DNA of 44,274 nt from a virus. Made by a program: the position numbers and the translations under genes. This document shows, piece after piece, positions 1 to 44,274 of the stretch. The notes under the pieces were generated by a model. It searched no databases. It had not been told where the DNA came from and saw nothing but the letters and a program-made list of their open reading frames with translations. The stretch is taken from positions 1 to 44,274 of the IMG/VR virus record IMGVR_UViG_3300037502_002234; one strand, 5' to 3'. How positions within the stretch are numbered: position 1 is the stretch's first letter; every line of letters starts with the position of its first letter.

Positions 1-15
1 CGGCTGAATCAAAAC
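1..15. repeat. Left copy of 15-bp terminal direct repeat
   Basis: The first 15 bases (CGGCTGAATCAAAAC) are identical to the last 15 bases of the window. This shows the contig closes on itself or carries filled-in cohesive ends. The position, between the HNH-like gene and the small terminase gene, is where cos lies in lambda-type phages. The repeat could be a 15-nt 5' overhang copied at both ends, or an assembly overlap. Confidence 0.9.
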
Positions 16-48
16 GGCGGGCCCCCCGGCACCCTCCCACAGGACCCG

Positions 49-570
49 TTAAACCCTGGAGGCAGTGCGCCCGCGCCGTGCTGCCAGGTTCTCCTGCTGG
101 GTGACGAACTGGCAGTACTGCGGGCCGTAAGTTTTGTTCCCCGGCACGCGCATGTCTTTGTCCAGCTGGTAGCGGCGGCCGTCCTGCGGGTAGTGCTCCA
201 CGAACCAAGCGGCAAAGGTCTGGTAGTTGTGCCAGACAGGATCAACGGCGCAACCATCGTACGACGCCTGCCGGTGCGCCCCGCCCCGGTAGTAGCAGCG
301 GCGAAGCATGGCCCGCCAAATGCTGAACGGCTTGGTGTCTTGCCCTTTGTGGTGTGCCTTATGCGGCCCGACGCCGATGAAACCGACGCCGAACACCGTG
401 CGGGCCAGTGGGTCACGAAGGCGGGGCCGCTCCCTGCGCACCAGGACGTCTTTCTTGGTGGTCAGGCTGTAGCCGGTATCGACAAACACCACCGTGACGT
501 TCTCCCGGTTCTTGTAGTCTGAAACGACAACCGCCCCGCAGCTTTCTGTCTTGAACACCTGTCCGATCAT
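49..570 (-). CDS. HNH-like phage protein beside putative cos
   Basis: This 173-residue protein has no signal peptide or membrane segment. Near residues 80-165 it shows a pattern I associate with small phage HNH/homing-endonuclease-like proteins: an FSIWRAMLRRCY helix, a W..F..W block, then LDKD, GNK.YGP, a Cys and a QEN motif. A classical HNH triad is not clear to me, so nuclease activity is inferred from the family resemblance. It lies between the virion-like gene upstream and the contig junction, just before the small terminase. HNH proteins next to terminase genes assist cos cleavage in HK97-like phages, so a packaging role is possible. It could equally be a selfish nuclease. The ATG at 570 is the first in frame. 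Confidence 0.6.
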   Translation of the reverse strand: MIGQVFKTESCGAVVVSDYKNRENVTVVFVDTGYSLTTKKDVLVRRERPRLRDPLARTVFGVGFIGVGPHKAHHKGQDTKPFSIWRAMLRRCYYRGGAHRQASYDGCAVDPVWHNYQTFAAWFVEHYPQDGRRYQLDKDMRVPGNKTYGPQYCQFVTQQENLAARRGRTASRV

Positions 571-622
571 AGCGCACCCCGCTTGTTAGTTGGGTGTACT
601 GTAGGGGCGCGCCTCCACGGTG

Positions 623-1330
623 TCAACGGTAGCCCAGTAGCCCCCGGCGCCGGAGCTGCTGCACCAGCGCCTCGGCGTAGAACTGCGGCATGCGCTGCTG
701 CGTAGTGCGGGCGGCCGGGCCGATGGTTGGCGTTGCTGGGATGCGCACGAACCGCCGGGACATATCCCAGACCATGTTCACCTTGGGGCGCCGCTTGCCG
801 CCCGTCACCTTGAAGATGCCCTGGCGCCTGCCCAGGTCCAGGAACACGAACTTGTTGCCGCCCTGGGCGGCCTGCTGGATGGCGGCCCGATTGGCGGCTT
901 TTTTCGACAGGCCCGCGCCCGTGCGCTTGCGTAGCTGTATGGCCTGCAGGCGGTTCGGCTTCCTGGGCAAGCGCGTGCGCCGTGTGCCCCATGCCTGGCC
1001 CGCTGCGTAGCTGGTGGCGATCGGCTGGTACTTCCCGCTGCCCGTCTCCAGGCCGCCGAACTCCTGCGTCTCCATGTACGCCGCAAGGCTGCCCATTCTC
1101 GACTCCTGCTGGCGCACCTTGAGGCTGGTGGCCCGCTCGGCCCGGACGCTGCCCACGGTCCAGGCGTTCCGGGTCGTCATCTTCTCCCGGATGTTGCCTT
1201 GCGCTTCTTTCCGGCTATCGAACGCCGCACGGGTCAGCATGGCCCGACTGGCATAGGGCAGAGCCTGGCCGGCGAAGTTCTTTAAATCCTGTTCGTACTT
1301 TTTCACGTCACGGGCGTCTATCTCGAACAC
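623..1330 (-). CDS. Putative minor virion protein, first gene of late operon
   Basis: A basic 235-residue protein with no membrane segment. The N-terminal half (DARDVKKYEQDL, then ALPYASRAML and FDSRKEAQ, then MTTRNAW) resembles phage minor structural proteins in the loose HK97 gp10 / Mu gpG style group. I cannot name a family with certainty. I place the start at the GTG at 1330 because AGGAGG stands 8 bases before it. The in-frame GTG at 1339 overlaps that ribosome site and has none of its own. This is the first minus-strand gene after the divergent control region, so it heads the late transcript that runs through the contig junction into the terminase genes. A structural or head-tail role is inference from position. 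Confidence 0.55.
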   Translation of the reverse strand: MFEIDARDVKKYEQDLKNFAGQALPYASRAMLTRAAFDSRKEAQGNIREKMTTRNAWTVGSVRAERATSLKVRQQESRMGSLAAYMETQEFGGLETGSGKYQPIATSYAAGQAWGTRRTRLPRKPNRLQAIQLRKRTGAGLSKKAANRAAIQQAAQGGNKFVFLDLGRRQGIFKVTGGKRRPKVNMVWDMSRRFVRIPATPTIGPAARTTQQRMPQFYAEALVQQLRRRGLLGYR

Positions 1331-1546
1331 GGGTTCCACCTCCTGCGTTGCTGCGTCAAGTGTAGCACGCCGTACTGACGAACCGCCGGACGACTTATTA
1401 CGGGTTGCGCCCTGCCGGTGTGGCGTGTCCCAACTGTACTTTTCTCTATACCCTATACATGACTTTTTTCTTTATATTTATTGGTGTAAGGTAGTGGTGT
1501 AAGTAATAAATAAATAATCTGTTTTATACTGTTTAGAGGGTAGGCC
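1331..1546. promoter_or_regulatory. AT-rich divergent control region (early right, late left)
   Basis: This 216-base stretch separates the first late gene (minus) from the first early gene (plus) and holds no gene I can support. Positions 1440-1535 are strikingly AT-rich compared with the rest of the genome. Rightward, TTGGTG at 1481-1486 and TAATAA at 1504-1509 are spaced by 17 bases, with TAATAA 37 bases before the ATG at 1547. TGGTGTAAG occurs twice (about 1482 and 1495), possibly an activator or repressor site. Leftward, TACACT (complement of 1359-1364) is a possible -10 with no good -35, as expected of an activator-dependent late promoter. Confidence 0.55.
1481..1509 (+). promoter_or_regulatory. 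Candidate early promoter before the zinc-knuckle gene
   Basis: TTGGTG, 17 bases, then TAATAA. The -10 ends 37 bases before the ATG at 1547, the same geometry as the promoters at 2805 and 7469. The surrounding DNA is AT-rich and contains direct repeats of TGGTGTAAG. Confidence 0.45.
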
Positions 1547-2419
1547 ATGAGTGAGTTGAGACACGCCCCCGCCGAAGGGCACAACACGAAATATTGCCCG
1601 CAATGCACGCACACACTGGCTTTTGACCAGTTCGACCCGCTGGAGACAGCGCCCGACGGTTTGGCGCCATTCTGCAAAACGTGCGTTGCGCGTGACCCCT
1701 GGCTGATGCGCGCGACCTGCCGGCGGTGTGGATCAACGCGTAAAATTAGCAAGTTCCCCGCCGCCGATCCGACCCGCCCGTGCCTTGTGTGCGAACCGCA
1801 CGCCGGGACCGACTCAAATAAACGCCCCGTTTTATTAGCGCTGGAGTCCGCCGACCTGGTCCCGGGCACACCGAAGACGGCCGCCGAGCTGCTGGAGGAT
1901 ATCGGGTTCTATGAGGCAACGCGGTCGGACGTGATCGCGGCCGGCAAGTGGCTGGTGGGCCGCGGGTACGAACGCGGGTACCGCTCCGCCCAGAAGGTCT
2001 ACAACGTCGGGGTGCGCGAACTGGAGACGGGCACACTGTCGGATCAGCTGGACGACCTGGACGACCTGCCGTCGGGGCGCATGACCGCCACGGAGTTTCT
2101 GGCCCACGTCGGGCTGTGCGACGGCCGGCCCAGCAAAGCCGACCTGAACGAAACGGCCCGGTGGCTGCGCGACCAGGGCTTCGACGTCAAACGCCTGAAC
2201 GGCCGCCGTGTCTTCGACCTGGGCGACGAAATCGGCGACGACGCGACCATGGCCAGCTTTGCCCGGGCGTTCCCGGCGCTGGTGTCGCACCTTGGTCTGG
2301 ACGCCGACGAGCTCCGCCGGCTGACTGAGGGCGCCACACCCGACCACCGCACCCGCCTGGCCATGTCGGCCTTGATCGCCGGCCTGCCTCCCTACGCCGC
2401 ACCGGGAGAAAAGCCATGA
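1547..2419 (+). CDS. Zinc-knuckle and tandem winged-helix-like early protein
   Basis: A 290-residue protein. The first 80 residues hold two CxxC...CxxC zinc modules (YCPQC/FCKTC and TCRRC/CLVC). The first matches the small zinc motif often found in front of phage endonuclease VII domains, but no such domain follows. Two related modules of about 50 residues follow (near 105-155 and 178-227), each with TA.E.L...G at the start and a WL...G helix. The second contains PSKADLNETARWL and is nearly the same as the C-terminal module of the primase-helicase encoded at 4166. I infer a DNA-binding early protein, perhaps acting at the origin or as a helicase partner. It is the first gene of the rightward early operon and overlaps the next by 4 bases. 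Confidence 0.75.
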   Translation: MSELRHAPAEGHNTKYCPQCTHTLAFDQFDPLETAPDGLAPFCKTCVARDPWLMRATCRRCGSTRKISKFPAADPTRPCLVCEPHAGTDSNKRPVLLALESADLVPGTPKTAAELLEDIGFYEATRSDVIAAGKWLVGRGYERGYRSAQKVYNVGVRELETGTLSDQLDDLDDLPSGRMTATEFLAHVGLCDGRPSKADLNETARWLRDQGFDVKRLNGRRVFDLGDEIGDDATMASFARAFPALVSHLGLDADELRRLTEGATPDHRTRLAMSALIAGLPPYAAPGEKP

Positions 2420-2757
2420 AGGTCCTGGTCTGCGGCGGGCGGTACTTCGCCGACGCTGCCACGCTCGACAAGGCCCTGGACGGGCTGTTGCCGCACGGCG
2501 TAACGATGATCATTCACGGCGGGGCGAAGGGCGCCGACTTCATGGCCGGCTGCTGGGCGGAACGCCGGGGCGTGCACTGCGCGACGGTGCCGGCCCTCTG
2601 GCACGTTCATGGCAAGGCCGCCGGCATGATCCGCAACCGGGCCATGTTGACGCTACAGCCGGACATGGTCGTGGCCTTCCCGGGCGGCGCGGGCACCGCC
2701 GGCATGGTTAACGAGGCACGCCGGGCCGGCGTCGTGGTCTGGGAGCCGATGCCATGA
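2416..2757 (+). CDS. SLOG-superfamily (DUF2493/YspA-like) protein
   Basis: A 113-residue Rossmann-like protein. It opens with MKVLVCGGRYF, continues with IIHGGAKGAD near residues 32-41, has RNRAML near 71-76 and ends with VVAFPGGAGTAGMV. These are the hallmarks of the DUF2493/YspA branch of the SLOG superfamily, which senses or processes nucleotide-derived ligands. In phages the exact ligand is usually unknown. The start is set by an ATGA overlap with the preceding stop, so translation is coupled. Possible roles are nucleotide sensing during infection or counteracting nucleotide-signal defences; both are inference. Confidence 0.85.
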   Translation: MKVLVCGGRYFADAATLDKALDGLLPHGVTMIIHGGAKGADFMAGCWAERRGVHCATVPALWHVHGKAAGMIRNRAMLTLQPDMVVAFPGGAGTAGMVNEARRAGVVVWEPMP

Positions 2758-2801
2758 GCCGCTACAGTCCCGACGACCTGGCCGTCATGGCCCAAAATTA
2801 A
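2754..2801 (+). pseudogene. 15-codon coupled reading frame, possible gene remnant
   Basis: An ATGA overlap with the SLOG gene opens a frame of only 15 codons (MSRYSPDDLAVMAQN). It stops 3 bases before the repeated promoter element at 2805. It may be the stump of a gene cut by recombination at the promoter repeat, or a chance frame. No function can be assigned. Confidence 0.25.
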
Positions 2802-2804
2802 GGC

Positions 2805-2833
2805 TTGCTGTTTCCGGTAACGCATGCCATTAT
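2805..2833 (+). promoter_or_regulatory. Early promoter, copy 1 of a repeated element
   Basis: TTGCTG (2805-2810), 17 bases, CATTAT (2828-2833). The block from 2804 to about 2835 recurs at 7468-7499 with only two mismatches, and both copies stand 36-37 bases before an ATG. Conservation of non-box positions in the spacer suggests a regulator or phage-specific recognition as well as sigma70. Confidence 0.75.
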
Positions 2834-2869
2834 GTACCTACACTAAGACGAAACACCGGAGACACGACG

Positions 2870-3088
2870 ATGAGCAAGGTTTACCACGTTCTGAACGACT
2901 ACAGCCTCCAAGAACTCACCAGCGAAGAGCTCCAACAGTTCGAACGCCGCCAGGCCGGCCTGGGCTACCACGAAGGCAAGGTTAACGGGTGCCTGGCGAT
3001 TTGCTACCGCAACTACCGCGGCGAACTGGTTTACGTGCGGGTCGAAAGTTGGGAAGACCTGAACGGCTACCAGCTGAAAGGCTACTGA
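2870..3088 (+). CDS. Small early protein of unknown function
   Basis: 72 residues, no membrane segment, no Cys-pair zinc motif. It is rich in aromatic residues (YHVLNDYSLQEL, then CLAICYRNYRGELVYV), suggesting a compact alpha/beta fold. I do not recognise a family. A good ribosome site (GGAG, 8 bases before the ATG) and the promoter 37 bases upstream make it a real first gene of this transcript. The next gene begins 13 bases after its stop. Confidence 0.7.
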   Translation: MSKVYHVLNDYSLQELTSEELQQFERRQAGLGYHEGKVNGCLAICYRNYRGELVYVRVESWEDLNGYQLKGY

Positions 3089-3101
3089 GGGGGGCGCGAC
3101 C

Positions 3102-3290
3102 ATGATCGAACACACCCGTGCCGAATACGCCCGGGCCTGGAAAGCCTGGAAGAAGGCGAACCACATCCGCCGGGCGCTGGCGCGCCTGACGGGCAACAGG
3201 AACGGCCCGGCGAAAGCCTGGGCCGATGAATGCCGGGTCATGCTGGCCCGGGCTGAACGCGCGCACCGTCGCGCCCTGAACCAACAGTGA
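3102..3290 (+). CDS. Small basic helical early protein, unknown
   Basis: 62 residues, very rich in Ala, Arg, Lys and Trp, predicted almost wholly helical (AEYARAWKAWKKA, then RAERAHRRAL). It has no recognisable domain. A nucleic-acid-binding or host-takeover role would fit its charge but is only inference. It sits between the unknown gene at 2870 and the clamp-like gene at 3301, with short gaps, so the three are probably cotranscribed. Confidence 0.65.
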   Translation: MIEHTRAEYARAWKAWKKANHIRRALARLTGNRNGPAKAWADECRVMLARAERAHRRALNQQ

Positions 3291-3300
3291 GAGACACGCA

Positions 3301-3906
3301 ATGCTGCCGACCTTTGATTTCATAACCGCCCTGAAATTCGCCAGCCACGCCATGGCCACGCACGACGTCCGGGACTACCTGAACGGCGTCTTGTTCCGCT
3401 TCGTCGGTGACACGCTGCTGTTGGCCGGGAGCGACGGCCACCGGATCGCCAAGGTTCGGCTGAACCTCATAGGCTGCCAGCTGTCCGGCGACTACATCGT
3501 GAAGTGCGGCGCGGTGAAGAGCGTCCTGCAAAGCGTAAAAACCAAGCAAACCGACACCAGCCGGGTGAAGCTGGAGCCCGCCCCGGGCGGCAAGTCGGAC
3601 GGCCTGCTGTTGACCGCCGGGGCGTTCGTGCTGGCGCTGGAAGTCCAGGACGGCCGGTACCCGGATTTTGAACGGGCCCTACCAAACCGCGACCCGGAAG
3701 GGTGCGCCACAATCGCGATCAACGCGCCCTACCTGGAAGCGGCGGCGAAGGCATTGAAGCCGTTCAGCGGCAGCCAGTATTCCGGGTTGTTGGTGGACAC
3801 CTGGACGCCCGGAGAAACGATGCGGCTACGGGCGGAGCCAGAAAACAGCGCCTTGTCCTTTATCGACGGCGAAGCGGTCGTGTACATCATGCCGATGCGG
3901 CTTTAG
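3301..3906 (+). CDS. Two-domain sliding-clamp (DnaN-like) protein
   Basis: A 201-residue homologue of the bacterial beta sliding clamp, about half the usual 366 residues. Residues 10-45 (FASHAMATHDVRDYLNGVLF, then SDGHRIA) match the start of DnaN domain 2 (AHQDVRYYLNGMLF and TDGHRLA in E. coli). DGRYPDFERALP near residue 117 matches DGRFPDYRRVLP at the end of domain 2. The C-terminus YIMPMRL matches the DnaN end YVVMPMRL. Domain 1 is absent, with no frame outside the gene to supply it. The protein therefore has two clamp folds, like a PCNA subunit, and could form a trimer, or act as a decoy or adaptor. It would work with the family A polymerase at 15261. The E. coli comparison is from memory. 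Confidence 0.85.
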   Translation: MLPTFDFITALKFASHAMATHDVRDYLNGVLFRFVGDTLLLAGSDGHRIAKVRLNLIGCQLSGDYIVKCGAVKSVLQSVKTKQTDTSRVKLEPAPGGKSDGLLLTAGAFVLALEVQDGRYPDFERALPNRDPEGCATIAINAPYLEAAAKALKPFSGSQYSGLLVDTWTPGETMRLRAEPENSALSFIDGEAVVYIMPMRL

Positions 3907-3909
3907 AAA

Positions 3910-3938
3910 TTGACGGCCAGGGGCGGCCGGACTATTCT
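3910..3938 (+). promoter_or_regulatory. Sigma70-like promoter before HTH and primase-helicase genes
   Basis: TTGACG (3910-3915), 17 bases, TATTCT (3933-3938), starting 3 bases after the clamp stop codon. The -10 ends 37 bases before the ATG at 3976, matching the geometry of the other early promoters. Confidence 0.7.
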
Positions 3939-3975
3939 GCACCATACGCAAAACACAAACAGGGCAGAACCCGCA

Positions 3976-4179
3976 ATGAGCACTGACCCACTGCTGACAC
4001 CCCAGGACGTGGCCGAACGGCTGAACGTCAAGATCCGGACCGCCTACGATATGCTGGCGCCCGGTGGCGTACTGCATCACCTGCGCATCGACCTGGGCCA
4101 CAAGACAATCCGGGTCCGCCGCGACGCGCTCGAACAGTTCATCGAACAGCAAGGCGCAACCGCTCATGCTTCCAGCTGA
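3976..4179 (+). CDS. Excisionase/HTH_17-type DNA-binding protein
   Basis: 67 residues with the layout of MerR/excisionase-like helix-turn-helix domains: LLTPQDVAERLNV, then K.RTAYDML and a wing ending IRVRRDALEQFI. Such proteins bind DNA as small regulators or as architectural factors. No integrase is present, so true excision is unlikely; a regulatory or origin-binding role is more probable. I chose the ATG at 3976 over an upstream in-frame start at 3910 because the latter lies inside the promoter. It overlaps the primase-helicase gene by 14 bases, so the two are coupled. Confidence 0.75.
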   Translation: MSTDPLLTPQDVAERLNVKIRTAYDMLAPGGVLHHLRIDLGHKTIRVRRDALEQFIEQQGATAHASS

Positions 4180-6553
4180 ACAGCTGCGGGCGGCCGGCGT
4201 CCCGACGTTTCCCTGTTGGGCCCGGTTCAATCCGCAGAAAAACAGATGGGACAAGGGCCCGGCCGTTCCGCGCGGCGAGTCCTGGAGAGAGGCGGCGACG
4301 CGGCCGTTCAACGATCCGGTGCTGGACTGGTCGTCCGGTATCTATGGCGTACCGATCCCGCCCGGCGTGCTGGTCCTGGACCTGGACGTCTACAAGGGCG
4401 CCACGCGCGAAGCGGTCGAACAGTACCTGGGCTGCCGCCTCGACTGGGACCGGGCCTTGATCCAACAGACCATCGGCGGCGGACAGCACTACGCGTTCCG
4501 GTGCGACTGGCCAGCCCGCCAGGGCGACACCCTGGACGGCGTGACCGGCTTTGACACCCGCGTCGCCGGCAAGGGCTTCATCGCCAGCGGCCAGGGCTAT
4601 ACGCCCGTCGGCTTCGGTCTGTTCGCGCTGGCCCACCCGCAACAGCTGCCCGACCTACCGCCAGCCGCCCGGGCCGTCCTGGAGCAACCAGCGACGCCCG
4701 AACGCGAAGCCCCGGTACCGCTGCCCAGCGACGACGAGCGGAACACCGACCAGGTTGTCGAAGCCCTGCGGCATATCGACCCCGGCACCAGCCGCGACGA
4801 GTGGGTCCGGGTCGGCCTCGCCCTGCGGCACTACTACCACGACGACGAACCGACCGGCATGGACCTGTTCGACCGGTGGTCGGCGGGCGAATACTGGGAC
4901 GGCGGGGCGCCGCACAACTACGTGCCGGAGCATATCCCGCATCAGTGGGGGTCCTTTAAGCCGGAAGGCAAGACGACCATCGCCACGCTGTTCTACCGGG
5001 CCATACAGTCCGGGTGGGTGCCGCCCGCCAGCTTCGACACGTCGGCGGCCTTCGGTGACGGCGCCATGGACGCCACGGCCTTCCAGGGCCTGGTCGAACG
5101 GGTGCGGGAGTCCGGTGGCGACATTACCCAGACCACCGACATACTGGCGGAAATCCGCGCGGCCGGCTGCAACGGCCTGCAGGTCGCCCTGCTGGCGGCC
5201 GAACTGAAAGGCGCCCTGAAAGATGCCGGCATACGCGACGCCCAAGTCGGTAAGCTGGTGGACCAGATGCTGGCGGTGAAGTCGGTGACCACCGAACACC
5301 CCGGCATGAAGCCGGAGCCCGGCCAGTACCTGGACGACAACACCCCGCTGCACCCGACCAGCTGGGCGCCGATGCAGACCAAGGGCAAGGACATGAAGCC
5401 GAAGGGCACCCTGCGCAACTTCGAAATCATGCTCGAGGCGTACGGCGTCCGGATCCAGTTCGACGAAGTCGGCAAGACGCTGCAGATGTCGGGGCCGACC
5501 ATGCCCGGCAAGGGCGTCCTGCACGAAGAGGCCGCGCTGTCCTACCTGGACAGCCTGGCGAACCTGAACGACTACCCCACAACGGCCGTGCGCAGCATGA
5601 TCATGCCCGTCGCCAACAAGCACACGGTAAACCCGGTGCGCGACTGGATCGGCCAGGCGCCATGGGACGGGCAGGACCACGTCGGGCACCTGTGGCAACA
5701 GATCACCCTGGAAGACGGCGAAGACGCCCAGTTCTGCGAACTGTTGTTCCGGAAGTGGATGCGGGGTGCCTACGCGATCGGCACGGGCCTTATCGACCGC
5801 TGGGAGTACGTCATCGTCCTGATTGACCCGAACGGCGGTACCGGCAAAACGCGGTTTTTCTCCACGCTCTGCCCGCGGGAGCTCCGGACCGACTCGATCA
5901 TCCTGGACACCGCCAATAAAGACAGCGTGAAAATGGCCATATCGTATTGGCTGACCGAACTGGGCGAACTGGACGGCACGTTCAGCCGGTCCGACTCCGC
6001 TAAGCTGAAGGCGTTCCTGTCGATGGAAAAAGACGAAATGCGCCTGCCATACGGTCGGGCCTACCTGGAGTACCCACGGCGCACCGCGTTCTTCGCGTCG
6101 GTCAACGAAACCCATTTTTTGATCGACCCAAGCGACAACCGCCGGTTCTGGGGGATCCGCGTTGCCGGCGTGAACCACGTCCACAACGTCAACATGCAAC
6201 AGGCATGGGCCCAGGTCGCGGCGGAAGTGGCGCAAGGCATGATCGGCCACCTGACGCCCCAGGAAGATCAGACACTACGGATGCGCAACGAGCACTTCCG
6301 GACCGCCAGCCCGATCGCCGACGCCCTGTCCGGGATTGAGCTCCACCAGGGCAACAGCGACGACCACAAGACGGCGACGGAGATTCTGGCGGTTGCCGGT
6401 CTGGGCCGTCCGACCAAAGCCGACCTGAACGAAGCGGCCCGATGGCTGCGGCGGGCCGGGTTCCGTGAGACACGCCGGGGCGGCCGGCGCGGGTTCTGCG
6501 TTACCGTGGAAGCCCGCACCGCCCAGGCATTCAAACCAGCAGTGGTGTCATGA
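4166..6553 (+). CDS. PrimPol-VapE type primase-helicase
   Basis: A 795-residue replication protein. The N-terminus (about 1-165) is a bifunctional primase-polymerase domain: the DLD metal motif at 72-74, GGGQHYAF at 104-111 with the catalytic-type His108, and GFDTR near 128. A PriCT-like segment follows (about 195-285). Residues 410-700 form a VapE/VirE-type AAA+ helicase with Walker A PNGGTGKT (555-562), Walker B-like TELGELD (597-603) and a basic DNRRFW motif (657-662). The last 60 residues are a winged-helix-like module with PTKADLNEAARWL. It should unwind and prime the phage origin. The true start is the ATG at 4166; the longer upstream frame overlaps the HTH gene out of phase. It ends in a 4-base overlap with the next gene. 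Confidence 0.93.
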   Translation: MLPAEQLRAAGVPTFPCWARFNPQKNRWDKGPAVPRGESWREAATRPFNDPVLDWSSGIYGVPIPPGVLVLDLDVYKGATREAVEQYLGCRLDWDRALIQQTIGGGQHYAFRCDWPARQGDTLDGVTGFDTRVAGKGFIASGQGYTPVGFGLFALAHPQQLPDLPPAARAVLEQPATPEREAPVPLPSDDERNTDQVVEALRHIDPGTSRDEWVRVGLALRHYYHDDEPTGMDLFDRWSAGEYWDGGAPHNYVPEHIPHQWGSFKPEGKTTIATLFYRAIQSGWVPPASFDTSAAFGDGAMDATAFQGLVERVRESGGDITQTTDILAEIRAAGCNGLQVALLAAELKGALKDAGIRDAQVGKLVDQMLAVKSVTTEHPGMKPEPGQYLDDNTPLHPTSWAPMQTKGKDMKPKGTLRNFEIMLEAYGVRIQFDEVGKTLQMSGPTMPGKGVLHEEAALSYLDSLANLNDYPTTAVRSMIMPVANKHTVNPVRDWIGQAPWDGQDHVGHLWQQITLEDGEDAQFCELLFRKWMRGAYAIGTGLIDRWEYVIVLIDPNGGTGKTRFFSTLCPRELRTDSIILDTANKDSVKMAISYWLTELGELDGTFSRSDSAKLKAFLSMEKDEMRLPYGRAYLEYPRRTAFFASVNETHFLIDPSDNRRFWGIRVAGVNHVHNVNMQQAWAQVAAEVAQGMIGHLTPQEDQTLRMRNEHFRTASPIADALSGIELHQGNSDDHKTATEILAVAGLGRPTKADLNEAARWLRRAGFRETRRGGRRGFCVTVEARTAQAFKPAVVS

Positions 6554-6891
6554 TGATCTGGCAATACTTGATACCGACCAGCGACGGCGGTGTGCGCGAA
6601 GCCTACGGATGCCCGGTGTCCGTCATGGTGCCTGGCGTTGGTGAAATCCAGGCCGTGTACCAGTTCCAAGGCGGCGAAGGCGACCAGCAATGCGCGGTGG
6701 TGCACCTGGCCAGCGGCCGATCCATGGCGCCCGTCCACGACCACCACACGGGCTACCCTCAGCAACGAGCCCAGGCGGCACTGGATGAACGGTTTCGCCG
6801 GATCGCGTTCCCGTCCGACGCCTGGCGCCGCGCCACCGAAACGTGCGAAACGATCAACACCCTGCCGTCCGTGGTCGGGGTGCTCCGGTGA
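6550..6891 (+). CDS. Unknown early protein after primase-helicase
   Basis: 113 residues, no membrane segment. The first half is beta-rich (IWQYLIPT, then VREAYGCPVSVMV and GEIQAVYQF), the second half helical (RAQAALDERFRRI). I do not recognise a family. It begins at an ATGATG: either ATG (6550 or 6553) overlaps the previous stop. It ends in a GTGA overlap with the next gene, so it belongs to the replication transcript starting at 3910. Confidence 0.65.
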   Translation: MMIWQYLIPTSDGGVREAYGCPVSVMVPGVGEIQAVYQFQGGEGDQQCAVVHLASGRSMAPVHDHHTGYPQQRAQAALDERFRRIAFPSDAWRRATETCETINTLPSVVGVLR

Positions 6892-7211
6892 GCCAGCATA
6901 ACTGGCGGCGGTGCAACGCACGCAAGGCCCGGGCGCTGGAAGCCCAGGGCGTGCCGGTCGAACAACGGCCGGGCGGCTGGTACTACCGCGAAACGATACC
7001 AGGCAACAGGGCGACCAACATGAAGCCGCACAACACCGTACTGCTGATCGGGCTGCACACTGCCGAAGAGTGGCAATGCGCCCATGAGGCGGTAAAGCAC
7101 GCCGAGAAGGGCCGCCGCGTCCGCCTGGAGTTCGAGGCGTCCGACGGCGAACCGATTAACGTATCGGTCCAGCGCAAGGGCCGCCAGATCATTGTGAGGA
7201 AAGAGCCATGA
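6888..7211 (+). CDS. Unknown small early protein
   Basis: 107 residues from a GTG start that overlaps the previous stop (GTGA). The N-terminal 50 residues are basic (NWRRCNARKARAL), the rest looks like a small alpha/beta domain (NTVLLIGLHTAEEWQCA, then VRLEFEA and INVSVQRKGRQIIVRK). A second possible start is the ATG at 7020, which would give only that compact domain; the basic N-terminus could then be untranslated. No family recognised. It ends in an ATGA overlap with the zinc-ribbon gene. Confidence 0.6.
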   Translation: MSQHNWRRCNARKARALEAQGVPVEQRPGGWYYRETIPGNRATNMKPHNTVLLIGLHTAEEWQCAHEAVKHAEKGRRVRLEFEASDGEPINVSVQRKGRQIIVRKEP

Positions 7212-7465
7212 AAGCCAGAACCAGCGGAAGCGGCCGCACCGGCTGCGAAGCCGTCCAGCATTCCGACCAGATGCACTGCGCGCGGTGCGGTATCCAGTAC
7301 GACGTCAACGACCCGGACCCGCCGGATTGCTTCGGCGACTGCGCCAACGGCCAAAAGCCGGCGCCCCGTAACCTAGCCCCGTACGACCCGCCGAAGCCAG
7401 ACGAGAGTGCGAAAGAGCACGGCCGGCGGACCCTGTCCCGGTTGCTGAAAGAAATCCGCGGGTAG
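7208..7465 (+). CDS. Small zinc-ribbon phage protein
   Basis: 85 residues with MHCARCG near 23-29, followed by a YDVNDPDPPDC stretch and FGDC, giving four Cys that could hold one zinc. This CxxCG...NDP.PP.C pattern is widespread in small phage proteins of unknown function. The C-terminal tail is charged and probably disordered. Start fixed by the ATGA overlap. Last gene of the 3910 transcript; the second copy of the repeated promoter follows at once. Confidence 0.7.
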   Translation: MKARTSGSGRTGCEAVQHSDQMHCARCGIQYDVNDPDPPDCFGDCANGQKPAPRNLAPYDPPKPDESAKEHGRRTLSRLLKEIRG

Positions 7466-7468
7466 CCC

Positions 7469-7497
7469 TTGCTGTTTCCGGTAACGCGTGCCATCAT
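7469..7497 (+). promoter_or_regulatory. Early promoter, copy 2 of a repeated element
   Basis: TTGCTG (7469-7474), 17 bases, CATCAT (7492-7497). It is almost identical to 2805-2833 including the spacer, and likewise ends 36 bases before an ATG (7533). It should drive the chain of tiny genes that follows. Confidence 0.72.
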
Positions 7498-7532
7498 GTC
7501 CACACATTCAAGCGAAACACCTGGGACGCGCC

Positions 7533-7769
7533 ATGAGTGAAACCAAAGCCGAGAAACAGCGTCGACAGGCCCGGGAGCGTAAGCAACGTCAACGCGAACG
7601 GGAAGGGGCGCTGGGCGTTAAAAACGTGTGGTACCGGATGGCGCTGGCGGAACGTGAAGCGATCAGCCGGGGCGCCCAGGCCGGCGGGTATGAAGACGAA
7701 GCGGAATACCTGCTGGATTTAGTGGATCGTGACCTGTCACGGAAAGGATTACGGAGACTGAAAGCATGA
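7533..7769 (+). CDS. Small charged helical protein
   Basis: 78 residues. The first 35 are extremely Lys/Arg/Glu/Gln-rich (EKQRRQARERKQRQRERE), probably a helix or a disordered nucleic-acid-binding tail. The rest (WYRMALAEREAISRGAQA, then EDEAEYLLDLV) looks like a ribbon-helix-helix or other short helical DNA-binding domain. No exact family. The ATG at 7533 is preferred because it sits at the right distance from the promoter. It ends in an ATGA overlap with a 36-codon gene. Confidence 0.65.
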   Translation: MSETKAEKQRRQARERKQRQREREGALGVKNVWYRMALAEREAISRGAQAGGYEDEAEYLLDLVDRDLSRKGLRRLKA

Positions 7770-7876
7770 ACTATTACGAAGCAAAGTTCGCACGCGAAGC
7801 GAAAGAGCGGCCGACCGACTGGCTGATCGTCGAAGTGTCGCGCGGGTTCTTCAAGCTGTTGCGGGTGGCGACATGA
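7766..7876 (+). CDS. 36-residue coupled microprotein
   Basis: Starts in an ATGA overlap with the previous gene and stops in an ATGA overlap with the next. The product (MNYYEAKFAREAKERPTDW..., ending FFKLLRVAT) has 36 residues, an amphipathic N-terminal helix and a short hydrophobic C-terminal strand. No family known to me. The double overlap argues strongly that it is translated. Confidence 0.6.
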   Translation: MNYYEAKFAREAKERPTDWLIVEVSRGFFKLLRVAT

Positions 7877-8103
7877 TCGCCGCGGCGCTGGCGTTTCGTC
7901 GGCGGCTGCAAGCGGCCCTCCCCGCGTTTTGCTTGCCGTTGTACCAGGGCGCTGTCGAAGAGGTCGAAGTGCCAGACCTACACGAAACCGAAGACGGCCC
8001 GGTGCTGGTCACGACCTGGATCTACACCTACCCGGACGGCGCAACCGACACCCTGCAAACACGCCGGCCAATCACCGAAGCGGAGAGAGCACAATGCGAA
8101 TAG
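7873..8103 (+). CDS. Small early protein, unknown
   Basis: 76 residues. A basic N-terminal helix (MIAAALAFRRRLQAAL) is followed by an acidic strand-rich half (EEVEVPDLHETED, then VLVTTWIYTYPDG). No recognised domain; not clearly membrane-spanning. Start fixed by the ATGA overlap with the 36-residue gene, and it overlaps the 34-residue gene at 8094 by 10 bases. Confidence 0.6.
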   Translation: MIAAALAFRRRLQAALPAFCLPLYQGAVEEVEVPDLHETEDGPVLVTTWIYTYPDGATDTLQTRRPITEAERAQCE

Positions 8104-8198
8104 GCGACACCATAACCCACCGGGGCGCTCGCTGCACTATCGTCGGGTTTCGAGACATTAACGGCGCCGTCACCGTCCTACTGTCGAGGCTGCAATGA
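8094..8198 (+). CDS. 34-residue coupled microprotein
   Basis: The product (MRIGDTITHRGARCTIVGF..., ending TVLLSRLQ) looks like one small beta-barrel-type fold (SH3-like: IGDTITHRG, then CTIVGF), as in very small phage KOW/SH3-like proteins. This is only a resemblance. It overlaps the preceding gene by 10 bases and the following one by ATGA. Confidence 0.55.
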   Translation: MRIGDTITHRGARCTIVGFRDINGAVTVLLSRLQ

Positions 8199-8356
8199 CC
8201 GACAACAAACCGAAGTCCAGTACCGACCGCGTCGCCAAGCTGCGCGCCCGGCGTAAATCCCGGGGCCATATCCGCCGGGAGTACTACGCCACGCCAAACG
8301 AGCACGAAAGCCTGGCCCGGTTCCTGCGCTGCATGAGGGAGAAGAGCCATGATTAA
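8195..8356 (+). CDS. 53-residue ribbon-helix-helix-like protein
   Basis: A 53-residue basic protein, with RVAKLRARRKSRGHIRREYY followed by ATPNEHESLARFLRCMRE. This strand-then-two-helices order with a basic strand is typical of small Arc/CopG-like DNA-binding proteins of phages. Start fixed by ATGA overlap. The stop (TAA at 8354) lies inside the next gene, an 8-base overlap. Confidence 0.6.
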   Translation: MTDNKPKSSTDRVAKLRARRKSRGHIRREYYATPNEHESLARFLRCMREKSHD

Positions 8357-8879
8357 CCGCCTACTGTACTGCCTTACCGCCGGCCTGCCGTGCCGGCTGA
8401 TCAAACTGGACGGCCGCCCGTACCTGGAACGCTATTATGTCGGCCAACTGTTCGGCGTGACGTTCTACCTGCACCGGTTCGTGTCCAGCGACAGCGAACG
8501 GCACCTGCACAACCACCCGTGGCGGTGGGGCCGGGCCCTGGTCCTGACAGGCGCCTACGACGAAGAGTCGGTAATCGATCTGACGCCGGCCGCTCCGGAC
8601 GGGTGCGTGACGCACTGGCGACGGGTCCGCTTCTGGAACCGCGTCGACGGCAACCACTTCCACCGGATCGCCTGGGTGAAGCCCGGCACCTGGACGCTGT
8701 TCTTCCACGGACACCGCGTCCGGCTAGGGCCCGATCTAGAGCCCAAAGGGTGGGGGTTCCTGGAACTACGGGGCGACCTGGTTGCGTTTGAGCGTTTCCC
8801 GTCGTCTGGAACGGCCAGAGAGCGGTTTTGGTGGAAGTTCGCGCCCAAAGGCCGGGATGCGGGGCGGGTGCCGCTGTGA
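8349..8879 (+). CDS. Cupin-like phage protein
   Basis: A 176-residue protein with a probable double-stranded beta-helix (cupin). FYLHRF and RHLHNHPWRWGRALVL near residues 38-65 give the first His cluster, and GNHFHRIAWV near 100-110 gives the second. These His residues would bind one metal. Phage proteins of this type are common but their reaction is unknown; modification of a sugar, peptide or lipid group is possible. It overlaps the preceding gene by 8 bases and is followed by a 20-codon frame in a GTGA overlap. Confidence 0.7.
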   Translation: MINRLLYCLTAGLPCRLIKLDGRPYLERYYVGQLFGVTFYLHRFVSSDSERHLHNHPWRWGRALVLTGAYDEESVIDLTPAAPDGCVTHWRRVRFWNRVDGNHFHRIAWVKPGTWTLFFHGHRVRLGPDLEPKGWGFLELRGDLVAFERFPSSGTARERFWWKFAPKGRDAGRVPL

Positions 8880-8938
8880 GCGACGGCACGGACGCCCAGC
8901 ACGCGGCGGAGACACCCGCCGACAAGGACCTGCACTAG
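8876..8938 (+). CDS. 20-residue coupled reading frame at operon end
   Basis: A GTG start overlaps the cupin stop (GTGA). It runs 20 codons to a TAG whose last three bases of CTAG are shared with the opposing stop codon of the minus-strand TetR-like gene. The product is acidic and hydrophilic (VSDGTDAQHAAETPADKDLH). It may be real or only a remnant. Confidence 0.35.
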   Translation: MSDGTDAQHAAETPADKDLH

Positions 8939-9237
8939 AAGGCCGCCAGGGCCTCCCGGCGGGTCGCCTCGTCTACCTTCAACGCCTGGGCGTCGTTCGC
9001 CACGATGCCCTGAGCGATTACCCGCAGACACCGGTTCTTTACGGCGTAGCGCATGAGGCTCCGCCGGAACTGGTCCATGCTGCCGAAGTGGTAATGCAAG
9101 ACGGGGCCCGACACCTTCGCGGCCGCGACAATCTCATCCCGGGTAATCCGGTTGTACCCCTTGCGCTCCGCCAGCGGCAATGCGGCCGCCATGATGTCTT
9201 CTTTGCGGGCGTCGGGTTTCATGCGTACCTGTTTCAT
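8935..9237 (-). CDS. Truncated TetR-like DNA-binding protein
   Basis: 100 residues. The first 60 match the TetR/AcrR N-terminal helix-turn-helix: KEDIMAAALPLAERKGY, then ITRDEIVAAAKVSG and VLHYHFGSM. A normal TetR has about 200 residues with a ligand-binding C-terminal domain; here only about 40 residues follow. It probably binds an operator constitutively, or dimerises through the short tail. It is the last gene of the minus-strand operon starting at 11926, coupled by ATGA to the nuclease gene, and may regulate it or the divergent operon. Its stop codon overlaps that of the plus-strand frame in CTAG. Confidence 0.8.
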   Translation of the reverse strand: MKQVRMKPDARKEDIMAAALPLAERKGYNRITRDEIVAAAKVSGPVLHYHFGSMDQFRRSLMRYAVKNRCLRVIAQGIVANDAQALKVDEATRREALAAF

Positions 9238-9725
9238 AGTTCTACGTCTCCGGTGCTGAACGCGGCGAACCCGCCCAGTTTCTTAATGAGTGCCAGCCAG
9301 GCCGCCTGCCCGGGTTCCTGGCCTTTTCCAGTGTACTTCCAGCCCGGCCGCTTTGTCTCAATGCTCCCGAACTGGGCGATCGTGTGCCCGACGTCTTCCG
9401 GCCGGATCAACCGCGGGATGGCCAGGATCAGGTCCGACGACTTGATCTTGCCGTTCAGCTGGGCCGAATCGTTCGCCAGGCCGTAGCGGATCGGCTGACG
9501 CGGCGCCCCGCAGTCCGGGCATTTCGCCGGCGTCGCCCCGACGTTGTTCCGCCAGGACATAGCGCCGGCGTGCGCGACTTTCAGGCGCTGTTGTTGCTGG
9601 GCCCAGGCTTCCGACTTGCCGTCGCCGCCCTCCGGTATGTTCGGCCACGGGGCGGCGTTCAACATGGCCTGCAGGTCGGCGGCGGCCTGCGGGTGCCTGG
9701 CGGCCCATTCGCTGTAACTGTTCAT
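9234..9725 (-). CDS. VRR-NUC-like nuclease
   Basis: 163 residues. The N-terminal part is Ala-rich and holds one CPDCG pair near residue 68. The C-terminal 55 residues carry the VRR-NUC/Holliday-resolvase-like signature: IAQFGSIETKRPG with the acidic-x-Lys active site (E.K), then a Gly-rich turn, Q..WL and a GGFAAF strand. VRR-NUC enzymes cut branched or single-stranded DNA. I place the start at the ATG at 9725, which overlaps the preceding stop; a longer upstream frame would run antisense-like through that gene. A role with the SF2 helicase in recombination or packaging-substrate processing is likely. Confidence 0.78.
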   Translation of the reverse strand: MNSYSEWAARHPQAAADLQAMLNAAPWPNIPEGGDGKSEAWAQQQQRLKVAHAGAMSWRNNVGATPAKCPDCGAPRQPIRYGLANDSAQLNGKIKSSDLILAIPRLIRPEDVGHTIAQFGSIETKRPGWKYTGKGQEPGQAAWLALIKKLGGFAAFSTGDVEL

Positions 9726-10030
9726 TCGCTCATGCCCCCGTCCCGCGTGTAGTAACAACGGCCGGTACCACCAAAAGATGCGCACCGGTGCGAGTTGTCG
9801 CAACGATCGTCATGTGCGACCAGCCAGTGCTCTTCGGCCTGCTTGGCTTTAATCCGGTCCGCTGTTTCGGCCTCCGCCAGCCGTTCGGCTTTCTTTTGGG
9901 CGCACCCTTTCCAGACGACCCACCAGGCTTCGCGCACCGTGCCATACAGGGCGGCCTCCCGTAGTGTTGGCGGGAGCTCTTCGCGCAACCAGTCGTTGAA
10001 CTGGCGGCGTTCTTCCGCTTCGTTGATCAT
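9722..10030 (-). CDS. Unknown Cys/His-containing protein between helicase and nuclease
   Basis: 102 residues starting at the ATG at 10030 (ATGA overlap with the helicase stop). The first 70 residues are helical and charged (EERRQFNDWLREEL, then QKKAERLAEAETADRIKAKQ). The C-terminus has HDDRCDNSHRCASF and GRCYY, so four or five Cys/His residues could hold a zinc. No family recognised. A longer frame upstream is antisense to no gene but would overlap the helicase out of phase, so it is rejected. The position between two nucleic-acid enzymes suggests an accessory role. Confidence 0.6.
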   Translation of the reverse strand: MINEAEERRQFNDWLREELPPTLREAALYGTVREAWWVVWKGCAQKKAERLAEAETADRIKAKQAEEHWLVAHDDRCDNSHRCASFGGTGRCYYTRDGGMSE

Positions 10031-11739
10031 GCCATGTCCTCCGCAAAACGCCGTTTGATCGTGTCGATCAGGGCGTCGGTGTCTTTCGCGTTCAAGGTGA
10101 ACGCCGTGCCAATATCCACGCCGAACCGGTGATAGAACCGGCGGTGCTTCTCCGCCAGCGACCGGCCTTCCGGCTGCATCCCGACCCACCAGGCGACGAG
10201 CTCCCGCAGAACGCCCCGGCGATACTTTGCTTCCTGGTGGCGTTTCATATCGGCGGACCGGCCCACGGCCGGAATGCGCCGGGCGATCTGGTCGCGCTGG
10301 TACGCGTCGTCGTCCATGTCCGCCCGTTCGATTGCGGCAAACAGACGGGCCATGCCCTCCATGTCCAGTTCGGTCAGGTCGCCGTCCACTTGCTCCGGGC
10401 GGCTGCGGCCGGCGGGCTCCGGGACGTGCCCGCAGTACGGACAGGCCACGTAGAACCGTTCGTAAGGCTGCGTGCAACCGTCGCACACCCGCTGCGGGAC
10501 CGTGTCCGACACCGTGCCGGCGCTCTTCCGCTCCCGGCTGGCCAGGGTCCACTTGCGCGGCCAGTTCGGGCCGCCGTGCCGTTCCCAGTTCCGGACCGGG
10601 TCAATGACGATCGCACGGGGCTTCTCGCTGGCGGCGATCGCGGCCTTCCGGCCTTCCGCCGTCGATAGGTTGAACCCGGCCGCGTAGATCACGCGCAACG
10701 CCCGGCCGACCATCTGCAGGTACTTCGCCAGGGATTCCGTCGGCCGGGCCAGTATGACCGCGTCCACGCCGGGCACGTCGAAGCCCTCGTCGAACAGGTC
10801 CACGTTGACCAGGACGCGAAGCTGCCCCGCTTCGAAGTCGTCCAGGCACCGGTCCCGTTCGCCGCTGTCCGTTTCGCCGGACAGGGCGGCGGTCGGTATG
10901 CCGGCGGCGTTGTAAGCGGCGGCCATCTCTTCGGCCGTCTGCACGTCCGTAGCGAACACGATGGCCCGCTTGCCGTCCGCGAACTGACGGTACTGATCGA
11001 CTACGTCGCCGACCAGGTGCGACTCCACGACCCGGGCCCGCAACGCCTTGGTGTTCAGGTCGCCCGACGCCGTCACGGCCACGCCGGACACGTCCAGGTC
11101 GGTGGTCGGCGCCTTGTAGGTAAACGGCGCCAGATAGCCCTGATCGATCAGCCACTGTAGCGACGGCCCTTCGACCATGACGTCGGCGAACCCGTCCGCG
11201 TTGGCCTGGCTGCCCAGGCCCTTGCCGTCGGCCCGCTCCGGGGTGGCCGTCACGAACAACAGGCGGGCGTCCGCCATGGCGTCCACGGCCCGCGCCCACA
11301 GCCCTTGCCGTACGTAGTGGTGCCCCTCGTCGAACACCGCCAGGGTGATCTGGGCCAGCCATCGCTGCAGTTCACGGTTGCGCCCGCTGGCCGGACTGGT
11401 CAGGGTCTGCACTGAAATAACACCGGCCTGGGCGTGCGGGTCCACGAACGACTTACCGTATGCCTTCAGGTGCTTCCGGCGGATCCGCGTTACCACCGCC
11501 GGCGGGGCGATGATCCGGTGCTTTACGTCCAGCTTCGCCAAGGCCATGCTGATCTGCCCGACGATTTCTTTACGGTGAACGACGGCGGCCGCCGCGCCGT
11601 TGTGGTCGTGCATGATCGACGAAAAGCATACCGTCTTGCCGGCGCCGGTCGGGAGCACGCCCAGGACAGACCGCACCGTCTCCCAGGCGGCCTGTATGTC
11701 GAGAACGAACCGGTCCTGGTAGCCGCGCCTTTTAAGCAT
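10027..11739 (-). CDS. SF2 DNA helicase with zinc ribbon
   Basis: 570 residues. Walker A LPTGAGKT (29-36), the DEGH box (137-140), a VTATPER motif III region, and QMVGRALRV (motif VI) define a superfamily 2 helicase of the RecG/type III-like group. After the second RecA domain comes a CxxC...CxxC zinc ribbon (CDGCTQPYERFYVACPYC) and a helical C-terminal tail. It resembles phage DEAD/H helicases that act in recombination-dependent replication. It overlaps the small gene upstream by 8 bases and the next gene by ATGA. It should work with the VRR-NUC-like nuclease of the same operon. Confidence 0.92.
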   Translation of the reverse strand: MLKRRGYQDRFVLDIQAAWETVRSVLGVLPTGAGKTVCFSSIMHDHNGAAAAVVHRKEIVGQISMALAKLDVKHRIIAPPAVVTRIRRKHLKAYGKSFVDPHAQAGVISVQTLTSPASGRNRELQRWLAQITLAVFDEGHHYVRQGLWARAVDAMADARLLFVTATPERADGKGLGSQANADGFADVMVEGPSLQWLIDQGYLAPFTYKAPTTDLDVSGVAVTASGDLNTKALRARVVESHLVGDVVDQYRQFADGKRAIVFATDVQTAEEMAAAYNAAGIPTAALSGETDSGERDRCLDDFEAGQLRVLVNVDLFDEGFDVPGVDAVILARPTESLAKYLQMVGRALRVIYAAGFNLSTAEGRKAAIAASEKPRAIVIDPVRNWERHGGPNWPRKWTLASRERKSAGTVSDTVPQRVCDGCTQPYERFYVACPYCGHVPEPAGRSRPEQVDGDLTELDMEGMARLFAAIERADMDDDAYQRDQIARRIPAVGRSADMKRHQEAKYRRGVLRELVAWWVGMQPEGRSLAEKHRRFYHRFGVDIGTAFTLNAKDTDALIDTIKRRFAEDMA

Positions 11740-11926
11740 CGTTGTCCACCAGCCAGTGCACCCGGGCGTGTATCGCCTTTATGTCGCCGCGCGTAATGTC
11801 GGGCCGCTTTAGCGGGTTGCCCCGGCTGTCCATAAGCTGGCGGTACCGTTCGCCGTCTTCTGCGTTGATTGCCCGGGCTATGTCCTGGGCGAACTGTTCG
11901 TGATCTGAGTTCGGCAAGGGCTGCAT
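11732..11926 (-). CDS. Small first gene of the helicase operon
   Basis: 64 residues (from MQPLPNSDHEQF), helical, no known domain. The upstream in-frame TTG at 11953 has no ribosome site, and the ATG at 11926 has a weak GGAAA. The ATG lies 35 bases after the predicted -10, matching other promoters here. It overlaps the helicase start by 8 bases, so it may serve translational coupling as well as coding for a protein. Confidence 0.6.
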   Translation of the reverse strand: MQPLPNSDHEQFAQDIARAINAEDGERYRQLMDSRGNPLKRPDITRGDIKAIHARVHWLVDNDA

Positions 11927-11946
11927 AAATGTTTCCGGATTATTAG

Positions 11947-11991
11947 TTGACAATTTAGTAAATAATGGCCCACACTTGTCACCGCTGTCAA
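11947..11991. promoter_or_regulatory. Overlapping divergent promoters with inverted TTGACA
   Basis: Leftward: TTGACA (complement of 11986-11991), 18 bases, CATTAT (complement of 11962-11967), 35 bases before the ATG at 11926. Rightward: TTGACA at 11947-11952 with a poor -10 CACACT (11971-11976), 39 bases before the ATG at 12016. The two core promoters overlap by 15 bases, so RNA polymerase could occupy only one at a time. The stretch is AT-rich. Confidence 0.55.
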
Positions 11992-12015
11992 ACGAAAATG
12001 AACCGGAGACAACCG

Positions 12016-12822
12016 ATGACCAGCAAAATCACGATCAACATAGAAACCGACGACGCCGATCTGGCGGCTCGTGTTTCCGCGGCATTTGGCGGTGTGCACC
12101 TGTTGCACTCGTCAAACCCCGCCGCTTTGCGTTCGCATGGCGCCTCTTCGACGGCGTGCGACGACCAGCACACCCCGCATCCGGACGACTGGAGCGGCCA
12201 CAACGACAATGGCTACGCCGAACACCCGATGAAGGCGACGGAAGACCACGCGGCGGGAAACGACCAGACCCGGACTGCCGAAACTGCGACGGATCCGGGC
12301 ACTTCTACCAACTCGACGGGGTCCGGCGCGGCTGCTGGCAATAGCGCCCCCCGCGACCAACACGGCGTCGCGTTCAACGAGCACTACTGCAGCGAAGCCC
12401 AGGAGCCGTTCTACTCCAGCGGCAAGCGGTCCGGCCAGTGGAAGAAAAAGCGCGGCGTGTCCGATCAGGATTACGACGACTGGTATGCCGAAGAGCTCGC
12501 CGAACTGCAAGGCGGCCAGGCCGACACGCCCCGCGGCGAAGACGACCATCAGCCCAGCCAAGTTAACAGCGCGGCGGCGTTCGGCAACGGCGGCCAGGAA
12601 CAACAGCGGCAAGGCGGACCCGCGCCGCAAGACACCGGGAGCTTCATGGGCTGGGTGTCGGAGAAGCAAGCGGCCGGGCTGCTGACACAGGCCGACATTC
12701 AGGAAGCCTACACGCAAACCGGCCTGCAGGTTCCCGACCTGTTCCCGCCCAACGACCCACAGACCGTCGCCAACAACATCGGCAAGCTGCACGGCCTGCT
12801 GGCGCCGAAGGCAGGGCAGTAG
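12016..12822 (+). CDS. Unknown acidic, partly disordered early protein
   Basis: 268 residues. A short N-terminal strand-helix unit (KITINIETDDADLAARVSAAF) is followed by about 80 low-complexity residues rich in Thr, Ser, His and Asp, a central conserved-looking block (CSEAQEPFYSSGKRSGQWKK, then DDWYAEELAEL), a second linker, and a C-terminal helical segment (FMGWVSEKQAAGLL). I do not recognise a family; similar central blocks occur in phage replication operons. The ATG at 12016 has GGAG 8 bases before it. It heads the operon with the DUF2800-type nuclease and SSB, so a role in DNA transactions is likely. Confidence 0.7.
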   Translation: MTSKITINIETDDADLAARVSAAFGGVHLLHSSNPAALRSHGASSTACDDQHTPHPDDWSGHNDNGYAEHPMKATEDHAAGNDQTRTAETATDPGTSTNSTGSGAAAGNSAPRDQHGVAFNEHYCSEAQEPFYSSGKRSGQWKKKRGVSDQDYDDWYAEELAELQGGQADTPRGEDDHQPSQVNSAAAFGNGGQEQQRQGGPAPQDTGSFMGWVSEKQAAGLLTQADIQEAYTQTGLQVPDLFPPNDPQTVANNIGKLHGLLAPKAGQ

Positions 12823-12824
12823 TC

Positions 12825-14003
12825 ATGTCGGGGCATGCACCGCTTGCGCCCAGTTCGGCCCCGCAGTGGGGGCACTGTTCCGGTTCCGTGGCTGCCCAGG
12901 CCAACGTTCCGGACTATGAAAGCGAACAGACCCGCGAAGGCACGGCCGCACACTGGGTTATGTCCGAAACGCTCCTGAACCACCGGGACAGCCGGGACGG
13001 GCCGCGGGAGTGCTACGGCTACCTGGGCGCGACGGACCCGGCCGGCGTGCGGATCGACGACAAGATGGTCGAAGGCGCCCAGATCATGGTTGACGACGTG
13101 CTGGAAGTCGCGCACCGGTTCGACGCGCTGCCTTATCTGCTGATCGAACACCGGGTGCACATGCCGTCGATCCACCCGCAGAACTGGGGCACCCTGGACG
13201 TCGGGCTATACCTTCCGGACCGCAACGTGGTGTTTTTGTGGGACTACAAGCACGGCCACCGGGAGGCGTTGCCGACCAGCTTCCAGATGATCGACTATCT
13301 GCGCGGACTGTGCGAGAAGTACCAGATCGACGGGCACATGGACCAGCAGACCCGGTTCGTGTCCCGCATCGTGCAGCCGTATTGCTATTACGCGCTGGGC
13401 CCGGTACGCGAATGGACGGGGTTCCTGTCCGATCTGCGGGGCTCCTGGAACATCCTGTCCATGAAGGCGCACGAAGCGTTCAGCAATCCGACGCTGACGA
13501 CCGGGCCTTGGTGCCGGGACTGTAAAGCGAACCGCGGCAACGGCTGTTCGGCGGCTAGGCGCGCCGGCTACAACTTTGTCGACTATGTGAACGAACCGTA
13601 CCGCATGGACAAGATGAGCGGCGCGGACTTGGCGGTTGAACGGGCCATCTTGGCCGACGGGCTGGCGGTCGGAAAAGCCCGCCTGGACGCCATCGAAGAC
13701 GAACTGCGGTACCGGGTGAAAGCGGGCGAGACTGACAGCGGCCTGACCGTGGAAACGTCCGAAGGGCGCCTCGAGTGGTCCGTAGAGCCCGCCCAGGCCC
13801 GCGCATTGGCCGCCCAGTTTGGGGTCGATGCTTCGAAGGATGCAGTGCTTACGCCGGCCCAGACGCTGGCGGCGGCCCCTGCAAAAGTCCGGCCCCTGCT
13901 CAAACAGGTAATGGACAACATGACCAGCCGGAAAGCCGGCGCACTGAAACTTGTACCCGCGGACGAGTCACGGACCGCCCGCGCCTTTCAGAAGAGGAAC
14001 TGA
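12825..14003 (+). CDS. DUF2800-type PD-(D/E)XK nuclease
   Basis: 392 residues. Near residues 38-44 is REGTAAHW, the helical motif of RecB/Cas4-like nucleases. NWGTLDVGLYLP and VVFLWDYKHGHRE near 122-146 supply the D...DYK active site. Residues 168-190 hold an expected Q/Y helix (MDQQTRFVSRIVQPYCYYAL). Cys residues near 228-240 (WCRDCKANRGNGCSA) may bind a cluster or zinc, as in Cas4-type enzymes. DUF2800 proteins commonly sit beside DUF2815 SSBs and a family A polymerase in phages, exactly as here. It probably acts as a recombination exonuclease. The gene starts 2 bases after the previous stop. Confidence 0.88.
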   Translation: MSGHAPLAPSSAPQWGHCSGSVAAQANVPDYESEQTREGTAAHWVMSETLLNHRDSRDGPRECYGYLGATDPAGVRIDDKMVEGAQIMVDDVLEVAHRFDALPYLLIEHRVHMPSIHPQNWGTLDVGLYLPDRNVVFLWDYKHGHREALPTSFQMIDYLRGLCEKYQIDGHMDQQTRFVSRIVQPYCYYALGPVREWTGFLSDLRGSWNILSMKAHEAFSNPTLTTGPWCRDCKANRGNGCSAARRAGYNFVDYVNEPYRMDKMSGADLAVERAILADGLAVGKARLDAIEDELRYRVKAGETDSGLTVETSEGRLEWSVEPAQARALAAQFGVDASKDAVLTPAQTLAAAPAKVRPLLKQVMDNMTSRKAGALKLVPADESRTARAFQKRN

Positions 14004-14006
14004 GTA

Positions 14007-14783
14007 ATGCCACAATTCGACGAGCAACACGTAAAACTCTGCGGCGGCATCATCGTTTGGGACGGTGTGACGCAACCCGAAATCGTCCAACAGGGCCAGA
14101 AGGCCGGAAGCCACAAGTGGACACTGAAAGTGGTTTTCCCGCCGCAGTGCCCGGACCTGCCCCTGTTCGACCAGCTGGCGAACAAACAGCTGCAGCAGTC
14201 GAAGTTCCGGGGCCAGCTGCCCGCCGGCGGCCGTATGCCGATCGGCCAGGTACAGCCGGGCGAGTTCGGGGACAACTTCCCGGGCTGGTTGGTGATCAGC
14301 TTCAAGACGACCCTGAAAACGCCGGACGTTTACGACGAGAACGGCGCCCCGATCGACCCGATGCAGTTCGGGCAGGTCATTTACACCGGCCAGAAGGTCG
14401 ATGTGCTGGCCCACTGTTACGACTACGACGCCGCCGGCAACCGTGGGATCGCGGCCGGCCTGGACGCCTTCGCGGTCATTCAGTCCGCCCAGGCTCCGCG
14501 CCTCCAGCTCGGCCAGGGCGTCAACACCGCGTCGGCGTTCGGGGGCGGCGGAAACGGCGCACCCGCGCAAGGCGGACAGCAGCCGGGCTATGGTCAGCCC
14601 CAGGGCCAGCCGCAAGGCGGACAGCAGCCGGGCTATGGTCAGCCCCAGGGCCAGCCGCAAGGCGGACAGCAGCCGGGCTATGGTCAGCCCCAGGGCCAGC
14701 CGCAAGGCGGACACGGCCCCCAGGGTAACGGCTACCCGAACCAGGCGCACAATTTCCTGCCCGGCCAGGGCGGACACCAGTAA
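14007..14783 (+). CDS. DUF2815-type single-stranded DNA-binding protein
   Basis: 258 residues. The N-terminal 170 residues look like an OB-fold SSB of the DUF2815 group: KLCGGIIVWDGV, then SHKWTLKVVFP and a strand-rich core with VYDENGAPID and VIYTGQKVDVLAH. From residue 178 the chain is low-complexity Gly/Gln/Pro/Tyr, with three perfect 15-residue repeats. The tail ends FLPGQGGHQ and lacks the acidic tip by which host SSB recruits partners. It should coat single-stranded DNA during phage replication and recombination. A terminator follows 10 bases after the stop. Confidence 0.85.
   Translation: MPQFDEQHVKLCGGIIVWDGVTQPEIVQQGQKAGSHKWTLKVVFPPQCPDLPLFDQLANKQLQQSKFRGQLPAGGRMPIGQVQPGEFGDNFPGWLVISFKTTLKTPDVYDENGAPIDPMQFGQVIYTGQKVDVLAHCYDYDAAGNRGIAAGLDAFAVIQSAQAPRLQLGQGVNTASAFGGGGNGAPAQGGQQPGYGQPQGQPQGGQQPGYGQPQGQPQGGQQPGYGQPQGQPQGGHGPQGNGYPNQAHNFLPGQGGHQ
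14568..14702 (+). repeat. Three perfect 45-bp tandem repeats in SSB tail
   Basis: Three identical 45-base units (14568-14612, 14613-14657, 14658-14702) are followed by a partial fourth. Each encodes GGQQPGYGQPQGQPQ in register, with no synonymous change, so the array is recent or kept uniform by recombination. Copy number may vary between isolates, and a short-read assembly could have collapsed it. Confidence 0.95.
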
Positions 14784-14792
14784 ACCAACGGT

Positions 14793-14815
14793 GGCCCGCC
14801 TCGGCGGGCCGTTTT
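14793..14815 (+). terminator. Rho-independent terminator after SSB
   Basis: GGCCCGC, loop CTCG, GCGGGCC, then GTTTTC, starting 10 bases after the SSB stop. The U-run is short, so partial read-through into the polymerase genes is likely, lowering their expression relative to SSB. Confidence 0.75.
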
Positions 14816-14827
14816 CTGGAGACTGCC

Positions 14828-15082
14828 ATGTACTTCTACAAGCAAAAGGGCCGCCAGGTATGCGACATGCGCGGCGACCTGGTTCTGACGCACAACGACG
14901 CGCTGGTGAAAGGCCGAGTGAAATCGGCGGCCCCCGCTGCGGTCCGTAACGCAACCTACGTCGAGAACATACCGGCCATGGGCTGGCGCGGCAAGTTGCA
15001 GGCAACCCGTGTCGCGCTGTCGTTTATCTGGGGGCCTTCCCGGGCGTTAACCAAAGAGACGATAGAGGCGGAAGGGCTATGA
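14828..15082 (+). CDS. Small protein of unknown function before polymerase
   Basis: 84 residues, basic, no membrane segment (MYFYKQKGRQVCDMRGDLVL, later SFIWGPSRALTKETIEAEG). No family known to me. The ribosome site is GGAG, 8 bases upstream. It overlaps the next gene by ATGA. It is the first gene after the terminator and depends on read-through or an unseen promoter. Confidence 0.6.
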   Translation: MYFYKQKGRQVCDMRGDLVLTHNDALVKGRVKSAAPAAVRNATYVENIPAMGWRGKLQATRVALSFIWGPSRALTKETIEAEGL

Positions 15083-15264
15083 AACGCGCCCTGTACTGGC
15101 TGTTTCGGTCCGACCGGTTCAGCAACTTCGACATCATCTTGTTGGTCACGGCTCTTTGGCTTCCGGCGCCAGCCTGGGCCGGCTTGCTGCTGATCGCTGG
15201 CGGCCTGTTTCTTTCCGCCCATGTTGAAGGGTTCGTCAAAGCCTGGAGGAACGACAAACCATGA
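15079..15264 (+). CDS. Small inner-membrane protein
   Basis: 61 residues: a basic N-terminus (MKRALYWLFRSDRF), two closely spaced hydrophobic stretches (IILLVTALWLPAPAWAG and LLLIAGGLFLS) and a short polar tail. This is a hairpin-type membrane protein. It is coupled by ATGA overlaps to both neighbours. Function unknown. It is too small and too far from the lysis genes to be called a holin; a membrane-directed early function such as exclusion is possible. Confidence 0.6.
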   Translation: MKRALYWLFRSDRFSNFDIILLVTALWLPAPAWAGLLLIAGGLFLSAHVEGFVKAWRNDKP

Positions 15265-17648
15265 TACGCCGCCCCCTGTACCACGCCGAATCGGGCAGCC
15301 TGTTTCTGGGCGACCCTGGAGCCTACCACGGCGGCAAAGAGGTCCACCCGATCGACCCGTGCACGCTTCCGGCCGGAACGCGGATCCGCACCACGCTGTA
15401 CCATTCCGAAGTGCTCCCGTCGATGGACTTCGAAACCTACAGCGAGGCGGGGTTCACAATCGACCCGCACACCGGCAAGGTTAAGGGCATGGGGCCCCAG
15501 GGCAAGGGCGGACTGCCGGTGGTCGGTACGCCCGTTTACGCGGAACACCCGTCCACCGAAGTCCTGTCGCTGTGCTACGACCTGAAAGACGGGCGCGGCC
15601 GGCGCCGGTGGTTCCCTGGGTTCCCGGTCCCGCAGGACTTGTACGACCATATCGCGGCCGGCGGCCTGATCGAAGCCTGGAACGTGACGTTCGAGTTCTG
15701 GATCTGGAACATGGTCATGACGCGGAAGCACGGGGCGCCGGTGCTCCCGATCACGCAATGCCGGTGCGCCATGGCGAAGGCCCGGCGGTACAGCGTGCCG
15801 GGCTCTTTGGACAACGCCGCGAAGGTTCTGGGCACGCCGGAGAAGGACAAAGACGGCAAGCGGCTGATCCAAAAGCTGACGCGGCCGCACACGCCGACGA
15901 AGAACCGCCCCGCGCACCGCTGGACGCCCGCCACGGCCTGGGAGGACTTCTGCCGGTTCTACGACTACAACGAGTTCGACGTGGTCGCCGAAGACAACGC
16001 CAGCGCCGTGATCCCGGACCTTCGCCCGGAAGAACTCGACACCTGGTTGATGGACCAGACGATCAACGCCCGGGGCGTGCAAGTGGACGTCGAAACGCTG
16101 GACGCCGCCCTGGACGTGTTGGGCCAGGCCGAATGCAAATACACGCAAGAACTGTCCCGGATCACCGGCGGCGCCGTGGGGTCGGTCGCGGAGACGGAGA
16201 AGATGCGCGAATGGCTCTCGAGTACCCAGGGCCTGCACCTGCCCGACATTCAGGCCGACACGGTCAAAGCGACCCTGAAACGGTCCGACCTGACGACGGC
16301 CGCCCGGGAAGTTCTGGAAATCCGGGCCAGTCTGGCCGCCGCCAACGTCAAGAAGCTGCGGTCGCTCCGCCTCCAAGTATCCAGCGACGGCCGGTTGCGC
16401 GACCAATACAAATACTGCGGCGCCGATCGGACCGGCCGGGCGGCGGCTGGCGGCGTCCAGCTGCAGAACATTACCGCCAAGGGCCCGAAGACGCGCCAAT
16501 GTGAAGACGTGACCTGCGGCAAGATTTACGGCAAGGACGCCGACTCGATCGGCTGCCCCCGCTGCGGGTCCTGGATGTTCCGTGAGCTCAACGACTGGAC
16601 GATCGATGCGGTTGTCCAGGCCATCGAAGACGTCCGCACCGGGAGCCTGGAGTGGGTCGAACGGGTGTGGGGCGCGCCGATCGCGGTACTGTGTGGCATT
16701 CTGCGGGGCCTGTTCATTGCCGCCCCGGGAAAGAAGCTGGTGTGCGTTGACTTCTCCGCCATTGAAGCCGTCGCGGCGGCCTGCCTGGCCCGGTGCCAGT
16801 GGCGGATCGACGTGTTCAGCACGCACGGCAAGATATACGAAGCCAGCGCGGCCAACGCGACCGGCATCCCGTTCGAAACGATCCTGCAGTACAAGAAAGA
16901 CAACGGCGTGCACCACCCGGCCCGGAAGGGCGTGGGCAAGATCCGGGAGTTGGCCGGCGGCTATGGCGGCTGGATCAACGCCTGGAAGAACTTCGGCGCC
17001 GACGACTACTTCGAGAACGACGACGAAATCAAAGCCGACGTGCTGGCCTGGCGCGACGAGTCGCCCGAAATCGTCGAAATGTGGGGCGGCCAGTTCAAGT
17101 GGTGCGGGCCGGGCAAGTGGGACTTTCGGCCGGAGCTCCACGGGCTGGAAGGCTGCGCGATCCTGGCCATTCAGAACCCGGGCCAGCATTACAGCCACCA
17201 CGACATAACCTACGCCGTCGCCGACGATATTCTGTTCTGCCGGCTGCCGTCCGGGCGCATGCTGCACTATCACCGGCCGCGCCTGACGCCCTGCAAGGAC
17301 AAGCTGGGTCGCGGCCCGGCCGTGTCGATCAGTTTCGAAGGGTACAACAGCAACAGCCAGAAGGGCCCGGTCGGCTGGGTCCGCATGGAGACGTTCGGCG
17401 GGCGCCTGTTCGAGAACGTCGTGCAAGCCGTCTCGGCGGATATCCAGTTCGACGCATTGAAGCGGTGCGAACGGGCCGGGTACCCGATCGTTATGCACAC
17501 CCACGACGAGGGCTGTGCGGAGACACCAGACAGCCCGGAATACAACGTGGAGGCCATGGCCGCCATAATGTCCGAACGGCCGTCCTGGGCGTCCTGGTGG
17601 CCCCTGCGGGCCGCTGGGTGGGAACACTACCGATACCAGAAGGATTGA
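15261..17648 (+). CDS. Family A DNA polymerase with 3'-5' exonuclease
   Basis: 795 residues. The exonuclease domain has MDFET (Asp56/Glu58), NVTFEFWIW near 141 and YNEFD near 236. In the polymerase domain, YCGADRTGR (385-393) precedes LQNI. Motif A is VCVDFSAIEA (Asp497; the usual Gln is Ala), motif B RKGVGKIRELAGGYGG (555-570), and motif C HTHDEG with Asp749/Glu750. Between YCGADRTGR and motif A lies an insert with four Cys (414, 419, 432, 435), probably a zinc knuckle. It replicates the phage genome together with the primase-helicase, clamp-like protein and SSB. The usual thumb and palm order is kept, and length is normal for phage enzymes of this type. Confidence 0.93.
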   Translation: MIRRPLYHAESGSLFLGDPGAYHGGKEVHPIDPCTLPAGTRIRTTLYHSEVLPSMDFETYSEAGFTIDPHTGKVKGMGPQGKGGLPVVGTPVYAEHPSTEVLSLCYDLKDGRGRRRWFPGFPVPQDLYDHIAAGGLIEAWNVTFEFWIWNMVMTRKHGAPVLPITQCRCAMAKARRYSVPGSLDNAAKVLGTPEKDKDGKRLIQKLTRPHTPTKNRPAHRWTPATAWEDFCRFYDYNEFDVVAEDNASAVIPDLRPEELDTWLMDQTINARGVQVDVETLDAALDVLGQAECKYTQELSRITGGAVGSVAETEKMREWLSSTQGLHLPDIQADTVKATLKRSDLTTAAREVLEIRASLAAANVKKLRSLRLQVSSDGRLRDQYKYCGADRTGRAAAGGVQLQNITAKGPKTRQCEDVTCGKIYGKDADSIGCPRCGSWMFRELNDWTIDAVVQAIEDVRTGSLEWVERVWGAPIAVLCGILRGLFIAAPGKKLVCVDFSAIEAVAAACLARCQWRIDVFSTHGKIYEASAANATGIPFETILQYKKDNGVHHPARKGVGKIRELAGGYGGWINAWKNFGADDYFENDDEIKADVLAWRDESPEIVEMWGGQFKWCGPGKWDFRPELHGLEGCAILAIQNPGQHYSHHDITYAVADDILFCRLPSGRMLHYHRPRLTPCKDKLGRGPAVSISFEGYNSNSQKGPVGWVRMETFGGRLFENVVQAVSADIQFDALKRCERAGYPIVMHTHDEGCAETPDSPEYNVEAMAAIMSERPSWASWWPLRAAGWEHYRYQKD

Positions 17649-17652
17649 CGCT

Positions 17653-18018
17653 ATGGTCGCCTACGCACTCCAGTGGCTGCCCTGCCAGGCCGCCCGGCTC
17701 CTGCTATGGGCCGTACACCTCGTTTTCTTCCGGGGTGCCGCCATGGTCCGGCCGGCCGCGCTGGCGGCCCTCCTGATCGCCCTGGGCGGTTGTTCGACCA
17801 CCCCGGCCTGTTACGTCGAAGTCGGCGGCGAGGCCTGGCTGGACGCCGACGGGACACCAGGCAAGACGCCCAGCGAGGCGAACGCCTACTGCCAGTCCGG
17901 GCCCTGGTCCGCCGGGTTCTACCACACCAGCGACATAGCGCGCGGCCGGCCGTTCAACAGCCAGGACGAAACGAGCACCGACAAGGTGATGATCAAGTAC
18001 CGAAAGAGGATCTTTTGA
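17653..18018 (+). CDS. Phage lipoprotein with unusual N-terminal extension
   Basis: 121 residues. Residues 31-47 are a lipoprotein signal peptide (MVRPAALAALLIALGGC) with lipobox LGGC, giving a mature protein of about 75 residues that starts CSTTPACYVEV and has one more Cys. Ahead of this are 30 residues with another hydrophobic helix. The first ATG (17653) has AAGGA 8 bases upstream; the internal ATG at 17743 has only a weak site, so two products are possible. A lipoprotein expressed with the replication genes is unlikely to be a spanin and fits a superinfection-exclusion factor that masks the receptor from inside the outer membrane. That role is inference. Confidence 0.7.
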   Translation: MVAYALQWLPCQAARLLLWAVHLVFFRGAAMVRPAALAALLIALGGCSTTPACYVEVGGEAWLDADGTPGKTPSEANAYCQSGPWSAGFYHTSDIARGRPFNSQDETSTDKVMIKYRKRIF

Positions 18019-18056
18019 GATGCGGACGTTAAGCGAAATGGGTATACGGATTTAAT

Positions 18057-18086
18057 GGTTGATGGGGCATCTTCACCCCACCAACC
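18057..18086 (-). terminator. Hairpin at the end of the two-gene minus cassette
   Basis: GGTTGATGGGG, an 8-base loop, CCCCACCAACC: ten of eleven positions pair. On the minus strand it is followed by ATTAAAT, a weak U-run. It lies after the last cassette gene and between that cassette and the lipoprotein gene, so it could stop transcripts from both sides. Confidence 0.45.
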
Positions 18087-18138
18087 TGATGCATCCCTCA
18101 TATGGTTGATAGAGATAGCAATGTGATGGCCCTGCCGG

Positions 18139-18339
18139 TTATTCGGTCTTTAGCAGCCGGAGGGCTTCATCCGCACAACGGCGGGCTGCTTTGCCGTTTA
18201 TCCGAGAATCTCCGTCGCGGCACTTGTGCAGGTGGCCGCACGACCACACTACACGTCCAGATCCGTCGCGCAGCACGCCTTCCCAGTGACCTACCGAGCT
18301 CCGCGGGTTGAGCCTAGTTCCGGGCTTCATCGTCTTCAT
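18139..18339 (-). CDS. Small protein in moron-like cassette
   Basis: 66 residues, basic, with SVGHWEGVLRDGSGRVVW, SCGHLHKCRDGDSR, then GKAARRCADEALRLL. The Cys/His content (SCGHLHKC) suggests a metal site, and the N-terminal part looks beta-stranded. No family recognised with certainty. Its ribosome site is GAGGG with good spacing from the ATG at 18339. It starts 31 bases after the stop of the gene at 18371-18610 and should share its transcript. Base composition is less GC-rich than the flanking phage genes, so recent acquisition is likely. Confidence 0.6.
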   Translation of the reverse strand: MKTMKPGTRLNPRSSVGHWEGVLRDGSGRVVWSCGHLHKCRDGDSRINGKAARRCADEALRLLKTE

Positions 18340-18370
18340 TCTCTTGCCCTCTAATCAAAGGAAACCCGAT

Positions 18371-18610
18371 TCAATTCCACAACCCGACGCGCCGGGCCGT
18401 CTGAATCCGAGAACAGACAAAACCCTTGATGAACGAACGAGCCGCTGACGACGGACTCAACACCGTATCAGACTTACCACGGAACAAGTCCCGGATTTCA
18501 GCCTTGGCTGCGGCCTCATCACCGACCGCAGCAACAAAAATATCCCACAAATCATCAATGACACGGAGAGTAGTAGCAGTACCATCTGCCCGAATAACCG
18601 TCATTTTCAT
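18371..18610 (-). CDS. First gene of moron-like cassette, unknown
   Basis: 79 residues beginning MKMTVIRADG, with a short strand region (TATTLRVIDDLW) and then helices (AAAKAEIRDLF, then SSAARSFIKGFVC). No known family. The ATG at 18610 has a strong GGAGG 7 bases upstream; an in-frame ATG 2 codons later and a longer upstream frame are less likely. Its promoter lies 32 bases upstream and is overlapped by two palindromic sites. It may be the regulator that binds them, or simply an accessory gene under host control. Confidence 0.65.
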   Translation of the reverse strand: MKMTVIRADGTATTLRVIDDLWDIFVAAVGDEAAAKAEIRDLFRGKSDTVLSPSSAARSFIKGFVCSRIQTARRVGLWN

Positions 18611-18636
18611 TTTGCAGCCTCCTATTCCCAAGTCAC

Positions 18637-18678
18637 AAGTCAATTATGACTCATCAGAGGCTATAAGTCAAATATGAC
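18637..18678 (-). promoter_or_regulatory. Strong promoter overlapped by two operator-like palindromes
   Basis: On the minus strand: TTGACT (complement of 18666-18671), 17 bases, CATAAT (complement of 18643-18648). AAGTCAATTATGAC (18637-18650) and AAGTCAAATATGAC (18665-18678) are near-identical direct copies 28 bases apart. Each has a GTCA-4-TGAC dyad, and they cover the -10 and -35 respectively. A bound dimer at either would block RNA polymerase. The sites do not recur elsewhere that I can see. Confidence 0.75.
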
Positions 18679-18712
18679 GCATGGACTTTTTTTGTAACAG
18701 AATGCAACCGAT

Positions 18713-18758
18713 GCGACGGCGCGTGATGGTCGCTCCGCTCGCATTCACGCGCCGTCGC
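18713..18758. repeat. Perfect 14-bp inverted repeat
   Basis: GCGACGGCGCGTGA (18713-18726) and its exact complement TCACGCGCCGTCGC (18745-18758) flank an 18-base loop. No U-run follows on either strand, so it is not a standard terminator. It ends 15 bases before the ATG at 18774. It could be an RNA structure controlling that gene, a boundary of the inserted cassette, or a protein site. Confidence 0.9.
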
Positions 18759-18773
18759 CAGTGAAATCTGTGA

Positions 18774-19184
18774 ATGAACGCCAAGGTAGAGATCAACCAG
18801 ATATTCCGGTTACCCAGCGAAATAACAGCGGCGGTGCGCCAGGGCGACCCGGTCACGTCGGACGAACTGCGGTACGCGGTCGTGGCCTACGACGTCCTGG
18901 TCTCCCAGTTGGACCTGCCGAACGACCCCCGACGGCTGCAGCACTACTTCCAGGCGGCGGACAACGACCCCCGGGAGTACGTCGGGAGGGCCAACGACCC
19001 GGCGTTGGCGGACGCACGGCAGTGGTACAGGGCGATGCGCAAGACGGGCGGGGAGACCGGCGCGCCGGCGAAGTTCGAGATGTGCCACGTTTGCGAGGGG
19101 GTCGGGCTGTACGACGCTGGCCTGGGCCAGACGCGGGAGTGCAAAGGGTGCGGCGGGGCGGGGGTCGTTAGGCAGGCGCGCTAA
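18774..19184 (+). CDS. DnaJ-like zinc-motif protein, unknown
   Basis: 136 residues. The N-terminal 100 residues are helical and unrelated to any family I recognise (ELRYAVVAYDVLVSQL, then ARQWYRAMRKT). The C-terminus holds CHVCEGVG and CKGCGGAG, two CxxCxGxG units as in the DnaJ zinc centre, so one zinc is expected. There is no J domain. Similar short proteins are known in lambdoid phages near antitermination genes (a resemblance only). It has a poor ribosome site, and its 5' end lies behind the 14-bp inverted repeat. Its stop overlaps that of the convergent late operon in CTAA. Confidence 0.7.
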   Translation: MNAKVEINQIFRLPSEITAAVRQGDPVTSDELRYAVVAYDVLVSQLDLPNDPRRLQHYFQAADNDPREYVGRANDPALADARQWYRAMRKTGGETGAPAKFEMCHVCEGVGLYDAGLGQTRECKGCGGAGVVRQAR

Positions 19185-19510
19185 CTTCCGGGCGGCGGCA
19201 TGAAGTGGCGCACGACCCAGTCTAGGCCAAACGCAACGCCGGTACCGACCGTGCCCCATTTAGCGACCCACAAAATAAACCGCTGCAGCCCGGCGCCGAC
19301 CCGGGCCGCGGCGTGTATGTCTTCGTACAACCGAACCACGCCAGCGGTGCTGTCGGCCACCGCGCGCACGCTTTCGGCAATTTCGCGGGTGGTCTGTGTG
19401 TTCTGCTCGACCATCATGGCCAGCTGCTCCCAGCGCTCTTCCTGGAGCTCCCGGTGCGCCTCGAACTCTTCCCGAAGCCGGGTCAATTCTGCATCGCTGA
19501 ATCGTGGCAT
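19181..19510 (-). CDS. Small C-tail-anchored protein at end of lysis cluster
   Basis: 109 residues. Residues 1-70 are helical and coiled-coil-like (LTRLREEFEAHRELQEE, then AMMVEQNTQTTREIAES). Residues 77-103 hold one hydrophobic segment (RFILWVAKWGTVGTGVAFGL). The ATG at 19510 has GGAG upstream; a longer frame reads out of phase through the holin. Last gene of the late operon, it may be a lysis accessory, such as an antiholin or spanin-like partner. The orientation (C-terminal anchor) differs from a classical Rz, so I leave it unassigned. Confidence 0.65.
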   Translation of the reverse strand: MPRFSDAELTRLREEFEAHRELQEERWEQLAMMVEQNTQTTREIAESVRAVADSTAGVVRLYEDIHAAARVGAGLQRFILWVAKWGTVGTGVAFGLDWVVRHFMPPPGS

Positions 19511-19533
19511 GTCGTCTCCAGTCACCCCGCCCC

Positions 19534-20106
19534 CTATTTTCGCCTGATCAGATTCGACAACATGCCGGCGAGTCCCGCCGGTCCGGATCGTCCAGCCGCC
19601 GCGTCGAGGCGGTTCTTTTGCTCCGAACGAAGCACGCCGAAATACGCGTGCAGCAGCACCACGAACGGGCCGATAACGGACAGGATGAACGGCCACCCGT
19701 CGGTCACGGCTTGCACCATGGTTTCTTTGCCTGCGATCACGCCGTACGCCCAGGTAGTGGTTACGACGATCACTGCAAAGGCGATAACGTGAAAGGACCC
19801 CTTGGCGATGTACGGCCGGGTCGTGTGCGGGTTCTTCGTGTCGGCTTCCAGCATTGCCCGGACCGTCTCGTTGGTTTGGCGGATCCGCGTTATATCCACA
19901 TCGAACTCTTTTGCCAAAAGCTGGGCCTGCTGTTCGGGCGGCAACTTGGCGACGGCTTGGTCTATGTCTTCGCCGGTCGCGTCTCCAGGCAGCTTGTCCT
20001 CGTCCGGCAGAAACTCGTTGACGACGTCGATCAGAATGCCGCCGCCCGGCACGACTTCGCGGACGACACCGGTGCCGACCGTCTTGATAACGTCCCACAA
20101 TTTCAT
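19534..20106 (-). CDS. Holin (3TM-type)
   Basis: 190 residues. An N-terminal hydrophobic/amphipathic segment with GTGVVREVVPGGGILID is followed by a charged helical region, then two clear membrane spans (about 103-125, VIAFAVIVVTTTWAYGVIAG; and 138-160, FILSVIGPFVVLLHAYFGV) and a basic tail. This matches the "3TM holin" group found in gene-transfer agents and phages. It would form the inner-membrane lesion that releases the endolysin. It is coupled to the endolysin gene by a 4-base overlap. Confidence 0.85.
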   Translation of the reverse strand: MKLWDVIKTVGTGVVREVVPGGGILIDVVNEFLPDEDKLPGDATGEDIDQAVAKLPPEQQAQLLAKEFDVDITRIRQTNETVRAMLEADTKNPHTTRPYIAKGSFHVIAFAVIVVTTTWAYGVIAGKETMVQAVTDGWPFILSVIGPFVVLLHAYFGVLRSEQKNRLDAAAGRSGPAGLAGMLSNLIRRK

Positions 20107-20633
20107 AGCTTCACCCGCTGCTGCATCCAGCCGTACACGAACCGCTCGTCCTTCTCGCGGCGTTCCGCCAGCTCGATGTAGGCGGCGCCCTGCAGGCAGT
20201 TAAGGGCCTTCAATAGCACCCCCTCGTCCCTGGCGTCGAGATACTGACGAAGCGCCGCGATTGTCATAGGCCCCGAGAGACCGTCGACGGTAAGGTCCGG
20301 GTAGAGCCGGCCGCCCACGTTCAATACGTTAAGGGCCCGCTGCAGGAACGTAACGGCGCGGGCCTGGCCCATGTTTACGCCGGTGTCGACGACCTCGAAG
20401 GTCACGGCGGCGGATAACTCCGCCAGCTCGTCGCCCCGGACCGCGTCCCAGTAACGCGCGGCGTAAATGTCGAAGGCCGTAGCCCTCGGCATATCGCGCA
20501 TATCGCCGGTGTACCCGAAGGCCCGGGCGACGCCCTCGGTAATCCCGAAGTTAGTCTCGCCGCCGGAGTCGCTAGGGTCGTTAACATAGCCGCCTTCGGC
20601 CCGGATAATTTCGTTAATAATCTCGGTTTTCAT
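20103..20633 (-). CDS. Endolysin, GH108 with peptidoglycan-binding domain
   Basis: 176 residues. IIRAEGGYVNDPSDSGG at 9-25 and TNFGIT are the GH108 N-terminal signature; Glu13 in RAEGGY is the expected catalytic acid. YAARYWDAV follows near 60. The C-terminal half carries a PG_binding_3-like segment (LTVDGLSGPMTIAALRQYL). No signal peptide, so it needs the holin for release. The true start is the ATG at 20633, overlapping the esterase stop as ATGA; the longer frame upstream is antisense-like sequence. It cleaves the glycan strands of host peptidoglycan at lysis. Confidence 0.93.
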   Translation of the reverse strand: MKTEIINEIIRAEGGYVNDPSDSGGETNFGITEGVARAFGYTGDMRDMPRATAFDIYAARYWDAVRGDELAELSAAVTFEVVDTGVNMGQARAVTFLQRALNVLNVGGRLYPDLTVDGLSGPMTIAALRQYLDARDEGVLLKALNCLQGAAYIELAERREKDERFVYGWMQQRVKL

Positions 20634-21427
20634 ATCCCGAATTCCTGCAAGATGCCCGCTATGGCGTTCCCCGACGTGACGTGCGCGCCCTTCCAAAAGT
20701 GTATTCCGTCGCTATACACCGGAAGCCCAGTAGGGTCGTACAGCTTCACATTTGGCACGGTTCTTTCTACATTTTCCTGCGCGTCCTGGACGGTCTGCAA
20801 TGGGGCGGTACCCGTGGCCCCGCTCGCGTCCGTTAAAGTTTTACAGATTACGACAGGGAGTTCCGGGCGTTTTACCGCAGCGCGGAAGAACGTAATAAAC
20901 CGCCGTAAATTCCGCTCGTAGGCGTCCGCCGTCGAGGCGTTATCTGCGTCCGACTCCCCCTGCCAGTAAACTAGCGCCAAGTGGTACGGGTCGCGCAGCT
21001 CTGTTTCTAATGCGGAGTAGTGGCCGTTTAAATACAAAAACAGCTCCGTCCACCCCGCCCCCTCCGGTTGCGGGTTAAAGAACTCGTCTAAAGTCTTCCC
21101 CCCTAGCGATTCTTTGACCACCGATACCCGACGGCCGAAGCTGTTCATAGCGCGCGCGCAGGTAATCTCCGGGCCGAAACCGTACGAACTGTACCCCGGC
21201 GGGACGGTTATTTCTGGGTCGGTAAACCCGGTGCCGCCGCCATCTGCTTTTAGAATAGGTTGCAGCTCGTAGTAGCTGCCGACGGCGGGGCGATTCGCTG
21301 CGTTATTGTGCGAGTACGGTATGAAGTAGTCTTCCCCGTCGAGCGGCCACACGAGGCTAGGGTCGGAGCGGTACCCGACCATGTTAGACTGCCCTACGAA
21401 AGTAAGGATCCCCGTTCCGGTAGCCAC
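20630..21427 (-). CDS. SGNH/SASA-type carbohydrate esterase
   Basis: 265 residues from a GTG at 21427, which has GGAGG 7 bases upstream; a longer in-frame start would overlap the fibre gene and lacks this. It has VGQSNMVGY (nucleophile Ser14), WQGESDA (156-162) and DGIHFW (Asp240, His243), the blocks of sialate O-acetylesterase-like SGNH hydrolases. Likely action: removing O-acetyl groups from a surface polysaccharide of the host, either as a virion tail component or to free progeny. The gene sits between tail fibre and endolysin and is less GC-rich than the tail genes, as is the fibre, suggesting the two were acquired together. Confidence 0.88.
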   Translation of the reverse strand: MATGTGILTFVGQSNMVGYRSDPSLVWPLDGEDYFIPYSHNNAANRPAVGSYYELQPILKADGGGTGFTDPEITVPPGYSSYGFGPEITCARAMNSFGRRVSVVKESLGGKTLDEFFNPQPEGAGWTELFLYLNGHYSALETELRDPYHLALVYWQGESDADNASTADAYERNLRRFITFFRAAVKRPELPVVICKTLTDASGATGTAPLQTVQDAQENVERTVPNVKLYDPTGLPVYSDGIHFWKGAHVTSGNAIAGILQEFGI

Positions 21428-21429
21428 GC

Positions 21430-23067
21430 TTACGCCTCCGCCGTTATCGTAAAGGACCCGAGCACATTCGTAACCCACGCTTCTTCCGCTTGGTTAGCGA
21501 AGCATTCCCCGAATAGCCTTAGATTTGAGTCCGACGTGTCATTAACAAATGAATTGAGGCGCGGACCTGCTGAGTTAAGACGGGCGTTGCGAGTGCATTC
21601 GAAATAGTTGACGACGGAAGCGGAAGCGTTTCCGAAATACCGCCATACCTCATAGTTTGACGTATGGCGGCCGCCTATTAAATTCACGCGAGTCGTCTGC
21701 GCGGACCCCGGGACACTCCCAGTGGGCGTACCTACTGCAAAAGAGGGGTTCTTGTCCGACGCGCTCTCGTCGAACTCTACGTCCACCTCTGCGCCCTCCA
21801 ACGCTACAAGAATGTACGACGTAAAGCTCCCGGCGTTAGTAGTAGCGTAGGCACTTTCCGCGCGCGTACCTTTAATGCGGTGCTTTTCTTGCGCGTCGTC
21901 CCATGAGTCCGAATATCGGAACAAGGTGTAGCGCTCCGTATTGGCGTTGCGGAAAGTGACTATGGAACCCCCCGACGTAACGAAATTCAGCACGTAGTTG
22001 GGGTCTACCGTATTCTGGCTATCAATGTCGCGTAGCTCTAAGGTGGCGCCGGGACTGTTGGTAAATTCGAAAATAGGCTTTACGTTGCCCGTCGTCATTG
22101 TTACGTCAGCATGGCCGCGCCAATCGAAGCCGGGCTCGCTGGCTACTTCGAAGCGGCAATCGACCAAATCCACGCCTGCGCAAGCGTAATAGAATACGCC
22201 AGACACTAACGACCCGTTCTCGGTATAGCCTCCGGGGAGTATGACTACGCGGTCGCCCGGCTGCGCGGCCGTCGCGGCGCCGACGATAGACGCATACGGT
22301 ACGGGGTAGTACCGGTACCCAGCTGGCGATACGGTTGCGCGCGCATTAGCCGCCGTATCGTCGCCCGCTGGCGACACGAACAGCACCCCCGCGCGTGCGT
22401 CCTGCTTAGTGTTAAACGCCTGTTGGAAGGACGACCGGGGCTCGTACGGCAGCGCCGCGAAGGCGGCCTCCGCGCCTGTATTATCCGTGCTCCCGTCATA
22501 TACTGCGCCAGCATCTACCGCAGATTTAGCGCCGTCCTCACGAACGAAAACGCCGACCCCTGCCGGATCGGTCTCTCCTACTCCGGCGAGAAAAGCGTCT
22601 CTGCGGTCCGCATACGTCGCGCCTGCCTGGCTCGCCACCCCCGGTACGGTCGGACTGATTATGTTAATCCCGTCGTGCAAGGATTTACTGACCAGCGAGC
22701 GGCCTATAAAAATCCCCCCGCCGTAATTGCTCCCGTCTTTCCAGCCGGCCGCGAAATACTGCCGGCCGTTGACCGCCGTCTTTTCTGCGAACCCATCACC
22801 GACGCTACCGACTGCAAACGATACAATGGTCTTCAGCCCGTCCAGGTATTGCGAGTCAGTGGCTTTCTCAGGCGTACCGGTAGGGACCAGCCCGGCTTGC
22901 GTCAGTATCGCTTGCTGAAATCCGAACAAGTCGTTAACGAGCGCCGCTTCCCAGGGCGTACCGGTGCCGTCGCCCGGCACCGTGATGTTCCGCGCCTTGC
23001 CGTAGGGGTAATCGTCGTCTGCAGGGGCGATTTTGCCCGGGTACTGCGATTCTGGGATTATAGCCAT
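21430..23067 (-). CDS. Tail fibre / receptor-binding protein
   Basis: 545 residues. The N-terminus (MAIIPESQYPGKI, then PWEAALVNDLFGFQQAIL and TGTPEKATDSQYLDGLK) is a fibre attachment domain known from several marine and enteric phages. The middle and C-terminus are strand-rich with frequent Asn, Asp, Thr and Ser (LFVSPAGDDTAANARAT, VVILPGGYTENG, VDLVDCRFEV), the look of a right-handed beta-helix. No clear catalytic residues. It should trimerise and recognise the host surface. The coding sequence is richer in AT and uses rarer codons than the tail genes, typical of recent exchange. No fibre-assembly chaperone follows; the esterase follows instead. Confidence 0.85.
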   Translation of the reverse strand: MAIIPESQYPGKIAPADDDYPYGKARNITVPGDGTGTPWEAALVNDLFGFQQAILTQAGLVPTGTPEKATDSQYLDGLKTIVSFAVGSVGDGFAEKTAVNGRQYFAAGWKDGSNYGGGIFIGRSLVSKSLHDGINIISPTVPGVASQAGATYADRRDAFLAGVGETDPAGVGVFVREDGAKSAVDAGAVYDGSTDNTGAEAAFAALPYEPRSSFQQAFNTKQDARAGVLFVSPAGDDTAANARATVSPAGYRYYPVPYASIVGAATAAQPGDRVVILPGGYTENGSLVSGVFYYACAGVDLVDCRFEVASEPGFDWRGHADVTMTTGNVKPIFEFTNSPGATLELRDIDSQNTVDPNYVLNFVTSGGSIVTFRNANTERYTLFRYSDSWDDAQEKHRIKGTRAESAYATTNAGSFTSYILVALEGAEVDVEFDESASDKNPSFAVGTPTGSVPGSAQTTRVNLIGGRHTSNYEVWRYFGNASASVVNYFECTRNARLNSAGPRLNSFVNDTSDSNLRLFGECFANQAEEAWVTNVLGSFTITAEA

Positions 23068-23079
23068 GGGGTCCGCCCT

Positions 23080-23901
23080 CTACACATATTCAACGAGTAT
23101 ACCCAGCCATTGTTGGGCCGGGCAAATTTTAAGGCACAGGTCTTCGAACTCGTCCCGCCGTGATGGAGGAACTTGCGCCAGGGTGCCAAAAGCCTGGCCG
23201 CCGATATAAAGAAAATACGGCCACTTGTCCGGGTCGTTCGGCACGATGTAGGGCCGGCGGCGCTCCCGGAACCCGAAATAGTTGCCGCACTGGGCCAGTT
23301 CTTCGCCGCACTGGGCCAGTTCTTCGCCGCACAGCGGTTCGATGTCCGGCACGGTTTCGATAATCTTATTGACCAGCGGGTAGCCGCGCGGGCTCAATGC
23401 GTTGCCGGCCTGAGCGAATGCTTCGCCGCACGCCGCCAGGGCTTCGCCACACTCCACCAGGATGGTGGTGTCGGTGTACTCCCGGCGGATCCACTGTAGT
23501 GGGTTGCGGGCCGTCGCACAACCCTGGACGCCCGGGGCCGGTTCGGTGCCCGGCTCCCACCATTCGTGGACGTAGACGTCGAACCCGCGCGCCCGCAACG
23601 TGTCCTGGATGTAGCGCGGGTCCTGCCCGCCTACAGCCTGCCAAGCGGCGGCCAAACGGTCGCGCCGGGCCTGAACGAGCAGGCCGGTATCGGGCAGGGC
23701 GAATTGCCGCTCCCAGGCGGAGAGCTCGCGGGTGTCTTGCGGGAAGAGGTCGCGGTAAACATCATCTACAAACAGTCGCGCATCGTTCGCGGCGTCGCCC
23801 AGCCCCTCAAACAATCGCCGCAAGTTTTTGTCAATCGTGACGCGCCAGGCCCTGCCGTTCGGCAGTAGATGACGTAGCGTGCGGAACAGCACTACACCCA
23901 C
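23080..23901 (-). CDS. Baseplate protein, Mu gp48-like (DUF2313)
   Basis: 273 residues. LRHLLPNGRAWRV at 8-20 and the following FEGLGDAANDARLFVDDVYRDLFP are the DUF2313/YmfQ signature, the protein linking the baseplate wedge to the fibres. The middle carries two Cys-rich heptad groups (CGEALAACGEAF and CGEELAQCGEELAQCGN), longer than usual for the family. It lies between gp47-like and the fibre gene as in Mu. It overlaps the gp47-like gene by 10 bases. Confidence 0.88.
   Translation of the reverse strand: MGVVLFRTLRHLLPNGRAWRVTIDKNLRRLFEGLGDAANDARLFVDDVYRDLFPQDTRELSAWERQFALPDTGLLVQARRDRLAAAWQAVGGQDPRYIQDTLRARGFDVYVHEWWEPGTEPAPGVQGCATARNPLQWIRREYTDTTILVECGEALAACGEAFAQAGNALSPRGYPLVNKIIETVPDIEPLCGEELAQCGEELAQCGNYFGFRERRRPYIVPNDPDKWPYFLYIGGQAFGTLAQVPPSRRDEFEDLCLKICPAQQWLGILVEYV
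23290..23331 (-). repeat. 21-bp perfect tandem duplication in gp48-like gene
   Basis: Two identical 21-base units (23290-23310 and 23311-23331) each encode the heptad CGEELAQ on the minus strand. A diverged version of the same heptad occurs 40 residues earlier (CGEALAA). The duplication adds one Cys each time. Confidence 0.95.
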
Positions 23902-25088
23902 CCCACGGAAGCCAATTTGGCTTTTTCGCCGATCCCCAGGGAGTACAAGTCCAAGTTGACGCCGTCCAGTTCCAAAAATACGGCGCTGAAAATGCCGCCG
24001 GATGCGCTTACGACGTCGTCCACAACGCCGGACAGAGCGCTGCGGGTGATGCGATCACGGCGGGGCGGCACCGACAAACCCGGTATGAATGGTTCGCGGG
24101 ACGCGAAGTACTCCGCCAGGGCCGTTTCGATCTGGTCGCGCACTTCTGCCAGGTCGGCCACCAGAAGGCCGGTAACGCGGATATCGAACCCGACCCGCTT
24201 TATCGGGAAAGCGTTGACCAGGGCGTTTGCGGGCCGTCTGGAGGCAAGCCCGGACTGGTCCAGTTCGACGGCGCCCAAAACCTCCTGCAGCTGGGCGCTG
24301 GTCGGTATGCCGTCCGGACTCCCGGAACTCTCCGGAGTCGCTTCGACGTACAGATCGACCTGGCCCGGGCACTCGCTGGTGTACGGGTACACGTTGATGA
24401 CGCCCGCCGGTTCTTCGCCCCATTGCTCGTAGTCTGCATACGCGCCGCCCTGGGGTCGCTTCTGGAACCGGTCGATGATCCGCTGGCGGTAGGCGTCGAT
24501 CGCTTCGGCGTCCGCCCCCGTGACGACCTGAGAGACGACCGAAGCGTTGCGTGCGACCTGGGCAAGCGGGTTGGCGAAAGACAGCACGGCGCCGGGATCC
24601 AGGTTGCCCAAAGTGCCGGCACCGCCCCCGCCCTGTTGGTCAGACACCGCCCGGACCGTAGCCTGAACGGTGGCGGCGGTGAGGGCCACGCTGGACAATG
24701 TCAGGTAGGTGACACCGTTGTCGCGCCCGACTAGCTGCGTGTTGGCCGGCAAAAAGCCGGTCTGGTCCTCGACGGTTATGTCGATCAGCAATTCCGCCTG
24801 CGTCGCGGCGGCCCGATCTGGCACGCCCACCAGGTTGCCCCACTCCCGCAGGGGGTTGACTGTCACGCCGTTTACTTCCGTGTCGGCGTAGCTGGCGGTC
24901 CGAACGAACAGCTGCAGGAACATGAAGCCCGCGTACTTGTAGATCAACACAAAAACGCCGGCCAGGGCTTTGGCCAGCACGCGCAAAAACGCTTTGGGCA
25001 GAAGCGGCACGGTCTGAGCCAGCGACGCTTCCAGCTGGGCGATGATGTTGTCGTTGATTTCCTGCGTTGTTGGTGTCGTCAGGCTCAT
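23892..25088 (-). CDS. Baseplate wedge protein, Mu gp47/P2 J-like
   Basis: 398 residues. The N-terminal part (IIAQLEASLAQTVPLLPKAF, then GFMFLQLFVRTASYADTEVN and WGNLVGVPD) and the middle (VVTGADAEAIDAYRQRIIDR, RPQGGAYADYEQWG) are the Baseplate_J signature. It builds the wedge arms with gp46 and gp48. It sits in Mu order. Starts in a 4-base overlap with gp46 and runs into gp48 by 10 bases. Confidence 0.93.
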   Translation of the reverse strand: MSLTTPTTQEINDNIIAQLEASLAQTVPLLPKAFLRVLAKALAGVFVLIYKYAGFMFLQLFVRTASYADTEVNGVTVNPLREWGNLVGVPDRAAATQAELLIDITVEDQTGFLPANTQLVGRDNGVTYLTLSSVALTAATVQATVRAVSDQQGGGGAGTLGNLDPGAVLSFANPLAQVARNASVVSQVVTGADAEAIDAYRQRIIDRFQKRPQGGAYADYEQWGEEPAGVINVYPYTSECPGQVDLYVEATPESSGSPDGIPTSAQLQEVLGAVELDQSGLASRRPANALVNAFPIKRVGFDIRVTGLLVADLAEVRDQIETALAEYFASREPFIPGLSVPPRRDRITRSALSGVVDDVVSASGGIFSAVFLELDGVNLDLYSLGIGEKAKLASVGWV

Positions 25089-25534
25089 GCCGCGTCCGCC
25101 TTCCAGTTCTCGATGTATTCAATGGTGGTCGGGATGCCGTTGGCGGTGATCTGAATAACCAGGCGCACCCGGTTTACGGCCGGCATGGTCGCCACGGCGC
25201 TAACCTCAGTAGCCGCCCCGACCGTGACAAACCACGCCAGGTCGCGCTGGGCGGCCTGTTCGATGCGCCGCAAATTAGCCGGCACCGCCGGTATCGACTG
25301 CAACAGGTACTGCGTCTCGCTGCGGTACTGCCTCTCCGGCTGTTGTTCGTCGATGTTGCCCCACCAGGTCAGCGGGTCGTCGGGCCGGCCGCTGTCTTGC
25401 TCATTGCCGCCGAACAGAGACAGGTACGCGGCCGTCTCCAGCCCGCCGGACAGGGTCACGTGGCCGTCTTCGACTTCGATCTCCCCGTCGTCGGTAGTCT
25501 GGAAAAGTAGGACGTCGCCCTGGTCTTGTCTCAT
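25085..25534 (-). CDS. Baseplate wedge protein, Mu gp46-like
   Basis: 149 residues. Features of the phage GP46/gp25-like group: a short beta N-terminus (GDVLLFQTTDDGEIEVEDG), then LETAAYLSLFGGNEQD, PLTWWGNID and a helix-rich middle (ALR-like RRIEQAAQRDLAWFV). It contacts sheath and tube ends when the tail assembles. Overlaps spike and gp47-like genes by 4 bases each. Confidence 0.88.
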   Translation of the reverse strand: MRQDQGDVLLFQTTDDGEIEVEDGHVTLSGGLETAAYLSLFGGNEQDSGRPDDPLTWWGNIDEQQPERQYRSETQYLLQSIPAVPANLRRIEQAAQRDLAWFVTVGAATEVSAVATMPAVNRVRLVIQITANGIPTTIEYIENWKADAA

Positions 25535-26166
25535 TGCATCGGCCCTGTGTCTTGTTCCGTGTTGCCGCCGCTGTCGTTGGCCTGCGGGTGGCGATGGCCC
25601 GCCGCTTCGACCCCGTCGATTACTGCGGACGGCGTTGTAAGCCCGGTCGGCGTGATGATCCGGCCGGCCGTGGTGATCGTGACGCCATTCACCACGAAGT
25701 TGCCGCCCTCCTGGAGCTCAAACGACCCTGCCGCGTTTTGCCCCAGTATAGACCCGTCAGCGCCCAGCGTCACCGACCCGTTGCCGTTCTCCGCTTCGAA
25801 CGACCCGTCGGGCGCCAGTGTCGTGCTGCCCATGTCGTTTTCCGACACCACCGTGCCGTCGGCTTTCAGCCAAGTTTCGGCCTTCTGGGCGCCGCTGCTG
25901 CTGCGAGAGTAGATCCGCTTTTCTCCCGGCTGGGCTTTCGACTGGTTGGCCGGGTCCACGTAACCCACGGCGGCATACCGGCCGCGCTGCGGACTGGGCG
26001 CCCCGTACACGTAATCGCCCGGAAGCGGGTGTGCGTCGTCGCCGGCGGGTGCGAAATGCTCCGCCGTGACGTTGGGGCCGCCGCCCGGATCGGTCTTCAC
26101 GTCGCTGATCTGGGCGCCGTGACGTTGGGCCCGCACGAACGACAAGATACGGCCGATCAGTCCCAC
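25531..26166 (-). CDS. Tail spike / baseplate central spike, Mu gp45-like
   Basis: 211 residues. The N-terminal OB-type domain (GDYVYGAPSPQRGRYAAVGY) is followed by a strand-rich repeat of ADGT/APDGS/GADGS units (beta-helix needle) and the C-terminal motif AAGHRHP, where the HxH pair binds a metal ion at the tip in P2 gpV-type spikes. It punctures the outer membrane on contraction. The C-terminal tail after HxH is longer than usual (about 17 residues, Asp/Gln/Asn-rich). Confidence 0.88.
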   Translation of the reverse strand: MGLIGRILSFVRAQRHGAQISDVKTDPGGGPNVTAEHFAPAGDDAHPLPGDYVYGAPSPQRGRYAAVGYVDPANQSKAQPGEKRIYSRSSSGAQKAETWLKADGTVVSENDMGSTTLAPDGSFEAENGNGSVTLGADGSILGQNAAGSFELQEGGNFVVNGVTITTAGRIITPTGLTTPSAVIDGVEAAGHRHPQANDSGGNTEQDTGPMQ

Positions 26167-27380
26167 GGCATTGCCTCCGGTGTCTGGCCGCTGAACGACC
26201 CAGGGAGGACCAGGTCCAGTTCGGCGGACTCTTTCGACCCGCTCCGGTCGAACGCCACGGACCGCAGCACGAACTCATAGGCCGAATACACCATGGCGCC
26301 GGGCGCCTCCAGGGTCATTGTGGTGTTGGGCGTCCAGAGTTGGCCCTGCGGGTCGCGCCAGGTATCGACCTGGACAGCGTACGCGGCCATGTTGCCGTAC
26401 ATGCGGCCGGTCTTCGCGCGGACCGCGTCCGCAATGTCGCCGCCCTCCACGTCCGGGGCGCTGAACGTCATGGGGCGAACCACGCCGGCCAGGTGCGGGT
26501 TGCGCACGGTGAACTGCGACCCCTGGGTGCCGACGCGGACCGCCTCCAGGCCGGTGATGTGGCTGTAGTACTGTTGCGGGCTGAATGACGGCGTCACGCC
26601 CAGCACGGGCGACGCGCCTTGTCTGAGGGCCGCCACGGGCGAACCGACGGTGGCCGACTGCTGGAACAGCAGGGCGCCTTCGGGCGTGCTGGAGACGACC
26701 AGGCCGCGCTGGCGGGCCAGATCGGACAGAAACGACAGGACGTTGCCGCCGGGCTCCACGGCCGCCCGCTCAAAGGCGGATCCGGTCGGCCCGTCGAACA
26801 CCACGGACAGCCCGAACGGTTCGGCCAGGGCGGCCGCAATGGCGCGTAGGTCCAGGCCGTTGAACTCGATCGGGTACGCGGACGCCGGGGCGGTGCAATC
26901 GTTCAGCACACCGGGCCGGGAGTAGCCCGACACGGCGATGGTCTTCTGGTCGTTGGCCAGGTCCGGCATGACGCCCACCATGGTTCCGGTGAACAGCGGG
27001 GCGCCGCCCACGGTCACGTCCATGGTCTTGAAGCTGAACGGCCGGAACGTGTCCCGGAAGCCGGGCGCGTCGGCCTCAAACGGGGCGCTAAACTCCACCG
27101 TGTCCATGGCGTCCAGGGAGCGGGTCAACCGCAAATCCGACCAGAACCGAAACCGCTGGCCGCCGATCAGCAGGGCCACTTCGTTTTCTACGGCCGCCGG
27201 GGCCTGCGGTGCGCGGTCCGCCGGTGCACCCGGAGCGGACGGCACGGCCAGGACGGTGCCGGGCGCCAGTGGTTCCGACACGCCCGGGTTGGCCTGGGCG
27301 ATCGCACGGGCGCGCCGCTCGTCACCGTAGGCCCGGCGGGCGATGCTCTCGAACGTGTCACCCTGGCGGACGCTATACAT
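26157..27380 (-). CDS. Baseplate hub, Mu gp44/P2 D-like, with LysM
   Basis: 407 residues. The first 48 residues are a LysM peptidoglycan-binding domain (YSVRQGDTFESIARRAYGD, then IAQANPGV and TVLAVP). A Pro/Ala linker follows, then the phage late-control gene D type hub (EVALLIGGQRFRFWSDLRL, VTVGGAPLFTGTMVGV, VSGYSRPGVLNDC). Having LysM and hub in one chain replaces the separate gpX-type protein of P2. The hub threads the tape measure and carries the spike. Overlaps its two neighbours by 8-10 bases. Confidence 0.9.
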   Translation of the reverse strand: MYSVRQGDTFESIARRAYGDERRARAIAQANPGVSEPLAPGTVLAVPSAPGAPADRAPQAPAAVENEVALLIGGQRFRFWSDLRLTRSLDAMDTVEFSAPFEADAPGFRDTFRPFSFKTMDVTVGGAPLFTGTMVGVMPDLANDQKTIAVSGYSRPGVLNDCTAPASAYPIEFNGLDLRAIAAALAEPFGLSVVFDGPTGSAFERAAVEPGGNVLSFLSDLARQRGLVVSSTPEGALLFQQSATVGSPVAALRQGASPVLGVTPSFSPQQYYSHITGLEAVRVGTQGSQFTVRNPHLAGVVRPMTFSAPDVEGGDIADAVRAKTGRMYGNMAAYAVQVDTWRDPQGQLWTPNTTMTLEAPGAMVYSAYEFVLRSVAFDRSGSKESAELDLVLPGSFSGQTPEAMPWD

Positions 27381-28608
27381 AGTAAACGATCTCCCGGCCG
27401 GCGGGCAGTTCCAGTATTTCGGACCCGGTCAGACTGTTGGACGCGATCAGGAAGTCCAGCTGGCCGTCCACGTCGCCGTAAAGCTCCGCCGCCAGGTCAA
27501 TGATGGTCCGGGCGCGGTCCAGGACGATGCGGCGTTCTTGTTTCAGGCTGAACGATATGAACACCAGGAACCCGGCGGTCAGGGCGACCGCCTCCTGTAG
27601 CTTCTGGTACGCCTCGCCGGTGTCGATCGCGTCCAGGGTCTGGTAGTTGTCGTCACGCCAGGCCGCGACCTGGTCGAACTGCTCGAGTACGGTTTGCGCC
27701 GCCCCGATCGCCGCTGTTTTGGTCTCGAACTGGTTGTTCACGACCGACAGAATAGACCCCGTGACGGCTCCGGACGCGTAAAGGTCCCGGGCCTGAAAGC
27801 GGTTAGTCTCCCGGCGGCTGCCTTCCGACGCGCCGTTGCCGGAAGTGATGGACGCCGCCAGGTTGCCATAGGCGGCCAGACGGTCCGATATGCTGGCCAG
27901 GGCCCGCGCAGGCGCCTGGATTAGCAGGGTGGTCTGGAAGGCCAGGGACAGCGGGTCGGCGATAAGCGTATCGAGGCCGGCGTTGATCGACGCGTTGATC
28001 GTGTCGAACTGCCGGCGCACGTTGTCCTGGGCGACGGCCACGGTCTGCAGGCCAACTTCTGCGGACTCCAGCAGGCTTTCGTACGTACCTTTAAAATCCG
28101 CCCGGTCGCCGACAGTGTCCAGGCTCACCGCCCCCTCGAACTGTTCCGCCTGGGCGGCGTTGAATGCCTCCACGGCCGCCAGAACAGCCGACGCCGGGTC
28201 GGTCTGGGCGGTCGGGTAAATAAGCCCGATCGTCTCCCAGAACGTAACCTCAAGCACGGCCTGGTTGGCCGCTGTCTTCAAGTCGTCCCGGCGTTTGATC
28301 GACCCGAACGGGACCACGTCCACGGTGCCGTATATCGGGTGCTCCAGGACGCCGGTGCCGCGTTCCAGCAACAGGGACTCGAAGGCGTCCGCCTCCAGGT
28401 CGTAGTCCGGCCCCCAAAAGAACAGCCGCAGCGGGTACTGCCGGCCGGACCGCCCCAGGTCCTGGACGTAGGTGCCGTCGGCGTCCGGGAAGTCAAACGC
28501 GGTGGTTTTCTTTTCGGTGCTGCGGCTTACGTTCTCATAGTCGAACACCATGCGCGTGCCGCCTGGTGACGTATACGCCGCTTCGCTGATTCGATCGTTC
28601 CAGGGCAC
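27373..28608 (-). CDS. DNA circulation/tail protein, Mu gpN-like
   Basis: 411 residues. The N-terminal 130 residues match the DNA_circ_N signature: YTSPGGTRMVFDYENVSRS, then DVDGTYVQ-like DADGTYVQDLG, RQYPLRLFF and LLERGTGVLEHPIYG followed by VTFWET. The rest is helical. In Mu this protein belongs to the baseplate/tail tip. The gene starts 2 bases after the tape measure stop and overlaps the hub gene by 8 bases. Confidence 0.9.
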   Translation of the reverse strand: MPWNDRISEAAYTSPGGTRMVFDYENVSRSTEKKTTAFDFPDADGTYVQDLGRSGRQYPLRLFFWGPDYDLEADAFESLLLERGTGVLEHPIYGTVDVVPFGSIKRRDDLKTAANQAVLEVTFWETIGLIYPTAQTDPASAVLAAVEAFNAAQAEQFEGAVSLDTVGDRADFKGTYESLLESAEVGLQTVAVAQDNVRRQFDTINASINAGLDTLIADPLSLAFQTTLLIQAPARALASISDRLAAYGNLAASITSGNGASEGSRRETNRFQARDLYASGAVTGSILSVVNNQFETKTAAIGAAQTVLEQFDQVAAWRDDNYQTLDAIDTGEAYQKLQEAVALTAGFLVFISFSLKQERRIVLDRARTIIDLAAELYGDVDGQLDFLIASNSLTGSEILELPAGREIVYYV

Positions 28609-28610
28609 GG

Positions 28611-30323
28611 TTAAAAGCCTCCGGTTGGTTGCAGACGGACGCCGTTGCCCATCTGGCCGCGTGTCACTTCGGCCCGGCCGCTCTCGTCGCGGATGGTCAC
28701 TTCGGCCGTGCTGGTGCTGCGCGACTCTTCAATGCTGCGCGCGGTGCGCTCCTGCGGGCTGACGACCTGGCTGCCGCCGTTGGCGCCGGCCTGCTGTTCG
28801 TCTTCGTCGTCACCGAACCCGAAGAACGACGCGACGCCGCCGCCGATGCTGGATATGCGGTCCACGATACCGCCGGCCACGTTCTTCACCTTGTCGGCAA
28901 TGGCCGTAATGTTGCCCAGGGCCGCGTTGAACGTGTCCGTGACGCCGCCCCAAAGGTCTGCAAAGAAGGTTTTTATGCCGCCCCAGTTATCCGTGATCAG
29001 GGTCGCGGCGGCGGCCAACATGCCGATCGGGCCCGTTACCAGAGCGATGGCCGCCTGCACCGGCCCGGGCAGGCCCAGGAACGTCTCTTTTAGCCACTCC
29101 AGGGCGCCCACGACGGTGTCCAGGATCGCCCGGCCGGCGGACAGCATGGCGGCCTTGATTTCGTCCCACCAGTAAATAGCGGCCGCGATACCGGCGACCA
29201 GGGCGGCGATCGCCAGGACCACCAGGCCGATGGGGTTCAAGGCCATGACCAGGTTCACCACGGCCATGACGGCGGCCAGGGTTTTCAGGATCAGCGACAG
29301 GGCCACGACGGCGGCCACCATTTTCAGGATCAGCGCGCCGTTCTCGCCCAGGAACCGGGCGAACTTGCCCAGGACGTCCAGCCCTTCGGACAGCCGTTTG
29401 CCCAGGTCGTACTTGTCGTTGAACTCCACGACGGCCGCGACCAGGTCTTTCAGACGGCCCCATAGGTCTTTGGCGAACTCAATCACCCGGGACTGGATCA
29501 TTTCACGGTTGGCCACGATCCACTCCCGCCACTGGCGCACGTTCTCAGTGATCGCCGGCATCATCGGTAGCAGGACCTGCTGCATCATGCCCATCAGGCC
29601 GCGTTTCAAGCTGTTCACGGCGTCGTTGTACGCTTCGGCGGCTTCGGCCTGCTGCTGGGTGATCAGCCCGTTTTCGCGCTGCTCACGGCGAAGGGCGGCG
29701 ATTGCGTCGGAACTGTTGTCCGCGATGTTCACCAGGTTCAGGCCGGACCGACTAAACGCTGCGTTGGCCAGGGCGGCCTTTTCGGTGGCGGTGTCGGCGT
29801 TGCGCATTGCGTCCACATACAGCGCGAACGCGTCCGAAACGCTCTCGGTGGCCTGTAGCTGCCGGAGCAATTCGGGGTTGATGTTTTTCAGGCCGGAGAC
29901 AAGCGGACCCATGCCGCCTTTAGCTTCGCCCAGGCGCTTCGAAAAGGCGCCCAGGGACTTGTCCAAAAGTTCGTTACTGACGCCGGATTGTTCCGCCACG
30001 AACTTCCATTCCTGGAGCTCTTCAATAGGGAACTGCAGCCGGCGCGCCTGTTTGGCCAGGGCGTCCGCGCTGTCGGCGGTTCGGTTCAATGCGGTGACGA
30101 CGGCGGCCCCGCCTATGCCGGCCAGGGCGCCCCCGAACTTGAGCACACGGCCGACGCCCCGGCGCATGCCGTTGACTAGCTTGTCGACCTGGCGGTTAGC
30201 AGAACGAAGGCCGCGGGATACGCCCCGGGTAAACTTGCCGATGCGGTTCTGCATACGGGAGACGGGGGCGGTGACACGATCCACCGCTTTGAATACTGCC
30301 TCGACTGAGAAGCGCCCCGCCAT
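28611..30323 (-). CDS. Tape measure protein
   Basis: 570 residues. It opens MAGRFSVEAVFKAVDRVTAPVSRM, the usual Mu-type tape measure start, with long helical regions, several hydrophobic segments near 330-390 (ILKMVAAVVALSLILKTLA, LVVLAIAALVAGIAAAIYWW) and Gly/Ala-rich regions at 420-500. The tail tip end is charged and Gly-rich (FFGFGDDEDEQQAG). The length would give a tail of roughly 85 nm at about 1.5 angstrom per residue, a rough guide only. It lies directly after the chaperone pair, the standard order. Confidence 0.92.
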   Translation of the reverse strand: MAGRFSVEAVFKAVDRVTAPVSRMQNRIGKFTRGVSRGLRSANRQVDKLVNGMRRGVGRVLKFGGALAGIGGAAVVTALNRTADSADALAKQARRLQFPIEELQEWKFVAEQSGVSNELLDKSLGAFSKRLGEAKGGMGPLVSGLKNINPELLRQLQATESVSDAFALYVDAMRNADTATEKAALANAAFSRSGLNLVNIADNSSDAIAALRREQRENGLITQQQAEAAEAYNDAVNSLKRGLMGMMQQVLLPMMPAITENVRQWREWIVANREMIQSRVIEFAKDLWGRLKDLVAAVVEFNDKYDLGKRLSEGLDVLGKFARFLGENGALILKMVAAVVALSLILKTLAAVMAVVNLVMALNPIGLVVLAIAALVAGIAAAIYWWDEIKAAMLSAGRAILDTVVGALEWLKETFLGLPGPVQAAIALVTGPIGMLAAAATLITDNWGGIKTFFADLWGGVTDTFNAALGNITAIADKVKNVAGGIVDRISSIGGGVASFFGFGDDEDEQQAGANGGSQVVSPQERTARSIEESRSTSTAEVTIRDESGRAEVTRGQMGNGVRLQPTGGF

Positions 30324-30326
30324 GCT

Positions 30327-30569
30327 TTACCCCTTCGGTTCCGTGTGCTTTTGTAGTTCGGCCCGGAGCCCTTCGTAGAAAAAGCGAATCTCCCGGGCTT
30401 TCAGTGTACGCGGGTCTGGCAGTCCCGGGTAGTCCCGGCACACCTGCAACAGCATTTCCCGGTGCACCCGGTCCGCCGTGTGACCCCGCTGCGGATGGCG
30501 GAAGTCCGCCCCCGCCCGCACCAACGGAGTCCCGATCAGTCCATCAACAGCGCGAACAGCGCCTCGCAT
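30327..30569 (-). CDS. Tail assembly chaperone, frame-shifted C-terminal part (Mu gp42-like)
   Basis: This frame of 80 residues from its first ATG overlaps the end of the gene at 30536-30958 in the -1 register. DYPGLPDPRTL near residues 46-56 and REIRFFYEGLRAELQKHT are features of the frame-shifted extension of contractile-tail chaperones. It is probably made as a fusion with the upstream protein. I see no standard slippery heptamer inside the 34-base overlap; the open frame starts after a TAA at about 30574. Direct initiation at the ATG is the alternative. Confidence 0.7.
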   Translation of the reverse strand: MRGAVRAVDGLIGTPLVRAGADFRHPQRGHTADRVHREMLLQVCRDYPGLPDPRTLKAREIRFFYEGLRAELQKHTEPKG

Positions 30570-30958
30570 ACCTTAACGTCCGTGCCTTTCAGGCCGGCGA
30601 ACGTGGACGGGTGCACCTTGCACATATCGGCCATAACGGCGTAGGTTTTGGCGACGTCGTGGCCTTTTTTCTTCCCGTCCATGGCCATAAGGCTGGCGCC
30701 GGTGCGTTCGTGGAACGTGATGGGGTCCTGGTGTTTCGATCCCGGGTTGGCGGGTGTGTAGACCGCTTCGCCGTTTTCGTTGATTACCAGGCTTCCGCGC
30801 TCGATTGCACGGATCAGCCGGCCCTTCTGTTTGTTGAACGCGGTCAGGTCTTCGGCGTCCATGGACGAGGTGTCCAGGTCCAGGTCCATCTCTTCGGCGA
30901 ACCGTTCGAACTCCTGCTCGGCGACTTCCCGCGCCACTTTGTTCTCTTTGCTGGTCAT
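30536..30958 (-). CDS. Tail assembly chaperone (Mu gp41-like)
   Basis: 140 residues: an acidic helical N-terminus (EVAEQEFERFAEEMDLDLD), then QKGRLIRAIERGSLVINENGEAVYTP, a feature of the phage tail assembly chaperone group, and PITFHERTGASLMAMDGKKKG. It binds the tape measure during tail assembly. Its stop lies inside the downstream -1 frame, which in related phages is translated as an extension. A folded RNA element lies between it and the tube gene. Confidence 0.85.
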   Translation of the reverse strand: MTSKENKVAREVAEQEFERFAEEMDLDLDTSSMDAEDLTAFNKQKGRLIRAIERGSLVINENGEAVYTPANPGSKHQDPITFHERTGASLMAMDGKKKGHDVAKTYAVMADMCKVHPSTFAGLKGTDVKVCEALFALLMD

Positions 30959-30965
30959 AATCGTT

Positions 30966-31016
30966 GCCCTACTTTAGTGGGTGCCGGCCCCTGGCGAACC
31001 AGGCGAAGGGTAGGGC
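30966..31016 (-). ncRNA. Nested hairpin between tube and chaperone genes
   Basis: An outer stem (GCCCTAC at 30966-30972 with GTAGGGC at 31010-31016) encloses a tetraloop hairpin (CCTGG at 30990-30994, 4-base loop, CCAGG at 30999-31003). In the minus-strand RNA the inner loop reads UUCG. There is no U-run. It lies in an 89-base gap, the longest in the late tail operon, and could stabilise the abundant sheath/tube message or lower expression downstream. Confidence 0.55.
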
Positions 31017-31047
31017 GTCCCGGCCGGCATGGATGCCCTATCTGCCC

Positions 31048-31431
31048 TTATTGCCGGGTAAGTACGCCCGGGCCCATGAGCGACACGGCCGCAGTCGCGT
31101 TCTGGCTGCTGGCCTGCAGTTCGCCCGTAATCTGCGCGCTGCCCTGGTACGTGGCTCCGCTGGCGTACGTGATCGCCACCGGAAAAAAGTCGTTGCGGTT
31201 CGATAGTTCCTGCAAGAACTCATGGTCCCCGCGGGCGTCGTCCACTTCCAGGGTCAGGCCATCGATCGACAGCGGCACGCGGGTCTTGATAAGACGGCCG
31301 GTGCCGTTGCCGTTGGCCTGCACTTCGTTCTCGAAACCGCCCAGCTTGCGCTGCGCTTCGGCGTCGGCGGCGACCGGGAAGTTCCGGCCGTCCAGCGTTA
31401 CCGATTCAATGCTTCCGCCTGTTGCCGGCAT
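31048..31431 (-). CDS. Tail tube protein (Mu gpM-like)
   Basis: 127 residues. Strand-rich with the tube signature: GGSIESVTLDGRNFPVAADA, then RLIKTRVPLSIDGLTLEVDD and FFPVAITYASGATYQG. It forms the hexameric rings inside the sheath. I place the start at the ATG at 31431 because GGAGG stands 8 bases before it; a GTG 2 codons earlier is worse. Sheath, tube and chaperone follow the standard Mu order. Confidence 0.9.
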   Translation of the reverse strand: MPATGGSIESVTLDGRNFPVAADAEAQRKLGGFENEVQANGNGTGRLIKTRVPLSIDGLTLEVDDARGDHEFLQELSNRNDFFPVAITYASGATYQGSAQITGELQASSQNATAAVSLMGPGVLTRQ

Positions 31432-31471
31432 GGTCACATCCTCCAGTTAAAGCCCGTGGGCTGGTTGTCCG

Positions 31472-32980
31472 TTACGCCGCCAGCGGCTGCGTGCCGAAAT
31501 AGAAACCGAAGTCCAGATCCACGGACAGGATGTTGGTGTTGCCGCTCAATTGAACGGTCGTCACCAGGTCCAGCCGCTTCGGGTTCTGGTCGTTGATCGC
31601 GGCCCGGGTGGACTCTTTGGCCCGCTCCGGGTCGCTGATAATGGCGTTCAGCGCCAGGCTGTCCAGCATGGCCGCCACGGCCGCCACGGCCGCTTTGGGC
31701 TGTTTGGCCGACCGGTTGACGGTCGGCTGGTCGTCCGGGATCAGCGGCGCGCCGTCCCATTCAGGCGTTGCGAAGATCAGATCCAAGTTGAAAATGATGT
31801 TTTGCAACTTGACGATGTCGCACACGTAGCGGTACGCCGGGATCGGTTCGCCGGTCGGGTGGTAGAACGTCACGGTATCCGACAGATTAACCACGCCGTC
31901 TTTCACTTCGATGGTAGAGCTTCCGCCCTTGATCGCCTGGTCGCGCTGCGGATAGGTCCACTGCACACCGTCCGCGCCGGGTGTAAGGCCGGTAGCCTGG
32001 AGGCTGCCGTAGTCCCTGGGCGGGTTGTTGTTGGCAATCGGGGCGATCCGCGCCAGCTGGCGGGCCGCTACGACAAACGGCAGATCGTTGGAACCCGGCG
32101 CGACCAACTGGGCGTTGGTGCGGTCGGTCTTCCGGGTGTCCGACACGCTGATCGCGCTCGCTACGGTCGTTTCGGTGTTGCCAACGAACGACACCATGGG
32201 CTTGCGGGTCAAGGCGCCCCAGCGGCCTTCGCCAAACGTCGAAATGGCGTCCAGGGCCGCCGTGTCGTCGTAGTTCAAACAGTTAAGGAACATGGTTTCC
32301 CAGACGTTGCCGACCTGATCCAGCGCGGGCTGAACGTCCGGGTTCACAAGGCCGCCGGTCGGCTGGGTAATGGCGAACGAAGCGGCCCCGGTTTCGGGCG
32401 TGATAACCTCGACCACCAAGGCGTTCCCGCTTTCGCCGGCCCATTTCGCTTCCAGCCCAACTTCGGTAGACGTGCCCGGGGTGGCGTCGGTGGCGATTAC
32501 CGGCATTTCCAGGACTGCGTTGATGGCGGTGGTCATGGCCGTGACAATATCCGACACGCTGTCGCCGACTTCGATCACGAACTCTTCGGAATCGATATTG
32601 TTGACGCGCACAATATACGCGCCGGCGGCGGTCTGGTCGGCGGTCGGCGTAATGTCACCGGCGGCTGCGACGCCGGACGCGTCGTCTTCCAGCGGGTAGA
32701 CCGTCACCGGGATGGTCCCGACGCCGTCCCCGTTTACCGGCAACAGCTGGCGGGCCGCCAGATGGATCGGCGATCCGAAGCCGTAGCGGTTGCCCGCCTG
32801 GCTTGCGCTGGTGATCTGGAACTTGGTGGTGTCGTACGTTGCGGCGCTGTTGCCTTGCCCGATCAGTGCGATCCGCTGCGGCAAGAACAGAATCCCACCG
32901 CCCCGCAAGTCTTTGAACTGGGTTTTGATGCCGACTACGCGGGCCACCGCGGATGCATCGACTGCGCTTGAAAGTGCCAT
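31472..32980 (-). CDS. Contractile tail sheath (Mu gpL-like)
   Basis: 502 residues, a normal sheath length. It opens MALSSAVDASAVARVVGI, then GGGILFLPQRIALIGQG and PVTVYPLEDDASG. The C-terminal half has IANNNPPRDYGSLQATGL and FYHPTGEPIPAYRYVCDIVK, recognised in Mu-type sheaths. The true start is the ATG at 32980 with AGGAGAGG 5-8 bases before it. About 77 residues of open frame upstream are only the shadow of the preceding gene. The presence of this gene makes the virion a myovirus. Confidence 0.93.
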   Translation of the reverse strand: MALSSAVDASAVARVVGIKTQFKDLRGGGILFLPQRIALIGQGNSAATYDTTKFQITSASQAGNRYGFGSPIHLAARQLLPVNGDGVGTIPVTVYPLEDDASGVAAAGDITPTADQTAAGAYIVRVNNIDSEEFVIEVGDSVSDIVTAMTTAINAVLEMPVIATDATPGTSTEVGLEAKWAGESGNALVVEVITPETGAASFAITQPTGGLVNPDVQPALDQVGNVWETMFLNCLNYDDTAALDAISTFGEGRWGALTRKPMVSFVGNTETTVASAISVSDTRKTDRTNAQLVAPGSNDLPFVVAARQLARIAPIANNNPPRDYGSLQATGLTPGADGVQWTYPQRDQAIKGGSSTIEVKDGVVNLSDTVTFYHPTGEPIPAYRYVCDIVKLQNIIFNLDLIFATPEWDGAPLIPDDQPTVNRSAKQPKAAVAAVAAMLDSLALNAIISDPERAKESTRAAINDQNPKRLDLVTTVQLSGNTNILSVDLDFGFYFGTQPLAA

Positions 32981-32994
32981 GGTTTCCTCTCCTG

Positions 32995-33669
32995 TTATGC
33001 CGTGTAATCGTAGTCGGCTTCGACAACGATCTGGTCGTCTTCGGTGCGTTTCACGTCCACCGACAACAGCTCCAGCGTGACCGGCTCCACTTGCGGGCTG
33101 TATTCGCTGAAGTCTACCCGAAAAGCCAGCCGGGCGCCTACTACGTGGTGCACGTTCTGGTTGTCCTGCTGCGGCTGGAAAATGGCGATAGAATCGACCC
33201 ACCGCCGCCAAACCACCGTGCGCAAACCAAGGTACGTATACTCCCCGGCCATCAGAATGTTGCGGACCAGGCGAACCGCGCGCTGGACCGTTTCGGCAGC
33301 GTTCTGGTCGCCGGCCGTATGACCGCCGGCCGGGTTGTCGGCGCTTTTGCCGTACCCATAGCAGTCGATGTTGATAGTGGCGGAACTCTTCTGCCGCTCC
33401 ACGATGTTGCTGGCGGCCATATCAAACGAGGACGAATCCCACCAGACGTTCACCACGGGCGAACGGTCGGACGGGTCGTTTCGGTTCGGTAGGTTCTCCC
33501 AGGGGTTCGCCCGCTCCTGGTAGACCCGCAATTTCCAAAGGGCCGGGTCTTTGCCGGCGGCGGCGGCTAGGGTCTGCTGGGCGGCGGTTTCCAGCGCCAG
33601 AATCGCGGCGATCTGGTCGCGCACAATCTCCACGGTGTCTTGTTTGTCGATCAGGCTGGCGATGGTCAT
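32995..33669 (-). CDS. Head-tail/tail terminator-type protein
   Basis: 224 residues. Two parts: a helical N-terminus (IVRDQIAAILALETAAQQTL), then a fold with PVVNVWWDSSSFD, SATINIDCYGYGK and VRNILMAGEYTYLGL, and a C-terminal beta part (LAFRVDFSEYSPQ). This is the arrangement of tail completion/terminator proteins that sit between neck and sheath. The start is the ATG at 33669, overlapping the previous stop as ATGA. Family identity is inferred mostly from position and secondary structure. Confidence 0.7.
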   Translation of the reverse strand: MTIASLIDKQDTVEIVRDQIAAILALETAAQQTLAAAAGKDPALWKLRVYQERANPWENLPNRNDPSDRSPVVNVWWDSSSFDMAASNIVERQKSSATINIDCYGYGKSADNPAGGHTAGDQNAAETVQRAVRLVRNILMAGEYTYLGLRTVVWRRWVDSIAIFQPQQDNQNVHHVVGARLAFRVDFSEYSPQVEPVTLELLSVDVKRTEDDQIVVEADYDYTA

Positions 33670-34052
33670 CCGTCGTAGCCCTCCAGGATGCACACGACCA
33701 TGCCCAGGGCCCGGTCCGGGTTAGCCTGGCGCACTTTGAATGTGTGCGCGGTCCCGTTTATATCGTCAAACGTAACGACCCACGGCTTGCTAGCCTGGTC
33801 GGCAACGCCGCGCGGGAGTGCAAAACCTTGCAGAATAAGGGACGAAATGCGAAGCGCCACGGAAGCCAGGCGTCCGTTCACCAGGGCGCCGGTGTCCGGG
33901 TCGATTAACTGCCCGATGTCGTCAGAAAAGCCGACCAGGCCGGTACTGCTTAGCCCGGCCGGGTCGGTAAGAGTGATCGGCCAACCGAATCCGCGCGCAT
34001 CGTCTTCCAGGATGCGCCCCAGGTCCTTTTCGGCCAGATCACGGAGACCCAC
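33666..34052 (-). CDS. Neck / head completion protein
   Basis: 128 residues. MGLRDLAEKDLGRILEDDARGF, then WPITLTDPAG, a strand pair ending VNGRLASVALRI and a C-terminal WVVTFDDINGTAHTFKVRQ. This beta-rich protein occurs in many Mu-tailed and lambda-headed phages at the same place, after the capsid and FI-like genes. It probably caps the filled head (gpFII/connector type). No enzymatic motif. Overlaps the next gene by ATGA. Confidence 0.7.
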   Translation of the reverse strand: MGLRDLAEKDLGRILEDDARGFGWPITLTDPAGLSSTGLVGFSDDIGQLIDPDTGALVNGRLASVALRISSLILQGFALPRGVADQASKPWVVTFDDINGTAHTFKVRQANPDRALGMVVCILEGYDG

Positions 34053-34058
34053 TTGCGG

Positions 34059-34364
34059 CTACCCTTTCAGGACGTGCCCGGACTTCACGAAGGCGTCCAG
34101 GGCTTTCTTGCCGCCGGTCAAAAACTCGGCTTTCACTTCGTCGGCGGTGTCGCCGGACAGAATGCCCTTTTTCGAGGTCAGCGACTTGCCGGGTGCCACG
34201 TAGAACGGCGGGCGCGTCGGCTTCGGTTGCTTGCCGGCGTTGCGCGCCGCCTTTTTGGCCTGCGCGGCTTTGGTCGCTTGGTCGTGGTCGGCGGTTTCTA
34301 CAGTAGTTTCCAGCTTGCCCGCCAGCCCTTCCGCCTCTTTGATCAGTTCGTTATTGCTTGGCAT
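34059..34364 (-). CDS. gpFI-position protein
   Basis: 101 residues. The N-terminal half is helical and basic-rich (KLETTVETADHDQATKAAQ, then AKKAARNAGKQPK); the C-terminal half has PFYVAPGKSLTSKKGIL, a motif seen in small phage proteins of capsid-tail regions. It stands in the place of lambda gpFI, which assists packaging. Function by position only. Confidence 0.6.
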   Translation of the reverse strand: MPSNNELIKEAEGLAGKLETTVETADHDQATKAAQAKKAARNAGKQPKPTRPPFYVAPGKSLTSKKGILSGDTADEVKAEFLTGGKKALDAFVKSGHVLKG

Positions 34365-34394
34365 ACCGTTTGCCCTCTTTACGCTACGGGAAGG

Positions 34395-34410
34395 GCGGGC
34401 CGAAGCCCGC
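34395..34410 (-). ncRNA. UUCG hairpin just after the major capsid gene
   Basis: In minus-strand RNA: GCGGGC, loop UUCG, GCCCGC, a very stable tetraloop stem 12 bases after the capsid stop codon. No U-run follows, so it is more likely to protect the capsid mRNA 3' end from exonucleases or to act as a partial stop than as a full terminator. Confidence 0.55.
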
Positions 34411-34422
34411 GCCCGTCACCGG

Positions 34423-35517
34423 TTAAAGTTGAGTGTCCAAGCAACCGAACGTGTCGATCGCGGTCGGAACCATGAGCGGGCGTGCACCGACGCCCCCGAA
34501 CAGTTGCTCCCCGTCGGCGGACATCCACACGTTGGTGAACAGGTCCATCCCGGCGCCTGCGGAGCTCATCCGGGTCGGAAGTTCCGGGATCAGGCGGCCG
34601 TTAGCGCCCAGAAGCGCGCCGATGTTCGGGATCGCCCCGAACGTGGCGTCCAGGCGGGCCATGCTCGACCGGATAACCACCTTGCCGGGGTCCATATACG
34701 GGGTGCTGACGCCGCTCTGCGGGTCCTTGTACCGACCGTTGTACGTGAACACGTCCAGCTTGTAGTTCCCGAGCTCGATAGTGCCGCGGTAGATGCCGCC
34801 GCTTCCCAGGGTTTCCATGGACGTGATCATGCCCAGGTCGGCCCGGCGCTGATCGAAGCGGGCCAGGAACCCGTCGGTCTGCAGCAGGTTTTCCCATGCG
34901 TCGGAACCGAAGGCGATCTGGTCCGGGTCCATCAGACCGTCACTACGAATCTGATCCGCCAGGGCGGTCAGGTCGCCGATCTTCTCCGCCAGGGTCGCGG
35001 TCGCCCAGGACGTGCCGGCGGTCGGGAAGTGCGACGCCTTCGGCTTGTAGTCCAGGGTGTACAGCGCGGTGCCGTTGATGTCCGTCAGCGTAACCTGGCC
35101 GGTCTGCATGACCTGGGATGCCTGGAGCTCAATGGCGCGGCGGATCTTGCGCTCCACTTTGCGCATGCCCGAGAACATCCGGGTGATCACGTTGGCCCGG
35201 AAATCCGGAGACTCAAACGGGTTTTGGCCCGGCATACGTTTGATCAGGTCAAACGAGTTGATGGGCACCGCCTCTTTATGGATCGGCGGCTTGAAGCCCT
35301 TGTTGGTGTACAGGTCATCGGAGTTCATCCGGTAGCCCGTCGAAAGGTCCTGGACCACGATGGAGACGTCTTCCTCACTGCGTACGATGTCGATTTCGAC
35401 TTCTTCAGACGTGTGGAAGTTCTCCGGGCGGGTCCGGAACATGCCAGAGAAGAACGCGGTAGGCGATGCTTCCTGGTAGTAGGCGCTGATCATGCGCCGT
35501 GTGATGTTGCCGCTCAT
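34423..35517 (-). CDS. Major capsid protein (lambda gpE family)
   Basis: 364 residues. It contains ISAYYQEASPTAFFSGMF, then IVRSEEDVSIVVQDLSTGYRM and KRMPGQNPFESPDFRANVITR, matching the gpE/Phage_cap_E family, whose usual length is about 340. It folds as an HK97-type capsid and is stabilised by the decoration protein encoded just upstream. It has its own hairpin downstream, as expected for an abundant message. Confidence 0.93.
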   Translation of the reverse strand: MSGNITRRMISAYYQEASPTAFFSGMFRTRPENFHTSEEVEIDIVRSEEDVSIVVQDLSTGYRMNSDDLYTNKGFKPPIHKEAVPINSFDLIKRMPGQNPFESPDFRANVITRMFSGMRKVERKIRRAIELQASQVMQTGQVTLTDINGTALYTLDYKPKASHFPTAGTSWATATLAEKIGDLTALADQIRSDGLMDPDQIAFGSDAWENLLQTDGFLARFDQRRADLGMITSMETLGSGGIYRGTIELGNYKLDVFTYNGRYKDPQSGVSTPYMDPGKVVIRSSMARLDATFGAIPNIGALLGANGRLIPELPTRMSSAGAGMDLFTNVWMSADGEQLFGGVGARPLMVPTAIDTFGCLDTQL

Positions 35518-35528
35518 ATCGGCGCTCC

Positions 35529-35930
35529 TTACTGGTTATCCAGGATGTTGAGCTCGTCAACATCGATGGGTACAAGGGAGTAATCGCGCAACTGATCGAT
35601 TACCGCTTTATCGATGTTGGAGTCGTCGCCATCGGCGTCGATCACCAGCCGCTGCTTCCGGTACTTGCCGGACACACCGATACGAACCGGTACGTCGCCA
35701 GCGCCAGCGGCGGTGACTTCGTACGTCAGAATCGCTTTCGGGATCCCGTTCTCGTTGGTGGCGCCTCCTTTTACGAACGGCACCAGCTTGAGAGACACGG
35801 AATCCCGGGCCATGATCGTTCCGGCCGCCAGAGTGTCGGCGCCAGCGAAGACGATGACGTCTTCGCGGAACTCCGCGTCCTGGAGGATGGCCGAACCGAT
35901 ATCGACATTTTCCACGGTGATGTTAGGCAC
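35529..35930 (-). CDS. Head decoration protein (lambda gpD-like)
   Basis: 133 residues, strand-rich. FREDVIVFAGADTLAAGTIMARD and PKAILTYEV with VPVRIGVSGKYRK match the HDPD (lambda gpD) family. It forms trimers at the quasi-threefold axes and lets the capsid hold the full genome. The gene overlaps the protease stop by 8 bases and precedes the capsid gene, the lambda order. Confidence 0.9.
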   Translation of the reverse strand: MPNITVENVDIGSAILQDAEFREDVIVFAGADTLAAGTIMARDSVSLKLVPFVKGGATNENGIPKAILTYEVTAAGAGDVPVRIGVSGKYRKQRLVIDADGDDSNIDKAVIDQLRDYSLVPIDVDELNILDNQ

Positions 35931-36282
35931 GGTCGTTCTCTCCTACGATGCCCAGGGCTGATTCGACAGCGCCACAGACGAGGTCGGCTGCATCTTGGCC
36001 TTCCGCGCTGTTGCTGGCGCCGTCCGCACCGGACGCGGCAGTGTCGTCGTCCTGGCGGTTCTCCTGGTCGCGCCGGTTCATTCCGGCCGCCAGATAGGTG
36101 GCTTGCAGGGTTGCCGTCATTGCGGACCCCTCTTTTACCGCTTTCAAGGCGGTCTCCATGTCCCCCGACGCGTTGCCCATCGTAAGGTGCGCACTGACGC
36201 GATCGCGTTCCTGGTCTACGCCCTGTTGCACCGCCGCCGCGAATACGTCGGGATGCTGGGCCCTCAAGGTGTTCAGGTCCAT
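35923..36282 (-). CDS. Nested scaffold protein (Nu3-like internal start)
   Basis: The protease frame has an ATG at codon 274 (36282), with GGAG 9 bases upstream. Starting there yields a 119-residue protein (MDLNTLRAQHPDVFAAAV...) that covers just the helical scaffold domain. Lambda makes Nu3 in the same way from the 3' part of gene C. The ribosome site is better than chance at this exact domain border. The separate product is inferred, not proven. Confidence 0.65.
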   Translation of the reverse strand: MDLNTLRAQHPDVFAAAVQQGVDQERDRVSAHLTMGNASGDMETALKAVKEGSAMTATLQATYLAAGMNRRDQENRQDDDTAASGADGASNSAEGQDAADLVCGAVESALGIVGENDRA

Positions 36283-37101
36283 AGGTCCGATCTCCGGATT
36301 ACCCCCGCCGCTGCGGGCGGATGTGGTTGATGTGGACGACCCCACAACGCGCAACGGTTGCTCCGCGATGCTGTCGATCATCCCTCGCTTTAGCGCCTCG
36401 CCGGCCAACAGGGTCGCCCCCTGGCCGTACTCGGCGTTAATCTTCTCTGCTGTAGTGTCGCGCCCCGTGGCGATGGAATCAACAAAGATTTCATGCAAGG
36501 CGTCCAGTTCTTCCCGAACCATGGCCTGCCCCGCTTCGGTCGTCACGTCTGGGCGCTTCTTTGGCGCCTTGGTACTGGTAATGTCGACCGTGTTTTCGTC
36601 CACCCGGAACGACCCCACAATGCCGATGCTCCCGAACCGGGTGGCGCGGTTGGCCGCGACAATCTCGTCGGCCTGGGCGGCCAGGGAGTACGCGGCGCTG
36701 GCGGCCTGGTTGTGCACCACGGCTTTCAGCGGCTTGTTGAACGCCTGCATGGCGGCGATCGCGTCAAACAGCCCGTCGATACTTCCGCCCGGGCTGTCGA
36801 TCTTCATCTCGGCGCGCTTTACAGCCGGGTCGGCCTGGGCTTCCGCCAACGCCTGGATAATCTCCGAATAAGTGACGTTGCCGCCGCCAAACAGCATGGC
36901 CAGAAGGCTGGGGGCCTTGGTGATAACACCGGACACTTTGATTTCTGCCACGTCACCGGCCACCACCATGACGCGGGAAGTGTCGCTTTCATAATCGCCG
37001 TACCGCGCTTCGTATTGCGCTTGTTGCTCCGCCGACGGGATAACGCCGTTACGGTGCGCCTGTTCAATTGCTTGCCGGACAGCTGCCGCCAGAAGCCACA
37101 T
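35923..37101 (-). CDS. S49 prohead protease with C-terminal scaffold
   Basis: 392 residues. The SppA-like S49 domain spans about 45-245: DSPGGSIDGL (102-111), and NQAASAAYSLA with nucleophile Ser135; the general-base Lys is probably in STKAPKKRP (178-182), though I cannot fix which Lys. GSIGIVG at 157-163 also fits the family. Residues 265-392 are a linker and an acidic helical domain that resembles the lambda C/Nu3 scaffold. It matures the prohead. It is preceded by an unknown gene and followed by gpD-like, as in lambda. Confidence 0.9.
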   Translation of the reverse strand: MWLLAAAVRQAIEQAHRNGVIPSAEQQAQYEARYGDYESDTSRVMVVAGDVAEIKVSGVITKAPSLLAMLFGGGNVTYSEIIQALAEAQADPAVKRAEMKIDSPGGSIDGLFDAIAAMQAFNKPLKAVVHNQAASAAYSLAAQADEIVAANRATRFGSIGIVGSFRVDENTVDITSTKAPKKRPDVTTEAGQAMVREELDALHEIFVDSIATGRDTTAEKINAEYGQGATLLAGEALKRGMIDSIAEQPLRVVGSSTSTTSARSGGGNPEIGPMDLNTLRAQHPDVFAAAVQQGVDQERDRVSAHLTMGNASGDMETALKAVKEGSAMTATLQATYLAAGMNRRDQENRQDDDTAASGADGASNSAEGQDAADLVCGAVESALGIVGENDRA

Positions 37102-37104
37102 AGT

Positions 37105-37680
37105 CTATACCCCCTCTGCCGGGCAGATTGCATCCGGCGAAACTTCAAATTGTTTGAAATACGCGTACCAGTCTGCCGGGTTCGCCGACGTATTGGCAAA
37201 TTCTAGCAGAACAACGACGGCCGGCGGGATTAGCCGAAACGCCTGGCTGTTGTTCAGGCCGCTGCCTTGCCCCACCTGGTTGCCCGGGCCGGCCTGCCCC
37301 CACAACGGAATTTCTGAAAAGGCGTCGGCTGGGTCGGCCGTAACGCCGGTCAGCACTTCGAAGGTCGCCCCGCTCCCGACGGGGGAATCGCCCCGCAAAT
37401 TGACCGGCGTTATTGCCCGATCCAGCACGCCGCCCGAAAAGTCAGCCTCTGCGTATTGGCGGTAGAACCCGCGCGTCTGGTTGTGGCGGATCTCCCGGAA
37501 CGTCACCAGGGTGTACTTGTCGGCCGGTGTTGTCACGCGGAGGAACACCCGGCCGGTGGTCGCCGGTACCGCCGCTTCGTACCACTCGAACTCGAACTCC
37601 ACGCCGCGCGCGGTCAAAGCCAGCTGCAGCACGGCAACGGCTTTTTCGTAAACGTTCTGCATATCGAAACCGGCGGCCAT
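37105..37680 (-). CDS. Unknown virion-region protein between portal and protease
   Basis: 191 residues, strand-rich, Gly/Pro/Asp containing, no membrane segment. It has FEWYEAAVPATTGRVFLRV, TFREIRHNQTRGFYRQ and a C-terminal VVVLLEFANTSANPADWYA, which looks like a jelly-roll or similar beta-sandwich edge. Lambda has no gene here. A second decoration protein or head fibre is one reading. The ATG shares its A with the portal stop (TAATG). No family recognised. Confidence 0.6.
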   Translation of the reverse strand: MAAGFDMQNVYEKAVAVLQLALTARGVEFEFEWYEAAVPATTGRVFLRVTTPADKYTLVTFREIRHNQTRGFYRQYAEADFSGGVLDRAITPVNLRGDSPVGSGATFEVLTGVTADPADAFSEIPLWGQAGPGNQVGQGSGLNNSQAFRLIPPAVVVLLEFANTSANPADWYAYFKQFEVSPDAICPAEGV

Positions 37681-39368
37681 TATCCTGTCTCCCTGCTGTC
37701 TTCGACGGCTTGAACTACCGCGTCCTCGATCGCCTGAACGGTCGCGTCGGCGCGTTCGATCCCGAACTCCCGCTGGAGCTCCAGAAGCGGGCGGGCCGCT
37801 TCGGCTTTCTGCGCGTTCTCCCGCTTCAGCCGCTTCATGTTGTGGCTGAACTTGGTGCCGGTCGTGATGCGCGCTTCTCGCGCGTTGGTGCTCCAGCCCT
37901 CGTCAACAAGCATCTTCGACCCCTTGGCCTGTTTCAGCATGTCGGTGCTGGGCTTGATCGATCCGTACCAGTCAACCGACACCCACGCCGCCAGCTGGTC
38001 GTGCTTCATGGGGTCGCGCCAGGCGTCCAAAAGCCCGGGCGCCACGATCCGGCTTAATAGGTTTTCGCTGATCAGCCATTCCTGATAGATCGGCGTGCAG
38101 AAGGTTTCGCCCCAGTCCGCCCAGACGCGGTTGATATAGATTTTGAACTCGTTTATGGCGGCCTGGCTGGCGCTGTAGTTGTTGGAGAAAGCAAGGCGCA
38201 ATATTTCCGGCGGCACTTCGTTGGCCCAGGCCACCGCCTGGATGATCGCCTCTTCGAACGTGCCGAAGTTAACGTCGGTGCCTTCGCCGCCTTTTACCAC
38301 GGGCTCTTCGCCGTGCTGGAGCTCTTCAATCACCAGGCCCGGGATCTGGTTGGCGATGTTGAACTGGCGCGGGGTGCCTTTGGTGGTGTTGTCGCTGACT
38401 TCGACACGATCACGCCGGACCGCGCCGCCGGTCATGGGTAGTGTGCCCGGCTTGTCTTCGCCTTTCTTGATAAACATGGCCATGATCGAATTGATCACGG
38501 CTTTGCGCTGGGCGCTGTCCCGGTAGCGGTCAATCTCTTTCAGGGATTGCAGGACGATCGACAACAGCGGCTGCCCGCGGACGTCGTCCAGGCGGCGGTC
38601 CGTGCCGTAGACCAGCCAGGCCAGACGCCGGCCGGACTTTTCGCCGTATGCCGGCACGCGCTTATAGCTGCCGTCCTTTTGCTGGACGTGGAACGCGACC
38701 TGGCGCCCTTGCGCGTCGAACTCGACACCGTGCAGGATTTCGTGGCCCTGGCGTAGCCGGGGCGTGTCGTTGCCGATCGGAGTGTGGACGCTGTTGCCGC
38801 TGACAAGCTGAACCATCGGCAAGCGGGTACGCGGGTTCTGGCGTAGTACGACCAGAACATCGCCACACACCAGGGCCTCCAGGCGGGCTGCCCGCTGGAT
38901 CGCGCCGAAGGTCGCCTCCCGCTTCCAGTCGCACACCTTCGGGCTTTTGCACCAAAGGCCGAAACGGTTTTCGACCTGTTCGCTCCAATCGTTCAGGCTG
39001 TCTTCTTCCAGCCCCAGGACTTCTTCATCCGGGGCGCACTCCGGAGCCAGGCCGGTGTTGATTTCGTTGGTGATGAGACGGCGGATAAGGCCGCGGGCGT
39101 ACAGGTTTTCGTTGAACAGCTGGGCCGACCGGGCGCGCAACGTCCAGTAGTCGGTCCATTGGATCTGGGTGTTGCCGAACCCGCCGGCAAACTTGCCGCC
39201 GTCAAAAATGGAATTCTCGAACCCGGCGAACTGGGTCTGCCCCGCGTATGTCCAGGGGTCCAGGTCGTCCACGCTATGGTACGCCGGGCCGCTGGGCTGC
39301 GCGTCGGGGTGCGTCGCGTACCATACCGCGTTCACCGCGCGCTGCAGGATGCTGGGCTTCTTTACCAT
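37680..39368 (-). CDS. Portal protein (lambda gpB family)
   Basis: 562 residues (lambda B: 533). WTLRARSAQLFNENLYARGLI, then ITNEINTGL, WCKSPKVCDWKREATF and a C-terminal helix region with NNYSASQAAINEFKIYI match the lambda-type portal family. It forms the dodecamer at the packaging vertex and contacts the terminase. The C-terminal 60 residues are charged and helical. Overlaps gpW-like and the next gene by 7 and 1 bases. Confidence 0.92.
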   Translation of the reverse strand: MVKKPSILQRAVNAVWYATHPDAQPSGPAYHSVDDLDPWTYAGQTQFAGFENSIFDGGKFAGGFGNTQIQWTDYWTLRARSAQLFNENLYARGLIRRLITNEINTGLAPECAPDEEVLGLEEDSLNDWSEQVENRFGLWCKSPKVCDWKREATFGAIQRAARLEALVCGDVLVVLRQNPRTRLPMVQLVSGNSVHTPIGNDTPRLRQGHEILHGVEFDAQGRQVAFHVQQKDGSYKRVPAYGEKSGRRLAWLVYGTDRRLDDVRGQPLLSIVLQSLKEIDRYRDSAQRKAVINSIMAMFIKKGEDKPGTLPMTGGAVRRDRVEVSDNTTKGTPRQFNIANQIPGLVIEELQHGEEPVVKGGEGTDVNFGTFEEAIIQAVAWANEVPPEILRLAFSNNYSASQAAINEFKIYINRVWADWGETFCTPIYQEWLISENLLSRIVAPGLLDAWRDPMKHDQLAAWVSVDWYGSIKPSTDMLKQAKGSKMLVDEGWSTNAREARITTGTKFSHNMKRLKRENAQKAEAARPLLELQREFGIERADATVQAIEDAVVQAVEDSRETG

Positions 39369-39616
39369 GCCGGCCTCGCTGTTACGGTGCCGCCGTACAA
39401 GCGCGCCTGAAGCGTTGCCAGGCGGTTGTAAAGGCTGTCAATCATGCGATTTAGGGCGGGAATGTCCGCGCGGGTGACAGTCTGGCGCGACTGTCCCGTG
39501 TCCAACGTGTAAGACTGGACGCCGCCAGCGACGCCCAGTTCAGTGACGGCCGTTTCGTACGCCTCGATCAGCGCCTTGGTGGCCGTGATTCGCCCTTGAA
39601 GGTATGCGCGGTCCAT
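39362..39616 (-). CDS. gpW-like head-tail joining protein
   Basis: 84 residues. Helical N-terminus (ITATKALIEAYETAVTEL), a beta hairpin (YTLDTGQSRQTVT) and a second helix (IPALNRMIDSLYNRLATL), the gpW/DUF6148-type layout. It joins portal and tail or stabilises packaged DNA. It sits between large terminase and portal, the lambda W position. Confidence 0.8.
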   Translation of the reverse strand: MDRAYLQGRITATKALIEAYETAVTELGVAGGVQSYTLDTGQSRQTVTRADIPALNRMIDSLYNRLATLQARLYGGTVTARPAW

Positions 39617-39645
39617 TACATCGTCGCTTTCTCGCTGCGGGGTGG

Positions 39646-41982
39646 TCAGTCAAAATAGGGTTTCTCCTGCTCAATGTAGTCCCAGAACTGCGGCCAGTCA
39701 ATGGTTTCCAGTTCGAAGTGCTGGATGCAGATAGACCACGCGATGATCTCCACGGCCGCGTTCCCGTAGACCAGAAGGTCCCAAAGTTCGTTGCGGGCGT
39801 TGCCCGGTCGGTGCCAGTAGTACGACACGTTGCCGTTCTCGTCTTGCTTCTCTCGGCGAACTTCCGCCGTTAGCTCTTTCAGTTCTTTGTCGCCCAGGTC
39901 GACCGGGGCATTGAAGTGGTACCGCTTTTGCTGGCCGGCGTCTTCGACCCACTCCCGGCGGAGCACGGGCGCCAGGCGGTCTTTGTAGTGATCGACCAAA
40001 ATGCGGTACCCGTACGTTCCCTGCTGGGTCTGGAACTGGGCGAACTCTTTGATGGTCTGGTTTTTGCCGGGCCGCTCCCGGCCCAGGATCGGATAGACGC
40101 CGCCAGCGTACGACGAACAGAACGTGGTCACGGTGTCGTTCGCGTAGCCGGCGTCGATCAGCGTTAGCGCGATGGCGTACTTTTTGCCGTCGTCCGCCGT
40201 GTAGACCGTTTCTTCCAACAGCGCCTGCAGCCGCCCCCAAACTGGCGAACCAATTTCGCTGCAGTCATCTTCGCCGCTTTCCACTTCGAACCGCTGATAG
40301 TCGATCAGGTAGCAACGCGCGTCGCGCGTCCAGCCCATGACGGCCACGGCCAGATTCTTTTTGTGCACGTCCACCTGGCACGTAACGAACAGAATAGGCG
40401 ACCCGGAATACTGCGCGGCGTACTTGTTGGGGATTTCGCCCAGCCGATAGACCGGCCGGCGGTGCGCCGACACGGAAGAAAAGCGGATCCGCGCGCCCTG
40501 GACTTCGAAGGGTTCGCCCAGAATGTTGTTGTAGAACTCCTGAAAGAGCCCGACATCCCGCACGGTTTTGTTGTCTTCGTCCCAGGCTTCCAGCCAGTCC
40601 CGGACCACCGCATCCCACGGGAACATGCCGACCGGCGAATACAATGCCGAAATGTGGTAGCTCCGGTGCTCCGGGTCGCGTCCCGTGGCCGTCGGCTTCC
40701 AGCGCCCGCGCGGGAGCATCCACGCCTTGTCGCTGTTGCGGTGCGGGTGCTGGCAAAACCGGCATACGTAGCGAACCGAACCGGGCTTCAGCGCGCCTTC
40801 GTCGGTCGTGTCCCACATGAGCCCGTAGGGCTTCTCGTCGCTGTTGTTCCGGCCGCCCTGGAATACAAGCACCTGCTCTTCGCCGCAATTCTTGCACGGC
40901 ACGAAGAACTTGCGCTGGTCGCCCCGTAGGTACCCGCGTTGGATCCGGCTTCGGCCGGCGATCAGCGGCGTGCTGATCCGGGCAATTTTGCGCGTCTCAA
41001 AGTAGGCCTTGGTCCGCGCTTCCGCCAGCTTTTGCGGGTCGCCGTCTTTGCCCACCTTATCCGGGAAGGCGTCGACCTCGTCTTCCAGCAATACCTGAAT
41101 GGATATCGACCGCAGCTTGTCCGCGTTGCGCGCACCGAACGGCACTAGGAACCCACCGCCGGCCCACTCGAGTCGGGTCTTTGTCTTGCCCGTTTTTCGC
41201 TTGTTGCTTTCGTCAGACGACCGGATCAAGTGCGACAGGTTCGAGTATTGGAGCATTGGCGTTATGTAGGATTCGACCCGAATTTGCGCCAGTTCGGAAT
41301 CCGCGGTCAACAGCATGACCGGGGCCGACTTCACATGGTCGATCAGGTAGCCGATAGCGTTCTCCAGGACGCCGACGGTCGCGCCGATCTGCGCGCCCTT
41401 CATAACGTCCAGTTCCCGGACGTACGAATCGACCGCCAGGCAGTCCGCTATCTCTTTCAGGAACGGGGCCACGTCGTACGAATAGAAGCCCGGCATGCTG
41501 GTCACGGACGGCGGCAGGTATCGCTTGGTTTCGGCCCATTCCGACGGCTTGATAGACAACTTCTCGTCGGTCAACTTCATGACCTGGGCCGCCAGCCATG
41601 CGTCATCGTCGTTGGGTATTTCGTGGTTCTCTTCGGTGATCGCGGCCCGCTGTTTGAAGTTCAGGCGGAGCGGTTCGCCAGCGGAAACGGTCTGCAGAAT
41701 GAATATGATCGACACCAGACCGGCCAGCGTCAGGGTGCGGGCCTGGGTCTGAATCAGCCGGGTCAGGGTGCCGACGTCGCGGCGGCGGTGCTCTTCGAAG
41801 TCGGAGCGGATCGCGTCCAGGGCGTTTTCTTGCTCCAGGTACCGGATCAGGGCGCGGTGGTCCTTGGCCTTGATCTTCGACAACAGGAACATGACCGCCG
41901 CCTGGGTTTCCGAGTCCGACTCTTTCGATAGTGCGGCCACTTCGTCGCCTGTCTTGCTTAACAGGTCACGAAGAACAGTCAT
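39646..41982 (-). CDS. terL: Large terminase (gpA family) with N-terminal extension
   Basis: 778 residues; lambda gpA has 641. From about residue 148 (EWAETKRYLPP) the chain follows gpA. The A-site is the deviant MKGAQIGATVG (194-204), with Lys195 in place of lambda Lys76, and the B-site is VLLEDEVD (297-304). Cys pairs at 363/366 (CKNC) and 407/410 (CRFC) form a zinc site. The nuclease half begins at QVDVHKKNLAVAVMGW with DAGYAND later. Residues 1-147 have no lambda counterpart and include a hydrophobic stretch at about 84-99 (TLTLAGLVSIIFILQT). It packages DNA and cuts cos. Overlaps the methyltransferase gene by 17 bases. Confidence 0.92.
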   Translation of the reverse strand: MTVLRDLLSKTGDEVAALSKESDSETQAAVMFLLSKIKAKDHRALIRYLEQENALDAIRSDFEEHRRRDVGTLTRLIQTQARTLTLAGLVSIIFILQTVSAGEPLRLNFKQRAAITEENHEIPNDDDAWLAAQVMKLTDEKLSIKPSEWAETKRYLPPSVTSMPGFYSYDVAPFLKEIADCLAVDSYVRELDVMKGAQIGATVGVLENAIGYLIDHVKSAPVMLLTADSELAQIRVESYITPMLQYSNLSHLIRSSDESNKRKTGKTKTRLEWAGGGFLVPFGARNADKLRSISIQVLLEDEVDAFPDKVGKDGDPQKLAEARTKAYFETRKIARISTPLIAGRSRIQRGYLRGDQRKFFVPCKNCGEEQVLVFQGGRNNSDEKPYGLMWDTTDEGALKPGSVRYVCRFCQHPHRNSDKAWMLPRGRWKPTATGRDPEHRSYHISALYSPVGMFPWDAVVRDWLEAWDEDNKTVRDVGLFQEFYNNILGEPFEVQGARIRFSSVSAHRRPVYRLGEIPNKYAAQYSGSPILFVTCQVDVHKKNLAVAVMGWTRDARCYLIDYQRFEVESGEDDCSEIGSPVWGRLQALLEETVYTADDGKKYAIALTLIDAGYANDTVTTFCSSYAGGVYPILGRERPGKNQTIKEFAQFQTQQGTYGYRILVDHYKDRLAPVLRREWVEDAGQQKRYHFNAPVDLGDKELKELTAEVRREKQDENGNVSYYWHRPGNARNELWDLLVYGNAAVEIIAWSICIQHFELETIDWPQFWDYIEQEKPYFD

Positions 41983-43492
41983 CGAATAGGCGCCCTGTCT
42001 CTGCGTGTACGGCTTTCTTGCCGGTGTAATCCTGCCAACGGCGAACCGTTACGTCGACGTAGGCCGGTGTGATCTCCATAGTGTAGCAACGCCGGCCGGT
42101 GAGCTCCGCGCCCATGAGCGTCGAACCGGACCCGCAGAACGGCTCCAGGCAAAGCCCGCCGCGCGGAAGACTGGATCGCATGACGCGCTGCATCATCTCC
42201 ACCGGCTTCGGTGTTGCGTGTCCGTGCCTTTCGTGACCTGTCACGCGCGGGAACTCCCACACGTCCCGCATGGCTTCGTGCGCGTTATCGAAATAGGCCC
42301 GCATGCCCCCCTGGATTCCGTTAACGTGGTTCCGGTACCCGCCTTTCAACCGCTCATAGACCGACCGCAGTTCGGCGTAGGGTTTCTCGAAGTGCCCGGG
42401 CAACGCGTCCGCCAGCATGCCGTAGTACTTCTCGTTGATCATCGACCACTGCGACTTGCTGAACCAGTGCGCGAACATCTGCACCCCGGTAACCTCCCGG
42501 CACTTGCTGGCGGTGAGCCCGGCGGCCTGGGCTTCGGCCTCCAGGTACAGCCGGATTTCGTCCCAACCATCCCAATACTGGTCGCTGTTTACGTTGCCCA
42601 GGAACTGCGGACCGAACTGGAAGAACAAACACCGCTCGGTTGCTTCCGGGTACTGCGTCACCAGGTCCGACTTCATGCCGGGTATGCTCTTTTTGTCCCA
42701 CACGATTTCGTTGCGGAACGCGAACTCTTCGGACGACTCCAGGCCGGCCGCGTACCAAAGGCGCCATAGGTCGGGCGCGTTGCCCCAGATATACGCGCTG
42801 CCGTTGTCGGTCAGGAAAGTCCGCCAGGCGCCCCACCACTCCAGCTGGAACTCGTCCAGTTTCTCTTTGTACAGGTTGTCGTTCTGGACCCCGTCTTTTT
42901 GCTTGCCCATGCCGCAGGGCGGATCCGCGTGCAACAGGGCGGCTCGCTCGTCACCGACTAGGCGGGCGACGGCGTCAATACTGGTAGAGTCGCCGCACAT
43001 GACGCGGTGGCCGTCCAGCAACCAGATATCGCCCTCAACCGTGACGGGGTCGGCGGCCTCTTCGGCGGGCGGCGGTGGCGGGGTCGGCGGCAACGCGTCC
43101 GCCAGCAATTCATCCAGGAACGACGGATCGAAGCCCAGAACGTCGATATCGAAATCAAGATCCTGCAGGGCTTCGACTTCCGCTTTTAGCGCGCCCAGGT
43201 TCCATCCGGCGTTCAGCGGCAACTGGTTGTCGGCGATCAGGTACCCGCGTTTCTGTGCGTCGGTGAGCCCGGCCAAAACGACGCACGGCCCGTATTCTTT
43301 GCCCAGCTGTAGCCCGGCCATTTTCCGGCCGTGGCCCGCTATGATTTCGTCGTGCTCGTCGATCAGGATCGGGTTCGTCCATCCGAACTCCCGCATGCTG
43401 GCGGCGATCTGGTCCACCTGCTGGACGGAGTGCGTCCGGCTGTTGTGCTTTGCGTCTTTCAGGTCGGCGAGGCGCCGTTGCTCAATCTGCAT
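41966..43492 (-). CDS. ParB-like domain fused to DNA methyltransferase
   Basis: 508 residues. Residues 1-90 are a ParB/sulfiredoxin-type nuclease-like domain (LKDAKHNSRTHSVQQVDQIAA, IIAGHGRKMAG), then an acidic Pro-rich linker (134-150). The catalytic part is a beta-class N4/N6 amino methyltransferase: motif IV is DPPC (190-193) instead of the usual DPPY, and motif I EPFCGSGST (450-458) comes later. Between them is an insert of over 200 residues holding GVQMFAHWFSKSQWSM. It probably modifies phage DNA to escape host restriction. Placed between the two terminase genes, it may act during packaging. The gene overlaps TerS by 11 bases. Confidence 0.9.
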   Translation of the reverse strand: MQIEQRRLADLKDAKHNSRTHSVQQVDQIAASMREFGWTNPILIDEHDEIIAGHGRKMAGLQLGKEYGPCVVLAGLTDAQKRGYLIADNQLPLNAGWNLGALKAEVEALQDLDFDIDVLGFDPSFLDELLADALPPTPPPPPAEEAADPVTVEGDIWLLDGHRVMCGDSTSIDAVARLVGDERAALLHADPPCGMGKQKDGVQNDNLYKEKLDEFQLEWWGAWRTFLTDNGSAYIWGNAPDLWRLWYAAGLESSEEFAFRNEIVWDKKSIPGMKSDLVTQYPEATERCLFFQFGPQFLGNVNSDQYWDGWDEIRLYLEAEAQAAGLTASKCREVTGVQMFAHWFSKSQWSMINEKYYGMLADALPGHFEKPYAELRSVYERLKGGYRNHVNGIQGGMRAYFDNAHEAMRDVWEFPRVTGHERHGHATPKPVEMMQRVMRSSLPRGGLCLEPFCGSGSTLMGAELTGRRCYTMEITPAYVDVTVRRWQDYTGKKAVHAETGRLFDDCSS

Positions 43493-44171
43493 CGTTCAGG
43501 AACTCCAGGCGCGCCGCGCTTTGTTTCATGTTTTTCAGGACCCGGCTGTTGGCGTCCCGAATAAGGGCCGTAACGTCGGCCGTCGTTTCGGGGCCGCCCG
43601 CTTCGCACCGGGCCACCACCATTTTGCTGACCGACTCCGGCACGTCCGACACCAGGCGGGCGAAGGCAACGTCGATCAGCGGGAACACCAGCCCGGCCAC
43701 TTTCTCCCGTTCGATCAGGTCGCCCCGTTGCTGGCGGACGCGAAGTTCCCGGTGCTTGTACTCCGCAATGTTCTTCAGCGAATCCACGAACCGCTTGAAC
43801 CCGTCCACGCTCCCGAACTTCATGACCACTTCGCGCACCGTCATGTTCTCCAGGTCCCGGAGCTCATACGGCACTTCGTTGCTGGTCGTCGTCGGTGCGG
43901 CGGCCGGCGGATCGGGCGGGCGGGCCGGCGTCGTCTTGTCCCGGGCCATCGCTTTCTGCCGTTTCTTCGGTACCGGCTTTACGGGGTCGGGTTCGGCGGG
44001 GAGCTCCTGGACGTCGTGAGCGCGTAGCCACTCCCGAACCAGCGGGTGCGACACGTCCACGCCCTTACTGTCCGACGCGTCGTACAGCGGGCCCTTGCAT
44101 GCTTTGGTCACGGCGGCCCGGGAGACTCCGGCCCAGCGCGCCAGCTCGGCTTTGGTGATGATTCTGCTCAT
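43482..44171 (-). CDS. terS: Small terminase subunit (Nu1-like)
   Basis: 229 residues. An N-terminal winged helix-turn-helix (ITKAELARWAGVSRAAVTKA, then SHPLVREWLRAHD) would bind cos; next come a Pro/Lys-rich linker and a helical region (EVVMKFGSVDGFKRFVDSL, KHRELRVRQQRGDLIER) for oligomerisation and for contact with the large subunit. Layout is that of Nu1, though longer. I place the start at the ATG at 44171; a TTG at 44207 extends it by 12 residues into the candidate cos region. Neither has a clear ribosome site. Confidence 0.82.
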   Translation of the reverse strand: MSRIITKAELARWAGVSRAAVTKACKGPLYDASDSKGVDVSHPLVREWLRAHDVQELPAEPDPVKPVPKKRQKAMARDKTTPARPPDPPAAAPTTTSNEVPYELRDLENMTVREVVMKFGSVDGFKRFVDSLKNIAEYKHRELRVRQQRGDLIEREKVAGLVFPLIDVAFARLVSDVPESVSKMVVARCEAGGPETTADVTALIRDANSRVLKNMKQSAARLEFLNDAD

Positions 44172-44274
44172 AGTTAACAGATTAATGCCGGAAGGGCCCG
44201 AAGGCAATGGCCCGGGGCGTTAACCGCCCCAATTTGTCAACCATTGCGAGAGAGCTGCGCGGCTGAATCAAAAC
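44172..44274. other. Candidate cos region upstream of small terminase
   Basis: This stretch (with bases 1-48 at the other end) lies between the HNH-like gene and TerS and holds no gene. It contains nested dyads: CAATGG (44205-44210) with CCATTG (44241-44246), enclosing GGGGCG-TTAAC-CGCCCC (about 44215-44230). The terminal 15-base repeat follows. Nested inverted repeats beside a repeat end fit a terminase binding and cutting site. The cut position is not seen directly. Confidence 0.5.
44260..44274. repeat. Right copy of 15-bp terminal direct repeat
   Basis: Identical to bases 1-15. If the repeat is a filled-in 5' overhang, the phage has 15-base cohesive ends; if an assembly overlap, the genome is a circular map of about 44,259 bp. 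The position just upstream of the small terminase makes the first reading attractive. Confidence 0.9.

Follow-up and report, generated by a model that had tools for sequence, protein, structure and literature searches.

Gene organization at the packaging locus

The window, which is the whole stretch of 44,274 nucleotides analysed here (IMG/VR record IMGVR_UViG_3300037502_002234, positions 1 to 44,274), contains a minus-strand methyltransferase (MTase) gene between a small terminase subunit (TerS)-like gene and a gene for the large terminase subunit (TerL) (Table 1). The open reading frame and both flanking terminase genes of the original prediction are confirmed, and the frame is intact. The start of the MTase gene overlaps the TerS-like gene by 11 nt and its end overlaps TerL by 17 nt, so that the gene is situated in the TerS–TerL slot, as in 936-type phages.

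Table 1. Features of the terminase–methyltransferase region and of the encoded methyltransferase
Feature	Coordinates	Strand	Evidence
ParB-like + N6_N4 DNA methyltransferase fusion, 508 aa, ATG start	41966..43492	-	PF01555, phrog_498
Terminase small subunit-like gene, HTH N-terminus	43482..44207	-	phrog_57 E=2.5e-6; phrog_13700 E=1.7e-12
Terminase large subunit, lambda gpA type	39646..41982	-	GpA_ATPase 7e-52, GpA_nuclease 2.8e-42, phrog_15 6.9e-168
ParB-CTPase-like N-terminal domain, residues 1-130	43103..43492	-	PHROG, Foldseek
Motif IV DPPC, residues 190-193; codon 193 (42914-42916) TGC vs TAC in close homologues	42914..42925	-	sequence comparison
Target-recognition region (approximately residues 269-405), flanked by motifs IV-VIII and X/I	42278..42688	-	alignment, AF2
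HWFSKSQW block, residues 342-349, family-conserved	42446..42469	-	alignment
Motif I EPFCGSG, residues 450-456, SAM-binding FxGxG	42125..42145	-	alignment

In the TerS-like protein, the HTH N-terminus resembles phrog_57 and the C-terminal part resembles phrog_13700, which is labelled FtsK/SpoIIIE-like. The TerL possesses an N-terminal extension of approximately 120–135 residues preceding the terminase homology (41575–41982, minus strand), including the hydrophobic stretch TLTLAGLVSIIFILQTVS; the TerLs of L014, L057, and L111 are similar in length to that of the window. Elsewhere in the window, a 45-bp unit is present in three perfect tandem copies (14566–14713) near the 3' end of the ssDNA-binding/annealing gene (14007–14783). 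A 63-bp direct repeat starting CTTGCTGTTTCCGGTAACGC (2804–2866 and 7468–7530, 81% identical) is located near gene boundaries and possibly represents a shared promoter or leader. In addition, an 867-aa frame (15024–17627, minus strand) lies antisense to the DNA polymerase gene (15261–17648, plus strand), matches no PHROG, and is probably a shadow ORF.

Domain architecture and predicted structure

PF01555 spans residues 186–482 of the MTase (E=4.7e-28, 99.1 bits against a cut-off of 26.7), and phrog_498 covers residues 1–505, effectively the full length (E=4.6e-103). By homology and domain order, the protein belongs to the PHROG 498 family of ParB-N6_N4 methyltransferases, and PF01555 was detected in all 99 aligned members and PF02195 in 59 of them. 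The order of motif IV, target-recognition region (TRD), and motif I, together with the FxGxG form of motif I, is that of the beta-class exocyclic amino DNA methyltransferases. Within the FCGSG stretch at residues 452–456, G454 is invariant (99/99) and F452 nearly so (98/99).

The AlphaFold2 model built from the 99-sequence alignment has a mean pLDDT of 89.1 and a pTM of 0.65. In Foldseek searches with this model, the best PDB matches of the MTase part are CcrM (6pbd, 1.7e-13) and M.BceJIV (9c3u/8urk, approximately 2e-13), followed by MboIIA and RsrI. The predicted N-terminal domain matches the CTPase folds of ParB (7bnr_A, 1.3e-6; 7bm8_A, 1.8e-6) and Noc (7ng0, 2.3e-6). Several ParB PHROGs likewise cover residues ~1–140 (phrog_620, E=4e-51; phrog_15396, E=6e-44), which bears out the earlier proposal of a ParB-like N-terminal domain. 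Two well-conserved residues of this domain, G53 (99/99) and R56 (82/99), lie within a Box II-like G-H-x-R stretch (G-H-G-R in the window). Nucleotide binding requires the conserved Box II Arg in the proteins assayed in a 2025 survey (PMC12704722), and R56 is a candidate for this residue. According to the same survey, fusions of N6_N4 methyltransferases with the ParB-CTPase fold are commoner in phages and are enriched in prophage regions. Taken together, sequence and model are best read as those of an orphan N6-adenine-type MTase that combines a CcrM/M.BceJIV-like fold with a ParB-CTPase fold. Normal members of the family, carrying DPPY at motif IV, would recognize a site through the TRD and methylate it at adenine N6 or possibly at cytosine N4.

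A 200-residue insert had been proposed within the catalytic region. Since motif I is located C-terminal to motif IV, which is the beta-class order, the stretch between them is the TRD and no insertion exists; it can be aligned in 99 homologues and falls inside the PF01555 match. The TRD region is less conserved, with a mean majority-residue frequency of 0.57 over the 99 homologues; the MTase parts on either side reach 0.74 and 0.72. The HWF.KSQW block is indeed present as described, but it is conserved family-wide (H342 95/97, W343 81/97, S347 91/95, and Q348 93/95) and hence does not mark a special insert.

Motif IV and its rarity

Motif IV lies in the context LHADPPCGMGK (residues 187–197), and the cysteine noticed earlier in place of the aromatic residue is confirmed at position 193. 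With this residue, the protein departs from the (D/N/S)PP(Y/F/W) form of a competent amino methyltransferase; it is therefore classed as a homologue by descent and not as a proven active enzyme. Residue 193 is Tyr in 95 of 99 aligned sequences, Trp in two, and Cys in two, and all close IMG/VR relatives that cover motif IV (44–89% identity) have DPPY. Across the full IMG/VR, ADPPCGMGK occurs in only one contig besides the window, namely L039, compared with at least 120 matches to the DPPY form. The homologue survey, which was extended to loci found through another motif (YIWGNAP), counted 127 DPPY and 2 DPPC, and both DPPC members (the window and L039) had entered the set for other reasons. Scans of the ADPPxGMGK position covered the His, Asn, Asp, Cys, Trp, Phe, and Leu codons; the Cys scan returned L039 alone and the other six returned nothing. 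A looser HADPPCG scan of viral contigs yielded 17 further loci, none of which was seen as a methyltransferase; those translated were short or unrelated frames without methyltransferase context.

The L039 protein shares 49% identity with its counterpart in the window and has L152 (79% identity) as nearest relative; since L152 carries DPPY, the two cysteines arose separately. Against near-universal DPPY, two separate cases point to a sporadic substitution, not a subfamily trait; a subfamily signature is ruled out. This check of motif IV in homologues, which had been proposed with the original prediction, speaks against a special chemistry of DPPC.

State of the gene

The cysteine results from a single A-to-G transition (TAC in L012, L014, and L015; TGC in the window), by which a frame or alignment error is ruled out. 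Between the window and its nearest relative, L012 (89% identity), 56 nonsynonymous and 132 synonymous differences give a dN/dS of 0.09, which shows that the gene is otherwise under purifying selection. Of the 17 window-specific residues, only Y193C affects a near-invariant site, and no compensating new aromatic residue is found among them. Furthermore, Y193C is the sole departure of the window protein from the columns conserved in at least 95% of 105 full-length members, and the same holds for the cysteine of L039. The intact frame, the low dN/dS, and the lack of any other near-invariant loss rule out a decaying pseudogene. This is what a recent loss at one site, or a miscalled base, would look like in a gene that is functional in all other respects.

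Expected effect of the substitution

The most probable reading, at roughly two in three, is that the protein is an orphan amino-methyltransferase by descent, in which a recent Tyr193-to-Cys change has likely impaired catalysis. The family is a large group of orphan phage enzymes, amino-methyltransferases of the beta class that begin with a ParB-CTPase-type domain and are encoded beside the terminase genes; its DPPY members most likely shield phage DNA from host nucleases. An anti-restrictive role is also probable for the window protein itself. In the window genome, a recent A-to-G transition, presumably a true base call, would have replaced the catalytic Tyr193, leaving an enzyme that likely still binds SAM and DNA and whose methyl transfer is probably weak or absent.

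The aromatic residue of motif IV stacks on the flipped base (PMC3874165), and a cysteine incapable of aromatic stacking on the flipped-out base is expected to allow poor or no methylation. In HP0593, Y107G is inactive, and the activity of M.TaqI Y108A/G is reduced (PMC3036652); the APPA form served to abolish catalysis in M.BceJIII and M.EcoGIX (PMC7736820). The first residue of the motif, D190, is kept in the window protein, and its equivalent D29 in M1.HpyAVI contacts SAM (PMC5173035). Because no assayed or published Tyr-to-Cys mutant of motif IV was found in the literature searched, we infer the effect of Cys193: this copy of the enzyme is most likely weakened or inactive. Since M.TaqI Y108A/G are not fully inactive, the effect of DPPC may be no more than hypomorphic.

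Placement beside TerL and a possible link to packaging

A different proposal, concerning the role of the family and compatible with the impaired-enzyme reading, is that these proteins are linked to packaging, either by methylating or marking pac/cos or by aiding TerS loading, with a binding function that would survive without catalysis. TerL follows the gene at a short distance downstream in at least 100 of the 118 family loci (for example L012, L039, L087, L099, and L122), across unrelated TerL families. In 92 of the 118, the TerL found at most 3.5 kb downstream belongs to one of three clusters, with a median gap of approximately 400 bp; eight more have TerLs of other kinds, identified from PHROG matches or from homology to a locus with such a TerL; and in about half of the other 18, the contig ends after less than 600 bp. 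The neighboring TerLs fall in PHROGs 2, 9, 15, 38, and 3717. The arrangement extends to named phages (loci L162, L163, and L164), with the order MTase–TerS–TerL in Streptococcus vb_Spy_7, MTase–hypothetical–TerL in Psychrobacter pOW20-A, and MTase–two genes–TerL in Verrucomicrobia P8625, and the order in the close clade of the window itself is TerS–MTase–TerL. Short IMG/VR contigs may have been called viral through TerL, a viral hallmark, which would inflate the adjacency; this bias seems limited because, among contigs of at least 20 kb, TerL is nearby in 18 of about 20 with enough sequence.

Control of packaging by methylation is possible, as cleavage of P1 pac requires Dam methylation (PMC12707154), and the predicted fold of the N-terminal domain is that of a DNA-loading CTPase. 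Nevertheless, gene neighborhood alone can stem from a recombination hotspot, and the TerS–TerL gap of the lactococcal 936 phages is described as an insertion hotspot whose methyltransferases act in anti-restriction (PMC4190342). Methyltransferases between TerS and TerL are thus already known from these phages. Overall, a packaging role is rather unlikely, and the putative coupling raised in the original prediction is better motivated by the family-wide proximity to TerL than by the DPPC motif.

Alternative readings of the cysteine

It is doubtful that the DPPC enzyme still methylates, perhaps more slowly, with a less strict choice of base, or subject to redox control through the cysteine. Two separate Tyr-to-Cys substitutions in otherwise intact genes weakly favor tolerance of the change; simultaneously, D190-P191-P192, which holds the amino group, is kept, and the residual activity of the M.TaqI mutants points in the same direction. 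Against this stand the lack of DPPC in all other homologues examined, the lack of a compensating aromatic residue, and the inactivity of HP0593 Y107G.

It is also quite unlikely that the cysteine comes from a consensus or assembly error, or reflects a minority variant of the sample, and that the phage truly carries DPPY and a normal methyltransferase. A lone A-to-G change in a codon that is TAY in close relatives, within a gene that otherwise looks fully functional, would fit such an error, and no near-identical second copy of the window was found, the nearest being L012 at 89% identity. However, the same change is present in the distant contig L039, and two independent errors at one codon are less likely. 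None of the other scanned substitutions occurs at codon 193, a weak bias given only two events; His would require an equally easy transition, and the preference for Cys over it is not significant.

It is very unlikely that the family marks DNA for packaging with a DNA-binding or loading role separable from methylation, so that catalytic loss, which would have arisen at least twice, is tolerated or selected while an intact protein is retained next to TerL, or that the DPPC enzyme performs a changed, Cys-dependent chemistry. C5-type chemistry suggested by the PPC motif is improbable, as no C5-methyltransferase family matches and Pfam at E≤0.001 gives only PF01555.

Comparison with known systems

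Taken alone, the window gene is of little import, since it amounts to a single rare substitution within an enzyme family that is well known from phages. More useful is that the base-stacking tyrosine of motif IV has changed to cysteine on two separate occasions, a natural experiment. The near-constant placement of ParB-MTase genes by TerL, across unrelated terminase families, makes it possible to test directly whether phage DNA methylation, or ParB-type loading, is tied to packaging.

A cysteine after two prolines at motif IV also exists in CmoX, a phage C5-cytosine carboxymethyltransferase with an SPPC motif, many contigs of which also carry a ParBc protein (PMC12783734); CmoX was the sole result of a literature search on DPPC, NPPC, and SPPC motifs. 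CmoX belongs to a different enzyme class, whereas the window protein aligns to DPPY enzymes and has PF01555 as its only Pfam match.

In the 936 phages, the genes of M.Phi93I, M.Phi145I, and M.Phi93DAM are likewise situated between TerS and TerL, and M.Phi93I and M.Phi145I are of the beta class, like the window protein (PMC4190342). These enzymes are not described as ParB fusions and protect against HphI/DpnII, while the window protein, with a putative protective role, lacks the motif IV aromatic residue. The best structural matches, CcrM (6pbd) and M.BceJIV (8urk, 9c3s, and 9c3u), are beta-class N6-adenine enzymes with the same MTase fold and motif order. Their matched chains have no ParB domain, retain DPPY, and are approximately 20% identical to the window protein.

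The closest counterparts are the phage ParB-N6_N4 fusions (PHROG 498; PF02195 plus PF01555), known from the ParB-CTPase fold survey (PMC12704722) and from met1/met2 of Wolbachia WO (PMC3089641). They share the phage context, the domain order, and full-length homology with the window protein, as well as the position of motif IV, motif I, and the TRD region, within which the close subfamily also has HWF.KSQW. They differ in the aromatic residue of motif IV, which is Cys in the window protein. The window encodes a known kind of phage protein that carries a rare and probably damaging substitution.
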